Assembly (NCBI RefSeq): GCF_000316575.1
Contig: NC_019682.1
Location: 1,116,001 to 1,180,000, forward strand
Reading direction: 5' to 3'
Origin: Calothrix sp. PCC 7507
GTDB lineage: Bacteria > Cyanobacteriota > Cyanobacteriia > Cyanobacteriales > Nostocaceae
DNA: 64,000 bases
Shown: one piece after another, positions 1 to 64,000 of the stretch
Numbering within the stretch: position 1 is the stretch's first letter
Layout: every line of letters starts with the position of its first letter
Translations under genes and position numbers: made by a program
Notes under the pieces: model-generated
Databases searched by the model: none
Seen by the model: the letters and a program-made list of their open reading frames with translations, nothing else
What the model was told of the DNA's origin: nothing

Positions 1-888
1 TTCAATTTCAGTTAAGGGTTTACCTGGCTGGGAACCCCAAACACGAAATCCGTGGATGTAATCTTTTTGATTTTCGCTGCCTACGATTAAAGTACCGCGA
101 TCGCCATATACTTCTACCCAATGGGTTCTGGATGCATGAACAACGGCACTGATGGTAACTTGGCAAGGTGTCCCATCAGCCAATTCCAGCGTTAGTAAAC
201 AGTTATCATCTGTCTCTACTGGTTTGACTTCACTGCTAACAGGATCAACACGTGTGGGAATAGCGGTGCTTAAATGGGCGCTTAATCTGCGAACTGGGCC
301 AAATAACCAATAAATATAATCAAAGGCGTGGGAACCCAAAGAACCCAGCGCACCCCCTCCCTTTTCTTGGGAAGAATACCAGTTCCAAGGGCGGGAAGCA
401 TCAGCGCGAGAGGAACCTAACCAATCAATCCTAATTAACCGTTTTTTGCCTACATAATCTGCTGACAATAATTCTGCAAATAATTGCCATCCTGGGACAA
501 AGCGAAATTCAAAGTCTACAGTAGCAATTACACCTTTGTCTCTAGCTAATTGATAAAGTTCTTTAGCTTCATCTGCATTTAAAGCTGTGGGTTTTTCGAG
601 TAATAAATGTTTCCCTGCTTGCAGCACTTTTTTCGCCATTTCATAGTGCAAAAATGGCGGTGTGGAAATGCTGACGGCTTGCACTTCTGGTAATGCTAAA
701 ATGTCTGCAATTGTGTCGCAGGCGTGGCGGATATTATATGATTCTGCTATGGCTTTAGCTTTATTAATATCGCGGTGATAAACAGCGACTACCGCTGTGC
801 GGTGATGTGCTTGTAATCCCGGAATATGAACTTTTTGACCAAATCCCGTGCCAATAATCGCCACACCAATTGTATTTTGATTTTTCAT
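1..888 (-). CDS. Gfo/Idh/MocA family oxidoreductase (3' end cut by window)
   Basis: NAD(P)-dependent oxidoreductase of the Gfo/Idh/MocA family, which acts on sugars, inositol or related polyols; the substrate cannot be told from sequence. The frame reads from ATG at 888 to the window edge, giving 296 residues with no stop. The N-terminus has the dinucleotide-binding Rossmann glycine motif (GVAIIGTGFGQ, about residues 8-18), and further on the family's EKP motif (LLLEKPTALN), whose lysine is catalytic. A Gly-rich stretch (EKGGGALGSLGSHAFDY) carries the conserved histidine of the C-terminal domain. About 50-70 residues are probably missing beyond the edge. It is monocistronic as far as can be seen. 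Family is certain, substrate unknown. Confidence 0.9.
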   Translation of the reverse strand, partial: MKNQNTIGVAIIGTGFGQKVHIPGLQAHHRTAVVAVYHRDINKAKAIAESYNIRHACDTIADILALPEVQAVSISTPPFLHYEMAKKVLQAGKHLLLEKPTALNADEAKELYQLARDKGVIATVDFEFRFVPGWQLFAELLSADYVGKKRLIRIDWLGSSRADASRPWNWYSSQEKGGGALGSLGSHAFDYIYWLFGPVRRLSAHLSTAIPTRVDPVSSEVKPVETDDNCLLTLELADGTPCQVTISAVVHASRTHWVEVYGDRGTLIVGSENQKDYIHGFRVWGSQPGKPLTEIE

Positions 889-903
889 ATTTAATAAATA
901 AAA

Positions 904-977
904 CTATCTCAAAACTCGAATTCTCAAAGGATAGCGATTATTATCGCTATTATAAGCTTTAAATACTGCAAAATTCA
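904..977 (-). pseudogene. Truncated copy of the 3' end of the DUF4870 gene
   Basis: This stretch is a diverged duplicate of the last 75 bases of the neighbouring DUF4870 gene (1098-1172). It would encode NFAVFKAYNSDNNRYPLRIR + VLR and a stop, against NFAAFKAYHGDYYRYPLTIR + VLR in the intact gene. The upstream part is missing: homology ends at about 977, just where the palindromic repeat 981-1036 begins. The substitutions keep the frame, so the copy was probably functional for a while before truncation. Confidence 0.6.
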
Positions 978-980
978 TAC

Positions 981-1036
981 GTAGGGTGGGCAATGCCCAC
1001 CAAAACCCCGAATGTGGTGGGCATTGCCCACCCTAC
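981..1036. repeat. Palindromic intergenic repeat (GTAGGGTGGGC type)
   Basis: Imperfect inverted repeat: the left arm GTAGGGTGGGCAATGCCCAC is answered by GTGGGCATTGCCCACCCTAC on the right, separated by about 15 bases. The same GTAGGGTGGGCA(C/T)TGCCCACC unit recurs at 8896-9241 (split by an insertion), 22023-22090 and 42882-42931, so it is a dispersed repeat family rather than a gene-specific terminator. Confidence 0.8.
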
Positions 1037-1097
1037 AAATAATGAGATTTTAAAAAAATCAAAAAACTATGCTTTAAAACTTCACAGATGACAAAAC

Positions 1098-1565
1098 TTA
1101 TCTCAAAACTCGAATGGTCAAAGGATAGCGATAGTAATCACCATGATAAGCTTTAAATGCTGCAAAATTCACTAAAAATAATTGCAATAATAACATGATT
1201 GTAGTAATTAAAAACCACACAGATATTAAACCATCTAAAACCATCTTCATTTCATCTCCTGCGCGTTTGTTAGTCACTGCAATAGCACAGATGAATAACA
1301 TTACCAGCAAGGAAATGATGATGATAATTAACGTGTAAAATGTTAGTGAAAGTTGAAAATTCAAAGCTTCTTTACCTTGAAAATCAATCCAGGGAGATTT
1401 GGCTTTATTGAATTGCCAAATTATTAGCGGCAATAAAATATTCAGGGGGAGATAGAAAGGAATGCCGATAAATACTAAGGAAAACAAGAGTATCCATGCT
1501 AACAAAGCCGAAAAATGACAGAACATTGCCCATATACGCATTTTTTGTTGGGGTTTTTCTCTCAT
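1098..1565 (-). CDS. DUF4870 domain-containing membrane protein
   Basis: Small integral membrane protein of 155 residues. Three hydrophobic segments are visible (about residues 15-50, 74-98 and 113-135), with the family's short motif WIDFQGKEALNFQLS between the first two; this W/F-x-x-x-Q-x-K/R-E-A-x-N-x-Q pattern is typical of DUF4870 (Tic20-like) proteins. No catalytic residues are known for the family and no function is assigned. The ATG at 1565 lacks an obvious Shine-Dalgarno. A truncated copy of its 3' end lies downstream at 904-977. Confidence 0.8.
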   Translation of the reverse strand: MREKPQQKMRIWAMFCHFSALLAWILLFSLVFIGIPFYLPLNILLPLIIWQFNKAKSPWIDFQGKEALNFQLSLTFYTLIIIIISLLVMLFICAIAVTNKRAGDEMKMVLDGLISVWFLITTIMLLLQLFLVNFAAFKAYHGDYYRYPLTIRVLR

Positions 1566-1639
1566 GGCTTTTTATTTGACAAGTGGATTTGGGCGATGAT
1601 TCCTGATCCTAGTATCTACAAAAAAAGCTAGCCCAAAGC

Positions 1640-2803
1640 TTAAAATTTGAGTAGTTCTCGCTCATAGTTTTCAGGAAGGGGTTCAATTTCCCAGACTATA
1701 CCTTCACCTGGTTCTAAAGCAACCTCCACGAAGAGTTGTTCGACGGCGGTTGTCGCAATGTCTTCGTTGTCGGGGAAGGGTTGCAAATCTTCGGTAAGTA
1801 GTCTGAGTTTGAAACCACCGGGGATGGCTACGCCAACGGTGGCGTTACGTAACTCAAAGCGCCAAACTATCTCGTCTGCTTCGCCTTTTGGTGTGATGCT
1901 GAGGTTGTATAATTGACCTGCGATCGCTAGCTGGCGAGAAAGTGTCACCTCTGCTTGTGTTTCTTCGGCACTCCTAGCCCCAGCCGCACTCAATTGCAAA
2001 TTCAACCGTCCCCAACCCAGATTTTCAGCCGCTTGGGAAACGCCGTTTTGCAGCCATTGCAAAACTGACCATTGTTCTGGTAGTCCCAAACGTTGTTGAT
2101 ATAAGCTTTGCCGCCAGCCGCCATGCTCTATTAACGCCCCCCAAAGTTGAAAAGGAACAGCTAACCGTGGTGTGAGGATTTCGGACTTTCCCAGGCGAGC
2201 AATGAGATTTTGTGCTTGTTGTTGTGGTAAATTTGGTAATTGTGGGATAGCTGCGCGTGTTGGTGTTTGAGAACAGAGTTCTCGCGCTACAGCTAAAACG
2301 CTAATGTCTCCATTAATGTCAGTAGCATCAAGGGCATAAGTGCGATCGCCTGCATCATAACTACCCTGATTCTTCAGTTGTGCATGGGTACAATAGCCCC
2401 AAACCCTAACGTAACCTTCATCGGCTTCCACTTGCACCGCTAAATAATAGTCACCAGCCAAACTAGGTAAATCCACCCATTCCTGCGACACTCGCAACTC
2501 GCTTAAATCTATCGTCTCACTGGGAACCAAGATAAATCGAGTCGCGTCAACTGTGACTGCGGTTCCGTTTACGAGTTCCCAAAAACTCGGCAAAACAGTG
2601 GTAGTCGGCCAAACCTTTGCCTGTTGTGTAAAGTCCTCTTGTAACCAAGGCAAGACTGCACCCAGGCAAAGTTCATTAATATAAGCTTGATAGCGAGATA
2701 TAGGGTTAGAAAAAGCTGGACTGTGAATATCCGCCCGATTTTGTATGCTGGTGGGGATTTCTAAAAATAAGTCAGTTGGGTTAGCAAATGTAAATGTAGT
2801 CAT
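1640..2803 (-). CDS. DUF1822 family protein
   Basis: 387-residue soluble protein of the cyanobacterial DUF1822 family. The N-terminus (FTFANPTDLFLEIP, then SRYQAYINELCLGAVLPWL) matches what is known of the family, where a conserved helix precedes a long beta-rich region; WVDLPSLAGDYYLAVQVEAD follows in the middle. No catalytic motif or signal peptide is evident. It lies 64 bases downstream of the sigma factor gene at 2868-4049 on the same strand and is probably co-transcribed. From what I know of such genomes, DUF1822 genes often accompany sigma-like or CHAT genes, so a regulatory partnership is plausible but inferred. Biochemical function is unknown. Confidence 0.85.
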   Translation of the reverse strand: MTTFTFANPTDLFLEIPTSIQNRADIHSPAFSNPISRYQAYINELCLGAVLPWLQEDFTQQAKVWPTTTVLPSFWELVNGTAVTVDATRFILVPSETIDLSELRVSQEWVDLPSLAGDYYLAVQVEADEGYVRVWGYCTHAQLKNQGSYDAGDRTYALDATDINGDISVLAVARELCSQTPTRAAIPQLPNLPQQQAQNLIARLGKSEILTPRLAVPFQLWGALIEHGGWRQSLYQQRLGLPEQWSVLQWLQNGVSQAAENLGWGRLNLQLSAAGARSAEETQAEVTLSRQLAIAGQLYNLSITPKGEADEIVWRFELRNATVGVAIPGGFKLRLLTEDLQPFPDNEDIATTAVEQLFVEVALEPGEGIVWEIEPLPENYERELLKF

Positions 2804-2867
2804 GGCGGTTACTCCGGGGAAGCCGATGCTGTGATTTTTCGCTTTATGAGTTAGATAATTTCATACT

Positions 2868-4049
2868 TCATACTTCATACTTCAGTTGACTGTAGTGATT
2901 TTGCAGCCATTCTTCCATTACTATACTCATGGTTTTGAGTAGGTCTGGGGTGATGGAAATATGCAGGGTGTTTTGACTCCAGTTGGCGAGGGAACGGAGT
3001 AAGGTTTCTCTGGCTTTGGTGAGTCGTCGGGAAACGGTGTATTGTTTGATTTCTAATTGTTTGGCGATTTTGTCTTGATTTTGTCCTTGGGCGTAGTAAA
3101 GTTGGAGGATTTGCCGTAAGTCTAATTCTAGTTGGGCGATCGCTGTTACTAAAACTTGGTTAACTTCGGTTTGTTGGGATGTTCTGGCTTGTTCTTCTTC
3201 TTGGGCAATAATTTCACTAATTAAGGATTCTTGTTGGGTTCCTGGGAGGTTGTCTAGCAATTCCCAAGAATCATCGCTGCTTTTGGAAACGTTGAGAGAC
3301 TCGGGTGTGGGATAGAGATATCTACGGGTGGCTTTTGCAGCGGCTAGTAGCCATTTTTCTAGGGTTTGGGGGCTGATATTTTGGCTACTTTGGGAATTAT
3401 ACGCTTTGGCGATCGCATCCCATGTTTGATCTTCTGGGCGGGAAATTTTGCGGGAAGTGCCAGTTGAGGTGGGAACGTAGATAGTTTTAAAGGAGTTCCA
3501 AGCCAGGATATAGGCGGGAATCTCCTCTGGCGGTAAACCAGCATTTTGTAAGGATTCTTGTAACCGCTTTTGGGAGATTTTTCGCAACAATCCCCAATCT
3601 GTGCAGATATCAACTTCGTGGCGTTGGCGTAGGGTTTCGCGGATTGCACTGCCAAAGATGGGGCTAGCGTAGTTTTTGAGGGTAAAACCTTGATTAGGAT
3701 TGAATCCTTTAAGTACTTTATCAATTTGCGCGATCGCAATCTGAAAACAGTCTGACAACTGGTACTGGGTACTGGCAAAATTAGTCACTGTTTTTTGGGA
3801 TACCCAATAACAGGATTCTTGTAAGTAAGCCGTCAAATGTTGCTGGGCTAAGGTTTGAGTTTCGGGTATCTGCCAAATCTTATACCAGTAAAGCGCCCAA
3901 AAAGATTCAGAAGATTCTTGGGGTGTGCGGTTGACACAATTTTGGATACTATGACGCAATCTTGATTCTGTCGCCCAACGACTGAAGCGATCGGCAACGA
4001 ATTGTACAAAAGTTGAAAAAATTTCAATAATGCTTTGCCGAGGATGCAT
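2868..4049 (-). CDS. RNA polymerase sigma factor, sigma-70 family (alternative, divergent)
   Basis: 393 residues. A region-2-like segment is visible around residues 105-140 (QIAIAQIDKVLKGFNPNQGF, then TLKNYASPIFGSAIRETLRQ), the usual core-binding and -10 recognition helices. Region 4 lies near the C-terminus (about residues 308-355: LDLRQILQLYYAQGQNQDKI, then KQLEIKQYTVSRRLTKARET), a helix-turn-helix for -35 recognition. The long linker and extra N-terminal part are unlike group 1/2 cyanobacterial sigma factors, so this is a specialised group 3/4-like factor; no gene letter is assigned. It starts 81 bases from the divergent secreted-protein gene at 4131 and is followed by DUF1822, which may be its partner or regulator. 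Confidence 0.85.
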   Translation of the reverse strand: MHPRQSIIEIFSTFVQFVADRFSRWATESRLRHSIQNCVNRTPQESSESFWALYWYKIWQIPETQTLAQQHLTAYLQESCYWVSQKTVTNFASTQYQLSDCFQIAIAQIDKVLKGFNPNQGFTLKNYASPIFGSAIRETLRQRHEVDICTDWGLLRKISQKRLQESLQNAGLPPEEIPAYILAWNSFKTIYVPTSTGTSRKISRPEDQTWDAIAKAYNSQSSQNISPQTLEKWLLAAAKATRRYLYPTPESLNVSKSSDDSWELLDNLPGTQQESLISEIIAQEEEQARTSQQTEVNQVLVTAIAQLELDLRQILQLYYAQGQNQDKIAKQLEIKQYTVSRRLTKARETLLRSLANWSQNTLHISITPDLLKTMSIVMEEWLQNHYSQLKYEV

Positions 4050-4058
4050 AAAAAAATA

Positions 4059-4100
4059 GACGCCTACCTATAAAAGCAGTGAAGGCGTTAAAGAACGCCT
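4059..4100. promoter_or_regulatory. Inverted-repeat cluster between divergent genes
   Basis: The 81-base divergent gap between the sigma factor (start 4049, minus) and the secreted protein (start 4131, plus) holds the hexamer ACGCCT near 4060, then the hairpin AGGCGTT-AAAG-AACGCCT at 4083-4100. The first copy can also pair with AGGCGT. It could be an operator for either gene or a 5' UTR structure of the plus-strand gene. This is inference from symmetry alone. Confidence 0.4.
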
Positions 4101-4130
4101 GCACAAACTTTACTACAAGGAATGGGAATC

Positions 4131-4919
4131 ATGTTTCGACTTTCCCTAAAATCTTTAACACTCGGTAGCCTGGTAGCTATTGCCACTGCAACTAGCGCCT
4201 TTGCCCAAGTACCCACACCACAAAATTTACATCTAACACCAGCACCAAACTTTAGTTGTGGCCCTCATCTCCGGACTTACGTTGTTAAGCCTTTAGATAA
4301 CCGTCAAGGCTTTGGTATCCGTTGCGTCAAGTTTAGCGAAGGTAGACCAGAAACAACAATCCCCAAAATAGCATGGTACGGCGAAGGCAATTGGGGCGGT
4401 TCAACCTATCGCCACGCTGGACAAGCAATTTACAGAGGTTCTAATCTCGTTGGTTTTGCTTCCGATATTTATGGTAACGGCGAAAACATCAACAACAACT
4501 TTCCAGGAAACCTCAGAGTAGAAATACTCGGTTCCACAATTCGTGTCACTGGTGCGTGGAATGAAGAATGGAAATTAGTCAATGCTACTAACTATAAACC
4601 GTTATCTCGCCCACGGACTTGTGGTGGCTATTTCGACCAATACAAAGTTTCTGACTTAACAGGAAATCGCCAAGGTGAAGGCTTACGTTGCGTTCTCCGT
4701 GTCGGACCTCAAAATACTACTTGGTTTGGCAATGGTAACTGGGGAGGTTCAACTTATTCCCACATCGGCACTAAGTCATTTAATGGTTACGGTGCTGGCG
4801 ATATTTGTGCAACTGGTTTAGGACCAATTTGTAATACCTTCGGCTACGGTTCTTTGAAATTAACTCCCGTATCTGGTGGTTTTGATGTCACTGGCGCTTG
4901 GAGTGAAAAATGGCGGTAG
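4131..4919 (+). CDS. Secreted protein with two internal repeats
   Basis: 262-residue protein with a clear signal peptide (LSLKSLTLGSLVAIATATSAFAQ, cleavage likely after AFA). The mature part is a duplication: each half contains a cysteine-bearing opening (SCGPHLRTYVVKPLDNRQGFG and TCGGYFDQYKVSDLTGNRQGEG), a R-C-V/L strand, W-(Y/F)-G-(E/N)-GNWGGSTY-x-H-(A/I)-G, and a closing G-x-x-R/D-V-T-G-A-W-(N/S)-E-(E/K)-W. This suggests two similar beta domains, perhaps disulfide-linked. Start 4131 is preferred over an in-frame ATG at 4122 because AAGGA (4117-4121) sits 9 bases before 4131 but touches 4122. Function unknown; divergent from the sigma factor. Confidence 0.75.
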   Translation: MFRLSLKSLTLGSLVAIATATSAFAQVPTPQNLHLTPAPNFSCGPHLRTYVVKPLDNRQGFGIRCVKFSEGRPETTIPKIAWYGEGNWGGSTYRHAGQAIYRGSNLVGFASDIYGNGENINNNFPGNLRVEILGSTIRVTGAWNEEWKLVNATNYKPLSRPRTCGGYFDQYKVSDLTGNRQGEGLRCVLRVGPQNTTWFGNGNWGGSTYSHIGTKSFNGYGAGDICATGLGPICNTFGYGSLKLTPVSGGFDVTGAWSEKWR

Positions 4920-4952
4920 CTAACTCATGATAAACGTCATTTGTCATTGGAA

Positions 4953-4994
4953 TTGATAACTGATAACTGATAACTGTTAACTGATAACTGATAA
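4953..4994. repeat. Heptameric short tandem repeat (TGATAAC)
   Basis: Tandem TGATAAC/TGTTAAC units occupy the gap between two secreted-protein genes and reach to within about 15 bases of the second start codon. Same family as the arrays near 6329, 25935 and 40174. Confidence 0.8.
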
Positions 4995-5009
4995 TTGAGT
5001 GTTAATAAA

Positions 5010-5480
5010 ATGTTGAAACGTACTTTGACAATTGCTGCTGCCACCACAGCTTTAGCTGCTGCTTTAGCTAGTCCCGCTTTGGCTGCACCTGCTGATTTTG
5101 TTGGTACTTGGGTTAATAAAGATGCCAATACTCGCGGTGTGACTCGTCTGGTAGTTACTTCTGCTGGAGGCAATAATTTAAATATTCAAGTGTTTGGCAA
5201 ATGTCATCCTACAGACTGTGAATGGGGCACAAAACCATTAGTAACTTATGGAATTAATGTCCAAGATACTAACCATAATTATGCAACAACCAACTACAAT
5301 CAAGGTTTTTCCAATTCTTTATTAACTTTCAGCTATGGCGGCAATGAAGTTTTATTTCAAGGCTATACACAGTTTTTAGATAATAGCGGGAGGCAAAATT
5401 ATTACTCTCGTGAATATTTCCAACGACAATCAAAAGTGAAGATTCCTGTAAGTGTTCCTAGAATACCTATTCGTCCTTGA
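5010..5480 (+). CDS. Small secreted protein of unknown function
   Basis: 156 residues beginning MLKRTLTIAAATTALAAALA and continuing SPALAAPADFVGTWVN: a textbook signal peptide with cleavage after ALA. The mature part starts with FVGTWVN, then a beta-rich stretch with two cysteines in GKCHPTDCEWG, resembling small beta-barrel lipocalin-like secreted proteins, but no family is recognised. ATG 5010 is chosen over an in-frame TTG at 4995, which lies in the tandem repeat. It follows the other secreted protein by 90 bases on the same strand and could share its transcript. Confidence 0.7.
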   Translation: MLKRTLTIAAATTALAAALASPALAAPADFVGTWVNKDANTRGVTRLVVTSAGGNNLNIQVFGKCHPTDCEWGTKPLVTYGINVQDTNHNYATTNYNQGFSNSLLTFSYGGNEVLFQGYTQFLDNSGRQNYYSREYFQRQSKVKIPVSVPRIPIRP

Positions 5481-5578
5481 GAACACGCGATTAATTAAAT
5501 TATTTGTATGAAATTCACGGTAGAGGCACAACATTGTTGTGCCTTTTCATGTCAATATCCAACATTATTTATTTTCCA

Positions 5579-6283
5579 TCAGCCTTGCAACTGGTGAACG
5601 AATGCTTGATGTTCCACTGAACTTAGCCCCTGTTGTAACACTGCTAATACCTGTGGCATATTTCCGCTAACTAACGCTAATACATCCAACCACAAACCCG
5701 GAAACACTTGACTTTGAATTACGCTTTCTGCATCTGGTGTCAGCGCCACATATTCACCATCTTTGAGGCTAAACCAACTGACAGCGCTTTCAAAAACTTG
5801 CCAAACAATATATTCTTGAATCCCATTGCGACGATAGGCACGCTTTTTATCATACAAATCTTTGGTAGCACTGCTAGCTGCAACTTCCGCCACTAATTCT
5901 GGTGCGCCTTCCACATATCCATCAGCACCCAAATGCGACTGTCCACCACGGGCGGCATCGATTAATAAAATAGCATCAGGTTGGGGTTCATTATCTAAAT
6001 CTAGCCTCACAGTTGGATTATCACCTAATCTGACACCAGGCGTAGCTACTTTATAATTTCCTAACCAAATCATCAAATTAGCATGTGGTTCGGCGTGGGG
6101 TTCAAAGCGTAAAGGGGAAGCCACGTATACAACTCCTTCAATTAGTTCAGCTTTTTTGAGATTCGGCATAGCATTGTAGCGGCGCTCAAATTCTAGACGA
6201 TTTAGCCGATCGCCACTCTCAAGATGCGGAATATAATTGGGGGAAGCGGCTGGAGTCGGCTGTTGTGAAGAGGTGTTAACCAT
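5579..6283 (-). CDS. Uma2 family endonuclease (DUF820, PD-(D/E)XK fold)
   Basis: 234 residues. Recognised by the Uma2 pattern: ERRYNAMPNLKKAELIEGVV at the N-terminus, then QPDAILLIDAARGG (the PD aspartate), GAPELVAEVAASSATKDLYD with the acidic E-V-A strand, and KKRAYRRNGIQEYIVWQVFE. These map to the acidic and lysine positions of the restriction-endonuclease-like fold. The family is heavily expanded in cyanobacteria and is annotated as putative endonuclease; biological roles are unproven. The C-terminal 40 residues are less conserved. No partner gene is seen next to it. Confidence 0.9.
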   Translation of the reverse strand: MVNTSSQQPTPAASPNYIPHLESGDRLNRLEFERRYNAMPNLKKAELIEGVVYVASPLRFEPHAEPHANLMIWLGNYKVATPGVRLGDNPTVRLDLDNEPQPDAILLIDAARGGQSHLGADGYVEGAPELVAEVAASSATKDLYDKKRAYRRNGIQEYIVWQVFESAVSWFSLKDGEYVALTPDAESVIQSQVFPGLWLDVLALVSGNMPQVLAVLQQGLSSVEHQAFVHQLQG

Positions 6284-6328
6284 AACCGCAAGCGTTAAAT
6301 ATGGGTAAATTGATCTTATCAGTTATCA

Positions 6329-6362
6329 ATAAATCTGATAACTGATAACTGTTCACTGATTA
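6329..6362. repeat. Heptameric short tandem repeat
   Basis: Degenerate CTGATAA/CTGTTCA units between the Uma2 gene and the secreted-protein gene at 6366-6935, running up to the stop codon of the latter. Confidence 0.6.
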
Positions 6363-6365
6363 TAG

Positions 6366-6935
6366 TTAGGGATTAATTGCAGAATTAGCCATTTTAATTA
6401 AAGAAGTGCGATCGCCTGCTTTCAAACCTACAGCATACTGCACACCTTTTTGTCGCCAAGTCAAGGTCGCATCTGAGCAATTAGCCCCACAACTAAAATC
6501 TACAAAATAGCCAGTAATGCCTTTAGCTAAAGATACCGTTTTACCAGTGAGGCGGGGTGTTTTGCTTGTCACAGCTTCAGCCGTCACGATACCCAAACGA
6601 CAAGCAGTCCCGCCTGTACAATCAGGACTGAAGCCTAGTAAAATTTCGTATTTTTTAGGTGTCGCATTTTCTAAAATTGCGTACAGTGGGTCTTCCCGTT
6701 CTACACCAGGAATCAACTTCGGTAATATAATGGGAATTTGAGTCTTTTGCTTTAATTTAGGTAAAATCGGCTTAAAAACCGCATGTTGTTTGGCATTATT
6801 AGTACTAACTCCCCCTTGTGCTATTAGCTGAGATTGACTGTTGATAGATGCGATCGCTGAATTATGCCAGCTGCTAGCACTAGCTAGCAACATTACCGCA
6901 CAGACAACACTGAAATTTTTTAGCCTGAAAATCAT
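6366..6935 (-). CDS. Secreted protein of unknown function
   Basis: 189 residues with a signal-peptide-like N-terminus (FRLKNFSVVCAVMLLASASS, then WHNSAIASI). The mature part carries four cysteines in two pairs (SPDCTGGTACRLG and FSCGANCSDATLTW), which probably form disulfides outside the cytoplasm, and ends in a beta-rich segment (WRQKGVQYAVGLKAGDRTSL). No family is recognised. The gene stands alone, 89 bases downstream of the stop of the nuclease-TPR gene's opposite end and on the same strand. Confidence 0.65.
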   Translation of the reverse strand: MIFRLKNFSVVCAVMLLASASSWHNSAIASINSQSQLIAQGGVSTNNAKQHAVFKPILPKLKQKTQIPIILPKLIPGVEREDPLYAILENATPKKYEILLGFSPDCTGGTACRLGIVTAEAVTSKTPRLTGKTVSLAKGITGYFVDFSCGANCSDATLTWRQKGVQYAVGLKAGDRTSLIKMANSAINP

Positions 6936-7023
6936 TTTGTAAAACCTATTTTGATATAAATACTGAATTTGTAAATCTATATTAGTATCAAATCATGCAA
7001 ATGAGTATACATTGACATTGCCA

Positions 7024-8577
7024 TTAGAAGTTTAAAATATCTAACGATGCTTCTATTTCTAAATCTAGAATCTTTTGCCGTACATCTTTGTGTTCTGCAA
7101 GCTTACCTTCTTTCCAATACATGTCTGCTGCTTTTTGAAAATCCTCAAGTGAACCTTGCTTATTTCCCATAGCAAAACGGGCATTACCACGATTGTAATA
7201 AGCATCAATATAATTGGCATTAATTTTGATTACTTGGGTATAACTTGCAATTGCTCCCTCATAATCTCCCAGATCATAACGAGCATTACCACAGTTATAG
7301 TAAGCATCTATATAGTTAGGATTAATCTTGATGACTTGAATATAATCGGCAATGGCTCCCTCATAATCTCCTAAATCATAACGAGCATCAGCACGGTTTT
7401 TATAAGCTACAGCATCATGAGGATTAAGTTTGATGGCTTTAGTAAACTTCTGCTGATTTGTTAGTAGATAACGAGAAATACTACCGTTTGTATCAACTAT
7501 GGCATAATTAGGATTTATTTTGATGGCTTGGGTATAGTCTTCAATCGCTCCTTGATTATCTCCTAGCTGAGAGCGAGCATCAGCACGGTTTTTAAAATTA
7601 ACAGCAACATGAGGATTAATTCTAATTGCCTGATTATAATCGTCAATCGCTGCTTCGTAATCTCCTAATTGGTAGTGAGATAAGCCTCTTTTATTGTAAG
7701 CTTTGGCATTATTAGGATTAATTTTGATTGCTTGGTTATAATCTGCGATCGCTCCTGCATAATCAGATATTTCATGACGAGCTAAACCTCGTTTATAATA
7801 AATATCGGCATCATCAGGGTGAAGTTTCAGCGCCTTATTATAGTTAGTAAGCGCTGCATCAAAGTCGCCTCTGGCAAAACATTCATCACCTAGCTTTTCA
7901 TCAAGTAGATTGTTTCCGTTTTCAATAACAGATAAAGGCTGGATTGACTGTTTATGATATGAATCACCATTTTTAGCCGATTGTAACTGTTCTAAATAGC
8001 ACCGTAAACCACCCCCATAAAGCAATTGCTCTATACCAAAAGAGATTCTACCAGTTTTCAGCTTAATCATTTTAGTCGGCAGAAATCCTGCTAAAAAAAG
8101 GTGATATTCTGGTTGTGCTTCATTCACCTCTTCTTGAATCAAAATGCAGACTACAACCGCATTTTTTTCAACTTCTTCTGAACTAATAGACCATCTTACT
8201 CTGTCAATCCGCCCATGACGAGATTTCACCTCAACCCCAATTGATGGTTCAGCCGTCAAAGTGAAATCACTTTTGCCATCACCACCAAATCGTTTTTCGT
8301 AGTCAACTTCTGTAATAAAATTAGCTAACCGTTCTTTGACAACTTCCTCACCGAGTTTGCCTTTGAGATTGTTGATAAAAACATCACGCACTGGCGACAA
8401 ACGCTTATATTTTTCCGCCATCAACCAGCAAAACTCCCGTAGTGCCTTTAATCTCTCTCCAGAGATTATAGTTAATTCACTATGTTGACCTTCTGTTTCA
8501 CAATGAAGCAGACAACCAGTAGTTAACCTGTTAATGAAATCAGACTGTAGCGATCGCAGTAAGGTAATCCAATCCAT
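7024..8577 (-). CDS. PD-(D/E)XK nuclease-like domain fused to TPR repeats
   Basis: 517 residues in two parts. Residues 70-150 have the order of a restriction-endonuclease-like core: GEE at 76-78, an aspartate in KSDFTLTAE (D104), then GVEVKSR (E116-x-K118), i.e. D...ExK. From about residue 228 to 500 run seven or eight tetratricopeptide repeats of 34 residues (W/Y-A-x-G-x-x-x-Y-x-G-A-I-x-D-Y-x-Q-A-I-K-I-N-P type); one copy near residues 355-385 is shortened. The nuclease part may cut DNA or be an inactive fold; TPRs mediate protein contact. This layout would suit a defence or repair protein, but it lies without an evident partner, so the role is inferred. Confidence 0.8.
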   Translation of the reverse strand: MDWITLLRSLQSDFINRLTTGCLLHCETEGQHSELTIISGERLKALREFCWLMAEKYKRLSPVRDVFINNLKGKLGEEVVKERLANFITEVDYEKRFGGDGKSDFTLTAEPSIGVEVKSRHGRIDRVRWSISSEEVEKNAVVVCILIQEEVNEAQPEYHLFLAGFLPTKMIKLKTGRISFGIEQLLYGGGLRCYLEQLQSAKNGDSYHKQSIQPLSVIENGNNLLDEKLGDECFARGDFDAALTNYNKALKLHPDDADIYYKRGLARHEISDYAGAIADYNQAIKINPNNAKAYNKRGLSHYQLGDYEAAIDDYNQAIRINPHVAVNFKNRADARSQLGDNQGAIEDYTQAIKINPNYAIVDTNGSISRYLLTNQQKFTKAIKLNPHDAVAYKNRADARYDLGDYEGAIADYIQVIKINPNYIDAYYNCGNARYDLGDYEGAIASYTQVIKINANYIDAYYNRGNARFAMGNKQGSLEDFQKAADMYWKEGKLAEHKDVRQKILDLEIEASLDILNF

Positions 8578-8684
8578 TGATAGTTCTGCGAGTCTTGAGG
8601 TGAGATTATTCTATTAAAATTTCTCACCGCCGTAAACCTGCAAAATTATAGCGATTCTCACCCTACCCCACTTTTTTAGGTCTT

Positions 8685-8879
8685 TTATCGCCAGTGGTGG
8701 GATAATATCATGTCCGGCTGATTAATCATGAATTCCGCATCTGTGCAAAAACCTGAAAACTCTTTCTCCCGCTGCTCCCTTACAGTCTTCATGATAAGTC
8801 TTTCACCAGACACGATATAATCTATCCCCTTGAGTGGGTTGAGAACTATACCCGCCCCATCTCTTGGGGAATGAAGCAT
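8685..8879 (-). CDS. Small hypothetical protein (doubtful)
   Basis: Open frame of 64 codons with a plausible amino acid mix (GIDYIVSGERLIMKTVREQR) but no recognised family and no clear Shine-Dalgarno. It lies between the nuclease-TPR gene and a repeat nest. It may be real or a remnant. Confidence 0.25.
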   Translation of the reverse strand: MLHSPRDGAGIVLNPLKGIDYIVSGERLIMKTVREQREKEFSGFCTDAEFMINQPDMILSHHWR

Positions 8880-8911
8880 AGGGCGTTTTTCCGCGTAGGG
8901 TGGGCACTGCC

Positions 8912-9022
8912 TAGTGGTTTGTCAATTTTGTTTTGAGGGGTTTTTGGTAGTGCGGGCCGAAAAGCCCGCGTGAGCGAGACGCTCACACTACAGTCCCTCA
9001 TTTCAACCCTGACAGACTACTA
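8912..9022. mobile_element. MITE-A, copy 1
   Basis: About 110 bases ending in TGACAGACTACTA and starting TAGTGGTTTGTCA, so the ends are inverted repeats. The central 99 bases (8921-9019) are identical to copy 2 at 23550-23648. An internal hairpin-rich core (GTAGTGCGGGC...GCCCGCGTGAGC...GCTCACACTAC) could fold strongly. Confidence 0.8.
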
Positions 9023-9180
9023 GGGTGTTGACTTTGATGGAATTTTCCCGTTTTTGGTTCATGCTATTTCTGTGTCCGTGTAAAGTCTCCTTATTGTCAT
9101 TGCGAGCGGAGCGAAGCAATGACTACACAAATTTTGCCTGAATTTTTATCACCTAAAAAGGCACAGAGTCAACACCCTAG
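9020..9180. mobile_element. MITE-B
   Basis: 161-base unit with perfect 14-base terminal inverted repeats, CTAGGGTGTTGACT (9020-9033) and AGTCAACACCCTAG (9167-9180). Inside lies the small palindrome CATTGCGAGCGGAGCGAAGC at 9101-9120, a dispersed motif. No coding capacity. Confidence 0.7.
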
Positions 9181-9312
9181 GCACTGCCCACCTTCGCCTA
9201 AAATACTTATGTTTTCGTTGGTGGGCGATGCCCACCCTACGGTTATTGAGAATAAGAGTCTTCCCGCCCTTGACGACAATCGAGATTCAAGTAGTCTAGA
9301 TAAAGAGGATAT

Positions 9313-10635
9313 CTATCGATAATCTTGTCTTTGAATGCTTCTTAACCGAGCCGCATCACGCATATTATAATCACTACGAGTGAAGCGATTTAATTGCGCC
9401 TCAAAGAACTCTCGATTTGCTTGTAAGTGCTTGGGATTTTGGTCATCTAAAGGATATAAAAGCGCAGTTCTTAAGGCTTGAATGACTGCAGAAGTGACGT
9501 TATACATTGACCTTTGGAAACTCACGCCCAATTGAATCAACATATCGGCTTCACCTCGGCAATATTGTTTGTAATAATCCACTAGATATTGTGGCAAGAA
9601 GTGCAACATATCTTGCATTAATAATGTTGGTGGAATTCCAGCAGTGCCTACGGGGAAAACATCAGCGTAGAGAATGCCGTAATGGAAGTCTTTTTGATCT
9701 TCGGGTACTTGACCTGCTTGAGCATTATAAGATTTTGTGCCTCTAAAGGGTGCAGTCCGATAAAAGACAGCTTCTACATAGGGTAATGCGGCTTCATATA
9801 GCCAAGTGAAACCCTTAGATTTGGGGATAATTTCGTAACACTCGCCGTTAATATAAACGTGGTGATAGATTGGGCGTCCGGCGATCGCAAATATGCCATT
9901 AACTAAGAAATTCATGGCATCTGGAACACCTTTAAAGCCGCCTTCATCATAGATATCGGACATTTCAAAGAATACCGGTGCCATGACTTCCCAGAATAAG
10001 CCGAGATTGGAGTAGTAAGACATCTGGCGGCACTGTTCTAAGAACATATCGGGGAACAGCTTATGCAGCCCTAACATGACTGGGTTGCCTTGAAAATAAG
10101 CCTTAATTGCCCGATCAGCATTAGCTTTATATTCTTCTGAGTCCAGGTAAGCATCAAATTGGTTGACTGGTGCGTACATGTGACGATGCCAAAGCATAGC
10201 CCGCATACAAGCTTCAGCAAATTCCATATTAATGCGATCGTGGAATAAATGATGAAACAACCTCGGCATCTTGGAAGTTTCACCCTTCTCGATAAATGCC
10301 AATAGTTCAGGATGGGCTTTGGCTGTACCACGCCAAATTCTTAAATCGGCGTCATCACCAGCATAATGATTGTGTCTGTCTAGATACTCTTTGGGTAAGA
10401 AGTATTTAAAGAAGGGTAAGGGGTTGAGAAATTCGCGTTCTGCAATATAGAGGAGATCACGCCAGTAAAAATCCATCGGCACTGCATAAGCTTTGTATAA
10501 GCCGATGATTTGCATTAAGTTTTCTGGCGTATCTGGCAACATTGAACCACCAGCTTCTAAGCGGTGAATTACGTCAGCAAATTCATGTGTGGAAGGAGGT
10601 AATTTTGTGGTTGAGGGGATAGTGGTTGTTGTCAT
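9313..10635 (-). CDS. cupA/cupB: CO2 hydration protein (ChpX/ChpY, CupA/CupB family)
   Basis: 440 residues, the subunit that couples NDH-1 electron flow to CO2-to-bicarbonate conversion on the cytoplasmic face of the thylakoid. Diagnostic segments are VIHRLEAGGSMLPDTPENLM (residues 22-41), YKAYAVPMDFYWRDLLYIAE and LFHHLFHDRINMEFAEACMR (127-146). The His/Arg-rich stretch H128-R134 is where metal ligands of the family would be expected (inference). It is the last gene of the ndhF-ndhD operon. No cupS-like gene follows, and this argues for the constitutive NDH-1MS' (CupB) set rather than the inducible NDH-1MS (CupA-CupS) set, but length alone does not settle it. Confidence 0.9.
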   Translation of the reverse strand: MTTTTIPSTTKLPPSTHEFADVIHRLEAGGSMLPDTPENLMQIIGLYKAYAVPMDFYWRDLLYIAEREFLNPLPFFKYFLPKEYLDRHNHYAGDDADLRIWRGTAKAHPELLAFIEKGETSKMPRLFHHLFHDRINMEFAEACMRAMLWHRHMYAPVNQFDAYLDSEEYKANADRAIKAYFQGNPVMLGLHKLFPDMFLEQCRQMSYYSNLGLFWEVMAPVFFEMSDIYDEGGFKGVPDAMNFLVNGIFAIAGRPIYHHVYINGECYEIIPKSKGFTWLYEAALPYVEAVFYRTAPFRGTKSYNAQAGQVPEDQKDFHYGILYADVFPVGTAGIPPTLLMQDMLHFLPQYLVDYYKQYCRGEADMLIQLGVSFQRSMYNVTSAVIQALRTALLYPLDDQNPKHLQANREFFEAQLNRFTRSDYNMRDAARLRSIQRQDYR

Positions 10636-10650
10636 GATAATTGGTTTTTA

Positions 10651-11244
10651 CTAAATTTCAGGTTGTTCTATTAATAATTCTTGACGCAGCTTGAGAGCAT
10701 GAAAAATACTCAACACATCATGTTTCCAAACTGGCAGTATGAGTGTCATGGCGATTTCTTCGATACTATAAATAAAGCCAGCAATACAAGTCAGCCATAA
10801 GGGAATTCCAGCATAGTTAAAACCGAATAGAGCGACAATGGCAATAAAAAGTGTTATCCCCCAAAACTTTGCTGAGTAGGTGTGATAGCTAGCAGGTTTA
10901 CCATATTTGACTAAATTTACTATCCACCACACCAACTGAGCAAAAACAACTGTTAATAAAGGCCAGCGAAAATCAATGACAACATCTCTATAAACCAGCC
11001 ACGCACTCACAAAAATACAGCTAAAAAGGCAGACATCCGCCCAACTATCGGCTTGTCGTAATTGGGCATTGCTAACACCCAAGCGTCTGGCTATAATGCC
11101 ATCGAAAATATCAGAGAGAAAGGCCGCTACAAAACCAACGATGAACCAAATACTGGTTTTGCCATCTAAGGCATCCCAGAGGAGGAATGGAGATATGAAA
11201 AAACGAAATAATACAAGTCCAGTGGGAATTAATGTGAGATTCAT
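10651..11244 (-). CDS. CDP-alcohol phosphatidyltransferase family protein
   Basis: 197-residue membrane enzyme of the family that moves a phosphoalcohol between CDP-activated lipids or head groups. The signature D-x2-D-G-x2-A-R-x8-G-x3-D-x3-D is visible as SDIFDGIIARRLGVSNAQL, then RQADSWAD, with all four aspartates, but the central glycine is leucine. Five or six hydrophobic segments follow. It has the strongest Shine-Dalgarno of the region (AAGGAGG four bases before ATG 11244). It sits 65 bases after ndhD and 15 bases before the CO2 hydration gene, so it is in the same operon. The substrate is unknown. Its presence in a CO2-uptake operon is unexplained. Confidence 0.85.
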   Translation of the reverse strand: MNLTLIPTGLVLFRFFISPFLLWDALDGKTSIWFIVGFVAAFLSDIFDGIIARRLGVSNAQLRQADSWADVCLFSCIFVSAWLVYRDVVIDFRWPLLTVVFAQLVWWIVNLVKYGKPASYHTYSAKFWGITLFIAIVALFGFNYAGIPLWLTCIAGFIYSIEEIAMTLILPVWKHDVLSIFHALKLRQELLIEQPEI

Positions 11245-11309
11245 CTTTCCTCCTTGATTCAGTGCGTAGCTTTCTATTAGCTTAATAACTACAAGCTAAT
11301 TACTGATAT

Positions 11310-12815
11310 TTACGGCTTCAAGGCTACTTCAGAGGGGACAACTTTTTCCAACATCGGAATTGCAGCTACCATTGCTGTGGTTGTTGGTTCACTCCAACGC
11401 ACTAACCAAGTGGGTTGAACTCCCAAAAAGATAATTAAAGCTGTCAACACTAAAGCTGGTGTTTTTTCAGACCACATTACTCTGGCATAGTAGGCTTTGT
11501 TGTTATCGAGTTTGCCAAAACAGGTACGATTCAAGAGGATGACGAAATACACTGCGGTTAAGGCGCTAGATAATACACACAACAGTGTGGGTATGGGGAA
11601 GTTGGCGAAACTACCTTGAAAGACGAGAAATTCGGCGACGAATCCCGTTAATCCAGGAATGCCAGCGCTAGCCATACCGCTGAGAACTAGTAGGGCACTA
11701 ATGAGGGGTAAGCCGCGGATGGGACTCATTAAACCATTGAGTTGATCTAATTCGCGGGTGCCAACTTTAACTTCGACAATGCCTACTAAGAGGAAGAGGA
11801 CGGCGAGAATAATGCCGTGGCTAAACATTTGGGCGACTGCGCCAACAAGTGCGAGGGGGGTGCTAGCAGCACCAGCTACCAATATATAACCCATGTGTCC
11901 GATGGAACTATAGGCTACCATGCGCTTGATGTCTGTTTGGGCGATCGCTACTAATGCCCCATAAATAGCACTGATTGCTCCCCAAATTGCTAAGGTTGGC
12001 GCAAGCGTACTCCAAGCTTCCGGAAACATCCCCAATCCAAACCGCAATAGTCCATAGGTTCCTAGCTTTGCCAATACACCACCTAGTAAAATAGCGATCG
12101 GTGCGGAAGCTTCAACATAAGCATCCGGTAGCCAAGTATGGAAGGGAACTAGGGGAATTTTGATGCCAAAACCCACAATTATCCCTGCAAGCAAGATAAT
12201 TTGCATTCCGGCTGAAAGGGTTTGGGTAGAGACAGCGTCAAAAGCAAAACTGGAAGCACCAGTCAGCCATACCATACCCAGGAAGGTAGCGAGAATTAGA
12301 GCACCTGATACAGCGGTATAAATGAGGAATTTAATCCCAGCATAAGCCCGTTTTTCCCCTCCCCAAATTGAAATCAGCAGATAAAAAGGGATTAATTCTA
12401 GTTCGTAAAACAGGAAGAATAGCAGTAAATTCTCTGCTAAAAATGCACCTGCAACCCCACCACTCACTAATAGGATTAGTGAATAAAAAAGCCGTGGTCG
12501 TTGAGTCTGCTGACTGCTGCTATAAATAGCAACCCAAGTGAGTAGGCTATTTAAAACCAACATCAATATTGATAGTCCATCAACCCCTAGTTGATAGCTT
12601 AGTCCGAGGGTTTCATTCCAAGGTAGATACTCTCGAAACTGCATCCCCGGATTACTGGGATCAAATTTCAGCAAGATGAACAGATTCCAGAGAAGAACTA
12701 GGCCAGATAAAGTGAGAGATACTAAACGAATTCTACTTGCTTGGGCTGCCCCACCAGGCCAAAACCCGATAATTGCCGCACCTATAATTGGTGTCCAGAT
12801 TAATACACTCAGCAT
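11310..12815 (-). CDS. ndhD: NAD(P)H-quinone oxidoreductase subunit 4 (NdhD-type antiporter subunit)
   Basis: Proton-pumping membrane subunit of the cyanobacterial NDH-1 complex, homologous to NuoM. Fourteen or so transmembrane helices; typical signatures are NLLLFFLFYELELIPFYLLI (the conserved glutamate of the pump), GFGIKIPLVPFHTWLPDAYV and VAIAQTDIKRMVAYSSIGHM. Start ATG 12815 (MLSVLIWTPIIG) is preferred to an in-frame TTG at 12842 that lies in a GGTCAAG repeat. It follows ndhF by 78 bases and precedes the CDP-alcohol transferase. With the Cup gene downstream it is of the NdhD3/NdhD4 class used for CO2 uptake; the exact paralogue (D4 favoured because cupS is missing) is inferred. Confidence 0.92.
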   Translation of the reverse strand: MLSVLIWTPIIGAAIIGFWPGGAAQASRIRLVSLTLSGLVLLWNLFILLKFDPSNPGMQFREYLPWNETLGLSYQLGVDGLSILMLVLNSLLTWVAIYSSSQQTQRPRLFYSLILLVSGGVAGAFLAENLLLFFLFYELELIPFYLLISIWGGEKRAYAGIKFLIYTAVSGALILATFLGMVWLTGASSFAFDAVSTQTLSAGMQIILLAGIIVGFGIKIPLVPFHTWLPDAYVEASAPIAILLGGVLAKLGTYGLLRFGLGMFPEAWSTLAPTLAIWGAISAIYGALVAIAQTDIKRMVAYSSIGHMGYILVAGAASTPLALVGAVAQMFSHGIILAVLFLLVGIVEVKVGTRELDQLNGLMSPIRGLPLISALLVLSGMASAGIPGLTGFVAEFLVFQGSFANFPIPTLLCVLSSALTAVYFVILLNRTCFGKLDNNKAYYARVMWSEKTPALVLTALIIFLGVQPTWLVRWSEPTTTAMVAAIPMLEKVVPSEVALKP

Positions 12816-12893
12816 GGTAATTTTGGATTTTTTAAAGGTCAAGGGTCAAGGGTCAAAGATCAAGTTCCAGAATTTGGACTCCTAACTCCTAAC

Positions 12894-14753
12894 TCAAAAC
12901 ATCAACTCTAAAAATTGCACTCCCCAGAATGGCCAAGCTACCCACATTCCTAAGACGCTGACTCCTAAGAGGACGGTGAACGCATAAAATTGGGTTTGTC
13001 CGGAGGTGCTGTATTTAAGTCCTTGTCCACTCAAGAGGGAAAATAAACCGACCAGATTAACAATCCCATCAATTACTAAGCGGTCTAGCATGTCGGCAAA
13101 TTTGGCAATTTGGGCGACGCCATTAACGATAGTGAGGCGATAGATTTGGGCGGTGTAAAAGTCGTAGGCGAAAAAATCTCTTAAACCTTTCCAAGGGAAG
13201 CGGATTGGTTTTTGCCAATTTCCTAAATGAATGACGGCACTAATGCTGCACCCAAAAATGGTTGACCAAATTAGCAGAAGTGCAACATCTTTATTCAGGT
13301 CTACCCAACTGGGTAGCAGTGATAAGCTTTGTAATACTAGGGGGAGATGCAAGACAAATCCTAACAAAATTACCATTGGCAATACCATTGGCCAGTGTAC
13401 TTCAGGCGATCGCTCACTCATCTGCTTGGCTTTACCACCAAAAATTAAGCCAAATTCTCTGGTTAAACTAAAGGCTGTCAAACCATTAACTGCTATAACT
13501 ACTCCCACCAACCAAGGTTGCTTGTCCCACAGCCCATCTCCTAATCTCATTAATGCCCAAAAGCTACCTAGGGGCGGAAATCCAATTAATCCCAAACCAC
13601 CGACGATAAATGCTAAGGCTGATATGGGACGGCGTGACCATAATCCACCGAGTTGGTTGATGTCTTGGGTGATACTGTTCCAAACAATTCCCCCGGTACT
13701 CATGACTAGTAGGGCGGCGGACACTGCATGGGTAAGTACCAACAACAGCGCGGCTTCATCTTCTCTCACTCCCACGGCGATGAAGACTAAACCCATGTAA
13801 GCACTGACAGAATAGGATTGACAGCGCTTAATATCAGTTTGGGCGATCGCAATTAAGGAAGCACCAACGGCTGTGACTGCACCAATTGCAACTATAGTGG
13901 AGGAAACTATCGGCGATAAGGTTAAAACTGGTTGCAGTTTAATCAGCACCCATGCACCACTGGCAACTACTACTGAGTTCCGTAAAATCGTACTGGGAAC
14001 CGGCCCTTCCATCGCCTCATCTAGCCACAAATGCAAGGGGAACTGGGCGCACTTACCCATAGGCCCGGCGATTAACGCTAAACCCACTAGGGTGATTACT
14101 GTGGGGTTAACGTTTGCAGTCGTCGCCCACTCAGCTAGTTCTGTATAATCCCACGTTCCCGCTAGAGGCCATAATGCCAACACCCCCATCAGCAAAAACA
14201 AGTCACCTACCCGTTTGGTTAAGAATGCATCTCTTGCACCGGTAACTACTAAAGGTTGGCTAAACCATAAGCCGACTAAAAGGTAGGTTCCTAAAGTGAG
14301 AATTTCTAAGATTACATAGCTGAAGAACAAGTTGTTACATAAAACTAGGGCAGATAATCCGGCTTCAAAAAATCCTAATAAGGAAAAGAAGCGTCCCCAT
14401 CCCCAATCCATTTCCATGTAACCTACTGCATAAATCTGGGCGAGGAAATTCAAGCCTGTAATCACGACCACTGCACCCACACTCGCCGCAGATATTTCTA
14501 CAGCAATTGTGAGGTTTAACCCTGCAGTCGAAAGCCAAGGAATAAATAGTTCTATGGGTGGCTGATTCCATGAGGCGAATAAAGCGATCACACTGTGAAC
14601 CAGCGCTAAAAACGTCATTACCAAATTTACATACCCAGCCGGTCTTGGCCCTGTGCGGCGAATGATCCCCGGTGACCAAGGGACAGCTAATAACCCACCT
14701 ATTAGGGCATAGCAAGGAACTAGCCAAACAGTCTCAAGGAGAAACTGAGCCAT
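12894..14753 (-). CDS. ndhF: NAD(P)H-quinone oxidoreductase subunit 5 (NdhF-type antiporter subunit)
   Basis: 619 residues, homologous to NuoL, the distal proton-pumping subunit that determines which NDH-1 variant is built. Signatures include YAVGYMEMDWGWGRFFSLLG, CAQFPLHLWLDEAMEGPVPS and ASLIAIAQTDIKRCQSYSVS, and it has sixteen or so hydrophobic helices. It is shorter than NdhF1 (about 680-700), as is usual for NdhF3/F4, the CO2-uptake forms. ATG 14753 has GAGG about 9 bases upstream. It is the first gene of the four-gene operon that ends in the CO2 hydration protein. Confidence 0.92.
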   Translation of the reverse strand: MAQFLLETVWLVPCYALIGGLLAVPWSPGIIRRTGPRPAGYVNLVMTFLALVHSVIALFASWNQPPIELFIPWLSTAGLNLTIAVEISAASVGAVVVITGLNFLAQIYAVGYMEMDWGWGRFFSLLGFFEAGLSALVLCNNLFFSYVILEILTLGTYLLVGLWFSQPLVVTGARDAFLTKRVGDLFLLMGVLALWPLAGTWDYTELAEWATTANVNPTVITLVGLALIAGPMGKCAQFPLHLWLDEAMEGPVPSTILRNSVVVASGAWVLIKLQPVLTLSPIVSSTIVAIGAVTAVGASLIAIAQTDIKRCQSYSVSAYMGLVFIAVGVREDEAALLLVLTHAVSAALLVMSTGGIVWNSITQDINQLGGLWSRRPISALAFIVGGLGLIGFPPLGSFWALMRLGDGLWDKQPWLVGVVIAVNGLTAFSLTREFGLIFGGKAKQMSERSPEVHWPMVLPMVILLGFVLHLPLVLQSLSLLPSWVDLNKDVALLLIWSTIFGCSISAVIHLGNWQKPIRFPWKGLRDFFAYDFYTAQIYRLTIVNGVAQIAKFADMLDRLVIDGIVNLVGLFSLLSGQGLKYSTSGQTQFYAFTVLLGVSVLGMWVAWPFWGVQFLELMF

Positions 14754-15143
14754 GAACTTACCTCTATAATTTGCAAGAAAAACTAAGGGTTGTAAATCAA
14801 CATGACGTTGATCCCAGCTAACCCCGAACTCTCAGATAACCGAATTTTATCTTTATTTAATTTTGTTAAAATACAGCTTACCGTTATCTCAGCCAAAAAG
14901 GAATTATTTAACTAAATAAATCAGCGATATTTACTCTAATTAATTCTTATATAAGGAAGCATTTAATTCATAAATAATAACTATCAATTAGCATCTATGC
15001 ATTAGTTCAGTGTTAATAAATAATAATCATTAGACTTTACTAATTGACATAAACGACAAGAGACGCTATGAATCGCGTCTCTCTAAGTTAGTAGAGTATT
15101 ATCTACACTTTGATAATTTTGTCAACTAGTCACGGCGTTAGCG
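14754..15143. other. Intergenic region upstream of the NDH-1 operon
   Basis: 390 bases, AT-rich, presumably carrying the promoter of the ndhF operon (read toward lower coordinates). A hairpin AGAGACGC-TATGAATC-GCGTCTCT lies at 15059-15082, downstream of the small protein gene at 15144-15335 and possibly its terminator. No gene or named operator recognised. Confidence 0.5.
15059..15082 (-). terminator. Hairpin downstream of a small membrane protein gene
   Basis: Perfect 8-base stem AGAGACGC/GCGTCTCT with an 8-base loop, 61 bases after the stop codon of the gene at 15144-15335. The U-run after the stem is weak, so termination is a guess. Confidence 0.35.
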
Positions 15144-15335
15144 TCAAATTTTCTGCTCTTTACCTAATCCCCAGTCCATAATCTCAGCAGCGATCGCCGG
15201 CGTTTGGTAGGATTGACTGATAGGAGCTGGTTTCATGTCGCGGACATCCAGTAACTGGACAAGAATCAGGTAGGCGATCGCTAACAGAACAGAAATCGCA
15301 CCTGTAATAATGGCAACAATTTTCGAGCGGTTCAT
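15144..15335 (-). CDS. Small single-pass membrane protein
   Basis: 63 residues: basic start MNRSKI, one transmembrane helix (VAIITGAISVLLAIAYLILV) and a 33-residue tail rich in Pro and Gln. Start ATG 15335 is preceded by AGGA at a suitable distance, and an in-frame TTG three bases upstream is less likely. It may be a conserved cyanobacterial hypothetical protein, but no function is known. No operon partner. Confidence 0.6.
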   Translation of the reverse strand: MNRSKIVAIITGAISVLLAIAYLILVQLLDVRDMKPAPISQSYQTPAIAAEIMDWGLGKEQKI

Positions 15336-16341
15336 CAAGATTTCCTATAATCCAAGTTATTTATTATGCTGTGCCTATATCCACATTGTTACAGCTTTTT
15401 CATGCCTTAGCCATATCCCTATCCTTTGCCGACACTACATTTACGCCAAACCTAGCCAAAAAAATAACCTCCAAGGAAGGGAATCCGTAGGAGGATATTA
15501 GCAAAGACATTGAAATTGTGGACTAGTCTAGAAACAAATGTATCGTTTTCCCCAAACTGCTTTCCTCATCCGATGGACGCAGTCAAGATTAACTTTAGCA
15601 GTCACCCAGGATACAATTTTTCAACAAAAGCATCAAAATTAAACTCGTTCAAGGAAAGTCGCTCAGTACAAGTAACTGATAACCGTTGAGAAAGCGATCG
15701 CTATACATATGGTAATTGATACTAGCACCAGAGTTATAGCGGTTTTCAGATCGGTGAGGTACGATTTTCAATCTCCAAGCCCATAGGGGCTGGGTTTCCC
15801 CGCCCTCTATCGTATTGCTATACATTATTATTTAACATAGTCGATGGGCTAAATATCCTTCTATAAACTTGTCAGTATTAATTTAAATCTAGTATTAAAA
15901 ATAGATGTAAATGTTAAAAACTTCATCTAAACCAATATACATTAAATATTATTTCTTACTTATATTTAACTTGTTTTAACAGAAGGTTATTGAAATATAG
16001 ATGTACAATAAAAATAAATGCTGATAGCTCACTTCTAACCATAACTTGGCCAAAATCCACCTGTATTTCAGCATGTTGGTTCTTAGCAAAATTAACATTG
16101 AGTAAAATTGGGTAAAAAGTAGCCCATCCGTATGCAATGGGGATATCTCGTTAAACCTAACCTGATCAGAGTTAAAAACTCTCAGGCTCTTGACATTTGG
16201 GAATCTGTGCGGTCAACACAAGTTAAGTTTATTTACACCAAGTAACCAAATACGGTTTCCTGCTGTGCTGATAAATCAGCGCAGGTGTTCTATTGCCAAT
16301 TTACCCAAAAGCCTTTTTAGATTTAACATCCAGAGGTATCA
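15336..16341. other. Long intergenic region with repeat remnants
   Basis: About 1 kb without a supported gene. At 15792-15805 lies GGGTTTCCCCGCCC followed by CTCTAT and TTGCTATA, the same motif as the element end at 38668-38681, so a mobile-element remnant is likely. Further right (16050-16341) there is the hairpin GCTGATAAATCAGC near 16268-16281 in the likely 5' UTR of the NYN-domain gene. Nothing else is recognised. Confidence 0.5.
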
Positions 16342-17052
16342 ATGACTATGACTACCTTGACCGAAGAAAAAAATCAAGATAGCTCCCTCAAGGAGAAACC
16401 CCATTGGCAAGGACAAAACCTCATCAATCATGGTAACGAAGAACAAGACATTAAACTAAGAAATACCGTAGTTTCCAGTTCAATTTTTCCAGGATTACAT
16501 CGTGGTCGAGTCGCTATTTTTATAGATGGTTTAAACCTATTTCATTCAGCTTTACAACTCGGTATTGAAATCGACTATCTCAAATTGCTTTGTCGTTTAA
16601 CTGAAAATTCCCGATTGTTACGTGCTTTCTTCTATACAGTAGTTGATTCCTCAAGGCAAACATCTGTGCGTATCCGCGCTCATGAAAAGCAGCAAGGTTT
16701 TCTATTTTGGATGCGCCGGAATGGGTATCGTGTAGTCACCAAAGAATTCCAGCCTACTGATAATTCAAAAAAACCAAACATCAATGTAGAAATTGCTGTG
16801 GATATGATTACTTTATCTCCCTACTATGATACTGCTGTCTTAGTCAGTGGAGATGGAGATTTAGTCTATGCTGTGAATGCCGTCAGTAGCAAAGGAGCAA
16901 GGGTAGAAGTTGTCAGTTTACGAACCATGACAAATGACAACTTAATTGATGTTGCTGACTACTTTATTGACTTAGATAGCATTAAAAAATACATCCAAAA
17001 GGATGCAAATATCGGCTACAATTACCGTAGTCTATCTAATTCTAGTATTTAA
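16342..17052 (+). CDS. NYN domain protein (LabA/DUF88 family)
   Basis: 236 residues. After a variable 55-residue N-terminus begins a PIN-like NYN ribonuclease fold: VAIFIDGLNLFHSAL (first acidic residue, about 57-71), then NVEIAVDMITLSPYYDTAVL (second) and VSGDGDLVYAVNAVSSKGAR (third, SGDGD). These are the metal-binding acidic clusters of the family. LabA-type proteins of this fold affect circadian output in Synechococcus elongatus, and cyanobacteria hold several paralogues, so the biological role is not assigned. ATG 16342 has GAGG eight bases upstream. It precedes the two-component pair by 93 bases on the same strand. Confidence 0.88.
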   Translation: MTMTTLTEEKNQDSSLKEKPHWQGQNLINHGNEEQDIKLRNTVVSSSIFPGLHRGRVAIFIDGLNLFHSALQLGIEIDYLKLLCRLTENSRLLRAFFYTVVDSSRQTSVRIRAHEKQQGFLFWMRRNGYRVVTKEFQPTDNSKKPNINVEIAVDMITLSPYYDTAVLVSGDGDLVYAVNAVSSKGARVEVVSLRTMTNDNLIDVADYFIDLDSIKKYIQKDANIGYNYRSLSNSSI

Positions 17053-17145
17053 ATCTACTGATTAATTTCACACCTGTAGCAATTTTCTGGAGTAAAATGA
17101 CAAACCAGGAAATCACTCTGCGTATTTTACTCACTCCTAATTGAG

Positions 17146-17856
17146 ATGGATATTTTAATTGTTGAGGATGAACCAGAAATTGCTCAGTTAATCCAACTGT
17201 CTCTGGAAAAAGAAGGATTTTCCTGTCGCGTTAGCCGTGATGGGATCAATGCTTTGCGAATATTTCAGGAACAACAACCAGATTTAATCATTCTCGACCT
17301 CATGATTCCTGGTTTGGATGGGCTAGAGGTTTGTGCCAGAATGCGCCAAAAACCAGGTGTGAAAGACCCCTATATTTTGATGCTCACAGCGAAAGGGGAG
17401 GAAATCGATCGCGTTATTGGCTTATCTACTGGTGCTGATGATTACATGGTCAAACCCTTCAGCCCCAGAGAACTAATCGCTAGAGTGCGGGCGCTATTGC
17501 GGCGTAGCCTCCGTCAAGGAGGACAAAATCAAGTCAATCGTACCCAACACTTTCTAGTAGATATAGAACAACGGACTGCTAGTCGCCAGCTAAACTCCCA
17601 ACCACCAGAAGTTATGGACTTAACTACCCTAGAATTTAATTTGTTAAGTACCTTTATTACTAATCCTGGTCGAGTGTGGAACCGCACCCAGCTAATTGAT
17701 AAACTTTGGGGCGATGACTTTTTTGGTGATGAGCGTGTGGTAGATACTCATGTAGCGCGCTTGCGAAAAAAAATTGAGCCTGATCCGGCTAATCCCACTT
17801 TCATCAAAACTGTGGTTGGAGTCGGCTATAAATTTGAAGATTCCCCTGTAGCGTGA
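17146..17856 (+). CDS. Response regulator, OmpR/PhoB family
   Basis: 236 residues. An N-terminal receiver domain with E7/D8 and phospho-acceptor D51 (PDLIILDLMIPGLDGLEVC), the threonine in LMLTAKG and lysine in YMVKPFSPRELIARVRALL. A C-terminal winged-helix (about residues 145-235; LTTLEFNLLSTFITNPGRVW, then DERVVDTHVARLRKKIEPDP) binds DNA. The gene overlaps or abuts the histidine kinase downstream, so the pair forms an operon and the kinase is very likely its cognate. Signal and target genes are unknown. Confidence 0.93.
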   Translation: MDILIVEDEPEIAQLIQLSLEKEGFSCRVSRDGINALRIFQEQQPDLIILDLMIPGLDGLEVCARMRQKPGVKDPYILMLTAKGEEIDRVIGLSTGADDYMVKPFSPRELIARVRALLRRSLRQGGQNQVNRTQHFLVDIEQRTASRQLNSQPPEVMDLTTLEFNLLSTFITNPGRVWNRTQLIDKLWGDDFFGDERVVDTHVARLRKKIEPDPANPTFIKTVVGVGYKFEDSPVA

Positions 17857-17858
17857 GC

Positions 17859-18950
17859 ATGATGAAAATAGGCTTGCGAATGCGGCTATTGTTTTCTCAC
17901 CTAGTGGTGATGTTTGTAGGAGTTATTAGTCTGGTGATTATCAGCAAAATTTCTTCTCCTCGGTTCTTTGTTCTGCACTTGCAACGACTAGAAAATGAGG
18001 GATTAGATTTAATTGATGTCCGGACTGAATTAGTGGAAGGATTTGAAACAGCTTGGCGACGAAGCACCATTTGGTCAGTCATAGTCGGCACCACTGCAGC
18101 GGGAGGATTGAGCTATTGGGTATCTCAACGGATTATGCAGCAGTTGACCGAGATGGAACAAATTACCCGCAAGTTTGCTGCAGGTAATCTCGAAGCCCGC
18201 TTACCAGCGTCTAATATTCCCGAACTCAATCGACTAGGTGCTAGTTTTAACCGGATGGCAGCTAGTTTAGAAGGGGTGGAAGCACGGCGGCGGGAACTAA
18301 TTGGAGATATGACCCATGAGCTGAGAACACCGCTAACAGTTGTGCGTGGTTACTTGGAAGAACTAGCTGATGGGGGAATTGAACCGACTCCTGATATTTA
18401 TCAACGGCTAGCTAGAGAAACGAAACGCTTAGAGCGATTAGTCAACGATTTGCAAGAACTTTCTAAGGCTGAAGCTGGTTATCTGCCAATTAACATCCAG
18501 CAAGTAAATCTGCGTCCTTTGTTAGAGTCATTAGTGGAAAAATTTACTGACCAGTTGTTAGAAGATGGGCCAGTTTTAAGCTTGGAATGTCCAGCCTCAC
18601 TGCCTTTAGTTTTGGCAGATGTAGACCGTACGGAGCAAGTGTTAGTCAATCTGCTGGGTAATGCAGTGCGCTATACCCCTCAAGGTGCCATTACTATTCG
18701 TGTTTGGACTGACGTATCTCAACTGTGGATTGCTGTTGTTGATACAGGTATTGGCATTGCCCCTGAAGATTTGCCCCATGTATTTGAGCGCTTCTGGCGT
18801 GCTGACGAATCCCGCACGCGTCAATCTGGGGGTACTGGTATTGGTTTAACTATTTCTCACCGTTTAGTGGAACTGCAAGGCGGTCAGATGCAAGTAGAAA
18901 GTGAACCGGGATCTGGTAGTAATTTTCAATTTTCCCTACCGTTGGCTTGA
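17859..18950 (+). CDS. Sensor histidine kinase with HAMP domain
   Basis: About 363 residues. Two transmembrane helices (about residues 11-30 and 75-90) flank a short extracytoplasmic loop of roughly 45 residues, followed by HAMP, a HisKA domain with the phospho-histidine in GDMTHELRTPLTVVRGYLEE (H153), and a HATPase_c domain with N box (VLVNLLGNAVRYTP), G1 (DTGIGIAPEDLP) and G2 (GGTGIGLTISH). The start may instead be GTG 17853, which would overlap the stop of the regulator gene by four bases (GTGA). I prefer ATG 17859, two bases after that stop; ATG 17862 is also possible. The short sensor loop suggests sensing in or near the membrane. Stimulus unknown. Confidence 0.92.
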   Translation: MMKIGLRMRLLFSHLVVMFVGVISLVIISKISSPRFFVLHLQRLENEGLDLIDVRTELVEGFETAWRRSTIWSVIVGTTAAGGLSYWVSQRIMQQLTEMEQITRKFAAGNLEARLPASNIPELNRLGASFNRMAASLEGVEARRRELIGDMTHELRTPLTVVRGYLEELADGGIEPTPDIYQRLARETKRLERLVNDLQELSKAEAGYLPINIQQVNLRPLLESLVEKFTDQLLEDGPVLSLECPASLPLVLADVDRTEQVLVNLLGNAVRYTPQGAITIRVWTDVSQLWIAVVDTGIGIAPEDLPHVFERFWRADESRTRQSGGTGIGLTISHRLVELQGGQMQVESEPGSGSNFQFSLPLA

Positions 18951-19116
18951 ATTCTTGAGAAATATATTACCTTCCCAAAGGATTGTCACAAGGCAGTCAT
19001 AGCCGCGTCATATCCAATTGCTAGCTTGGAAATTGGGCACTTTTACTGAGCGTAGTCGGAGAATAACCTATTGCCTATTGCCTGTTCCCTGTTCCCTTTT
19101 TTGTGATTTAGTAATT

Positions 19117-19218
19117 ATGTCTACTCTTGTTGTGGCTGGATGTTTAGTGAGTTTACTAACTGTATCTGGTTGGGTAGCGATCGCCTACTTATTTCCTCAA
19201 AATCAATCTAAAGACTAA
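19117..19218 (+). CDS. Small single-pass membrane protein, 33 residues
   Basis: Short frame starting at ATG 19117 and reading MSTLVVAGCLVSLLTVSGWV, then AIAYLFPQNQSKD. One transmembrane helix and a polar tail, the look of the many 30-40-residue subunits of cyanobacterial photosynthetic complexes, but it does not match PetG, PetL, PetM, PetN, PsbM or PsbX as I remember them. A longer frame opens at 19018, but its extra 33 residues are atypical. Too short for routine gene callers. Confidence 0.45.
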   Translation: MSTLVVAGCLVSLLTVSGWVAIAYLFPQNQSKD

Positions 19219-19574
19219 GCCGCTATCACAAGCTACAAAAGTGACTGGTGACTAGTACGCCACGGCGTAAATAAAGCTACCATTTTAAAACCACACAGAG
19301 CTTACAGTATATACCTCTTACTTTCATACTTCATACTTCAGCCTTCTTGTACTAGGGATAAGTGTTTTTTAATTCAACACTCAATACTCAGAAGTTTTTC
19401 CAGTTGATTTCAAATTAAGTGAAACTACTGATTTAAGGTTTTTCCTACTTAGCTTAACATTTATATTAGATTCTTAAAATAAAAACTTGCTCTTCAAGTA
19501 TTATAAACTTCCCCAGTTAAGAATATGACAAATTCATTTTATTCACTCATCTAATAGCTTCAGGAGTGTTGGCA
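19219..19574. other. Intergenic region
   Basis: About 355 bases, AT-rich. It contains a short run of CATACTT/CAACACT-like units (19322-19390) but no gene or strong hairpin. The right end holds the ribosome-binding site AGGAG (19562-19566) for the gene at 19575. Confidence 0.4.
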
Positions 19575-19859
19575 ATGAAACAAATCCAATTGACTTTAGT
19601 TATTAGTTATCTATTGATGTCATGTTATTTCTTGAGCAATTGGTTAAGATTTTCTTGGCGACATCCAACTTCGTCTCCAGAAGATAAATTTTTATCTTTT
19701 TTAATGTCTTTGATGACAACTATCTTTTGGCCTCTAGTGATTCCCATGTCTTGTTTAGAAATGCTCAAGACAGGGAAACTAGAACTAAACACGGTGATTC
19801 CTATTCTTTTAGCTGCATTTGCCTTTAGTATTTCATACTACCTGAGCTATCTACAGTGA
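19575..19859 (+). CDS. Small membrane protein, FWPxVxP family (paralogue 1)
   Basis: 94 residues, with transmembrane segments at the N-terminus, middle and C-terminus. The middle motif TTIFWPLVIPMSCLEMLK closely matches TTFWPVVVPIAYLELLK in the gene at 47426-47698, so the two are paralogues. ATG 19575 has AGGAG eight bases upstream, and upstream GTG/TTG codons (19566-19569) overlap this site. Function unknown. Confidence 0.6.
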   Translation: MKQIQLTLVISYLLMSCYFLSNWLRFSWRHPTSSPEDKFLSFLMSLMTTIFWPLVIPMSCLEMLKTGKLELNTVIPILLAAFAFSISYYLSYLQ

Positions 19860-20099
19860 GCGGAGATTTTACTATTATAGCGATCGCCATTGAATCTACT
19901 TTCAAGCCTCATAGTCGGATAATTTCTGAATTGCTCCCGAGTGAAGTTTTCAATTATACCAACCGACATCTAGTATTTTAGTTTGTAGTTAACACTTCAG
20001 TATTAAAAATCAGTTGCAAATCCGCAGCATTGGCTTGCCAGATGTATTTGGTGAGAATTATACTCAGATTCGTCAGGTTATTAGAGTGTTAGATACATT

Positions 20100-21920
20100 G
20101 TGACTATATTAGCCGGACGCTACGAAATAATTGGGCAATTGGGGGGAAGGGGCTTTGCAATTACGTTCCTGGCAAAAGATCATCTGCAATCAAGTAACCC
20201 TCTGTGTGTTGTCAAACAACTACGTCCCTATCATATCCATCCCCAGCTAGTAGAGTTATTTGAACAAGAAATCACAATTCTGGAAAAACTGGGTAAACAT
20301 CCCCAGATTCCGCAACTGTGGGCATACTTCAGCGAAAATCAGCATCTTTACATAGTGCATGAGTTTATTCCAGGACACGACTTGAGTCAAGAAATTTTGC
20401 CTGGGAAACGTTCTGATGAAAGGTATGTCACCGATTTGTTGCCGGAAATTCTCGAAGTCTTAAGCTTTGTACACAGTCAAGGAATTATTCATGGCGATAT
20501 CAAACCCAGAAATCTCATGCGACGGTATGAAGATGGTAAGATTTTTTTGCTCGATTTTGGGACAGTCAAGGAAATCGCCTCGCTGATGGTGGATGCTGAG
20601 GGTGAATTTATTTCCAGCGCCGTAATTGGTACACCTGGCTATATGCCTAATGAGCAAAAAAAAGGTAATCTTTATCTCAGTAGTGATGTGTATGCTTTGG
20701 GGATAACGGCTATTCAAGCTCTGACTGGGATTAAGCCTGGCAAACTTCCACGAGATATCAAAACTGGTGAAGTGATCTGGCAAGACCAGGTAAATATTAG
20801 CACACATACGGCTGGCGCGATCGCTAAAATGGTGTCACCTAATCCTAGTCAGCGCTACCCAAATGCGATCGCGGCTCTACAAGGGTTCACTTCTCCATCC
20901 CCACAAAGCACTGATTGGTCGCGTCGTCAAGCCATTAAAGCTTTTAGTTGTGTCGGTGCTGGCTTGGCTGCATCGGTTTTAATCCAGAAAATTTTCCCAT
21001 CACCGACAACAGAAACAACAGTACCACTATTAACCACACCCGATTCTCTGGGGAAATCTTCAGGAGCAACCGCACGAGCTGCAACTCACGAGAGATCATT
21101 CCTCAAAACTGCTCAATTTGAAGTGGTGACAGTGGATAAGTGGGGAAAAATCATTAATCGTTACCCCAGGGAAGCGAGGTTCTTTACAGAAGAATTGGGT
21201 CGAGATATTCCCCTGGAGATGGTGCAAATACCTGGTGGTAAATTTGTGATGGGTTCATCCCCAGAAGAAAAGGAGCGACACCAGGATGAAGGGCCAAAAC
21301 ACACTGTAGTAATTAAAACTTTTTATATAAGTAAATTTCCTATCACTCAAAAACAGTATCAGGCGGTAATGAATGAAAATCCCTCCAGATTTATTGGCAG
21401 ACAACGGCCTGTAGAACAAGTAAGTTGGGATGATGCGATCGCTTTTTGTCGTCAACTATCTCAACAGACTGGTAAAAACTATCAATTGCCTAGTGAAGCA
21501 CAATGGGAATATGCGTGTCGAGCCGGAACTAATACCCCATTCCACTTTGGCGAGACGATAACTAGCGCTTTAGGAAACTACGATCCAAACTTCACCTATG
21601 GTTTAGCCCCCCAGGGTAAGTATCTGCAAGAAACCACGGTTGTCGGCAGTTTCCCCCCCAATGCCTTTGGACTGTATGATATGCACGGGCTAGTTTGGGA
21701 ATGGTGTCAGGATATCTATTTTGACAGTTACAACGGCGCTCCTACTGATGGCTCGGCGAGAATTAGCGATCGCCCTCATCATCGCTTGCTACGTGGTGGT
21801 TCTTGGGGTGATAAGCCTGGTGACTGTCGTTCAGCAAATCGCATCAAATACCCCCAAAATTTTCGCTCCTTGCTACATGGCTTTCGGGTGGTGCTATCTG
21901 TGCTGAAACATTCTGAGTGA
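20100..21920 (+). CDS. Serine/threonine protein kinase fused to an FGE-sulfatase (SUMF1-like) domain
   Basis: 606 residues starting at GTG 20100. Residues 7-270 are a Hanks-type kinase: glycine loop GQLGGRGFAITF, lysine K39 (CVVKQL), catalytic loop HGDIKPRN (H131-N138; glycine instead of the usual arginine of HRD) and DFG at 152-154. A hydrophobic stretch (VGAGLAASVLIQKIF, about residues 283-300) probably anchors the protein. Residues 355-605 form a formylglycine-generating-enzyme-like domain: EMVQIPGGKFVMGSS, PVEQVSWDDAIAFCRQLSQQ, LPSEAQWEYACRAGT, MHGLVWEWCQD, LLRGGSWGD and HGFRVV. The latter domain commonly binds or modifies rather than makes formylglycine in such fusions. Such kinase-FGE proteins recur in Nostocales; targets are unknown. 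Confidence 0.88.
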   Translation: MTILAGRYEIIGQLGGRGFAITFLAKDHLQSSNPLCVVKQLRPYHIHPQLVELFEQEITILEKLGKHPQIPQLWAYFSENQHLYIVHEFIPGHDLSQEILPGKRSDERYVTDLLPEILEVLSFVHSQGIIHGDIKPRNLMRRYEDGKIFLLDFGTVKEIASLMVDAEGEFISSAVIGTPGYMPNEQKKGNLYLSSDVYALGITAIQALTGIKPGKLPRDIKTGEVIWQDQVNISTHTAGAIAKMVSPNPSQRYPNAIAALQGFTSPSPQSTDWSRRQAIKAFSCVGAGLAASVLIQKIFPSPTTETTVPLLTTPDSLGKSSGATARAATHERSFLKTAQFEVVTVDKWGKIINRYPREARFFTEELGRDIPLEMVQIPGGKFVMGSSPEEKERHQDEGPKHTVVIKTFYISKFPITQKQYQAVMNENPSRFIGRQRPVEQVSWDDAIAFCRQLSQQTGKNYQLPSEAQWEYACRAGTNTPFHFGETITSALGNYDPNFTYGLAPQGKYLQETTVVGSFPPNAFGLYDMHGLVWEWCQDIYFDSYNGAPTDGSARISDRPHHRLLRGGSWGDKPGDCRSANRIKYPQNFRSLLHGFRVVLSVLKHSE

Positions 21921-22022
21921 GCGATCGCTAGCAAATAAACCTGCTGGATAAATCAAAGACAAAAAATAAGGATAGACTTTTCAATCTATCCTCCCAAATT
22001 CATTTCAATAACACATTTTTTG

Positions 22023-22090
22023 TAGGGTGGGCACTGCCCACCTTTGCTGAAAACGCTAATGTTTTTCTTAGTGGAGGATGCCCATTCTCG
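22023..22090. repeat. GTAGGGTGGGC palindromic repeat
   Basis: Member of the dispersed family also found at 981-1036 and 42882-42931: GTAGGGTGGGCACTGCCCAC at the left, then a degraded right arm (GGAGGATGCCCATTCT). It lies between the convergent kinase-FGE and protease genes. Confidence 0.7.
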
Positions 22091-22134
22091 CTAATTAAAA
22101 ATGCTGTTACATGTCAGTTATTATCAGATTATAG

Positions 22135-23400
22135 TTATTGCACCTTAGTAGGGAAAGCACCAGGTTGAACAGCTAAATTAAGATTCTGTCCATTGCGTCG
22201 CAACTCCAGACGCACATCGCCACCAACTTGGCTATTTTCGACAGCCCTTTGCACACTGCTAGCGTCTTTTACCAATTGACCATTGAGTTTTTGGATAACA
22301 TCACCTGCACGAATTCCTGCTTTGGCAGCTGGCGAATTTGGTACAACTTTTACGACTAAAACACCATTATCTTCAGTGACATTCAAACCTACATTAGGGT
22401 CTGAGTTAATATTTTGCTTTAATTCAGGAGTTAACCCAACCATCTGAATTCCCAAATAAGGATGTTGTACTTTACCTGTACTAATTAATTGATTAGAAAT
22501 ACGTTGCGCTGTATTAATAGGAATAGCAAAGCCTAAGCCTTGGGCACCTTGAATAATGGCCGTATTCATCCCAATCACATCGCCACGAGAATTAAGTAAA
22601 GGCCCACCGGAATTACCAGGGTTAATCGCCGCGTCGGTTTGAATGTATTCTACTCGCTTATCGGGAGCGCCGATTTGATTGCTAGAACGTCCAGTCGCAC
22701 TAATGATACCAGTAGTGACAGTACTATCTAAACCTAAGGGATTACCAATGGCGATCGCCCATTGTCCAGGTTGTAGTTGATCTGAATTACCTACCGTCAC
22801 TGTTGGCAAATTATCCGCCTGAATCTTCACCACAGCAACATCTGTTAATTCATCTTTCCCCATCACCTTACCTTTAAAGCTACGCCCATCCTGCAGGACA
22901 ACTGTCACAGTGTCGGCACCATCGACAACGTGGGCATTTGTCAAAATCCGACCATCAGCACCGATAATAAAGCCTGAACCAGTACCCCGTTGCACTTGCC
23001 TTTCAGGTGAAGTCGGTAGTCGAGAGCCAAAAAAGCGGCGGAAAAATGGATCGTTAAATTCATCTGGTATTTGGGTTGTCACTGTGCGGGAAGAGTTAAT
23101 TCGCACCACAGCCGGCCCAACCCTTTGCACTACCTGAGTTACAAAGTTAGGATCTGTGCCAGCTGGTATTGGAGGGGCAGCATTTACTGGACTCACTGCC
23201 AAACTTGATGCACTCTGAGAAACCTGTTCCCGGTGTCCAGCCAAATAGCCACCTGCTAATGTCATCCCAGATCCCAAAAGCACCAGCGATAGAGAGGCTG
23301 CTGCCTTTGTCCAGGGTGCATAACGAGGGTGTTTTGAACCAGAGTTGTTCAATGAATTATCTTTTGAGACGTCTTCTCCGTCGCGTGGTTGATTTTGCAT
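22135..23400 (-). CDS. HtrA/HhoA-type serine protease (trypsin-like + PDZ)
   Basis: 421 residues. A proline- and charge-rich N-terminus is followed by a signal anchor (residues 34-53), then a trypsin-like domain with catalytic triad H157 (LTNAHVVDG), D187 (KDELTDVAVV) and S264 (INPGNSGGPLL). A single PDZ domain (about residues 305-405; SPAAKAGIRAGDVIQKLNGQ) closes the protein. Cyanobacteria have three such proteases, HtrA, HhoA and HhoB, that degrade misfolded proteins in the periplasm or thylakoid lumen; which one this is cannot be told. No operon partner; a MITE lies upstream. Confidence 0.93.
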   Translation of the reverse strand: MQNQPRDGEDVSKDNSLNNSGSKHPRYAPWTKAAASLSLVLLGSGMTLAGGYLAGHREQVSQSASSLAVSPVNAAPPIPAGTDPNFVTQVVQRVGPAVVRINSSRTVTTQIPDEFNDPFFRRFFGSRLPTSPERQVQRGTGSGFIIGADGRILTNAHVVDGADTVTVVLQDGRSFKGKVMGKDELTDVAVVKIQADNLPTVTVGNSDQLQPGQWAIAIGNPLGLDSTVTTGIISATGRSSNQIGAPDKRVEYIQTDAAINPGNSGGPLLNSRGDVIGMNTAIIQGAQGLGFAIPINTAQRISNQLISTGKVQHPYLGIQMVGLTPELKQNINSDPNVGLNVTEDNGVLVVKVVPNSPAAKAGIRAGDVIQKLNGQLVKDASSVQRAVENSQVGGDVRLELRRNGQNLNLAVQPGAFPTKVQ

Positions 23401-23540
23401 TTGCTGTCTGGAAGGATATCTAGATGTATTACTAATATAGATATTTTTTTTGACATTTTTGTTGCAGGGGTATTGCGCTGGTGTGAATAGTTTGATATGT
23501 CACTGTGCTAAACAGTAAATCTGACATGTAAGTAAGTAAC

Positions 23541-23652
23541 TAGTAGTCTGTCAATTTTGTTTTGAGGGGTTTTTGGTAGTGCGGGCCGAAAAGCCCGCGT
23601 GAGCGAGACGCTCACACTACAGTCCCTCATTTCAACCCTGACAGACTAATAG
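23541..23652. mobile_element. MITE-A, copy 2
   Basis: Inverted-repeat ends TAGTAGTCTGTCA and TGACAGACTAATA. The 99-base core 23550-23648 is identical to copy 1 at 8921-9019, which implies recent movement. No coding capacity. Confidence 0.8.
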
Positions 23653-23679
23653 GCGTGAATAATTCACTTTTTTACCTAC

Positions 23680-23861
23680 AGGACTTACGCAATTGGCACA
23701 CATATTTTCTGGTGTAAGAGTCAAAAGTCAAGAGTCAAGAGTCAAGTGGCGTTCAAAAATCAATGTTTTTTGGACTTTGGACTTTTGACCGCAGGCGGAG
23801 CGTCTCCGGCTCCGCTCTGGACAACCTCTTGTGTTCAAAATATGACACTTGCGTAAGTCCT
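23680..23861. mobile_element. Miniature element with AGGACTTACGCAA inverted repeats
   Basis: 182 bases bounded by perfect 13-base inverted repeats, AGGACTTACGCAA (23680-23692) and TTGCGTAAGTCCT (23849-23861). Inside are AGTCAAG tandem units and a GGCGGAGCGTCTCCGGCTCC hairpin. The left-end sequence recurs as isolated copies at 42525 and 60247. Confidence 0.7.
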
Positions 23862-23973
23862 AACCTAATTTTTTTCACCTCAGATTTCACCACCTAATCT
23901 ACCAAATGGGTGATTTTATCGCCTGATTGTCATGTTTTATTAAAATTAAGAACTCATAATTCAGATAAAGATC

Positions 23974-24828
23974 ATGGTAGCAGGGATAACCAAGCGGCAG
24001 CTGGTAATTATTGGTGGTGCTGAAGACAGGGATGGAGATTCGCAAATATTGAGAGAGTTTGTGCGCCGCGCTGGTGGTACGAAAGCCAGAATTGTCATTA
24101 TGACGGCGGCTACAGAACTACCAAGAGAAACCGGAGAAAATTATATTAGAGTGTTTGAGCGCTTAGGAGCGGAGCAAGTTCGGATCATTGATACCGAAAC
24201 TCGTGAAGATGCAGCTTCATCTACAGCATTAGAAGCGATCGCTAAAGCAACAGGTGTATTTTTTACTGGCGGTGATCAAGCCCGCATCACCAGCATCCTC
24301 AAAGACACTGAAATTGATACAGCTATTCACCAACTCTTCTCAGAAGGTATAGTTGTGGCGGGAACCAGTGCCGGAGCCGCCGTCATGCCAGATAAAATGA
24401 TTGTAGAAGGTGACTCACAAACAAACCCCCGGCTGGAAATTGTCGATATGGGACCCGGTTTAGGTTTTCTGCCTGGAGTAGTAATCGATCAGCATTTTTC
24501 CCAACGTGGACGCTTGGGACGCTTAATTTCAGCATTGTTACAAGAACCGGCTGTCTTAGGATTTGGCATTGACGAGAATACGGCGATGGTAGTCACCGAT
24601 AACCAAATCGAAATCATTGGAGCCGGCTGTGTCACGATTGTGGACGAGTCAGAGGCTACTTATAACAACCTTAGTGAAATTCTTAGAGATGAACCCTTAG
24701 CAATTTGCGGAGCAAAGCTGCATATTCTACCACACGGGTACAAATTTGATCTGAAAACCCGCCAACCCATCATAGACCAGAGCGTGGCGGCAAATGTCTC
24801 TGTGCCAGTTGGCTCAACAAGCACTTAA
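23974..24828 (+). CDS. cphB: Cyanophycinase
   Basis: 284-residue serine-type exopeptidase that breaks cyanophycin (multi-L-arginyl-poly-L-aspartate), the cyanobacterial nitrogen store, into beta-Asp-Arg dipeptides. The nucleophile lies in VVAGTSAGAAVMPD, with the serine at residue 132, the same position as the catalytic serine of the Synechocystis enzyme as I recall it. Other conserved pieces are LVIIGGAEDRDGD, GVFFTGGDQARI and DQHFSQRGRLGRL. Length is typical (270-300). Cyanophycin synthetase (cphA), often next to cphB, is absent here; rpsO follows. Cytosolic. Confidence 0.93.
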   Translation: MVAGITKRQLVIIGGAEDRDGDSQILREFVRRAGGTKARIVIMTAATELPRETGENYIRVFERLGAEQVRIIDTETREDAASSTALEAIAKATGVFFTGGDQARITSILKDTEIDTAIHQLFSEGIVVAGTSAGAAVMPDKMIVEGDSQTNPRLEIVDMGPGLGFLPGVVIDQHFSQRGRLGRLISALLQEPAVLGFGIDENTAMVVTDNQIEIIGAGCVTIVDESEATYNNLSEILRDEPLAICGAKLHILPHGYKFDLKTRQPIIDQSVAANVSVPVGSTST

Positions 24829-24958
24829 ATTTTAGGAATCAGAGAGTAAATACTTGCAGACAGGTGAATGTTTAAATCTTGCGTCACCCTAAATTTAGGG
24901 CTGTGATATTATAAGAGACTGCTGCATAAAATTAGAAAAACTAGAAATTAAATCGATC

Positions 24959-25228
24959 ATGGCCCTGACGCAACTGCGAAAACAAGAACTCATTTCCAAC
25001 TACCAGGTTCACGAAACTGATACTGGTTCATCTGAAGTCCAAGTGGCTATGTTGACTGAGCGCATTAACCGCCTCAGCGAACATCTCCAAGCCAATAAAA
25101 AAGACCATTCTTCTCGCAGGGGATTGTTGAAGCTAATTGGTCAGCGTAAGCGACTTCTAGCCTATATTCAACAAGGCAGCCGGGAAAAATATCAAGCTTT
25201 GATTGCTCGCCTCGGTATTCGTGGTTAG
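24959..25228 (+). CDS. rpsO: 30S ribosomal protein S15
   Basis: 89 residues, a full-length small-subunit protein that binds 16S rRNA in the central domain. The conserved core [20 protein letters not shown] and [20 protein letters not shown] are both present. In many bacteria S15 represses its own translation through a 5' UTR structure; the 130-base leader here (24829-24958) could do this but no clear fold was found. The PAM68-like gene follows by 12 bases. Confidence 0.97.
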
Positions 25229-25240
25229 GAATTACCGTTT

Positions 25241-25711
25241 ATGTCTGCTGAAGAATCTGAACGCAGTCGCTTGCCTTTTGAACCAAACAAAAAGCGCCAA
25301 AAACCAATAAAATCTCAGAGTGAACCAGTAATACAACCCAAAGAATCTGGGAAAAAGGCTGACAAGCGTCCGACTTTCGCTAAGGAAGAGATGGCAATTC
25401 CCCAAGTTGTCAGTCAGCGGATGGTGCGTCGAGTCGCTGGATTTTGTGGTATACCAACAGCATTAGGCATTACTACCTTAGTTACCAGCTATCTGCTTGC
25501 AGTTAACACCGACATCAAATTACCTCCCGTTGCCGTGTTATTGGTGAACATGGGATTTTTTGGTCTAGGGGTTTTGGGAATAACCTATGGTGTACTCTCC
25601 GCTTCTTGGGATGAAGAAAGAGCAGGTAGTCTCCTGGGTTTGAGCGAGTTCAACACCAATTGGGGACGAATGGTAGCGGTTTGGCGCGAATCTCGGCAAA
25701 AAAACGTATGA
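25241..25711 (+). CDS. PAM68-like protein (photosystem II assembly)
   Basis: 156 residues. The basic, disordered N-terminus (about 55 residues) is followed by QVVSQRMVRRVAGFCGIPTA and two transmembrane helices (about 70-90 and 100-120), then YGVLSASWDEERAGSLLGLS, the pattern of the PAM68/Sll0933 family that assists PSII assembly in the thylakoid membrane. It starts 12 bases after rpsO, so the two are probably co-transcribed. Confidence 0.9.
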   Translation: MSAEESERSRLPFEPNKKRQKPIKSQSEPVIQPKESGKKADKRPTFAKEEMAIPQVVSQRMVRRVAGFCGIPTALGITTLVTSYLLAVNTDIKLPPVAVLLVNMGFFGLGVLGITYGVLSASWDEERAGSLLGLSEFNTNWGRMVAVWRESRQKNV

Positions 25712-25760
25712 TGGCGCTCAGACATCCATCTGCTCGTCAATTATTGGTTAGATTTTAAAT

Positions 25761-25786
25761 CAGTGAACAGTGAACAGTGAACAGTT
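25761..25786. repeat. Heptameric repeat (AGTGAAC)
   Basis: Three tandem AGTGAAC units downstream of the PAM68-like gene. Confidence 0.6.
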
Positions 25787-25798
25787 ATCGGGCATACG

Positions 25799-25957
25799 GT
25801 GGTGGATTTAAACCCGTCCTTACGAGCGATGCTACAAATAGCCGCTAATGCCACTTTCTCTACTTGGCAAGACCCCACTACCTCACCAACAACGCCTTCG
25901 ACCAATTGGTTAAGGACAGTCACCCAAGCGATGAAACTGATAACAGTTAACTGTTAA
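25799..25957 (+). pseudogene. Protein-like frame hemmed in by tandem repeats
   Basis: GTG-initiated frame of 52 residues with coding-like composition: VVDLNPSLRAMLQIAANATF, then STWQDPTTSPTTPSTNWLRT, VTQAMKL. Its last codons (ITVNC) are written by the CTGTTAA repeat array, and an AGTGAAC array lies just upstream, so either a small gene lost its original ends or the frame is a remnant. The reverse strand also has an open frame, but the plus reading looks more natural. Not recognised. Confidence 0.35.
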
Positions 25958-25972
25958 CTGTTAACTGTTAAA
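25935..25972. repeat. Heptameric repeat (CTGTTAA)
   Basis: CTGATAA/CAGTTAA/CTGTTAA units in tandem, 28 bases upstream of aroF. Confidence 0.75.
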
Positions 25973-26000
25973 AGCAACTCAACTAACCAAAGAATTTAAT

Positions 26001-27059
26001 ATGATCGTAGTAATGAAGATTGGTTCTCCCGATGCGGAAATCAACCGTATTAATGAGGAATTAACCAGTTGGGGGCTAACACCAGAGAAAATTATCGGTA
26101 AGCACAAGGTTGTCATTGGTCTAGTAGGTGAGACCGTTGATTTAGACCCCCTCCAAATTCAGGAAGTTAGTCCTTGGATTGAACAAGTATTACGGGTAGA
26201 ACTGCCTTATAAACGGGCTAGCCGCCAGTACCGTCAAGGGGAAGCTTCGGAGGTGATAGTTAACACTCCCGATGGGCCAGTTGTGTTTGGTGAACACCAT
26301 CCCTTAGTAGTTGTAGCTGGGCCTTGCTCAGTAGAAAATGAAGACATGATTGTGGAAACCGCACTCCGCGTTAAGGCGGCTGGCGCTAAATTTTTACGCG
26401 GTGGTGCTTACAAACCCCGAACTTCACCTTACGCTTTTCAAGGACACGGCGAGAGTGCTTTGGAATTATTAGCTAGGGCTAGAGAAGTCAGCGGACTCGG
26501 TGTCATCACGGAAGTCATGGACGCTGAAGACCTAGATAAAATCGTCGAAGTTGCCGATGTAATTCAGGTAGGTGCGAGAAATATGCAAAATTTCTCCCTG
26601 CTGAAAAAAGTCGGGGCACAGCCAAAAGCGGTGCTGTTAAAGCGCGGCATGGCTGCTACTATTGAAGACTGGTTGATGGCTGCTGAGTATGTTTTGGCAG
26701 CGGGAAATCCCAATGTGATTTTATGTGAGCGAGGAATTCGCACCTTCGATCGCCAGTTTACCCGTAATACCCTAGATATATCGGTAGTGCCTGTATTGCG
26801 AAAGTTGACTCACTTACCAATCATGATTGACCCTAGTCATGGCACAGGTTGGTCTGAGTTTGTACCTTCAATGGCAATGGCAGCGATCGCAGCTGGAACT
26901 GATTCTCTCATGATTGAGGTTCATCCCAACCCGAAAAAAGCTTTGTCAGATGGACCCCAATCTCTGACACCAGAAGCTTTTGACCGCTTAATGCCAGAAT
27001 TAGCAGTGATTGGTAAGGCTGTAGGACGCTGGCCACAACAATTAACAGTTATCAGTTAA
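26001..27059 (+). CDS. aroF: 3-deoxy-7-phosphoheptulonate (DAHP) synthase, AroA-I-beta type
   Basis: 352 residues. Catalyses the first step of the shikimate pathway, joining phosphoenolpyruvate and erythrose 4-phosphate. An N-terminal ferredoxin-like domain (about residues 1-75) is the feedback module in related Thermotoga-type enzymes. The TIM barrel follows with VVVAGPCSVENEDM, KFLRGGAYKPRTSPYAFQG, LKRGMAATIEDWL, LCERGIRTF and PIMIDPSHGTGWS, including the metal-binding Cys and His. Length fits the family. Monocistronic; CTGTTAA repeats precede its ribosome-binding site. Confidence 0.95.
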   Translation: MIVVMKIGSPDAEINRINEELTSWGLTPEKIIGKHKVVIGLVGETVDLDPLQIQEVSPWIEQVLRVELPYKRASRQYRQGEASEVIVNTPDGPVVFGEHHPLVVVAGPCSVENEDMIVETALRVKAAGAKFLRGGAYKPRTSPYAFQGHGESALELLARAREVSGLGVITEVMDAEDLDKIVEVADVIQVGARNMQNFSLLKKVGAQPKAVLLKRGMAATIEDWLMAAEYVLAAGNPNVILCERGIRTFDRQFTRNTLDISVVPVLRKLTHLPIMIDPSHGTGWSEFVPSMAMAAIAAGTDSLMIEVHPNPKKALSDGPQSLTPEAFDRLMPELAVIGKAVGRWPQQLTVIS

Positions 27060-27172
27060 CAGTTATCAGTTAGCAGGCGTATGTGTAGATTCTATCTACA
27101 GCACAACAACGCCTTGCTATGTCACGCAGCGTGATTAAGCCCAAAACCCTTACAAATGACAAATGACGCTCC

Positions 27173-27799
27173 TTACTTTTCCGCAAGAATCGCGTAAATT
27201 TCCTGTTTAACTTGCTCTAGCAGTTCCCGCACCCGATTCATCCGCGCCACATTGCCACTGCGAGCAACCTGCACTATCACACCAGCTAATTCTGTTGCTA
27301 CTTTCCGCAACTCAATAAACTCTTGGGGCTTACCTGTCATAAAACTTTTGAAAGCATCCCAAGGTGAATCAGAATTTTCTTGTTGGTTACGCTCTGCTAA
27401 GAGTTCTCTACCCTCATCTGTAATTGTATAAACTCGCTTACCGCCTTCTTGAGAACTTTTGAGATAGCCACCTTCTTCTAGCATCTGAAGTGTGGGATAC
27501 ACTGAGCCAGGACTAAGGCGGCGGAAACCACCGTAGCGATTTTCCATCTCTTTAATTAGGTCGTAACCATGACTAGGATGCTCTGATAGCAGTTCCAGCA
27601 AAATAAACTTGATGTCACCTTTACGAGTCCGGTATTCATCTCTCCAACCACGACCAAACATTTCATCACCAGGGTGCTTGTCATGGTGTCCACCATGATG
27701 CTTGTCATGCTGGAACCGATGACTCACAAAAAATGAATCATCTTCGCTAACTCCTGCCCATGCAGGTACCAGAAAACGAGAACGAAAGTGTCTAAACAT
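27173..27799 (-). CDS. PadR family transcriptional regulator
   Basis: 208 residues. The winged-helix domain spans about residues 55-140 (KFILLELLSEHPSHGYDLIK, then FRRLSPGSVYPTLQMLEEGG, KRVYTITDEGRELL), the PadR hallmark. The C-terminal helix for dimerisation follows. The N-terminal 50 residues carry a histidine-rich run (FQHDKHHGGHHDKHPGDE), unusual and suggestive of metal binding. Two identical palindromes 32 bases or so before the start (27832-27861) are likely its own operator, so autorepression is expected. Ligand and targets unknown. Confidence 0.9.
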   Translation of the reverse strand: MFRHFRSRFLVPAWAGVSEDDSFFVSHRFQHDKHHGGHHDKHPGDEMFGRGWRDEYRTRKGDIKFILLELLSEHPSHGYDLIKEMENRYGGFRRLSPGSVYPTLQMLEEGGYLKSSQEGGKRVYTITDEGRELLAERNQQENSDSPWDAFKSFMTGKPQEFIELRKVATELAGVIVQVARSGNVARMNRVRELLEQVKQEIYAILAEK

Positions 27800-27831
27800 A
27801 AATGAATCTCAAATCAACTTTTTCTACTATA

Positions 27832-27861
27832 CGATATATCGGAATAAATTGCGATATATCG
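27832..27861. promoter_or_regulatory. Double palindromic operator of the PadR gene
   Basis: The perfect palindrome CGATATATCG occurs twice (27832-27841 and 27852-27861), each followed by GAATA; the centres are 20 bases apart, about two helical turns, which would place two regulator dimers on one DNA face. It is 32 bases upstream of the PadR start. Confidence 0.65.
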
Positions 27862-27955
27862 GAATAGAATTTTATGCTGATTTAATTTTTAGTAGAGCGA
27901 TCGCTCTTTTGATGAAAAGCGATCGCCTTTTCAAAGTTATAAGGACAGAGAGATT

Positions 27956-28828
27956 TTAGCGGCGTCTACCAAATGAGCGGCGGGGTGCAGAACTACGTCC
28001 ACTACCAAAGCTGCTACCGCTGGGACTGCGTCTGGTTGAGTTAGAGTTACCCGAAGGTCTCAATTCACTACCACCAAAACCGGAACCACTCGGACGGTTC
28101 GTCGTGTTACGTGGTGTGGTACGTATGGTTGAATTGTTAGGAGATGACCTTCTAATTGTTCCTGTACTGCGGAAAGCAGTACGATTTCTCACCGCCGCAG
28201 GTGGCTCATTGTAGCGACCCCGGTAGCTCGATACAGCTTGATCATAGCTGCTACCATACCCACCATAACCAGTCAAAGGCCGTCCCGATTGATAAACAGG
28301 AGGTACGTAATATTGAGGTCTAAACAATAGACTACCAATAGCTTGACCTGCCAAGTTACCAGCTACTGCCCCAGCAAATGGTGCCCAGAAATTAGATTCT
28401 TGGCGGACTACAACTGTTTCTTTTTGCCCTGTTTGGGGATTAGTTTGGTTTTCGGTGACGTTGTGGACATACTCGATTTTAAAATCTTCTGTCAGGTATA
28501 GTGCCGGCTGTCCATTTTCCACCTTCAGATATGTTTTATCACCTGCCTTGATTTGCTCATCAGTCAGCCGGGCCATTTGTAAGTTTTCGGTTTTAAAAGT
28601 TGGAGGCTTACTGTTGATTAAAAACAGCGTGTAATCTCCAGTAGCATCATCATAAGTTGCTTGTTGCACTTGATACTGACCATCACTTAATTTGGTGGCA
28701 GCAGAGTTTTGACTCACATTTTTAGTGGGAGATGTAGTTTGGTTAGAACCTCCACAGGCAACAGTTGTCAAGCACAAACTCAAGGCTAAAACAACAACTG
28801 TGAATTTACGTAGTATGGTCATGATCAT
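27956..28828 (-). CDS. Lipoprotein with Ser/Arg/Gly-rich C-terminal tail
   Basis: 290 residues. The signal peptide ends in a lipobox (VALSLCLTTVACGG), so the cysteine near residue 25 would be lipidated. A folded part (about residues 45-150) with conserved-looking strands is followed by a Gly-zipper-like segment WAPFAGAVAGNLAGQAIGSL, then a low-complexity Ser/Arg/Gly/Asn tail of about 100 residues that is strongly basic. Function unknown. Located between PadR and the DUF1517 gene on the same strand, but with gaps of 127 bases or so on the PadR side. Confidence 0.7.
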   Translation of the reverse strand: MIMTILRKFTVVVLALSLCLTTVACGGSNQTTSPTKNVSQNSAATKLSDGQYQVQQATYDDATGDYTLFLINSKPPTFKTENLQMARLTDEQIKAGDKTYLKVENGQPALYLTEDFKIEYVHNVTENQTNPQTGQKETVVVRQESNFWAPFAGAVAGNLAGQAIGSLLFRPQYYVPPVYQSGRPLTGYGGYGSSYDQAVSSYRGRYNEPPAAVRNRTAFRSTGTIRRSSPNNSTIRTTPRNTTNRPSGSGFGGSELRPSGNSNSTRRSPSGSSFGSGRSSAPRRSFGRRR

Positions 28829-28897
28829 TGCACTATTATCCTATACTTGAGCTTAACAATTATCGATAAGGGTAGTAAGTACGGTCTACCCTACAAG

Positions 28898-29491
28898 TTA
28901 CAAAGGAATTAATTCTGGGTAATATTGCAACAACTGATCGTTAGTGAGTTCATCGCCTAACTGCGCTGGGGAAAAATGCACTTGGATGGCTTTAAGTTTA
29001 TGCTTGTAGTGCAAATTAATTAAGGCTTTAAAAGCTTCCTTTAGTGCCTGAATATTAGCAAGGTCAGTTTCTAAATCTGGGACTTCACCTTCATAAGCCA
29101 CCGTAATCATCACAACTATGTTACGTGTTACAGGTATAGATAAAGGTTCATTGGCTCCCAAAGGAGAACTAACATCGATATCAGCGGCGTATCGTTGAGC
29201 CGAATCGGTAAATAAATCATTGACATAATCTCCCGCCTCGCCTTCATCCCAAAAAACATCACCTTCATTGGCAGCAGAGAGCCAATATTCATCATATTGC
29301 AACAGAGTTTGGCTGATTTGGACTAATTCTTCCCCCAAAATTTCTAAGTCACCATCGGCAGCGATCGCTGCTCTACCAGCACTATTTAATACTCCTAAAA
29401 TGGGAGCTACTTCATCACCTCCTAAATGTAGAAATAAGCGAAAGACAACATAGCGAGTCCGTCCAATCATTCTATTAAAAGTATCGCGCAT
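28898..29491 (-). CDS. DUF1517 domain-containing protein
   Basis: 197 residues, soluble. Matches the DUF1517 pattern: IPVTRNIVVMITVAYEGEVP, DLANIQALKEAFKALINLHY and KLKAIQVHFSPAQLGDELTN, with a YYPELIPL end. In cyanobacteria and plastids the family is linked to thylakoid or stress functions, without an established reaction. It lies 69 bases upstream of the lipoprotein gene, so they may be co-transcribed. Confidence 0.85.
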   Translation of the reverse strand: MRDTFNRMIGRTRYVVFRLFLHLGGDEVAPILGVLNSAGRAAIAADGDLEILGEELVQISQTLLQYDEYWLSAANEGDVFWDEGEAGDYVNDLFTDSAQRYAADIDVSSPLGANEPLSIPVTRNIVVMITVAYEGEVPDLETDLANIQALKEAFKALINLHYKHKLKAIQVHFSPAQLGDELTNDQLLQYYPELIPL

Positions 29492-29812
29492 TTTTTTCCT
29501 CCATAAATTTGTTAGTTGTCATTTGTCATTCGTCATTCGTCATTTGCTACTGGTTGAAGAAGAATACATCCGTCAGAATCAATCAGTCGCGGGTCTGAAT
29601 CCCCGACTGAATTGTTGCACTACCAAATTTTCTTGTTTATGCGTGTGCTTAAACCTGATTATTCATCCGCTTTTTCCTACAGAATACCTTTCCTGAATTC
29701 TGAATTCTGACTCCTGAATCCTGAATCCTGAATCCCGACTCCTGACTCCTGTTAGATAATGGAAAAATGGTACATGTAGAACGTGGGTAGAGTAATTTCA
29801 GACTTTATCTGA
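29492..29812. other. Intergenic region with tandem repeats
   Basis: 321 bases. A GTCATT(T/C) array lies at 29516-29550, a palindrome CAATCAGTCG...CGACTGAATTG at 29578-29614, and CTGAATC/CTGACTC heptamers at 29692-29751. No gene or clear terminator. Confidence 0.55.
29692..29751. repeat. Heptameric repeat (CTGAATC/CTGACTC)
   Basis: About eight tandem seven-base units in an intergenic gap. Confidence 0.7.
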
Positions 29813-31378
29813 CTATTTTTCAGTGTAATGAAAACTTTTAATGAAATCGACAATCATATTTAAAGAAGGCAGTAAGGATGTTGCTGAATCATTGGATGTG
29901 TCATCAAAAAATTTAGCACTAGAATCAGAGGGATTAATTAATCTTTTACCAAAGTAAGGATTATCATGTATAATAAGGCTCTGAGCGCTGGAATTGGTCA
30001 AAATTGTCTGGGTAGGTGCTTTAAAAAAGTTTAATTTCGCAGCTATGTCTAGATTTTTTTTCATGGCTTTAATCTTCAGAGCTTGATTTCTAGCTTGCTC
30101 GATCAGAGAGATAATCTGCTTCACCTGATGGGGGATTTTTAGCCCCAGTTGGGATATATCTTTGCTCATCATCATTTCCACCACTTTATCAATATTTTGT
30201 TGTGTGTTGGCACTATCTCTAAAGGGCAAAATTGCAATATAAGCTGTGGTTAACAAAGCTTCGTCGCTATCTACTCGGAAGGTGAAAACAGTCCGACGAC
30301 GGCCAATTTCCGTGGTAGGGGGCTGTTTTAAGCGGCGATATTCGCGAGCAATTTGGTAATAAACGCCAGCGAGGGCAAAGTTGGCTTCATGTTCTAGGGC
30401 GGCATCGACGATAATGCGGATTGTTGGTGGAGTTTCATTAAAAAAGTCCCGTGAGTCTTCAGAGTCGAACTTTTGAATGATGGAGCGATCGCCTGTAGGA
30501 GAAAGGTCTATCCATTCACAAGTCATACCTTCAGTTTTTAACCCAAACCTGGAAGTGGCATAAAGTTTCGCCCCAGTTAAAATCGCTCCCGTTAAATCAG
30601 CGCCGATCCATTCGGCTTTAATTAATTTTGCCTGAGTTAAGTTGGCATGGATTAAACTCGCATTTGTTAAGTTTGCGTTACTTAAATCTGCTCCAATTAA
30701 AGTGGCCCCACTCAATTTTGCTCCGCTTAAATCTGCCCACCGGAGATTAGCCTTACTTAAATCCGCCCACCGGAGATTAGCGCCGCTTAAATCTGCACCA
30801 CTGAGGTTAGCATGACTGAGATTTGCTTGTCTAAGTTCAGTATCTCGCAAATTTGCACCACTGAGGTCTGTACGACCCATATCAGTGGCGTTAAGATTTG
30901 CCATTTCTAAATTGGCCCCCGTGAGTGAAGCGCCTCTCAAAGTCGCTTCACTTAAGTCGGCGCGGCGGAGATTTGCTTGTCGCAATGTTGCTTCCCGTAA
31001 ATCAGCGCCACTGAGATTAGCCTCAAATAAATCAGCGCGACTGAGTTCGGCGCGGATTAACTCGGCGCGAATTAATGATGCTCCTCGGAGTTGAGCGCGA
31101 CTGAGATCCGCTCGAATCAAATTAGCAACGTTGAGACTGGTATTGTTGAGAATGGCACTGGCAAGATTCGCGCCACTAAGCCTAGCAACATTCAGCTTGG
31201 CATCACTCAAATTGGCTTCGCTGAGATTTGCACCACTGAGGTTAACCACACTCAAGTTGGCGTAGCTAAGATTTACACTGCTGAGTTTGACACCGCTCAG
31301 ATTGGCTTCAGAGAGGTTAGCACCACTAAAATCTAGAACTCCATCTGCGTATTTTTTGAGCAATTCTTCTACATTCAT
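29813..31378 (-). CDS. Pentapeptide repeat protein with unknown C-terminal domain
   Basis: 521 residues. From about residue 15 to 290 run roughly 50 A(D/N)LSX-type pentapeptide repeats (e.g. LSGANLSEANLSG), which form a right-handed four-sided beta helix. The C-terminal 220 residues are not repeats: they hold an alpha-rich part (IRIIVDAALEHEANFALAGV, then YYQIAREYRRL) and a tail with NPYFGKRLINPSD; no domain is recognised. ATG 31378 is chosen over an upstream TTG at 31381. Cytosolic, function unknown. Confidence 0.85.
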   Translation of the reverse strand: MNVEELLKKYADGVLDFSGANLSEANLSGVKLSSVNLSYANLSVVNLSGANLSEANLSDAKLNVARLSGANLASAILNNTSLNVANLIRADLSRAQLRGASLIRAELIRAELSRADLFEANLSGADLREATLRQANLRRADLSEATLRGASLTGANLEMANLNATDMGRTDLSGANLRDTELRQANLSHANLSGADLSGANLRWADLSKANLRWADLSGAKLSGATLIGADLSNANLTNASLIHANLTQAKLIKAEWIGADLTGAILTGAKLYATSRFGLKTEGMTCEWIDLSPTGDRSIIQKFDSEDSRDFFNETPPTIRIIVDAALEHEANFALAGVYYQIAREYRRLKQPPTTEIGRRRTVFTFRVDSDEALLTTAYIAILPFRDSANTQQNIDKVVEMMMSKDISQLGLKIPHQVKQIISLIEQARNQALKIKAMKKNLDIAAKLNFFKAPTQTILTNSSAQSLIIHDNPYFGKRLINPSDSSAKFFDDTSNDSATSLLPSLNMIVDFIKSFHYTEK

Positions 31379-31480
31379 CAATGCTATCCCTCTGATGCCA
31401 AGTTAAAGTATGCAGAAAATAGATTAAATCAGTGAAATGTTCACTGTTCACTGTTAACTGATGGACTATCAAAATTAAAA

Positions 31481-32320
31481 ATGAAAATTGGTATTGTAGG
31501 ACTCGGACTCATAGGTGGATCTTTGGGTTTTGATTTGCGATCGCAAGGACATAAAGTCTTCGGGGTGAGTCGCCGGGAATCAACTTGTAACAAAGCGATC
31601 GCTCTTGGCAATGTTGATGAGGCGTCAGTGAATCTCCGCCTGTTAGCTCCGACTGAGGTTGTATTTATTTGTACACCTATATCACTTATTGTTCCCCAAG
31701 TTAAGCAGTTGATCGATCATTTGTCCCCCGCTACGGTGGTAACTGATGTTGGTTCAGTCAAAGCACCAATCGTGGAAGCGATTTCTCCTCTTTGGGATCA
31801 TTTTATCGGTGGACACCCAATGGCGGGAACTGCAGATAGCGGTATAGAAGCGGCACAGCGGCATTTGTTTGTTGATCGGCCTTATGTTTTGACACCAATG
31901 ACTACAACACCAACCAGGGCGATCGCGGTTGTAGAGGAAATTGTGCGATCGCTTGGTTCTAAAATCTATTACTGTCAACCAGAACAACATGATCGTGCTG
32001 TCAGCTGGATTTCCCATCTACCTGTGATGGTTAGTACAGCGTTAATTGCTGCTTGCATAAGTGAAACTGACCCCGAAGTTTTGCAATTAGCTCAAAACTT
32101 AGCTAGTTCCGGTTTTCGGGATACTAGCCGTGTAGGTGGCGGGAATCCGGAATTGGGCGTGATGATGGCGCGGTATAACCGTCAAGCATTGCTTAGTTCA
32201 TTGCAACAATATCGCCACAATCTTGATGAATTAATTCATTTAATTGAGCAGGAAGATTGGCAAATCTTAGAGGAAAAATTGCAATTAAATCAACAAGCAC
32301 GACCTAATTTTGTTGAGTAA
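31481..32320 (+). CDS. tyrA: Prephenate/arogenate dehydrogenase
   Basis: 279 residues. Oxidative decarboxylation step of tyrosine synthesis (arogenate form is usual in cyanobacteria). The Rossmann glycine motif is MKIGIVGLGLIGGSLGFDLR; further signature pieces are VFICTPISLIVP, VVTDVGSVKAPIVEA and GGHPMAGTADSGIEAAQRHL (the catalytic histidine), with HDRAVSWISHLPVMVS in the helical C-terminal half. There is no ACT domain, so tyrosine control would be at another level. Monocistronic. Confidence 0.94.
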   Translation: MKIGIVGLGLIGGSLGFDLRSQGHKVFGVSRRESTCNKAIALGNVDEASVNLRLLAPTEVVFICTPISLIVPQVKQLIDHLSPATVVTDVGSVKAPIVEAISPLWDHFIGGHPMAGTADSGIEAAQRHLFVDRPYVLTPMTTTPTRAIAVVEEIVRSLGSKIYYCQPEQHDRAVSWISHLPVMVSTALIAACISETDPEVLQLAQNLASSGFRDTSRVGGGNPELGVMMARYNRQALLSSLQQYRHNLDELIHLIEQEDWQILEEKLQLNQQARPNFVE

Positions 32321-32432
32321 AATCTTCACTATGAACGGTGTGTTACGGCAAAAACATTTATTTTCGAGCTTGTGCCGTAACAGACACTACATTTACGGTT
32401 TAAATTATCCAAAACATCATCATGCACAATTT

Positions 32433-33113
32433 TTATTGAAAAATTTTCAACATCTGACCGCCGCCACGTTGTAAACTATATACAACTTTTTCAATTGCTA
32501 CTTTATAACCTTTAGCTGTATAATATTTCACTACTCCATCTAAATGTTGAGAAGGTTGCAACATTAAAGTTAGCAGGGGAAATATTCTGACTTCTTTGGC
32601 AATACGTAGCATCTCACCGACTGAACTCAGGTGAAACTCATAATCAAGATTATCTGAATACAAAAATAATAAATGTGAGCAAAGAGCTAGGTCAAATTCT
32701 TGATTTTGATATGATAATTTGGGCAATTCCCCAACTACGTATCTATTAGTTTTTTTGCCAATCTCATAATCGGCAAGAAATTCTTCAATAACTTTCACCC
32801 TATTTTTTCGCAAGTCATCTGGAGATTTATGATAGTTCCATACCCAATCATTGGGGGAGGCTTTAACTTGGTTAATGATGTTATCTACAACGGCATTAAA
32901 TCTCTGTAAAATTTCATTACCAGAAAATTGGTACAGTGGATCAACTGAAATTACACTTTTACACCGATGTGTCATTTCTGCATTAAAGCTGGCTGGCCCG
33001 TCACCAATACCGATAATTCTTTTATCTAAATCAGCATCAGTTAAACTGAACATTTTTATATATTCATCCATTGACCTCCCAAAAGGAACTACATTATCTA
33101 AAACCATTGGCAT
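32433..33113 (-). CDS. SAM-dependent methyltransferase-like protein
   Basis: 226 residues with a class I methyltransferase fold: motif I-like IIGIGDGPASFNAEMTHRCK (glycine-rich loop), acidic end of strand 2 in VISVDPLY, and the strand-4 segment FDLALCSHLLFLYS. The C-terminal YYTAKGYKVAIEKVVYSLQR, GGGQML completes the sheet. Substrate unknown. Alone on its strand, downstream of no obvious partner. Confidence 0.7.
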   Translation of the reverse strand: MPMVLDNVVPFGRSMDEYIKMFSLTDADLDKRIIGIGDGPASFNAEMTHRCKSVISVDPLYQFSGNEILQRFNAVVDNIINQVKASPNDWVWNYHKSPDDLRKNRVKVIEEFLADYEIGKKTNRYVVGELPKLSYQNQEFDLALCSHLLFLYSDNLDYEFHLSSVGEMLRIAKEVRIFPLLTLMLQPSQHLDGVVKYYTAKGYKVAIEKVVYSLQRGGGQMLKIFQ

Positions 33114-33467
33114 AGAATTAACCTCATGAGTAAAAACGTATTTTTGCTAGATGATTTTCTCTGCTGCTAGACGACAATCATTGAGCAGCATATTAAGTTC
33201 TTGGACGACTGTAAAGGGGTTTTTACCTAAAAAAATAGCAGCGATCGCAGCTTCATAGGGATTTCTACCTGTTCTCTTTCTGGAAGAGTGTCAAGTTGAC
33301 GAAGTACAGGCTGAAAAATCTTTCCGTGCTTGGGTACAAGAGGAAGTGCAGACATTACACCACGAGATTTGAAGGGGCTAGATGACCTATTAACCATCAA
33401 TCAGACCTCAATTTTAAGTCATGACCAGAAAGAAGATGGAATGAAATTTTCAATAGCAAATCATCAT
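33114..33467. other. Intergenic region with gene remnants
   Basis: 354 bases. On the minus strand about 33150-33275 reads NPYEAAIAAIFLGKNPFTVV, then QELNMLLNDCRLAAEKII and a stop; on the plus strand about 33265-33373 reads LEECQVDEVQAEKSFRAWVQ, then EEVQTLHHEI and a stop. Neither has a plausible start. They look like the ends of two decayed genes; families not recognised. Confidence 0.35.
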
Positions 33468-34073
33468 TTATTGTAGCAGACTTGCTATCAAGCTGATTAT
33501 AAGTGGTAAAACAATTGTGACGAAAGCAGCTATAACTAAAATCAGAATAAAGGAAAATATCTGCTTTAGATTAAAAATAAAATGCCGATACCATTTTTCC
33601 GTTTCTGTAAAAATAATTAGTTGCTTCTTTAAATTGACACATGGTATCCAATATTTTGATTCAGAATAAAAACCCGATTTACAAATTGATTTATAACCTC
33701 TAGCTTGGTAAAAGTTTACTGCTGCTAGTGATGAAGTTACATAAATGACTTTATGCCGTTTATCAAGCGCTATTTCCTCCACAGCCTCGAGCAGTTGTGT
33801 GCCTAGTCGTTGGCGCATGAAATCTGGATGGACATATACACCTCCGATTAGGGACTGCTGAATTAAAACAGATGCAAATCCGATGATTTCATTTTCATAC
33901 TCTGCAACAACTCCTATCTCATCTTTCGCTAATCTTGCTGATGCTTGACTGCGGATTAAAGACTCGATCTGACTTGAATCGTAGCTTGATGTTAGAGTTC
34001 TCAGTGAACTGGCTTGTAGTTCTAGAATTTTCTCTAAGTCTTCTGGCTTTGATAGACGAATTTGAAAATCCAT
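33468..34073 (-). CDS. GNAT acetyltransferase with a C-terminal membrane anchor
   Basis: 201 residues. Residues 1-140 form a GNAT fold with the acetyl-CoA-binding motif A: GGVYVHPDFMRQRLGTQLLE (R/Q-x-x-G-x-G/A type) and NFYQARGYKSI (motif B). The last 40 residues (FSFILILVIAAFVTIVLPLI, ISLIASLL) form a strong hydrophobic hairpin or single long helix, which is unusual for this family. The enzyme would therefore work at the membrane surface. Substrate unknown; overlaps no neighbour. Confidence 0.82.
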   Translation of the reverse strand: MDFQIRLSKPEDLEKILELQASSLRTLTSSYDSSQIESLIRSQASARLAKDEIGVVAEYENEIIGFASVLIQQSLIGGVYVHPDFMRQRLGTQLLEAVEEIALDKRHKVIYVTSSLAAVNFYQARGYKSICKSGFYSESKYWIPCVNLKKQLIIFTETEKWYRHFIFNLKQIFSFILILVIAAFVTIVLPLIISLIASLLQ

Positions 34074-34778
34074 AATTTATAGCAGTCCTCAGATGAATGA
34101 AATACACCCAACACAAAGGAGTCAGGAGCCAGAATCTTTAATTTTCCTTTTGACTAGAGGCGGAGCTTTCCTTGCTCTGCTCCTCAATCAAGGGTGTATT
34201 GTACTCGACTGATAGCCGCTATATAAAGCTATAAAAACGAGTGCATCTCAGTTTCAACACCCAGAGGCTAAAGCCTAAAGCTGTAGAGACATTTCACATA
34301 ACGTAGTCCCAAAATGCAGAGAGGTTTTCCGGAATCTGTCAAACGTCCCTCAAATTAAGATCCCCCTAACTCGTAATGTTCATCGAGTTAGGGGGATCAA
34401 ATATGTGGTAGTCTATAATTGTTTCGGTATATTGTGTTACGACTCGATTCTAAATCCTATTTTTGGTTTTGAGTAGTGTTATTACTAGAGTTTATAGTAT
34501 TTTTATTACTTCTTTACCACCGCTTCATCCCTGTTATGAGTTGAGCAGCTCGTATATGGTAAGTATGACTATAGGCACAGGCCTCAAACCATGTCAGTTG
34601 AATCACTTGTAATTAAGGTACTCCTCTACTGCTTGCAGCAAAAGCTTTCCATAACTCACCCCTCGGTGGTACTACTGTCTGTGGGATTGGAGAAGTTGGG
34701 GGCGAGTTTGTACGGCTGTTATGGGTCTTCAGCAAAACATGATCTTAGTCATCATTCTCGTCAATATCTGTAAAACAT
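34074..34778. other. Intergenic region
   Basis: 705 bases. It has a possible small element (34101-34200) with 9-base ends AATACACCC/GGGTGTATT, and the 40-base hairpin at 34359-34398. The part 34590-34778 has an open plus frame (60 codons) without family resemblance that I reject. The rest holds nothing recognised. Confidence 0.45.
34359..34398. repeat. Perfect hairpin, GATCCCC type
   Basis: 15-base perfect stem GATCCCCCTAACTCG / CGAGTTAGGGGGATC with a 10-base spacer. The same GATCCCC...GGGGATC theme is seen at 46031-46061; this may be a REP-like repeat or terminator. Confidence 0.7.
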
Positions 34779-35345
34779 ATGAAACTCAAGATTGTCGCTA
34801 CTGTCGCCCTGCTGGCTTGTTTTGGGTTTACAGAACAAGCTTTATCGTTGAATCCACAAGACTTGGATCAATTGAAAACGACGGGTGGTTGTCCCCGTTG
34901 TGATTTTAGCGGCGCAAATCTAACTCAACTTAATTTAGCTGGAGTAAATTTGCGAGACGCTAACTTGAAAGGAGCCACATTATCTAAAGTTAATCTCACC
35001 AACGCAGACCTCACTGGTGCAAATCTAGAAGCTGCAATTCTCAATTCTGCTAATCTTAGCGGTGCTTCTTTAACAGGTACAAATTTGAAATCAGCCTCTC
35101 TAGAAAATGCAGATTTGTCTTATGCTGGCTTGATTAGTGCCAATTTAGAAGCAGCTAATCTCAAGGGTGCGAAGTTGCTGTTTACCAATTTTCGAGGGGC
35201 ACACTTTCGACTGACAATTATGCCTGGGGGTACTGTAACTTCTGACAAACCTTATTCGTGGTCGTTAGAGCGGACATCTGTTGTCAGAGAATGTAACAAG
35301 TTTAAACCTGAAGAGACCCCAGGCACAACCTGCCAGGGACAGTAA
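34779..35345 (+). CDS. Secreted pentapeptide repeat protein
   Basis: 188 residues. Signal peptide (MKLKIVATVALLACFGFTEQ, then ALS) and a Cys pair CPRCDFSGANL at the start of the mature chain, followed by about 18 pentapeptide repeats (LAGVNLRDANLKGATLS...). The C-terminal 45 residues are non-repeat with another cysteine pair (ECNK...TTC). Such exported pentapeptide proteins exist in cyanobacteria (lumenal or periplasmic) with unclear roles. Confidence 0.82.
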   Translation: MKLKIVATVALLACFGFTEQALSLNPQDLDQLKTTGGCPRCDFSGANLTQLNLAGVNLRDANLKGATLSKVNLTNADLTGANLEAAILNSANLSGASLTGTNLKSASLENADLSYAGLISANLEAANLKGAKLLFTNFRGAHFRLTIMPGGTVTSDKPYSWSLERTSVVRECNKFKPEETPGTTCQGQ

Positions 35346-35432
35346 GGGAGTGGGGGAGATGAGGGAGACAAGGGAGATGGGGGAGATAAATAATAACCCA
35401 ATCCCTATTCCCCAATCCCCAATCCCCAATTC
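35343..35432. repeat. Heptamer-type repeats (GGGAGA; CCCCAAT)
   Basis: GGGAGATG/GGGAGACA-like units at 35346-35388, then CCCCAATC units at 35408-35432, filling the gap before the amidohydrolase gene. Belongs to the same class as the CCCCAGT array at 40842-40956. Confidence 0.65.
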
Positions 35433-35475
35433 CCTCTTTATCATGGGAACAAAGCCAGTAAACTGTGATTGACCC

Positions 35476-36684
35476 ATGCTTACCCGGATTAAAGACTTAG
35501 CCACTAAACTAGCGCCCCGGTTAATCGAAATTCGTCGCCACATTCACTCCCATCCAGAACTTAGCGGTCAGGAGTATCAAACAGCAGCTTTTGTGGCTGG
35601 TGTTTTGTCTTCGAGTGGTCTTCATGTGCTGGAGGGTGTTGGTAAGACTGGTGTGATTGGAGAACTACCAACCAGTGATAGAGATGAGCGTTTATTGGCA
35701 ATTCGCACTGATATGGATGCTTTGCCAATTCAAGAACGCACTGGTTTGGAATATGCCTCACGAGCGAAGGGTGTGATGCACGCTTGCGGTCACGATGTTC
35801 ATACCACAGTGGGGTTAGGAACGGCCATGATACTGTCCCAAGTGGCAGAAGAGTTAGATGGTAGGGTGCGGTTTTTGTTTCAGCCAGCAGAGGAAATTGC
35901 TCAAGGGGCAAGCTGGATGGTGCAAGATGGGGCAATGACGAATGTCTCGGCGGTGTTAGGGGTTCATGTATTCCCTTCTATACCGGCGGGTTCAATTGGT
36001 GTGCGTTATGGTGCGTTGACGGCTGCAGCCGATGATTTAGAAATTATCATTATGGGTGAATCGGGACATGGCGCTCGTCCCCATGAGGCGATTGATGCGA
36101 TTTGGATTGCCGCGCAAGTGGTGACTGCATTGCAGCAAGCAATTAGCCGGACGCAAAATCCCTTACGCCCTGTAGTATTGAGTATAGGAAAAATTAATGG
36201 TGGTAGAGCGCCGAATGTGATTGCTGATCAAGTGCAGTTGTTGGGAACAGTGCGATCGCTCCATCCTGAAACCCGTGCTAATTTACCCAACTGGATTGAT
36301 AATATTGTCGCTAATGTCTGTCATGCTTACGGGGCGCGTTATCAAGTCAATTATCATCAAGGCGTGCCCAGTGTCCAAAATGATTATACCCTGACACAAC
36401 TATTACAATCAGCTGCTGAAGAAGCGTGGAGTAGCGATCGCGTCCAAGTCTTACCGGAGGCTTCGCTGGGTGCTGAAGATTTTTCTGTGTATTTGGATCA
36501 CGCCCCCGGTTCTATGTTTCGCTTGGGTGTGGGTTACACAGATAGAATCACTAACCACCCATTACATCACCCTGAATTTGAGGTTGATGAATCTGCGATT
36601 ATTACCGGGGTTGTAACTATGGCTTATGCAGCCTATAAATATTGCCAGCAAGACGGAAAATCAGCCTTAAACTATAGCATTTGA
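35476..36684 (+). CDS. M20 family metallopeptidase (N-acyl-amino-acid amidohydrolase type)
   Basis: 402 residues. Zn-dependent M20D amidohydrolase, resembling aminoacylase/hippurate hydrolase-like and auxin-conjugate hydrolases. The metal-site motifs are RTDMDALPIQERTGLEYASR, MHACGHDVHTTVGLGTAMIL, FQPAEEIAQGASWMVQDGAM and SLGAEDFSVYLDHAPGSMFR, with the late NHPLHHPEFEVDESA. Length is typical (380-410). Substrate not assignable; probably releases an amino acid from an N-acyl or similar conjugate. Converges on the hemerythrin gene. Confidence 0.92.
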   Translation: MLTRIKDLATKLAPRLIEIRRHIHSHPELSGQEYQTAAFVAGVLSSSGLHVLEGVGKTGVIGELPTSDRDERLLAIRTDMDALPIQERTGLEYASRAKGVMHACGHDVHTTVGLGTAMILSQVAEELDGRVRFLFQPAEEIAQGASWMVQDGAMTNVSAVLGVHVFPSIPAGSIGVRYGALTAAADDLEIIIMGESGHGARPHEAIDAIWIAAQVVTALQQAISRTQNPLRPVVLSIGKINGGRAPNVIADQVQLLGTVRSLHPETRANLPNWIDNIVANVCHAYGARYQVNYHQGVPSVQNDYTLTQLLQSAAEEAWSSDRVQVLPEASLGAEDFSVYLDHAPGSMFRLGVGYTDRITNHPLHHPEFEVDESAIITGVVTMAYAAYKYCQQDGKSALNYSI

Positions 36685-36697
36685 CACATTTTGCCGA

Positions 36698-36742
36698 CTG
36701 TTAACTGTTGACGGTTGACGGTTAACCGTCAACCGTCAACCG
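36698..36742. repeat. Repeats with a large palindrome (CGGTTGACGGTTAACC)
   Basis: CTGTTAA and GACGGTT heptamers that form a perfect palindrome at 36712-36735. Located in the convergent gap. Confidence 0.7.
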
Positions 36743-36754
36743 AATGACTGTGTT

Positions 36755-36780
36755 ATCCCATCCCCTTTTAGAGGTGGGAT
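36755..36780. terminator. Hairpin between convergent genes
   Basis: Stem ATCCCATC/GGTGGGAT with one mismatch around a CCCTTTTAGA loop, between the amidohydrolase gene (plus) and the hemerythrin gene (minus). It could terminate both. Confidence 0.45.
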
Positions 36781-36788
36781 GAGCTTGA

Positions 36789-37844
36789 CTAGACGTTTGA
36801 TCCAGTTTTGGAACTACCTAATCTCTGCTGAATCCGACTTTTAGCAGCTTTGAATTCAGTAGCTAGTTGTTCGGTTTGCTGAGAACTCAAGTTATTGCGA
36901 ATAGCAGCAAACAATGTCGTTTCTTCTTGACGGACATGATCGCTCACAATGTCTTGTAGCTGTTTGACTTGATCTTTGAATTCAGATGCAGAGACGTTAA
37001 TAGCCCTAATTTGCTCTAACCGCCGCTTCATATCAGCTTGTTCGTCATACAATTCTTGAGTATCGCTTTGACCATAGAAACTGCGGACTCTGGGATAGAC
37101 TACTTCCTCTTCCGCTTCAGCATGGGCAGTGAGATCCTTGTAAATTTGACCGAAGTATTCTTGGATCTTTTGTAGATCTTTGCTTTGTAGCAGTTCGGTG
37201 AAGAGGATATTCACCTTGTTGTGATCCATGCGAATCACATCTTGGATGTTCATATCCTGCTTGTCAGTGGTTTGGGTAACAGCGCTACCTACCACACCGC
37301 TAAATGCAGCGATCGCATCTTGAACTCTCGCCCAAATACCTTGGTCAGCATCTTGTCCAGTGAGTTCACGTACTCCTAAAACTTCTAGAATACCTTTGAG
37401 TTGCTCTTGGTGAGCGCGGTTTTCAAAGTTAATCGTATTCAGAGGCCCAATAGCCGCGATCACATCAGCACCAACTTTCTGCGCTGCTTTGTGAATAATC
37501 AAACCAGTCATTACTTGTTGATGTTTCAACAGTTCATGTTGAAATACTTTTTCAAAGAAACTCAATTCTGAACCTTTCATCAATTGACGAGCCTTGTCAA
37601 CAAATTCTGTAACTGTCGATTTTGGCTCTCCGTGAACGCCATACTGAACTATGACAGTGTCTAAAACGCCGAGGTTTTTTTGGTCATCTTCGAGAATTTT
37701 CCGGATGCGATCCGAGATTTCACTATCAGTCGATTCCCGCAAAAATAGTTGCTCATTTTCGATGATCAACTGTTGAATTAATTTTAAGCTGGCCAATTTA
37801 ACCGCAATTGCATTGCGTTTAGCATCATCTAAAGTAGCTACCAT
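36789..37844 (-). CDS. Hemerythrin HHE domain protein
   Basis: 351 residues. The C-terminal half holds the hemerythrin HHE cation-binding pattern: MDHNKVNILFTELLQ, AHAEAEEEVVYPRVRSFYG and VSDHVRQEETTLFAAIRN (H-x-x-x-E, H...E), likely binding di-iron. The N-terminal half is another helical bundle with related helices (ELLKHQQVMTGLIIHKAAQK) and may be a second, degenerate ferritin-like unit. Start ATG 37844 is preferred because GAGGAG precedes it by 8 bases; the longer frame from 37868 lacks this. Role possibly in iron, oxygen or NO sensing; unproven. Confidence 0.88.
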   Translation of the reverse strand: MVATLDDAKRNAIAVKLASLKLIQQLIIENEQLFLRESTDSEISDRIRKILEDDQKNLGVLDTVIVQYGVHGEPKSTVTEFVDKARQLMKGSELSFFEKVFQHELLKHQQVMTGLIIHKAAQKVGADVIAAIGPLNTINFENRAHQEQLKGILEVLGVRELTGQDADQGIWARVQDAIAAFSGVVGSAVTQTTDKQDMNIQDVIRMDHNKVNILFTELLQSKDLQKIQEYFGQIYKDLTAHAEAEEEVVYPRVRSFYGQSDTQELYDEQADMKRRLEQIRAINVSASEFKDQVKQLQDIVSDHVRQEETTLFAAIRNNLSSQQTEQLATEFKAAKSRIQQRLGSSKTGSNV

Positions 37845-38083
37845 TCTTAGTTCTCCTCGGAAAAGCATTTGTAACTATTTAATGGTGGCATATTGGCTAG
37901 TAAGACTTCATCTTTCTTTTGAGCGATCGCCTTCATAACCCAAGATATAAAATAGGAAAAGTATCCAGAAATTTTATATTTCCACTCTTAGAGATATAAC
38001 TAATAAAAAATTACTCTTTCGTCAGATAGATAGATTTTTAATATTAATTTTCTACATTGACTCACAAATAGAGGATGCTAATA

Positions 38084-38629
38084 ATGGAAACGACAAAAAC
38101 AACTTCTTCAACCCCTTTCCCCAATATCCCACCAATTATTGAAAGTGACGATAAAGAGTATCTTGATAGCGGTGTACCCAGCACAGTAGCGATCGCTGGG
38201 CATCCTTTACACCCCCTGAGTGTGATCTTTCCCATCGCCTTCTTAGCCGCCGCTTTAGGAAGTGACTTCGGCTACTGGCTAACTCACGATCCCTTCTGGG
38301 CTAGGGCTTCGTTATGGTTAATTGGACTCGGATTAGCTGGCGGTGTCATCGCCGCAATCATTGGCTTAAGCGACTTTTTGAAAATTGAACGAGTCCGCAA
38401 GCGTACCGCCGGCTGGACACACTTGATTCTTAACGTTGCTATTCTAGTCTTGACAGCCCTAAACTTCATCCTCCGCCAGGGTGACGCTGAGTCAAGAATC
38501 ATCCCTTTAGGATTGTTAATATCACTTATTGTCGGAACACTAACTAGCGTTTCCGGCTGGTTCGGTGCTGAACTCTCCTATCGCCACAAAATCGGTGTAG
38601 TGGGTGCTGGTAGTAAGAGATATCCTTGA
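38084..38629 (+). CDS. DUF2231 domain-containing membrane protein
   Basis: 181 residues. Four transmembrane helices within about residues 45-165, starting with the family's motif GHPLHPLSVIFPIAFLAAAL, where the histidines may bind heme or metal (inference). Start 38084 is chosen over 38075 because GAGG (38071-38074) is 9 bases from 38084 but touches 38075. Divergent from the hemerythrin gene (start 37844), and the two could share regulation. Function unknown. Confidence 0.85.
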   Translation: METTKTTSSTPFPNIPPIIESDDKEYLDSGVPSTVAIAGHPLHPLSVIFPIAFLAAALGSDFGYWLTHDPFWARASLWLIGLGLAGGVIAAIIGLSDFLKIERVRKRTAGWTHLILNVAILVLTALNFILRQGDAESRIIPLGLLISLIVGTLTSVSGWFGAELSYRHKIGVVGAGSKRYP

Positions 38630-38995
38630 CACTCCCCTCGGCTCTTCTATTTAAGATACAAGGGGCGGGGTTTCCCCGCCCTCTCGATTGTATTGCATCC
38701 GACCAAGAACCGTTATATTGGCATATTCATAAAGTTAAGCTAATTTCCTCATTATTTAATAGCAATTAAAATTATGTTTGCGACACATGGATTGTCGCAA
38801 CGGGCGGGGAAACCCAGCGCATTTTTTTGACAAAAGGGTTTCGTCATGGGTGGTTTATTTGCACCGTGGCGTACTAAGCGACTGCGGCATTTAAGTTGCA
38901 TAAGACTGTTAACTGTCAACTGTTACTATGATTAAGGAGTAACCTGGAATATTGCTGCTATTCTCTATTCCCACAATTTGACTTGTATTGTTTGT
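38630..38995. other. Intergenic region with an inverted-repeat element
   Basis: 366 bases. An element at 38668-38815 is bounded by GGGTTTCCCCGCCC and GGGCGGGGAAACCC; after it comes a short CTGTTAA-type stretch near 38906-38930. No gene. Confidence 0.5.
38668..38815. mobile_element. Inverted-repeat element (GGGTTTCCCCGCCC ends)
   Basis: 148 bases with perfect 14-base inverted ends (38668-38681 and 38802-38815). Inside is a hairpin TTGCGACA...TGTCGCAA. A single end-like copy is seen at 15792-15805. Possibly the remnant or minimal form of an insertion sequence. Confidence 0.5.
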
Positions 38996-40051
38996 ATGCT
39001 GACGCTGTCTCCCACTCTCCAAGCTAGACTTTCTCAACCCCTGAAAATCGGCTCATTTGAAGTCAAAAGCCGGGTTCTTCAATCGCCTTTATCTGGGGTG
39101 ACGGATATGGTGTTTCGTCGTCTGGTGCGTCGTTATGCGCCAGATTCGATGCTGTATACAGAAATGGTGAACGCTACAGGTTTACACTATGTCAAGCAGT
39201 TACCTAAAATCATGGAGGTAGACCCCAACGAACGACCAATCAGTATTCAGTTATTTGACTGTCGTCCCGATTTTCTAGCAGAAGCAGCGGTGAAAGCGGT
39301 AGCAGAAGGTGCTGATACAGTTGATATCAATATGGGGTGTCCGGTAAATAAAATTACGAAAAATGGCGGTGGTTCTTCGCTGCTGCGTCAACCAGAAGTG
39401 GCTGAGGCGATTGTTCGGGAAGTCGTGAAAGCTGTTGATGTCCCTGTGACGGTGAAAACCCGTATCGGTTGGAATGACCAAGAAATTACGATTCTTGACT
39501 TTGCCAAGCGGATGGAAGATGCAGGGGCAAAAATGATTACAGTACACGGACGCACCCGCGCTCAAGGGTATAATGGCAATGCCCGTTGGGAATGGATTGC
39601 TCGTGTAAAAGAAGTACTTTCGATTCCGGTGATTGGCAATGGGGATATTTTCTCGGTGGAAGCGGCGGTGAAATGTTTAGAGCAAACCGGTGCTGATGGG
39701 GTAATGTGTTCTCGCGGAACGTTGGGTTATCCGTTTCTAGTGGGAGAAGTCGATCGCTTCCTGAAAACTGGCGAACTTTTAGCACCACCAACCCCAATTC
39801 AGCGTTTGGAATGCGCGAGGGAACATTTGCAAGCTTTATGGGAATATAAAGGCGATCGCGGTGTGCGTCAAGCCCGCAAGCACATGACTTGGTACGCTAA
39901 AGGTTTTGTGGGGGCGGCAGATTTACGTGGTAAGTTAAGCTTAGTTGATGATGTCACTCAGGGTTTGGATTTGATTGACAGGGCGATCGCACAACTGGCA
40001 AATGGTTATGAACCAGAATTAGAAGCAGAATCTAGTTTTGCTTTGGTGTAA
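38996..40051 (+). CDS. dusB: tRNA-dihydrouridine synthase B
   Basis: 351 residues. FMN enzyme that reduces uridine in tRNA D-loops. Recognised by LQSPLSGVTDMVFRRLVRRY (FMN-binding start), VDINMGCPVNKITKNGGGSS (catalytic cysteine in the MGCPV motif), VTVKTRIGW, VHGRTRAQGYNG, VIGNGDIFS and CSRGTLGYPFL. Length is typical of the family (about 330-350). A TTG-initiated longer frame exists (38978), but ATG 38996 gives the usual N-terminus. Confidence 0.95.
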   Translation: MLTLSPTLQARLSQPLKIGSFEVKSRVLQSPLSGVTDMVFRRLVRRYAPDSMLYTEMVNATGLHYVKQLPKIMEVDPNERPISIQLFDCRPDFLAEAAVKAVAEGADTVDINMGCPVNKITKNGGGSSLLRQPEVAEAIVREVVKAVDVPVTVKTRIGWNDQEITILDFAKRMEDAGAKMITVHGRTRAQGYNGNARWEWIARVKEVLSIPVIGNGDIFSVEAAVKCLEQTGADGVMCSRGTLGYPFLVGEVDRFLKTGELLAPPTPIQRLECAREHLQALWEYKGDRGVRQARKHMTWYAKGFVGAADLRGKLSLVDDVTQGLDLIDRAIAQLANGYEPELEAESSFALV

Positions 40052-40173
40052 GTATGCAATCATTAAAACCTTGATTTTTGACACTTGACTTTTAAATCAG
40101 TGAACAGTGAACAGTGATCACTGTTCACATTTTTAGTAGGGGATTTGACCCCAGAATCAATACATCCTCTCAA

Positions 40174-40271
40174 CTGATAACTGATAACTGATAACTGATA
40201 ACTGATAACTGATAACTGATAACTGATAACTGATAACTGATAACTGATAACTGATAACTGATAACTGATAA
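40174..40271. repeat. Heptamer array, 14 copies of CTGATAA
   Basis: Fourteen perfect tandem copies of the heptamer CTGATAA (98 bases), the longest uniform array in the window, followed by CTGTTGA. Located between dusB and the GFA-family gene. Confidence 0.95.
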
Positions 40272-40345
40272 CTGTTGACTCTTATACCAGAAGCTAAGTG
40301 TGCCAGTTGGTTAAGTCCTGTAAAATTTACCAGGAGAGAAAACAT

Positions 40346-40795
40346 GTGAATTTTCCGTACACTGGAGGCTGTCAATGCGGACAGATTCGTTATGAAATTC
40401 GTGCTGAACCACTGACTCTCTATGTATGCCATTGTCGGGAGTGTCAGAAACAATCCTCTAGTGCATTTGGCATGTCACTCACTGTCCCCCGTGATGCTGT
40501 TGTCATTGTTCAAGGACAACCAAAAGCTTGGACTCGTAACACCGATAGTGGCCGCCAGATCAAAAACCTGTTCTGTGGAGAGTGCGGAACGCGATTGTTT
40601 CATGAGCGGACTTACAGCCTAGATACAATCAATGTCAAACCCGGAACGTTAGATGATACAAGTTGGTTACGTCCAGTGGCAAATGTTTGGACACGCAGCG
40701 CACAGCCTTGGGTAACTATTTCTGACCAAATGCTCAATTATGATCAGCAACCAGAGGATGTGCATTCACTATGGGAGCAATGGAAAAAACATTAA
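40346..40795 (+). CDS. GFA family protein (glutathione-dependent formaldehyde-activating-like)
   Basis: 149 residues, Zn-binding Mss4/CENP-V fold. The cysteine pattern is complete: [31 protein letters not shown] and [11 protein letters not shown], the usual two zinc sites. Start GTG 40346 is chosen as AGGAG lies 10 bases upstream; the longer frame from 40298 has no signal. Such proteins are rarely true GSH-formaldehyde enzymes, so function is open. It lies 70 bases after the CTGATAA array. Confidence 0.88.
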
Positions 40796-40841
40796 GGAGG
40801 CAGAAGGCAGAAGGCATAAATAACCACGAAAATATCTTTTT

Positions 40842-40956
40842 CCCAGTCCCGTCCCCAGTCCCCAGTCCCCAGTCCCCAATCCCCAATCCCCAGTCCCCAA
40901 TCCCCAATCCCCAATCCCCAGTCCCCAATCCCCAGTCCCCAGTCCCCAGTCCCCAG
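40842..40956. repeat. Heptamer array (CCCCAGT/CCCCAAT)
   Basis: About fifteen tandem seven-base units, a mixture of CCCCAGT and CCCCAAT. It fills the gap between the convergent GFA-family and decarboxylase genes. Confidence 0.9.
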
Positions 40957-40962
40957 ACAAGT

Positions 40963-42432
40963 CTATTCTTTGACAACTTTTAAAGTACTGAAACTAGTAT
41001 CAGCACAACCGCTAATGAATCCCCCCATTGCCTGAATTTGCCTCAGATAGTCAAGGGCTGGTTTTGTAATTAGTTCTCCGGGCATTAACACCGGTATTCC
41101 TGGTGGGTAGGGACAAACGATTTCTGCACAGATATAATTGCTGGTTTCTTCTAGAGGTAAAGTTTCTGTAGAGCTAAAAAAAGCCTCGCGGGGTGAAATT
41201 TGCATGGAGAATCCCACGTTAAAAATATCATCCCATAAAATGAACCTCTTTTTTTCGGGAGAGGTGGTCATCTGAGCTAAGGTGGTGAAACCTTGGACTA
41301 ATTGCTCAATATCTGCTGAGGTGTTGCCCAAGCTAATAATAAAGGTGAGATGTTGCCGAGAGGAGAATTCCGCAGTCACACCCAGTTTTTGATCTAAGAT
41401 TTCTTCTGCGGCAAATCCCGTTAAACCTAAGCTAGAAACGGTGACAGTTAAGCGTGTTTGATCTAAAGCCACAAAGCCAGGTGACTTTTTACAAGCTGAG
41501 AGGGGAGTAGATAGTCCGGGAATTTGGCTGATTTTAGTTCTGGCTGCCTTGGTAAGTTGCAATGTACGGGACATTAATTCTTGACCGTGGAGTGCCATTT
41601 GCTGACGTGCGGCATCGAGGGAAGCTAAAAGTATATAGCTGGGGCTGGTAGACTGGACTAATTGCAAAGCTTTACTGATGCGATCGCTATCTATCCTATC
41701 ACCTTGAATATGCAGCATCGATGCCTGTGTCATGGCACTGAGGACTTTGTGAATGGATTGCACAGTTAAGTCTGCACCTGCGGCTAAAGCGCTTGTAGGT
41801 AAGTCGGGATGAAACGCGAAGTGTGGTCCATGAGCTTCGTCCACAAGTAAAGGGATATTGTATTGGTGGGTAATGTGAGCGATCGCCCTCAAATCTCCAC
41901 AAACGCCGTAATATGTGGGGTAAACTGCAAAAACTGCTTTGGCATCAGGATGTTGTGCCAGTGCTGCTTGCACAGCATGAGGCGTGATACTATGGGCAAT
42001 ATCTAACACTGGGTCATATTCAGGATTGAGAAAAATTGGTATAGCACCAGAGAGAATTAAACCAGCGATCGCCGAAGAATGCACATTCCGAGGCAAAATA
42101 ATTTTCTCGCCCACACCACAGGTAGCCAGAATTGCGGCTTCAATCCCACAGGTAGAACCATTGACAAGAAACCAGGTTTGTGAAGCACCAAAAGCTGCAG
42201 CTGCGAGTTCTTGCGCTTGTTGGATAACGCCTTGGGGTGTAGATAGATTATCTAAATCTGCTAGTTCGGTTAAATCAGCGCGAAATACAGCTTGACCGAG
42301 TAAATCAGCCAAAGGTTGAGGAATTCCCTTTCCTCGCTTATGTCCTGGGGTATAAAAAGCAGTGTGGAAATGTGCAGCACAAGCTTTTAAGGTATCCAAT
42401 AAAGGTATTTGGTTTTGATTGAGCATTTGCAT
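40963..42432 (-). CDS. Orn/Lys/Arg decarboxylase family protein
   Basis: 489 residues. PLP-dependent fold type I decarboxylase of the group that includes SpeA-like arginine and lysine decarboxylases: [15 protein letters not shown] near the N-terminus, [33 protein letters not shown] and [20 protein letters not shown] (Schiff-base lysine). The C-terminal part ([13 protein letters not shown]) also fits. Length is typical of the short, Gram-positive-type class. Substrate arginine is favoured in cyanobacteria but not proven. Stands alone. Confidence 0.9.
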
Positions 42433-42524
42433 ATAAGATTCATACTTGAATATTGAAATACACGTAGGTAGGGCTATGCCTTACAAAACCCTGATCTACA
42501 GATACTTAATTTTTTGCAATATTT

Positions 42525-42546
42525 AGGACTTACGCAACTGGCACAG
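42525..42546. repeat. AGGACTTACGCAA end copy
   Basis: AGGACTTACGCAACTGGCAC, the end sequence of the element at 23680, without a matching right end nearby. Confidence 0.6.
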
Positions 42547-42710
42547 AATTTAATCATGTAGGGGAGCCACTGCTCGACTAGTATATTTATATATTTTTAT
42601 TTTCTTGCTATCGCCATACTGTTGCAATTACCTAAATATAGTAGGATGTGTAACCCCTGTATAAACAATAAACTTAATTATTAAAAATCAATTAAGAATT
42701 TATATAGGAT

Positions 42711-42850
42711 AGTAGCCCTTTCAAGGTGGTGAAATTCGGAACGAAAATTGGTTATTTCAACCTTTAAAAATCCCAAAATCTGAGCGGATAACTTAGGATG
42801 ATCACACTAAAGCAACGTATCTTCGTTTGTCACCTTGAAAGGGCTAGTCC
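42711..42850. mobile_element. MITE with 8-bp target duplication
   Basis: 140 bases with terminal inverted repeats (GCCCTTTCAAGGTG at 42715-42728 and CACCTTGAAAGGGC at 42831-42844, perfect 14-mers), flanked by the direct repeat TATAGGAT (42703-42710 and 42851-42858). No coding capacity. Confidence 0.75.
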
Positions 42851-42881
42851 TATAGGATTAGTATTTGGTTTCTGAAATACA

Positions 42882-43037
42882 CGTAGGGTGGGCATTGCTC
42901 ACAAAAACCATGATACGGTGGGCATTGCCCAACGCCACTCCTCTCAACGCGGGAAACTCCTCCGGATTCGGCAGTCTACTCGGTGCTTCAGACGCACGTG
43001 TGGCTGCGCTCACCACGCACAAGGGTGGCTCCCCTAC
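42882..43037. repeat. GTAGGGTGGGC repeat with added palindromic tail
   Basis: Starts GTAGGGTGGGCATTGCTCAC and, after CGGTGGGCATTGCCCA, runs into GC-rich palindromic material (GCACGTGTGGCTGCGCTCAC) ending in GGGTGGCTCCCCTAC. A composite of small dispersed repeats. Confidence 0.55.
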
Positions 43038-43091
43038 AAATACTGAGATTTTTTCAATAATCAAATCGGATTCCTATACATAAGGTAAGTG

Positions 43092-43292
43092 ATGGCACTA
43101 AAACTAAAAATACTGAATATGTCTGATAGAGGCAGCGCAGCAACAATTTCCGAATCTATTTACGTAATGGCACTAGATGCGAAGGTAGAAGTAGATGTTA
43201 AACATCAAACTATCACCGTAGAATCCACGGCATCTGAGGAATCGATTAAACAGGTAATTGTTGCTGCTGGCTACACAATTGAAGGTTATTAA
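43092..43292 (+). CDS. HMA-like protein without metal-binding cysteines
   Basis: 66 residues with the beta-alpha-beta-beta-alpha-beta pattern of heavy-metal-associated domains (ALKLKILNMSDRGSAATISE, ..., VEVDVKHQTITVESTASEES, IKQVIVAAGYTIEG). The usual M-x-C-x-x-C site is replaced by M-S-D-R-G-S, so it cannot bind Cu(I) in the normal way. ATG 43092 (AAGG 7-8 bases upstream) is preferred to GTG 43089. Function unknown; perhaps a regulatory or adapter version. Confidence 0.7.
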   Translation: MALKLKILNMSDRGSAATISESIYVMALDAKVEVDVKHQTITVESTASEESIKQVIVAAGYTIEGY

Positions 43293-44109
43293 CCATCATC
43301 TAACTTTTGTCACAAGCTGGTCACAACATTGTCATAAGTTAGATTCATCATCAGAACCATAGAAAGCTTTAATTTAGTTAATGTCTGCTCTTACAACTGA
43401 CAGACTTAACTAACTTACCTGTCAAAACTTTGGGGTATTAGCTTGAGTGCTAAATTAGCTATTTATGTGTATTTACGGTAGTCATTTTGTGAAATTCTGA
43501 TAAAGATATGGCTAATAAAATAGACAGGCAAAGGCTCAATATACCAGCTAGTAATGCTATTATTCAGTGCTGGAAAAACCCAGCATAACCTAGCTCCACA
43601 AAGCAATGAGGGTTACTATACCGCAGACAAACTGATTCAGTATTTTGCAGGATAGTAGTTTCTAGACTATGTAAATATCTCGGTTATTACGGTGAAGGAT
43701 ATTTTATAAAACTTTAAATATTCATCCGGGCTGAGTAAATATATTAGTGCTTTATCTACTAATTAATGCAATCTGATGATTGTCATAATTATCTCAAATA
43801 GCTAATAGCTGGAAATTACAGACTAAATTTGAGGGCGATATAAAATATTCAGTATTTTTACTGTTTCAAAAGAAATACGTAAGAGCAGAAAGTAGGTATC
43901 ATCAGGCGAATATCTAGTAATCGTAGTCAAGGAAAATCCTTAAAAGGAGATTAAAATTGAACGTTGATTGTGGACTTAGTGCTAAGGCACTTAAATATCT
44001 GGTAATATCCCTTAGCAATAAATACCGAGATTTCCTTATTAGTTAAGTAAGAGTAATAAGTTGTACCGAGTGATATCTTTGATGTTGATATAGGGCAAAA
44101 AGCAAAGCA
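43293..44109. other. Long intergenic region
   Basis: 817 bases, AT-rich. A possible short leader frame lies at 43957-44046. Near 43573-43587 there is the hairpin CTGGAAAAACCCAG. No other gene, RNA family or repeat was recognised. Confidence 0.45.
43957..44046 (+). CDS. Possible 29-residue leader peptide
   Basis: TTG-initiated frame preceded by AAGGAG (43944-43949) and reading MNVDCGLSAKALKYLVISLS, then NKYRDFLIS. It ends 63 bases before the GGDEF gene. The good ribosome-binding site is the only support. Confidence 0.25.
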   Translation: MNVDCGLSAKALKYLVISLSNKYRDFLIS

Positions 44110-45135
44110 ATGAATATTTCCATTCTGGTCTTTGGGAGTCATGAATTTCTTGCCACACTTCCAGATCAGATCCGTTATACAACCGCTTTTAGCGTAGAAA
44201 TTATCGCTAATGTCATTCAAGCAGTATCGCGTATTCAAACCGCGCCGCCCGATATAATAATTGTGCAGGCTAGCCTTGATGGCAGTATGGAACTGTGTTT
44301 GTGGCTGAAAGATCAGGCAAAACTATCCTGGATATACTGCATCCTATTGGAAGATCGTTCTCAGCAAATCATGGAGAGAAGTAAAAATGGTTGGGAGTGG
44401 GAGTTAGAAATGACTTCTACTGTATTGAAACAAGGGGCTGATGCTTATATCTGGCAACTTCCTGAAGAAAACACCAATAGTAATTTTGCTGATTCGACTC
44501 TTAACCATGACCTTATACTTGCTCAATTGACAGTTGGTTTACGTAAGGCGAAAAAATATCGCGATCTGATCCGCACTAATGATTTGTTGTCAGCGATCGC
44601 CTTAGCTGATTCCTTGACAGAAATGAACAATCGCCGGGCGTTGGAATGGGACTTACCTAGGCAAATTCAAAAGTCCCGCGATCATCTCAGTCCCATGAGT
44701 TTGATCATTTTAGATGTGGACTATTTCAAGAAAGTTAACGATACCTATGGGCATCTAGTCGGCGATCGCCTTTTACAGCTACTCTGTAATCGTCTACGGC
44801 AAAATCTCCGCTATCAAGATACCCCCTTCCGTTATGGTGGCGAAGAATTCGTGATTCTTTTAGCCAATACTACTGGTGAAGAAGCCCTGATTGTGGCACG
44901 TCGTCTGAATCGCCTAGTCAGCGAACAACCATTTGCAGTCAACAATCAGCATACTATTAATGTCACGATTAGTTTAGGCACAGCTTCTCTGGAAGCTGAT
45001 GATGACGATCAAGGTATCAGCTTACTAGATCGTGCCGATCAATGTTTGTTGCAGGCTAAAGCAACTGGGCGCAACCGAGTTATTAGTTCAGACTATTTAT
45101 CGCCTGTCTCACGTCTCAAAGCAGCTTCTTCTTAA
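44110..45135 (+). CDS. GGDEF diguanylate cyclase with degenerate receiver domain
   Basis: 341 residues. The first 120 residues resemble a receiver domain, but the phospho-acceptor position at the end of strand 3 is glutamine (PPDIIIVQAS, Q53), so phosphorylation is unlikely. Residues 165-335 form a GGDEF domain: DSLTEMNNRRALEWDL, LDVDYFKKVNDTYGHLVGDR, and the active-site loop RYGGEEFVIL (GGEEF 243-247). The product-inhibition I-site RxxD is present (RYQD 234-237, five residues before GGEEF). It should make cyclic di-GMP. Monocistronic. Confidence 0.92.
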   Translation: MNISILVFGSHEFLATLPDQIRYTTAFSVEIIANVIQAVSRIQTAPPDIIIVQASLDGSMELCLWLKDQAKLSWIYCILLEDRSQQIMERSKNGWEWELEMTSTVLKQGADAYIWQLPEENTNSNFADSTLNHDLILAQLTVGLRKAKKYRDLIRTNDLLSAIALADSLTEMNNRRALEWDLPRQIQKSRDHLSPMSLIILDVDYFKKVNDTYGHLVGDRLLQLLCNRLRQNLRYQDTPFRYGGEEFVILLANTTGEEALIVARRLNRLVSEQPFAVNNQHTINVTISLGTASLEADDDDQGISLLDRADQCLLQAKATGRNRVISSDYLSPVSRLKAASS

Positions 45136-45248
45136 GAGTGTTCAGTGTTGAGTTCCAGAAAATTTTGTAGTTTTATTTGTGATCAGGTCTAAAGCCATCA
45201 CTATGAACTAGGACTATATTTTGATATTTAATGATGTTTCCCTATTTG

Positions 45249-45965
45249 TCAAAACTCAACACTCTTGATCGCACTCTGACAATCTGCTACGGATGCACCT
45301 TGTCGCATAGCCTTGACTAAGGCTTCATAACTAGGCCAATTTTCTTGCAGCAGGGTTTTGGCTTGGAGGGCATAAAACCGTTGTTTCTGCTGACGAACAG
45401 ACGCAGCGAACCCCAAATTTGTCAAGACTCCTGCTAGCTTATTTTGATCATCTGCTCCACCTTCAGTATTATTGAAAACCAAAGTTTCGGCAGCAATACC
45501 CGCCATCCAAATAGTGCAGTAGCGATCTAGCATTTGGGCACTAATTTTACCCACTTGCAATTGAGATGCTAATTGATCATCATTAAAGGTGACACCGCCT
45601 TGTCCTGGTTGACCCTGTTTCCAAGCTTCCCATGCACTGAGAGTGTAGCCGCTGATGGGAATTTCAAACAAATAAGCGATCAGGAAGTGGCCAGCTTCAT
45701 GATGAATGATGCGATCGCGATGTTCCTGAGAAAAGCCAGCAATCCAATCTAAAAATATAGTCCCCCCCTTACCTTGCAACCGGAAACTGTCGAAAGTGGC
45801 TATTCCCAAAATGGTGAAGGTGGCAAGCGCTGGTATTGTGGGTGACAAGTTGAATAATGGCCCCAGCAGCACTGAGAGAGTCATGAAAAAAATAGAGATT
45901 GCAACTAGATTTAAAGCAGTCTGGCTCATTACGTAGTTTCTGAATTTAGCTTCATCTTTCTTCAT
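45249..45965 (-). CDS. M41 (FtsH-type) peptidase domain without AAA ATPase
   Basis: 238 residues: two transmembrane helices (about residues 15-36 and 44-60), then the Zn site HHEAGHFLIAYLFEIPISGY (HEAGH 89-93) and further on the GGADDQNKLAG segment with a likely third ligand. FtsH normally has an AAA+ module before this; here it is absent, so the protein cannot unfold substrates by itself. Such stand-alone M41 proteins are known in cyanobacteria and plants but are poorly understood. It may work with FtsH or as a site-specific membrane protease. Confidence 0.82.
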   Translation of the reverse strand: MKKDEAKFRNYVMSQTALNLVAISIFFMTLSVLLGPLFNLSPTIPALATFTILGIATFDSFRLQGKGGTIFLDWIAGFSQEHRDRIIHHEAGHFLIAYLFEIPISGYTLSAWEAWKQGQPGQGGVTFNDDQLASQLQVGKISAQMLDRYCTIWMAGIAAETLVFNNTEGGADDQNKLAGVLTNLGFAASVRQQKQRFYALQAKTLLQENWPSYEALVKAMRQGASVADCQSAIKSVEF

Positions 45966-46296
45966 TATTCATTGATCAACAAATCGAAGCAAGGAGTATC
46001 GCTGCAGATCTCAACCATTCTGCTGCCAATGATCCCCGACTTTTTGAAAAAGTCGGGGATCTTTTGGATATAAGTCACCTTAGTCTCAATAAAATTTAGC
46101 AATATAAGGGTATATACGGTTATATTTGTCTTTTTCTACCAGCTACTCTCAAAAGAACAAGCTCTTAGTAACCTTAAAATATGCTGTGCCAATATCTACA
46201 AGTCTTGAGCGACCAAGTACCCAAGGCGATGAGTTATGTTAGCTAATTAGCGAATTTGTGTCTATCGCCATTAAGTATAATTATCCAGATACTATT
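45966..46296. other. Intergenic region with hairpin
   Basis: 331 bases between purU and the M41 gene, both minus. Contains the 31-base perfect hairpin at 46031-46061; nothing else recognised. Confidence 0.5.
46031..46061. repeat. Perfect hairpin (GATCCCCGACTTTTT)
   Basis: 15-base perfect stem GATCCCCGACTTTTT / AAAAAGTCGGGGATC around one base. Likely a widespread REP-type repeat in Nostocales or a terminator for purU. Confidence 0.7.
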
Positions 46297-47151
46297 TTAC
46301 TCAAAGACTACCGTCCTATTCCCATATACCAATACGCGATTTCGCAGATGCGATCGCACTGCTCTTGCTAATACAACCCGCTCTAAGTCCTTACCTTTTC
46401 TAATCAAATCCTCAACCTCATCGCGGTGGCTGACTCTGACTACATCCTGTTCAATTATTGGGCCTGCATCTAAATCAGCAGTCGCATAATGAGCAGTTGC
46501 ACCAATAATTTTCACCCCGCGTTCAAAAGCTCTGTGATAGGGATTAGCTCCCACAAAAGCAGGTAAAAATGAATGATGAATATTAATAATTTGCGGAAAT
46601 TGTGCAATAAAATCGGCACTAACAATTTGCATATATTTCGCTAATACAACCAAATCAATATCGTATTGGCGCAGCAATTCTAGCTGTTTGGCTTCCTGTT
46701 CTGATTTATTATCCTTAGTTATGGGAATGTGACAATAGTCGATATTAAACTGCTCCGCTACTACCTTTAAGTCAGGATGATTACTGATAATGAGTGGAAT
46801 TTCTGCCACAAATTCATTAGCACGTTGTCGCCAAATTAAATCGAATAGACAATGGTCTTGCCGACTTACCCAAATGGCAATACGTGGCACAGTATCAGAA
46901 AAGTGTAGTTCCCATTTAGCACCTAAAGGTTGAGCGATCGCACTAAATGCAGGTGCAATCAAATCTCGTGGTAAATTAAACCCTGTTAATTGCCATTCAA
47001 TCCGAGAGAGAAATAACCCAGCCGCAAAGTCTGTATGCTGATCTGCATGGATAATATTACCGCCATTAGCATAGATAAAATTGGCAATTTTTGCTACCAA
47101 TCCTCGTTGATCGGGACAGAAAATGAGTAATGTTGCTGTTGGATTGGTCAT
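46297..47151 (-). CDS. purU: Formyltetrahydrofolate deformylase
   Basis: 284 residues. Releases formate from 10-formyl-THF. An N-terminal ACT domain (TATLLIFCPDQRGLVAKIAN, FIYANGGNIIHADQH) is followed by the formyltransferase-fold catalytic part: VLAKYMQIVSADFIAQFPQI, INIHHSFLPAFVGANPYHRA and GATAHYATADLDAGPIIEQD, with the conserved Asn/His/Asp of the family. Length is typical (280-290). Monocistronic. Confidence 0.95.
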   Translation of the reverse strand: MTNPTATLLIFCPDQRGLVAKIANFIYANGGNIIHADQHTDFAAGLFLSRIEWQLTGFNLPRDLIAPAFSAIAQPLGAKWELHFSDTVPRIAIWVSRQDHCLFDLIWRQRANEFVAEIPLIISNHPDLKVVAEQFNIDYCHIPITKDNKSEQEAKQLELLRQYDIDLVVLAKYMQIVSADFIAQFPQIINIHHSFLPAFVGANPYHRAFERGVKIIGATAHYATADLDAGPIIEQDVVRVSHRDEVEDLIRKGKDLERVVLARAVRSHLRNRVLVYGNRTVVFE

Positions 47152-47425
47152 AAGAAAGTTGAATTACTAGTGATAACTTTGGAGACACTTTTGAAATTTT
47201 GCTTAAAAACCGCGCTTCTGTTTCCTTAGGAAGATGAAAAACTTTAATCCTTGCAGTATCAAGATATCTAGGTTTGAGTAGATGATTCACCACCACAAGA
47301 CGTAAAACCCATAAATTAAGGTTTTTAAATTATCATCCGGAAAAAGTAATATCTAGAAGGAAAAATGAAAAAGTAAACTTCATTCGCTGCATTTTAAATC
47401 AACGTATAGAAAATTGAGGTTTCAC

Positions 47426-47698
47426 ATGCTGATCATTGTTTTGTCAATAATATTCTATTTAGTGATGGCTTACTGCTTCTTGACTGAATGGCTAGATTTT
47501 TTTATAGCAGACAAAGATATTACTTCAGAGCAACGCTCCATATCTTATGTAATTTTGATCATAGCCACTACTTTCTGGCCAGTAGTAGTGCCGATCGCTT
47601 ACTTGGAACTATTAAAGTTTAATAGAAAACACAGAGAAATTTTTGATTTAATAAGAAACACATCAAAACCTAGAACTTATGATGTTTATGATAAATGA
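47426..47698 (+). CDS. Small membrane protein, FWPxVxP family (paralogue 2)
   Basis: 90 residues. Two transmembrane stretches; the motif ATTFWPVVVPIAYLELLK matches the one at 19575-19859. ATG 47426 has GAGGT five bases upstream, whereas the earlier TTG at 47414 overlaps it. The C-terminus (about 25 residues) is polar and unlike paralogue 1. Function unknown. Confidence 0.6.
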   Translation: MLIIVLSIIFYLVMAYCFLTEWLDFFIADKDITSEQRSISYVILIIATTFWPVVVPIAYLELLKFNRKHREIFDLIRNTSKPRTYDVYDK

Positions 47699-48362
47699 TA
47701 TCAAACTTGCCAACAGACGTATTACTAATATCCAATTGTTAATTTCTCCATGAAAACGCTAACCACTAGTAATTATTTATTAGTGCTAGACGAAGCTAAG
47801 GTATATTTTATTTGATATGAGCATTCTATAAATCTTCGTTTTACCCCACCCTAACCCTCCCCTTATCAAGCAGGGCTGTTTCATTCCCTAAAACAGGTAA
47901 AATTGCAAGGGTTAACGAGATAAAAATTTAGGGTAAGTACACAATTTTGACGATAATTTTTGCGTCTTCAAGCCCTAGATCGTGTTCTTTTTCTTTGCGC
48001 CTTCTCTACGAGACGCTACGTGAATGCGCCTACCCTGTGGGTTCCGCTTGCGGTATGCGTGAGAATATGCCCTTGACAAATCTCACACATTAGCGAATGA
48101 AACAGCCCTGGGCATTAAGGGGGGTAAAACCCGGATCTAAATATAAATCCGACTTGCGTATACACGGTAGCCTTGATCAGAGGGGTAATGCAATTCAAAT
48201 CACAGCCAACCACTTTTCAAACATCCTCTAAAATCTATAGGCAATGACCACTAAAACCTTGATCTAGTGGGCTAAGTGGGTGTATGTCAAAAATCAAATA
48301 GTAGCCAGATAAAATCACATTTTAGCCTGTCCACGCCACTAAGATTTAACATTTTCAGCAGA
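47699..48362. other. Intergenic region with nested element
   Basis: 664 bases. A pair of nested inverted-repeat elements lies at 47838-48130. The flanks have no recognised gene or terminator. Confidence 0.5.
47838..48130. mobile_element. Nested inverted-repeat elements
   Basis: Outer element: GTTTTACCCC (47838-47847) and GGGGTAAAAC (48121-48130). Inner element: CAGGGCTGTTTCATTC (47871-47886) and GAATGAAACAGCCCTG (48095-48110), a perfect 16-base inverted repeat spanning 240 bases. It looks as if the inner one landed in the outer one. No coding capacity. Confidence 0.6.
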
Positions 48363-48980
48363 CTATTTTTTGCCTGCTGGAGTCGGGTTTTCAAAGTTTG
48401 GTAGAGACTGTTTTTTACTATTTTCTACAGGTTGTTTCCACTCTGATATGTCACGATTTACAGCATTTTCAAAATCTGTAGATACCAACAGCACATCTAT
48501 ATTACCATCAGGTTTCACAGATGGGTCAGCTTGAGCATATAAGAAACGACGGTTAAAATCAGGCTTACCCAAAATTAACTGATGGCTTTTCTGATTCTTG
48601 AGAAGAAGATTAATAGTTGTCTGGGGTTTATCTAAACCAAATTCTCTTTTTTGGTTAGCGGAGACTGATAAAGAGTAATTACTTTTAGCTGGAACCAACA
48701 AATCTAACAAATAGGAAACAATAGCATCATTTGCAGGCTCTGATATTGGAGTTTTAAGCAACCACTTAGGGTTATTCGACTTACCATTACGTTCTAGAGT
48801 CAGATTTACCTTTTGAGTTGTAATTATCAAAGACTGCACATCATCGGCTGTAAACGAGAAAATTTGCTGTTTTTTCTCTTTAACATCTTCTCGTCGAGTC
48901 GCACCTTGAATTTCGTAGAAATAGACAAAACTACCCAGACCCAGCGCTAGGAATATCAAAATTAAAGTTGTTTTTGTCAT
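48363..48980 (-). CDS. DUF4340 domain-containing protein
   Basis: 205 residues with an N-terminal membrane anchor (TTLILIFLALGLGSFVYFYE), then a DUF4340 part (FSFTADDVQSLIITTQKVNL, ..., FGLDKPQTTINLLLKNQKSH, KPDFNRRFLYAQAD). It follows the GldG-like gene by 56 bases on the same strand. DUF4340 proteins typically accompany Gld-type ABC systems. Extracytoplasmic side is likely. Confidence 0.82.
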   Translation of the reverse strand: MTKTTLILIFLALGLGSFVYFYEIQGATRREDVKEKKQQIFSFTADDVQSLIITTQKVNLTLERNGKSNNPKWLLKTPISEPANDAIVSYLLDLLVPAKSNYSLSVSANQKREFGLDKPQTTINLLLKNQKSHQLILGKPDFNRRFLYAQADPSVKPDGNIDVLLVSTDFENAVNRDISEWKQPVENSKKQSLPNFENPTPAGKK

Positions 48981-49036
48981 TGGTTATTGGTCATTTGTCA
49001 TTTGTCATTTTTCCCCCTGCCCCCTGCCCCCTTGCT

Positions 49037-50599
49037 CTACCGTCGGTTCCACCAGATAATGGCTCCTGCTGACAACCCAATTAGAGGTAAAACTAATAGA
49101 GACGATAACGTTAAAAGATTGGCTTGGGCTGCTGTCAGGTTAATCCGACGGTTTTTTGCTTCTTTGGGGCGGATTGAAAGGGGTTGCTGGTCTTGTTGAC
49201 TTAGCCAAGTGACTGAGTTGAGAAAAACGTCTCCATTTAGCTGCTTTTGAAATAAACCATCAGTGGCAAAATCTGAATTTCCTAACACTACTAACCTTGA
49301 TTCGGTAGTAGCAGTGGGGGATGAGGGAGTAGGGTTAGATTTAGCTGCTAGTTTTCTTGTCAAAGCGACACCCAAGGTCAAAGGCCCTTTGAGGTCTTTA
49401 TTGGGGTTAAACTCCAGTTTTTCGCTTTTCAAATCGCTTTCTGCCCAACTGTTAGGATAAGGTTTAGTTCGCAGTATAGGCGTAGCAATAACACCAGCTA
49501 CCGGAGTAGTTTCTAAAGGTCGTGCTAACCGATAAAAAGAAATGCCGTTGCCAAAATCTTTGGTGATTGGGTGTTGACCGTAATCTGTGACTAAAGGCAC
49601 CGCAGGGCCTAATCCTACACCCCCAGAAACATCGACGGCTAAACGATTATCCAGACGAATTCCCCAATTTTGTAGCAGGCTATTGAGTTTGGGATCAGTA
49701 TTGGGATCAATCATCAGCAGCAAGTTACCGCCGCGATTGAGATAGTCTTGTAAGGCTTTGATTTCGCTGTCAAATAATTCTCGTTTGGGGCCAGCTACTA
49801 CTAATACAGCAGCATCATCAGGAACTTTTGATTTTTCCGCGAGATTCAGCGGTGATGTAGTGTAATTTTTGTCACCTAATCCCTGAACCGCTTGAGACAT
49901 TCCTCCCTCTGCGGCTGCAAGTTGGTGTTCGCCGTGTCCTTGGAGGAAATAAACTTTAGCTGTGCTGGTGCTGGTGAGTTGTTGCAGGCGATTAGTTAAC
50001 TTAACTTCCGATAGCCTTTCATTCTCATTCACCACCTGCACTAATTGTTTTTTATCTTGGGATTCTAAATAAATTTCACCATAATCTTTGACACCAAACT
50101 TCTCTGCTAATCCCGGTCTGTCCTGGGGGTTAACGTACTCAAACTGAAACTTTGAGTTTTGTCGGCGATAATTTTCTAACAGTTCCCGGTCTTGGGGATT
50201 TTGGATAACATCAAATACCCATATTTTAACTGGCTGTGGTAGCGATCGCGCCAGTTCCCGTGATTGGGGGGCGAGGGTAAACAACTGAGTTTCTGTTAAG
50301 TCTGTCCGCAGGTGGTAGCGAGTACCTAAAAAGTTAATCAGTCCTAAAATTGCTAATACTGCTAGAGTTGCAATCAAGGCATTCGTACTGGCTAGGATAG
50401 AACGCCGAGTCCACCATTGACTTTGTTGGCTTTGCCATATCACCCACAACCCGCTAATGACAATTCCTGTGATGAGAAATGCTAACGGGATTGGCCCCCA
50501 CTTTTCGGAAACTAACCCAGCTGTTAAGCCTGCAACCAATAGGAAGGGACCGAACCAAAACAGATATTGCCAAATTCTATTTTTCATGTCATTTGTCAT
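49037..50599 (-). CDS. GldG-like ABC-type transport accessory protein
   Basis: 520 residues. A membrane helix pair near the N-terminus (FLLVAGLTAGLV, LAFLITGIVISGLWVI) and another at ALIATLAVLAILGLINFLG precede a large extracytoplasmic domain, then a C-terminal helix (LTLSSLLVLPLIGLSAGAII). Matches GldG/DUF4350-type proteins: LPQPVKIWVFDVIQNPQDRE, VYFLQGHGEHQLAAAEGGMS and DAAVLVVAGPKRELFDSEIK. Gap of 182 bases (tandem repeats) follows the permease. In Flavobacteria, GldG works with GldA/GldF in gliding; here the process is unknown. Confidence 0.88.
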   Translation of the reverse strand: MTNDMKNRIWQYLFWFGPFLLVAGLTAGLVSEKWGPIPLAFLITGIVISGLWVIWQSQQSQWWTRRSILASTNALIATLAVLAILGLINFLGTRYHLRTDLTETQLFTLAPQSRELARSLPQPVKIWVFDVIQNPQDRELLENYRRQNSKFQFEYVNPQDRPGLAEKFGVKDYGEIYLESQDKKQLVQVVNENERLSEVKLTNRLQQLTSTSTAKVYFLQGHGEHQLAAAEGGMSQAVQGLGDKNYTTSPLNLAEKSKVPDDAAVLVVAGPKRELFDSEIKALQDYLNRGGNLLLMIDPNTDPKLNSLLQNWGIRLDNRLAVDVSGGVGLGPAVPLVTDYGQHPITKDFGNGISFYRLARPLETTPVAGVIATPILRTKPYPNSWAESDLKSEKLEFNPNKDLKGPLTLGVALTRKLAAKSNPTPSSPTATTESRLVVLGNSDFATDGLFQKQLNGDVFLNSVTWLSQQDQQPLSIRPKEAKNRRINLTAAQANLLTLSSLLVLPLIGLSAGAIIWWNRR

Positions 50600-50652
50600 T
50601 GGTCATTGGTCATTGGTCATTTGTCATTTGTCATTTGTCATTTGTTATTTGT
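50587..50652. repeat. Heptameric repeat (GTCATTT/GTCATTG)
   Basis: About nine tandem units between the GldG-like gene and the permease; a shorter run of the same type lies at 48980-49010. Confidence 0.8.
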
Positions 50653-50781
50653 CCTCTTTTAATGACTAATAATTACTGACACCAATTTGAAAAGAGAATG
50701 CGACAGATGAATTCCCTGAAGCCAGATGCAGAAAGGAACTCCCAATCCAAAATCCAAAATTTAAAATCTAAAATGGTATGA

Positions 50782-51594
50782 CTACTGACGCTGGAAGCGC
50801 AGTGCATCAATTGATTGTGATGTGAGAAAAATGCCCAAAAAAATGTAACTGCCAAAGAGAATCAAGGCGCTGGTGTCAAAAATTCCTTGAATCAGGGTGT
50901 TGTAATGTTTCAGTAATGAAAAATAACCCAAGGCTTCTCCTATGGAACCACCAATATTTTTGGCAATGACATCAATGAACAATAACAATAAAATGACTGC
51001 GAAGGTGAGGACGGCAGAGAGGATTGTACTATCGGTTAAGGAGGAAATAAACATTCCCAATGATAAAATTGCAGCTGCCAGTAATATTAATCCGAAATGA
51101 CCTAGTAAGAGAATTACTAGGGGCATTGGTGGATTGGCGCTATTGATGGCAAATGCTTCAAACGCTAGCATGGGTGCAACCATCGAGATGAAGAAAGTTA
51201 GCACTCCTAATAATTTACCCACAGCTACCGCCCAGTTTGTGACTGGTGACGTGGCTAGAAGTTCTAAAGTGCCCCGTTTGCGTTCTTCTGCATAAAGTCC
51301 CATTGAAAGAATTGGCAGTATGAACAACAATAACCAACCCATGCGATCTAAAAATGCCCGGACAAATTCGTAGGGGACATCTATGGGCGGTATTGTGACT
51401 CCTAGTTGTTGTCCTTGTAAATCGTATGCGGCAACTGCTGGTAAAATGCCATCTGGCCCCAACAAAATCATCACTAAAAATAACCCGGCTATGAACCAAA
51501 ACACGCCGGCGATCGCATACGCTAAAGGTGATACAAAATAACTCTGTAACTCTCGGCGATAAATGGCAATAATATTGCCAATTACTATACCCAT
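50782..51594 (-). CDS. ABC transporter permease (GldF/ABC-2 type)
   Basis: 270 residues with six transmembrane helices of the ABC-2/GldF type: YRRELQSYFVSPLAYAIAGV at the N-terminus and LLFILPILSMGLYAEERKRG, TLELLATSPVTNWAVAVGKL (the conserved EERKRGTLELL motif). The start codon abuts the stop of the ATPase gene, so translation is coupled. The substrate is unknown. Confidence 0.92.
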   Translation of the reverse strand: MGIVIGNIIAIYRRELQSYFVSPLAYAIAGVFWFIAGLFLVMILLGPDGILPAVAAYDLQGQQLGVTIPPIDVPYEFVRAFLDRMGWLLLFILPILSMGLYAEERKRGTLELLATSPVTNWAVAVGKLLGVLTFFISMVAPMLAFEAFAINSANPPMPLVILLLGHFGLILLAAAILSLGMFISSLTDSTILSAVLTFAVILLLLFIDVIAKNIGGSIGEALGYFSLLKHYNTLIQGIFDTSALILFGSYIFLGIFLTSQSIDALRFQRQ

Positions 51595-52605
51595 TTATGC
51601 TGCTTCTCCTTCTTTGTCTGCTGAGTCTTCAATAGGTTCGACGTTTTTTTCTTCTGTGGTTAGTTGCAAGAACACATCTTCGAGGGTGGCGCTGACACGA
51701 CGCATTTCATGTAAACCAAATCCTGAACGCACTAAGGCAATGGTGATTTCTTGTCCTGGTTCTTGTCCTGGTTGTGAAATTACCCGCAGATAAGCACGAT
51801 TTTCCTGCACGGGGATATGACTATGCATCAGGGCTGTAGGAATAGATTCTACCAGACTGACACCTGGTACATTTTGCAGTACCTGTTTTGCTAGGGCAGC
51901 TTCTCCAGCAATTTCTAATTCATATCCAGACCCACCTGTCAACTGGGTCATGAGATTTTCTGGAGTGTTAGTTGCTACTATTTTGCCGCGATTGATGATG
52001 GCAACGCGGCTACAGGTCATGCTGACTTCTGGCAAAATATGCGTAGAAAGAATGATGGTGTGGGTTCCCGCCAGGCTTTTAATTAAATTCCGCACTTCAA
52101 TGATTTGTCGAGGATCAAGTCCTACGGTGGGTTCATCAAGGATAATCGCTGGTGGATCGTGGACGATCGCCTGAGCAATCCCCACTCTTTGGCGATATCC
52201 TTTAGAAAGCTTGCGAATAATCACTCGCTGCTTTTCTTGTAAATTGCAGCGTTCAATGGCTGCTTGCACTTTCGCGGGGCGATCGCCTGCTGATACTCCC
52301 TTAATTCTGGCGACAAAGTGTAAAAATCCCTCTACCGTCATCTCTGGATATAACGGTGGCGTTTCGGGTAAATAACCAATTCGTTGGCGCACAGCCAGAG
52401 AATTCTTATGGACATCATACCCAGCAATCTTCGCTGTACCCTTAGTTGCAGGTAAGTAACCAGCTAAAATCCGCATAGTTGTAGTTTTGCCAGCGCCATT
52501 AGGGCCTAAAAACCCGAGGATTTCCCCTGGTTCGACGCTAAAAGTGACATCAGCGATCGCTGGTGTAGAACCGTAGGTTTTACTCAGATGCTCAACTTCA
52601 ATCAT
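51595..52605 (-). CDS. ABC transporter ATP-binding protein (GldA-type)
   Basis: 336 residues. Walker A GFLGPNGAGKTTTMRIL, Q-loop region IGYLPETPPLYPEM, signature LSKGYRQRVGIAQAI, Walker B AIILDEPTVGLDP and H-loop IILSTHILPE. The last 80 residues form an extra domain after the nucleotide-binding part, typical of the GldA/CcmA-like group. First gene of the minus-strand Gld module, with the permease directly following. Confidence 0.94.
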   Translation of the reverse strand: MIEVEHLSKTYGSTPAIADVTFSVEPGEILGFLGPNGAGKTTTMRILAGYLPATKGTAKIAGYDVHKNSLAVRQRIGYLPETPPLYPEMTVEGFLHFVARIKGVSAGDRPAKVQAAIERCNLQEKQRVIIRKLSKGYRQRVGIAQAIVHDPPAIILDEPTVGLDPRQIIEVRNLIKSLAGTHTIILSTHILPEVSMTCSRVAIINRGKIVATNTPENLMTQLTGGSGYELEIAGEAALAKQVLQNVPGVSLVESIPTALMHSHIPVQENRAYLRVISQPGQEPGQEITIALVRSGFGLHEMRRVSATLEDVFLQLTTEEKNVEPIEDSADKEGEAA

Positions 52606-52655
52606 CAGGCTCGTGGTGATAAGATATCAAACAATATTAGAACATGATGTTTTAT

Positions 52656-52724
52656 TGGGGATTGGGGATTGGGGATTGGGGACTGGGGATTGGGGACTGG
52701 GGATTGGTGACTGGGGATTGGTGA
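52656..52724. repeat. Heptamer array (GGGGATT/GGGGACT)
   Basis: About ten tandem units; reverse complement of the CCCCAAT/CCCCAGT type seen at 40842. Between divergent ABC and nuclease-fold genes. Confidence 0.85.
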
Positions 52725-52811
52725 CAAATGACAAATCCCGATAGTGTTTTCTCATTAGTTCATGTCTTAATTTACCTGTCAGACTTCAGACTTCAGACTT
52801 CAGACTTTAAA

Positions 52812-53414
52812 ATGTCATACAGTGCCTTTAGTTTCAACAAAGTTAAAAAAGACTTCAATCTGACAGTTGTTGAAAATCAAGACTTATTTCTCAATACAGA
52901 AGTTGTTGCACCTACAGATTACCTCAATATTACTTTGGCAGAGCATTTGCCTTTAGTAACTGCAATTAATACAGAAAAAGCACGTTCTGAATTAGTGATC
53001 ATGCCAGTTATGATCGAGGTCAGACGTTATTTAAAGTACCAAATTAGTATTTTTTCTGGTTCAGAATTTAATGTTGATGCTGAAAAGGGGTTAGAGGGAC
53101 GTTGTGATTTTATCTTGTGTAGATCGCAGGAACAATATGATATTACCAGTCCTGTTGTGACGATTGTGGAAGCCAAAAATGAGAGCATTAAATCAGGTTT
53201 GGGACAGTGTATTGCTACAATGATTGCAGCTAGATTGTTCAACCAACAACAAGAAAATTCTATCGATGAAATCTATGGTGTTGTCACAACAGGAACTGAT
53301 TGGAAATTCTTGAAGCTTTGCGACAGTACTGTTTTTATTGACAAGCAAGATTATTTTATTAAGGAAGTAGACAAAATTTTAGGCATTTTGGCTATGAGTC
53401 TGACACTTCATTAA
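52812..53414 (+). CDS. PD-(D/E)XK nuclease-fold protein
   Basis: 200 residues from ATG 52812 (an upstream frame from 52728 reads through repeats). The fold's core can be picked out: E60 in KARSELVIMPVM, D99 in LEGRCDFILCRS, and E120-A-K122 in VVTIVEAKNESI, followed by GLGQCIATMIAARLFN. This is the restriction-endonuclease-like pattern E...D...ExK. No recognition domain is visible. Similar orphan proteins are common in filamentous cyanobacteria; function unknown. Confidence 0.75.
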   Translation: MSYSAFSFNKVKKDFNLTVVENQDLFLNTEVVAPTDYLNITLAEHLPLVTAINTEKARSELVIMPVMIEVRRYLKYQISIFSGSEFNVDAEKGLEGRCDFILCRSQEQYDITSPVVTIVEAKNESIKSGLGQCIATMIAARLFNQQQENSIDEIYGVVTTGTDWKFLKLCDSTVFIDKQDYFIKEVDKILGILAMSLTLH

Positions 53415-53497
53415 AAAGTTGAGATAGCAAATGCGATCGCAGTTTTGAACCCATTTGCCTAAGTGCGATCGCTCTGCTTGTCGCAAACATCCCATGA

Positions 53498-54427
<930 letters not shown>

Positions 54428-54431
54428 AGGA

Positions 54432-54468
54432 AAGTATGAAGTATGAAGTATGAAGTATGAAGTATGAA
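54432..54468. repeat. Heptamer repeat (AGTATGA)
   Basis: Five AGTATGA units after the fabG stop codon. Confidence 0.8.
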
Positions 54469-54493
54469 TTAACCCTTCAGGCTTCAGGCTTCA

Positions 54494-55576
54494 TCAAACA
54501 TTCCTGAGCCTTTGCCAGATAGTAAAGCTCAAAAGCATAATAATGCTGATGACAGTTGCCAGCATCACCACCAGAGTCATCCCCTGGATTCTCATCGCTA
54601 GCACGTTGCAAACTAAAGTCACTGACCACAGAGTGATTGCTGCACGGCGTTGGGAGAATCCCCAAGCCAGCAAGCGGTGATGGAGGTGGTCTTTACCAGG
54701 GGTACTCATGGGATTTTTGCCCGCCATCAGTCGTCGCACAATTACTTGAGTAGTGTCTAACACTGGTAACAGCAAAAATAAAACAGTAGGGACTAGGGAA
54801 AATACGGTAGTTACTTGCAGTTTGCCTAAAATACTAGTTGCCGCTAACACATAACCGAAAAAGTATGCACCAGCATCACCCATGATGATCCTTGAGGGGT
54901 GAAAATTATGGCGCAAAAAGCCCAGTGCTGCCCCTCCTAATGCTGCTAGTACTAGAGTTGCTGCTGCTCGATTGGGAATCTGAGCAGAAACCGCTAATAG
55001 ACTCATAGCAGTGATAAAGCTGATTCCTCCCGCCAAACCATCCATACCGTCCATCAGGTTGACGGCATTGGTAATACCTACTACCCAAAATACCGTAAGC
55101 AGTATTGACAGAAGATAGTCGATGGGAGTGCCAAAAGTGACTTCAATCCTAATACCATTAGCCACCAGCAACAGTGCTGTCAGCACCTGAGTAAACATGC
55201 GAACGGAGGGAGGTAAGCCGAATTGGTCATCGATAAAGCCAACAAGGACTAATATCGTACCTCCCAAAAGAATGGTCAGCACCTGAACCAATACACCTTG
55301 CAGTTCTATTGGTCGTAAAAGAGTAGCTAGTACCAAAGCGGCAATTACTCCCGCGTAGATAGCTAGCCCCCCTGCATTGGGTAAAGGTTCTCGATTGAGT
55401 CGCCGTGCGTTTGGTTGGTCTGCCCAACCCACCCGCAAGGCAAATTTGCGTACTGTCGGCATCAACCGCCACGTTACTAGCCCAGCCAAGAGAAATGTAA
55501 ATACTACTGCTAACCAGCCGGTGCCGCTAGGGTCAGCAATACCGAGGTACTTAAGGGAGTTGTATAAAAAGTTCAT
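54494..55576 (-). CDS. MraY/WecA-type glycosyl-1-phosphate transferase
   Basis: 360 residues with about ten transmembrane helices. Transfers a sugar-1-phosphate from UDP-sugar to undecaprenyl phosphate, as in WecA/TagO. Hallmarks are LVGFIDDQFGLPPSVRMF (DD metal site), NAVNLMDGMDGLAGGISFIT, IIMGDAGAYFFGYVLA and KDHLHHRLLAWGFSQR (HHR). It would start polysaccharide or wall glycopolymer synthesis. Start taken at ATG 55576; TTG 55588 is an alternative. Divergent to groEL. Confidence 0.92.
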   Translation of the reverse strand: MNFLYNSLKYLGIADPSGTGWLAVVFTFLLAGLVTWRLMPTVRKFALRVGWADQPNARRLNREPLPNAGGLAIYAGVIAALVLATLLRPIELQGVLVQVLTILLGGTILVLVGFIDDQFGLPPSVRMFTQVLTALLLVANGIRIEVTFGTPIDYLLSILLTVFWVVGITNAVNLMDGMDGLAGGISFITAMSLLAVSAQIPNRAAATLVLAALGGAALGFLRHNFHPSRIIMGDAGAYFFGYVLAATSILGKLQVTTVFSLVPTVLFLLLPVLDTTQVIVRRLMAGKNPMSTPGKDHLHHRLLAWGFSQRRAAITLWSVTLVCNVLAMRIQGMTLVVMLATVISIIMLLSFTIWQRLRNV

Positions 55577-55674
55577 CTCCCAATTCAACCATGACTGCCA
55601 ATATCGGAAATGAGTATCAACTGTATACTAATCAATTTTTTTATTTCCATTTGTAACCTGAACTGATCGGAGAA

Positions 55675-55701
55675 TTAGCACTCTTGTCCTGTGAGTGCTA
55701 A
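55675..55701 (+). promoter_or_regulatory. CIRCE element (HrcA operator) of groEL
   Basis: TTAGCACTC-N9-GAGTGCTAA, a perfect 9-base inverted repeat with 9-base spacer, 32 bases upstream of the groEL start. This is the exact consensus of the CIRCE operator bound by HrcA in heat-shock control. Confidence 0.97.
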
Positions 55702-55730
55702 ATTGTCTAATGGAAGCGCTTGAGAAATAA

Positions 55731-57413
<1,683 letters not shown>

Positions 57414-57785
57414 GCTCTGCTTCCCCACCTAAATATTATTTATACAGTTTGTCTGAATCAGGCAAACTGTTTTTTTTTAACAGTTAAGCGATCGCGGCAT
57501 TTAAGCTGCATATTTCATCGTGTAGACTGTTGACCGTTAACTGATGACTGTTGACTGGTTTACCGGAACAGGGAATGATATCATGTGCGCTTGAATACCT
57601 AGGAACTGGTACAAACATCCTGATAGCCTGTTTTGCATTCCCCATGTTCTATTTCCTATTACCCATAATATAGCCTTTCCTAGGCTACTGAAGTACAAAT
57701 TTATCTGCGTTTAATTATTTTAGACCGTACCTTACTGGAGCGAGAAACGCTATAAATAATAACTAATTATTAAAGGCTAAAATTT
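57414..57785. other. Intergenic region downstream of groEL
   Basis: 372 bases: terminator at 57443-57478, CTGTTAA/GACTGTT-type repeats at 57527-57560 after a copy of CGGCATTTAAG(C/T)TGCAT also present at 38883, then plain AT-rich sequence up to corA. Confidence 0.55.
57443..57478 (+). terminator. Rho-independent terminator of groEL
   Basis: Stem ACAGTTTG-T-C / GG-CAAACTGT with a TGAATCA loop, followed by nine thymines, 30 bases after the stop codon. Confidence 0.85.
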
Positions 57786-58931
57786 ATGATCAAAAAACTG
57801 CGTCGCTTTTCCAAATTAGCAACTAAGCCATCATATACAGATGAGTTTTATCACCATCCTGGAACCATGCCAGGAACTATCATCATTGATGCCGATGCTC
57901 CACCACCAATAATTTTTCTGATTGACTACAACCAAACTGATTTTGTCCGTCAACAAATAGCAACCCCAGAAGAGTGTATTCCATATCTTGATACAGAGTC
58001 TGTTTCTTGGGTGGACGTACAAGGTTTAGGCAATCAAGATATCTTACAAAGATTAGGCCAAGTTTTTGATTTACATCCTCTAGTTTTAGAAGATGTTGTC
58101 AACGTGCCAGAACGTCCTAAAGTAGAAGATTATGAAGACCAACTATTATTTATTGCTCGTATGGTAGTACCAAAGGAACGAACATGTGGTTTTTATAGTG
58201 AGCAAGTGAGTTTAATTTTAGGAAAAAATTACTTGCTAACTGTGCAAGAAGAACCTGAACATGATTGTTTTGAAGGAGTCAGAACACGAATTGAAAAAGG
58301 CAGAGGCATCATTAAGCAGCAGAAAGCGGATTATTTAGCATATGCTCTGTTAGATGCAATTATTGATGGCTTTTTTCCAGTTCTAGAACTTTATGGAGAG
58401 CGAATTCAAGAGTTAGAAGAAGAAGTAATGCTCAATCCTACTCGACAAACCCTACAAGACATCTACAAAATTAGGCGAGAATTACTGCAACTGCGTCGTG
58501 CAATCTGGCCTCAAAGAGATGCGATTAATTCCTTAATTCGAGATAGCAGTGTCCTAATTGATCAGGATGTCAGAATCTACCTGCGAGACTGTTATGACCA
58601 TGCAGTGCAAGTAATGGATATGGTGGAAACTTATCGAGAATTAGCCTCTGGTTTAATGGATGTTTACCTGTCGTCAGTCAGCAACAAAATGAATGAAATC
58701 ATGAAACTGCTAACTATAGTTTCCTCGATATTTATTCCCCTAACTTTTGTGGCTGGAATATATGGCATGAATTTCAATACTGAAAAATCACCGTATAATA
58801 TGCCTGAATTGAATTGGTATTGGGGCTATCCAATTTGCATGGGGACTATGGGAGCGATCGCAGGTTGTTTATTATTCTTTTTTTGGCGGCGGGGATGGCT
58901 GGAAAATTCGGTAAAAATTCAGAAAGATTAA
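57786..58931 (+). CDS. corA: Magnesium/cobalt transporter CorA
   Basis: 381 residues. A large cytosolic N-terminal domain with WVDVQGLGNQDILQRLGQVF, DLHPLVLEDVVNVPERPKVE, a long helix and, at the C-terminus, two transmembrane helices. The Gly-Met-Asn selectivity motif is in FVAGIYGMNFNTE. This is the usual CorA layout; Mg2+ uptake is the likely role. Divergence from the next gene suggests a separate transcript. Confidence 0.94.
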   Translation: MIKKLRRFSKLATKPSYTDEFYHHPGTMPGTIIIDADAPPPIIFLIDYNQTDFVRQQIATPEECIPYLDTESVSWVDVQGLGNQDILQRLGQVFDLHPLVLEDVVNVPERPKVEDYEDQLLFIARMVVPKERTCGFYSEQVSLILGKNYLLTVQEEPEHDCFEGVRTRIEKGRGIIKQQKADYLAYALLDAIIDGFFPVLELYGERIQELEEEVMLNPTRQTLQDIYKIRRELLQLRRAIWPQRDAINSLIRDSSVLIDQDVRIYLRDCYDHAVQVMDMVETYRELASGLMDVYLSSVSNKMNEIMKLLTIVSSIFIPLTFVAGIYGMNFNTEKSPYNMPELNWYWGYPICMGTMGAIAGCLLFFFWRRGWLENSVKIQKD

Positions 58932-58994
58932 AGAGGTAAAACTAGCAATGAGTCCAACATACAAAATCAGCACAGGGAGTTAATATTATAAGTC

Positions 58995-59699
58995 ATGGTA
59001 AGAAGTGGCGACCAGAATTTAGTTGTTTTGACGCTTTATATCATCGGTGTCTCTTACGTCTTCAATCGCATGATTGAATCTATCGATGATAAGATTAAGT
59101 ATGTGTTTCAAAAAGCAGTTGTCGATGAACAACTTAAAGAGCAAAACCTCCAAGACCAAATTGGGGTTTCCTTTAAATTTGGTGACTCCAACTCATTTGA
59201 TGACGTGAAAGAATTGTCGCTGAGTATTGAGAATAAATCTGAAAATATAGCCGTATATATTGACTGGGACAATAGTTCTTTAGTCATTGAACATACTAAG
59301 CAATCGCTCCGAGTGATTCGCAAATCACCAGATTTGACGCGTGACTTAGCTGTACCTCAAAGTCCTAGCCTAATTGCTCCCAAGAAAACACTATCAGAGA
59401 ACGTGTCAGCAGAAAATGTATTCGAGCGGGATAAAGAAGTTGGTACTTACTCAGCCAAAAAACCGATAATTGATATCGCCGCGCTGCAAAAAAATAAGGG
59501 ACAGAAAAAGTTGTACAACGACTTTATCAATGGCAGAGAAGAGTTAAAATTTTCACTACAACTAGTACTACGGATATCTGAAGTGCGTGTGGGTTTAGCT
59601 CCAGGTATCAATATCCCACCTATGTGCATTCTCAACTGTCCCTTCACTGTCAAGAAACTGCCCTGGACATACGCTCTCCCCTGGAATAAAAAGAAGTAA
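58995..59699 (+). CDS. Hypothetical protein
   Basis: 234 residues. A hydrophobic N-terminal segment (QNLVVLTLYIIGVSYVFNRM) could be a membrane anchor. Two regions look folded: residues 55-115 with beta character (IGVSFKFGDSNSFDDVKELS, ENIAVYIDWDNSSLVIEH) and 175-234 (LKFSLQLVLRISEVRVGLAP, MCILNCPFTVKKLPW). No family recognised. It follows corA by 63 bases and could be in the same operon. Confidence 0.7.
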   Translation: MVRSGDQNLVVLTLYIIGVSYVFNRMIESIDDKIKYVFQKAVVDEQLKEQNLQDQIGVSFKFGDSNSFDDVKELSLSIENKSENIAVYIDWDNSSLVIEHTKQSLRVIRKSPDLTRDLAVPQSPSLIAPKKTLSENVSAENVFERDKEVGTYSAKKPIIDIAALQKNKGQKKLYNDFINGREELKFSLQLVLRISEVRVGLAPGINIPPMCILNCPFTVKKLPWTYALPWNKKK

Positions 59700-59743
59700 T
59701 TCAAAACGTACACGCCGTGCCATCCAAGATTAAACTGGATATT

Positions 59744-60180
59744 GGGAAGGAGTAGGCGTAGGCAGTTGCAGATCAGTCACAATGGCTGGTTTGAGGAAAG
59801 TCCGGGCTCCCGAAAGACCAAACTTGCTGGATAACGTCCAGTGCGAGCGATCGCGAGGATAGTGCCACAGAAAGATACCGCCAATACAAGTCAAAAGTAA
59901 AAAGTAAAAAGGCAAAAGAAAGATTTCTTTCTTTTTACTTTTGCCTTTTATCTTTTGCCTTTTTTGGTAAGGGTGCAAAGGTGCGGTAAGAGCGCACCAG
60001 CAGCGTCGAGAGGCGCTGGCTCGGTAAACCCCGGTTGGGTGCAAGGCCAAAGGAACTACGGTTGGTCTTTTACCAGTTCCGCTAACACAGAGCCGCTAGA
60101 GGCGTTTGGTGACAGACGTCCCAGATAGATAACTGCCCTCGAAAGAGAACAGAACCCGGCTTACCATCTGCTCTTTCCTT
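59744..60180 (+). ncRNA. rnpB: RNase P RNA (class A, cyanobacterial)
   Basis: The catalytic RNA that trims 5' leaders from pre-tRNA. Recognised by the conserved blocks GAGGAAAGTCCGGGCTCC (P4 5' strand), GGTGCAAAGGTGCGGTAAGA and CACCAGCAGCG... , GGTAAACCCC, and the 3' block AGAACCCGGCTTA (P4 3' strand). The ends pair as AAGGAG/CTCTTT. The segment 59886-59966 is an insert of AAAAGTA-type tandem repeats forming a long hairpin, known from RNase P RNAs of heterocystous cyanobacteria. Exact ends are approximate. Confidence 0.93.
59886..59966. repeat. Tandem-repeat insertion in rnpB
   Basis: A-rich and T-rich halves (AAAAAGTAAAAAGGCAAAAG and CTTTTTACTTTTGCCTTTTA) fold on each other; heptamer-like units. 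It lengthens a peripheral helix of the RNA. Confidence 0.8.
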
Positions 60181-60226
60181 ATAATGGAGTACTAAGCATT
60201 TCCAGCTTGTACTCCATTATGTTTTT
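60181..60226 (+). terminator. Terminator of rnpB
   Basis: Perfect 12-base stem ATAATGGAGTAC (60181-60192) / GTACTCCATTAT (60209-60220) followed by GTTTTTG, directly after the RNA. Confidence 0.85.
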
Positions 60227-60246
60227 GTAAAGATTCTATGGGAGTC

Positions 60247-60270
60247 AGGACTTACGCAACTGGCACATAT
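60247..60270. repeat. AGGACTTACGCAA end copy
   Basis: AGGACTTACGCAACTGGCAC followed by ATAT and AGAGTCAAG units, like the left end of the element at 23680; no matching right end. Confidence 0.6.
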
Positions 60271-60404
60271 ACTGGGTTCAAGAGTAAAGAGTCAAGGTTT
60301 GTTGGACTTTTGACTGTACCAATTTTAAATTTTAGATGATTTCGGTTGACAAATGACCAATGACAACCATTGCCAGTTAGCTGGAATTGCGCCGACCTAC
60401 TTAC

Positions 60405-61712
60405 TCACTTTTTAACTAAAAAATATGCTGTAGCATAATCAGGGAATTGTGCAATATGCTGCCCAAAATCTTGTTTATTCTGAAAAACTCCTGCTAAAAA
60501 ATCTAGTTGATAAAGATTGGGTAAAAATGCTCCGCCTGTATCGGCAATAACCCCCATTTGCAGTTGTTTACGTCCACCTTTAGTATGCTCAAGAACTATC
60601 AATCTACCTAAGCCAATATTCAGGACATCCCCCGCAAAAGTCACTCCTGGTTTGATGGAAATCTTAGCGTCTATTTTGTATCCATATCCCTTGATAGCAT
60701 CAACCTGTTTAAAATACCAATAACGCTTTTGTGCTGTTGCTTTCAATCCCCGGATATAAGACATTTCATTGTTTCTATCGACATTAAAAAATGCCTTAGA
60801 ACCATCTATAAAATTAATCAGGATTGTCCCTTCCATTAGCGCCTCTTCTAAACCATCACGGGTTAGATAAGCAAGAGGTTCAACCTTGCCAAATTCTTTG
60901 CCATTTGGTTCATAAATACCTGATAGAACATCCTGTTTTGTATATTTTGTGTAAAATTTATCGTTTCCTAAATTTGCTTTTAAACTATAGATTGGTATAT
61001 TATAGGTAGAAGTTTTCTTACGGGAACCTGGATGAGTAAAGACTGCATACTTTGTAATTCGTAATCGTTTTTGATTGAGTGTTTCTGGGTTATGAGCAGA
61101 CCACTTAATGACTCGAAAGTTAGTGTTGATAAAATTAGAGTCTTGTAAACGAGTAGCGCGATTATTAGCAATATCCTCCTTTAAGATAGTAATCATGAAA
61201 TCTAGGGTTTTGAGAATATCTGATGCAGTAACTCCTTGAGTAGAGAGTAGCCCTTTACGGAGAATGTCTGGGTCTTCATTGGAATAATCTTGAAAATATT
61301 TTCTCGTATTTACTAAAACGGTTAATAAATCTCCTTGATGGAAATTAACTTTTACAGGTGGTAGTGTTCCTGGATTTAAAATTTGACCACCATTAATGCT
61401 AAATTTATATTTTTTCCATTCATCAATGACTGAATAAGATGCCGATGCAGGTTTATCTTGATGAGTCAAATTCTGACTTAATGTTTTCTGAGTAGTTGTA
61501 AAGTTCAGTAACCTTGTAGATATTTGACGAGTTTCTGTAGGTAAAATTGTATTTTCTCGCTGATTAAATGATAAGTTATTGGCATCATCATAGTGTTGAG
61601 ATTGCTGTCTACTTTCAGGATGTGAGTATAGATAGCTACTGCCTAAGCCAGCAAGCAATAAAGTAGCAATACTTACTGTGAAGCGGAAATGTTTACTGAA
61701 TTGGATACTCAT
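60405..61712 (-). CDS. MltA/3D-domain protein (putative lytic transglycosylase)
   Basis: 435 residues. N-terminal signal anchor (FTVSIATLLLAGLGSSYLYS). The middle and C-terminal parts resemble the double-psi-barrel of MltA enzymes: VLSGIYEPNGKEFG, DGLEEALMEGTILINFIDGS, KAFF, and the 3D motif MGVIADTGGAFLPNLYQLDF with the aspartate believed to be catalytic. It would cleave peptidoglycan in the periplasm. Sequence is diverged from classical MltA, so the substrate is inferred. Confidence 0.72.
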   Translation of the reverse strand: MSIQFSKHFRFTVSIATLLLAGLGSSYLYSHPESRQQSQHYDDANNLSFNQRENTILPTETRQISTRLLNFTTTQKTLSQNLTHQDKPASASYSVIDEWKKYKFSINGGQILNPGTLPPVKVNFHQGDLLTVLVNTRKYFQDYSNEDPDILRKGLLSTQGVTASDILKTLDFMITILKEDIANNRATRLQDSNFINTNFRVIKWSAHNPETLNQKRLRITKYAVFTHPGSRKKTSTYNIPIYSLKANLGNDKFYTKYTKQDVLSGIYEPNGKEFGKVEPLAYLTRDGLEEALMEGTILINFIDGSKAFFNVDRNNEMSYIRGLKATAQKRYWYFKQVDAIKGYGYKIDAKISIKPGVTFAGDVLNIGLGRLIVLEHTKGGRKQLQMGVIADTGGAFLPNLYQLDFLAGVFQNKQDFGQHIAQFPDYATAYFLVKK

Positions 61713-62201
61713 AAGCTAAAATCGATGGCTAATATCAAATATTAATTGTACCTGCTTCGGTATTTGAACAATATTAGTGAAATAATGTTCCAAATATATA
61801 TATACAATAGAACATCACACATCGTTAAGTTGTGGGGAAAGCTCTAGCTAACCGTAAATAATACCTCCGCATCTTTAGTCACCAAAATGCGTGTAAATAA
61901 TTTTAGCAGTAGTCACTGGCTAACATAAATACTCAGTATTAACAAAGCTACAAATATTTTTTGCTAGATACTTTTACCAATTTGTGAAAAATTTATCTAT
62001 AATTTTTCCAGAGTTATTTATAAGATAAACGTCATTTAAATTACATAAACAAATTAAAAATAACTCTTTTGAACGAGTATTTGAATTATGCTGTACAGTA
62101 CATATTTTTTACATAAAGAGAAGCAAATGCTACTGTATGGAATCGCACCTCATTCTTTAATCATCAATAACCTAAAAATTTGACAAAAAATCTCAAGAAA
62201 A
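61713..62201. other. Intergenic region
   Basis: 489 bases between divergent genes. Contains the palindrome TGTACAGTACA at 62092-62102 and AT-rich sequence. No gene, RNA or tandem repeat found. Confidence 0.45.
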
Positions 62202-63509
62202 ATGTTGAGCATACCCGTAAATCTCAAATTACCCCGTGCGCCACGTTTAGTGACTTCCTTACCTGGAACTCATGCTCAAGCTATTATAGAACGCGATCGC
62301 GCTGTCACTTCCCCTTCCTACACCCGTGATTATCCCTTGGTTGTAGCGCGGGGTGAGGGCTGTATGGTGGAAGATGTGGATGGTAACGTATTTCTGGATA
62401 TGACGGCAGGTATTGCCGTTACCAACACCGGACACGCCCATCCAGAAGTCGTTGCAGCCATTCAAACCCAGTCGGCGCGTCTGTTACACATGTCAGGGAC
62501 AGATTTTTATTATGAGTCAATGGTGGAATTGGCAGAAAAATTAGCCAGTCGCGCCCCCTTCCCTGATAGTGCAAAGGTATTTTTCACTAATTCTGGGGCG
62601 GAATCTAATGAAGGGGCAATTAAACTAGCTAGATACTATACCAAACGCTCTCTAATTGTCGCCTGTTTGGGTGCATTCCACGGACGCACTTATGGCGCCA
62701 TGTCTCTTACTGCTTCCAAAGTAGTGCAAAGAGCAAATTTTGGCCCCTTAGTTCCGGGGGTGACTCATATTCCCTACGGTACTCACGCCAGTCTAGATTA
62801 CTTAGAAAAACAGTTATTCACTACAACCTTACCACCTCATGAAGTAGCGGCAATTGTCGTAGAGGCCATTCAAGGGGAAGGCGGCTACATAGTTCCTGAA
62901 GATGGTTTTTTGCAGCGAATTCGAGAAATATGCGATCGCTATGGCATCCTGATGATAGTCGATGAAGTGCAATCTGGTATGGGACGCACCGGTCGCCTGT
63001 TTGCGATCGAGCATTGGGGCGTCATGCCAGATATCATTACTACAGCTAAAGGTATCGCCAGCGGCTTACCTTTGGGTGCTATCCTCGCCCGTCCTGAGTT
63101 AATGACTTGGCCTCCCGGTGCCCACGCTACCACATTTGGCGGCAATCCGGTTGCTTGCGTTGCCGGTATTACCACTCTCCGGCTTTTAGAAACTGGTTTG
63201 ATGGCTAATGCTTCCCAGATGGGAGAGTTATTACAAGCTGGTTTAACCCACTTGCATGAAAAATTCCCCAGGATGTCCCCGCCACGAGGTAAAGGTTTAA
63301 TGGTAGCGGTGGATTTAGTGGATGAAGCGGGTAATCTTGATCATAAATTACGCGATCGCATCATTCAAGCAGCCTTCTTACGGGGTTTATTGTTACTAGG
63401 TTGTGGTAAAGCCGCAATTCGTTTTTGCCCGCCTCTAGTTATCGACAGCAATCAAATTCAAATCGCCCTGCAAATTCTCACTGAGATATTCAGGACATTG
63501 CCAGAATAG
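62202..63509 (+). CDS. Class III aminotransferase (acetylornithine/4-aminobutyrate type)
   Basis: 435 residues. PLP enzyme of the ornithine/GABA aminotransferase group: VEDVDGNVFLDMTAGIAVTN, FFTNSGAESNEGAIKLARYY, GAFHGRTYGAMSLTAS, VEAIQGEGGYIVPEDGFLQR, LMIVDEVQSGMGRTGRLFAI and TTAKGIASGLPLGAILARPE (Schiff-base lysine in AKG). The following DUF1338 gene suggests a role in lysine or 2-aminoadipate catabolism rather than arginine synthesis, but the sequence alone does not decide. Confidence 0.88.
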   Translation: MLSIPVNLKLPRAPRLVTSLPGTHAQAIIERDRAVTSPSYTRDYPLVVARGEGCMVEDVDGNVFLDMTAGIAVTNTGHAHPEVVAAIQTQSARLLHMSGTDFYYESMVELAEKLASRAPFPDSAKVFFTNSGAESNEGAIKLARYYTKRSLIVACLGAFHGRTYGAMSLTASKVVQRANFGPLVPGVTHIPYGTHASLDYLEKQLFTTTLPPHEVAAIVVEAIQGEGGYIVPEDGFLQRIREICDRYGILMIVDEVQSGMGRTGRLFAIEHWGVMPDIITTAKGIASGLPLGAILARPELMTWPPGAHATTFGGNPVACVAGITTLRLLETGLMANASQMGELLQAGLTHLHEKFPRMSPPRGKGLMVAVDLVDEAGNLDHKLRDRIIQAAFLRGLLLLGCGKAAIRFCPPLVIDSNQIQIALQILTEIFRTLPE

Positions 63510-63623
63510 AAATTACCATGCGATCGTGGTTAGGGGCAAACGGTTGTTTGCCCTCCAATTAGTAAAATTATTTTTATCAATCACTTTAAACGACTAGAGC
63601 ATAAGACAAATAACACATAACAA

Positions 63624-64000
63624 ATGACACCTCAAACAGCCCTCCATCTCTACTCATTACTTTGGCAAGAATATAGTGCCAGAGTCAGTTATGCCCGCAC
63701 CTACCAGCAAATGATTACCGCTGCAGGTGGGACAGTCGCCAATGACCACATTGCTTTTCGGTCTTTGCGTGTGTTAGTGGATACTCAACAAGGTCAGATT
63801 AACCTAGGGATTGAATACATTGGGCAACTTGCCGAAGCTTTAGGTTATGTAGTAGCCGGGGAATATACTTTTCCTGAAACACATCTCTACGCCCGTCACT
63901 ATCGTCATCCACAGCAAGAAGAATTCGACTTACCCAAGCTATTTATTAGTGAGTTAATTGTCGATGAATTACCAGCGAATACTGTCCAACTAATACAGCA
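63624..64000 (+). CDS. DUF1338 protein (2-oxoadipate dioxygenase/decarboxylase family), 5' part
   Basis: 125 codons to the window edge. The N-terminus (LHLYSLLWQEYSARVSYART, YQQM, then NDHIAFRSLRVLVDTQQGQI and LPKLFISELIV) fits the DUF1338 (HglS/YdcJ) family; HIAFRS carries the first metal-binding histidine. These enzymes convert 2-oxoadipate to D-2-hydroxyglutarate in lysine breakdown. It starts 114 bases after the aminotransferase, likely in one operon. The rest of the gene is beyond the window. Confidence 0.82.
   Translation, partial: MTPQTALHLYSLLWQEYSARVSYARTYQQMITAAGGTVANDHIAFRSLRVLVDTQQGQINLGIEYIGQLAEALGYVVAGEYTFPETHLYARHYRHPQQEEFDLPKLFISELIVDELPANTVQLIQ

What the first reader, a model, noticed from the sequence alone, without database searches (positions are those of the whole stretch)
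10651..11244. CDP-alcohol phosphatidyltransferase with altered signature inside a CO2-uptake operon
The gene lies between ndhD and the CO2 hydration gene, with 65- and 15-base gaps and the strongest Shine-Dalgarno of the operon. The four signature aspartates are kept, but the central glycine of DG-x2-AR-x8-G-x3-D-x3-D is leucine. NDH-1MS-type operons as I know them hold ndhF, ndhD, cup and sometimes cupS, not a lipid enzyme. It may tailor a membrane lipid needed by the complex or have an unrelated role.
Basis: partly seen in the sequence, partly recalled or inferred. Interest (0 to 1): 0.7.

Follow-up and report, generated by a model that had tools for sequence, protein, structure and literature searches.

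The report
Altered lipid enzyme in CO2-uptake operon
A membrane enzyme related to those that build phospholipid head groups sits inside a cyanobacterial CO2-uptake operon; it keeps the catalytic centre but lacks residues that normally hold the cytidine part of the substrate, so what it makes is an open and testable question.

Summary
The gene at 10651-11244(-) is real, under purifying selection, and lies between ndhD and a CO2-hydration (cup) gene. This is not unique to the window: 45 of 80 named relatives have cup downstream. The Leu replacing the second signature glycine is real and fixed in the subfamily (Leu 103, Val 1 of 104 rows); 40 of 40 other cyanobacterial family members checked keep Gly. 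The Leu is not tied to CO2 uptake: the 53 rows not beside cup have it too (one Val), and two genomes carry the gene with only the other cup cluster.

The new point is a second change in the same pocket. The TM1 Thr/Ser that binds the cytosine amine, described in print as present in all such enzymes, is Val/Ile in 102 of 103 readable rows and Thr/Ser in 40 of 40 controls. Four Asp, Gly1, Ala and Arg are kept in 104 of 104.

Best reading: an active membrane phosphotransferase of this fold with a rebuilt donor-nucleotide cleft, probably not specific to CO2 uptake, carried in this operon by one lineage. Donor and product unknown. New variant of a known kind.

The parts
10651..11244 (-). CDP-AP-fold membrane protein, 197 aa: Val11 on TM1, motif D45-x2-D48-G49-x2-A52-R53-x8-L62-x3-D66-x3-D70
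9313..10635 (-). CO2 hydration protein gene (cup; cupB-type by recall)
   Evidence: TIGR01964, PF10216
11310..12815 (-). ndhD (likely ATG start at 12815; longest ORF from TTG at 12842)
   Evidence: NF005611 over cut-off, matched from residue 10 of the long ORF
12894..14753 (-). ndhF
   Evidence: TIGR01960 over cut-off
11245..11309 (-). 65-base gap holding the AGGAGG ribosome-binding site of the 10651-11244 gene

Best explanation
A functional membrane enzyme of the CDP-alcohol phosphotransferase (CDP-AP) fold, from a distinct subfamily that I found almost only in cyanobacteria. Shown: the gene is under purifying selection; the four metal-binding aspartates and the Gly1/Ala/Arg residues are invariant; two residues that shape the cytosine pocket in solved relatives (Thr/Ser on TM1, second Gly on TM3) are replaced by bulky hydrophobic ones. 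Inferred: it still transfers a phosphate-linked group to an alcohol at the membrane with two metal ions, but holds its donor in a non-standard way (a CDP-alcohol seated differently, or a donor without cytosine). Inferred: its role is general membrane lipid or head-group chemistry, not a dedicated part of CO2 uptake; one lineage carries it inside the ndhF-ndhD-cup operon, inherits it with the operon and sometimes loses it.
For: D1, D2, G1, A, R, D3, D4 in 104 of 104 rows; G2 Leu 103 / Val 1; TM1 site Val 93, Ile 9, Thr 1, gap 1, against Thr 35 / Ser 5 of 40 controls; G2 Gly in 40 of 40 controls. Pocket role of these residues: PMC6506517 section 7, PMC4634129 section 9 and passages. dN/dS 0.07-0.16 in eight close pairs. 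Fold: PF01066, confident model (mean pLDDT 91.6) whose top four PDB matches are S. aureus PgsA chains. Not bound to CO2 uptake: 53 of 104 tree rows not scored beside cup (one of them, L102, only because its contig ends); G417 and G429 have the gene but only the other cup cluster; Plectonema L080 has it away from its ndhD-cup. Lipid link: TVP38/VTT gene closely downstream in 6 of 80 named loci and on one plasmid.
Against: No activity, substrate or product is known. The two pocket changes are shared by descent, so they are one or two events, not many. Foldseek E-values are weak (best 0.022). The position beside cup is kept in many genomes and the protein's divergence follows Cup and NdhD (r 0.80 and 0.85 over 49 loci), which could mean a shared function. 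I had no coordinates of the model, so pocket filling is argued from solved relatives.
Confidence: 0.58

Rival explanations
1. Ordinary CDP-DAG-dependent phospholipid synthase: Leu62 and Val11 are tolerated, CDP-DAG is bound and used as usual, with an unknown acceptor.
For: Catalytic residues, Gly1, Ala and Arg intact; Pfam score over cut-off; [quoted passage not shown]
Against: Two residues of one pocket changed and then kept in a subfamily reaching 47% identity or less to the window protein; 40 of 40 controls keep both; no NCBIfam CDP-AP model reaches its cut-off.
Confidence: 0.22
2. Dedicated helper of the CO2-uptake complex: it makes or edits a lipid needed by this NDH complex.
For: Position between ndhD and cup in 45 of 80 named loci; divergence follows Cup and NdhD; a beta-carbonic anhydrase also occupies the operon in 24 of 80 loci, and a review reports EcaB associated with these complexes (PMC9283085 passage; orthology not tested).
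Against: 25 of 30 fetched cup loci of the order lack the gene; it occurs without this cup type in G417 and G429 and elsewhere in the genome in many others; the ndhD-cup gap also holds unrelated genes.
Confidence: 0.12
3. Catalytically dead membrane scaffold or assembly factor that kept only the fold.
For: Two donor-site residues lost.
Against: Four metal Asp, Gly1, Ala and Arg in 104 of 104 rows, and K113, H121, K126 and D176 also in 104 of 104.
Confidence: 0.05

Closest known systems
Phosphatidylglycerophosphate synthase PgsA (TIGR00560; structures 7drj/7drk)
   Same: Fold (TM 0.59-0.64 by query length), Asp motif with identical spacing, similar length
   Different: G2 Leu for Gly, TM1 Val for Thr; the Arg-Glu pair on TM4 invariant in 15 cyanobacterial PgsA is not seen at those columns; TIGR00560 not matched by the window protein at E 0.001
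Mycobacterial/Renibacterium phosphatidylinositol-phosphate synthases (6h59, 5d92)
   Same: CDP-AP fold with the four-Asp metal centre
   Different: They keep G2 and the TM1 D/T pair that bind the cytidine; weak structural match (TM 0.45-0.50)
Thiothrix fructosivorans plasmid copy WP_207249210.1 (annotated CDP-alcohol phosphatidyltransferase family protein)
   Same: 36% identical, Leu at G2, shared K, H and W-x2-D positions
   Different: Keeps Thr at the TM1 site; not beside cup; Gammaproteobacteria
CDP-alcohol phosphatidyltransferase of Nostoc phosphonate clusters (PMC5987646)
   Same: A CDP-alcohol phosphatidyltransferase in Nostoc in a non-PgsA context
   Different: Lies in a pepM phosphonate cluster (figure legend passage only); sequences not compared

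Membership tests
CDP-alcohol phosphotransferase (enzyme class) | PF01066 over its curated cut-off | tested here: met
   59.9 bits, cut-off 22
CDP-alcohol phosphotransferase (enzyme class) | Six-helix CDP-AP fold | tested here: met
   Model pLDDT 91.6; six top PDB matches are CDP-APs, but E 0.022 at best
CDP-alcohol phosphotransferase (enzyme class) | Full eight-residue signature D1xxD2G1xxAR...G2xxxD3xxxD4 (PMC4634129 passage) | tested here: not met
   7 of 8 kept; G2 is Leu, and Leu/Val in 104 of 104 rows
CDP-alcohol phosphotransferase (enzyme class) | TM1 P(D/N)xx(T/S), Thr/Ser said to be in all CDP-APs (PMC4634129 section 9) | tested here: not met
   P-T-G-L-V; Thr/Ser in 1 of 103 readable rows, D/N in 0 of 103
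CDP-alcohol phosphotransferase (enzyme class) | Transfers a group from a CDP-alcohol, releasing CMP | not testable with these tools
   Needs an enzyme assay
PgsA (PGP synthase) | TIGR00560 over cut-off | tested here: not met
   No match listed at E 0.001; the genome's other PF01066 gene scores 173.9, cut-off 109.1
PssA or cardiolipin synthase ClsA | TIGR00473 / NF053678 over cut-off | tested here: not met
   24.8 against 107 and 22.9 against 240 bits
CO2-uptake ndhF-ndhD-cup operon | ndhF, ndhD and cup on one strand around the gene | tested here: met
   45 of 80 named loci
CO2-uptake ndhF-ndhD-cup operon | Genes transcribed as one mRNA | not tested
   Inferred from strand and the 15- and 65-base gaps only

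The most novel reading that the evidence does not exclude
A cyanobacterial subfamily of the CDP-AP fold has given up cytidine: it keeps the two-metal phosphotransfer centre but takes a donor without a CDP head, making a membrane lipid or head group not yet described in cyanobacteria, in one lineage from inside the CO2-uptake operon.
Probability: 0.22. Interest if true: 0.8.

Novelty: new variant of a known kind. Interest (0 to 1): 0.5.

Why it matters
The structural papers consulted treat the eight signature residues as absolutely conserved and the TM1 Thr/Ser as present in all CDP-APs (PMC4634129). This subfamily breaks both rules in one pocket while keeping the catalytic centre, so it can show whether the cytidine part of the donor is dispensable. 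Cyanobacterial membranes are usually described with four lipid classes (recalled), so a second CDP-AP-fold enzyme points to membrane chemistry that may not have been looked for. It also warns against reading function from operon position: the ndhD-cup gap carries different genes in different genomes.

Tried and rejected
Leu as a CO2-uptake-specific adaptation: rejected, the change is in the whole subfamily sampled. A one-off insertion in this genome: rejected. A second PgsA: not supported by profiles or by the TM4 columns. Phage or mobile origin: no match in phages at E 0.01; 3 of 72,556 plasmid records at E 0.001; a viral-contig scan matched 37 stretches, none a relative. PDB sequence search: single protein, one chance-like match; profile A1, the same one and PgsA at E 3.8. 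PHROGs: none. Relic search in 27 gene-less ndhD-cup gaps: one clear relic (L211, G306), one weak match (L054, E 0.001), 25 without; none in 540 shuffled sequences. The 3'-end similarity in G454 (about 29 bases of the gene, 22 matching by my count) was not recovered at the threshold and is only suggestive.

Literature: eight searches (one search returned nothing). I saw no report of a CDP-AP gene in a cup operon in the listings and passages seen; this covers one open library only. Read: section 7 of PMC6506517 and section 9 of PMC4634129. Passages only: those two, PMC9283085, PMC9120777, PMC5472144, PMC13249358, PMC5987646. Other papers: listings only.

Rows dropped and limits: one search left out matches under 150 aligned residues (this removes L107 and L128, both beside cup, whose matched stretch is not a multiple of three long), exact duplicates and repeat fetches of the window gene. 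L102, whose contig ends right after the gene in the order ndhF-ndhD-gene, was scored as not cup-adjacent. One search returned 80 of 409 candidates; its peptide patterns (first half of the motif, TM5 motif) do not include positions 11 or 62. Controls: one search lists 52 matches; 3 belong to this subfamily, 40 of the other 49 were fetched, 9 were not. The pattern by which cut out controls requires Gly at G2, so their 40-of-40 Gly is circular; the Gly count rests on (30 of 30, any residue allowed; 2; 8, read by eye). The Thr/Ser count is not affected. A loose text pattern for (N/D)xx(T/S) near the N-terminus hit 14 of 104 subfamily rows and 31 of 40 controls; these 14 do not lie at the aligned TM1 site, where no row has D or N and one has Thr. 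Adjacency in the 120-genome set was read from contig coordinates, so contig breaks can hide some.

Full report
WHAT IS THERE. Window 10651-11244 on the minus strand encodes a 197-residue membrane protein that matches PF01066 at 59.9 bits. Upstream on the same strand are ndhF (12894-14753) and ndhD (11310-12815), downstream is cup (9313-10635); the gaps to ndhD and cup are 65 and 15 bases, and of the four genes only this one has a full AGGAGG site by eye. The genome holds two PF01066 genes: this one and an ordinary PgsA with Gly at the second glycine position.

HOW WIDESPREAD. In 386 cyanobacterial genomes, 23 have a match; by my reading of the table 19 are full-length, one (G306) is a relic and three are weak and probably chance. 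Of the 19, 10 have the gene between ndhD and cup. A named-genome scan returned 80 of 409 candidate loci; 45 of 80 have ndhD upstream and cup downstream, and L102 has the same order up to its contig end. Among the 45 are Nostoc, Anabaena, Calothrix, Tolypothrix, Microcoleus, Tychonema and a Leptolyngbya. In 120 genomes of the window's order, 31 have a match, 28 of them more than a fragment; by contig coordinates 10 of the 28 are beside cup. Of the 30 cup loci fetched from that set, 5 have the gene and 25 do not. The one other genome of the same genus, G454, lacks it.

GAIN AND LOSS. In a tree of 104 rows, 51 scored cup-adjacent and 53 not, the label needs 6 changes against a mean of 35 for shuffled labels. 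Forty-eight of the 51 lie in one 50-row group (SH-aLRT 88, below the star level); L012, L109 and L117 lie outside it, as does L102. A separate 33-row group (95) has no cup-linked member. Over 49 cup-linked loci the protein's divergence follows Cup (r 0.80) and NdhD (r 0.85), as Cup follows NdhD (r 0.86); 0 of 999 permutations reached these values. I read this as inheritance with the operon. Losses occur: G306 keeps a C-terminal relic between ndhD and cup; G454 has a suggestive 3'-end trace. L164 and L167 carry one in-frame stop each. I cannot place the root, so whether the operon position is ancestral is open.

THE GLYCINE AND A SECOND CHANGE. Position 62 is Leu in 103 of 104 rows and Val in one, L013. 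In 40 other CDP-APs from the phylum it is Gly in 40 of 40. The Thiothrix plasmid relative, 36% identical and not beside cup, also has Leu. In M. tuberculosis PgsA1 the nucleotide lies in a cleft lined by G72, A75 and G85 and is hydrogen-bonded by D31 and T34 on TM1 (PMC6506517 section 7); G85 is the second glycine by its spacing to D89 and D93. PMC4634129 says the TM1 Thr/Ser is present in all CDP-APs within P(D/N)xx(T/S) (section 9) and calls the eight signature residues absolutely conserved (passage). In this subfamily the TM1 position (Val11) is Val 93, Ile 9, Thr 1 (Thiothrix), gap 1, and the D/N position is never D or N in 103 readable rows; controls have Thr 35 and Ser 5 of 40 at the first site and Asn in 30 of 40 at the second. 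The profile alignment with PgsA fixes the register: V11 on Thr, L62 on Gly. So two residues of one pocket are replaced by bulky hydrophobic ones while the four Asp, Gly1, Ala and Arg stay in 104 of 104. The rows are relatives of the window gene, so each change may be a single old event.

IS IT ACTIVE, AND WHAT DOES IT DO. dN/dS is 0.07-0.16 in eight close pairs and the metal centre is invariant, so a selected enzyme is more likely than a relic or scaffold. The AlphaFold2 model is confident (mean pLDDT 91.6); its four best solved matches are S. aureus PgsA chains, TM 0.59-0.64 by query length, but with weak Foldseek E-values (0.022 at best). The Arg-Glu pair invariant on TM4 of 15 cyanobacterial PgsA aligns with Gln103 and a hydrophobic residue here; instead K113, H121, K126 and D176 are in 104 of 104 rows. 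The acceptor is therefore probably not glycerol-3-phosphate held as in PgsA. Six of 80 named loci have a VTT-domain (TVP38-type) gene closely downstream (in L132 with one ORF between, in L125 as a short ORF; one representative tested by Pfam), and a Nostoc plasmid copy has one directly downstream; the family is linked to lipid scrambling (recalled), which fits membrane lipid chemistry. Donor, acceptor and product are not known.

IS IT PART OF CO2 UPTAKE. For: a stable position and shared inheritance. Also, a beta-carbonic anhydrase sits between ndhF and ndhD in 24 of 80 named loci (one representative tested by Pfam), and a review reports the carbonic anhydrase EcaB associated with these complexes (PMC9283085 passage); I did not test whether they are orthologues. 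Against: G417 and G429 have the gene but only the other cup cluster, their NdhD and Cup being closer to the window genome's second cluster (NdhD 73 and 65%, Cup 68 and 72%) than to the window's (60 and 56%, 43 and 41%). Plectonema NIES-515 has the small upstream ORF and this gene on a contig stretch without ndhF, ndhD or cup, its ndhD-cup pair being elsewhere. Many relatives have the operon without the gene. The ndhD-cup gap also holds other genes: cytochrome b561, an OB-fold-like and a DUF6697-like protein (both under their Pfam cut-offs), and in one locus a methyltransferase beside this gene. I take adjacency as weak evidence of shared function.

VERDICT. Observation confirmed; interpretation partly supported. 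By homology and fold it belongs with the CDP-APs, but it fails two tested features held to be universal for CDP-AP enzymes, so I do not file it as a CDP-alcohol phosphotransferase by activity. It most likely works like one in its phosphotransfer step. New variant of a known kind.

Noticed in passing
window 15144-15335 (-): Small ORF (63 aa from its second ATG/first Met pair) with one hydrophobic stretch upstream of ndhF, no Pfam or NCBIfam match; a relative is found in 21 of 80 named loci, in Plectonema (L080) right before the CDP-AP-fold gene.
   Followed up: partly
L058 3421-4158 and 23 other named loci: Beta-carbonic anhydrase gene with an SRRNLLKLGAGAVG-like N-terminus (twin-arginine type by eye) between ndhF and ndhD; absent in the window, where that gap is short.
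   Followed up: partly
L044 2832-3239, L047 1040-1447, L051 962-1345, L054 2892-3461: The ndhD-cup gap carries other genes in other genomes: DUF6697-like and OB-fold-like (both under Pfam cut-off) and cytochrome b561 (L047 by likeness to L044).
   Followed up: partly
L118 3476-4132, L139 6605-7267: VTT-domain (TVP38/TMEM64) gene just downstream of the CDP-AP-fold gene in loci without cup.
   Followed up: no
L138 (Allocoleopsis plasmid) 238-6558: A plasmid copy of the gene lies a few hundred bases after TnsA/Tn7-like transposition genes (TnsA, Mu-type transposase, TniB, TniQ annotations), a possible transposon cargo.
   Followed up: no
L137 7974-8567: The Thiothrix plasmid copy has Leu at G2 but keeps Thr on TM1, which would fit the glycine being lost before the threonine; a single case.
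   Followed up: no
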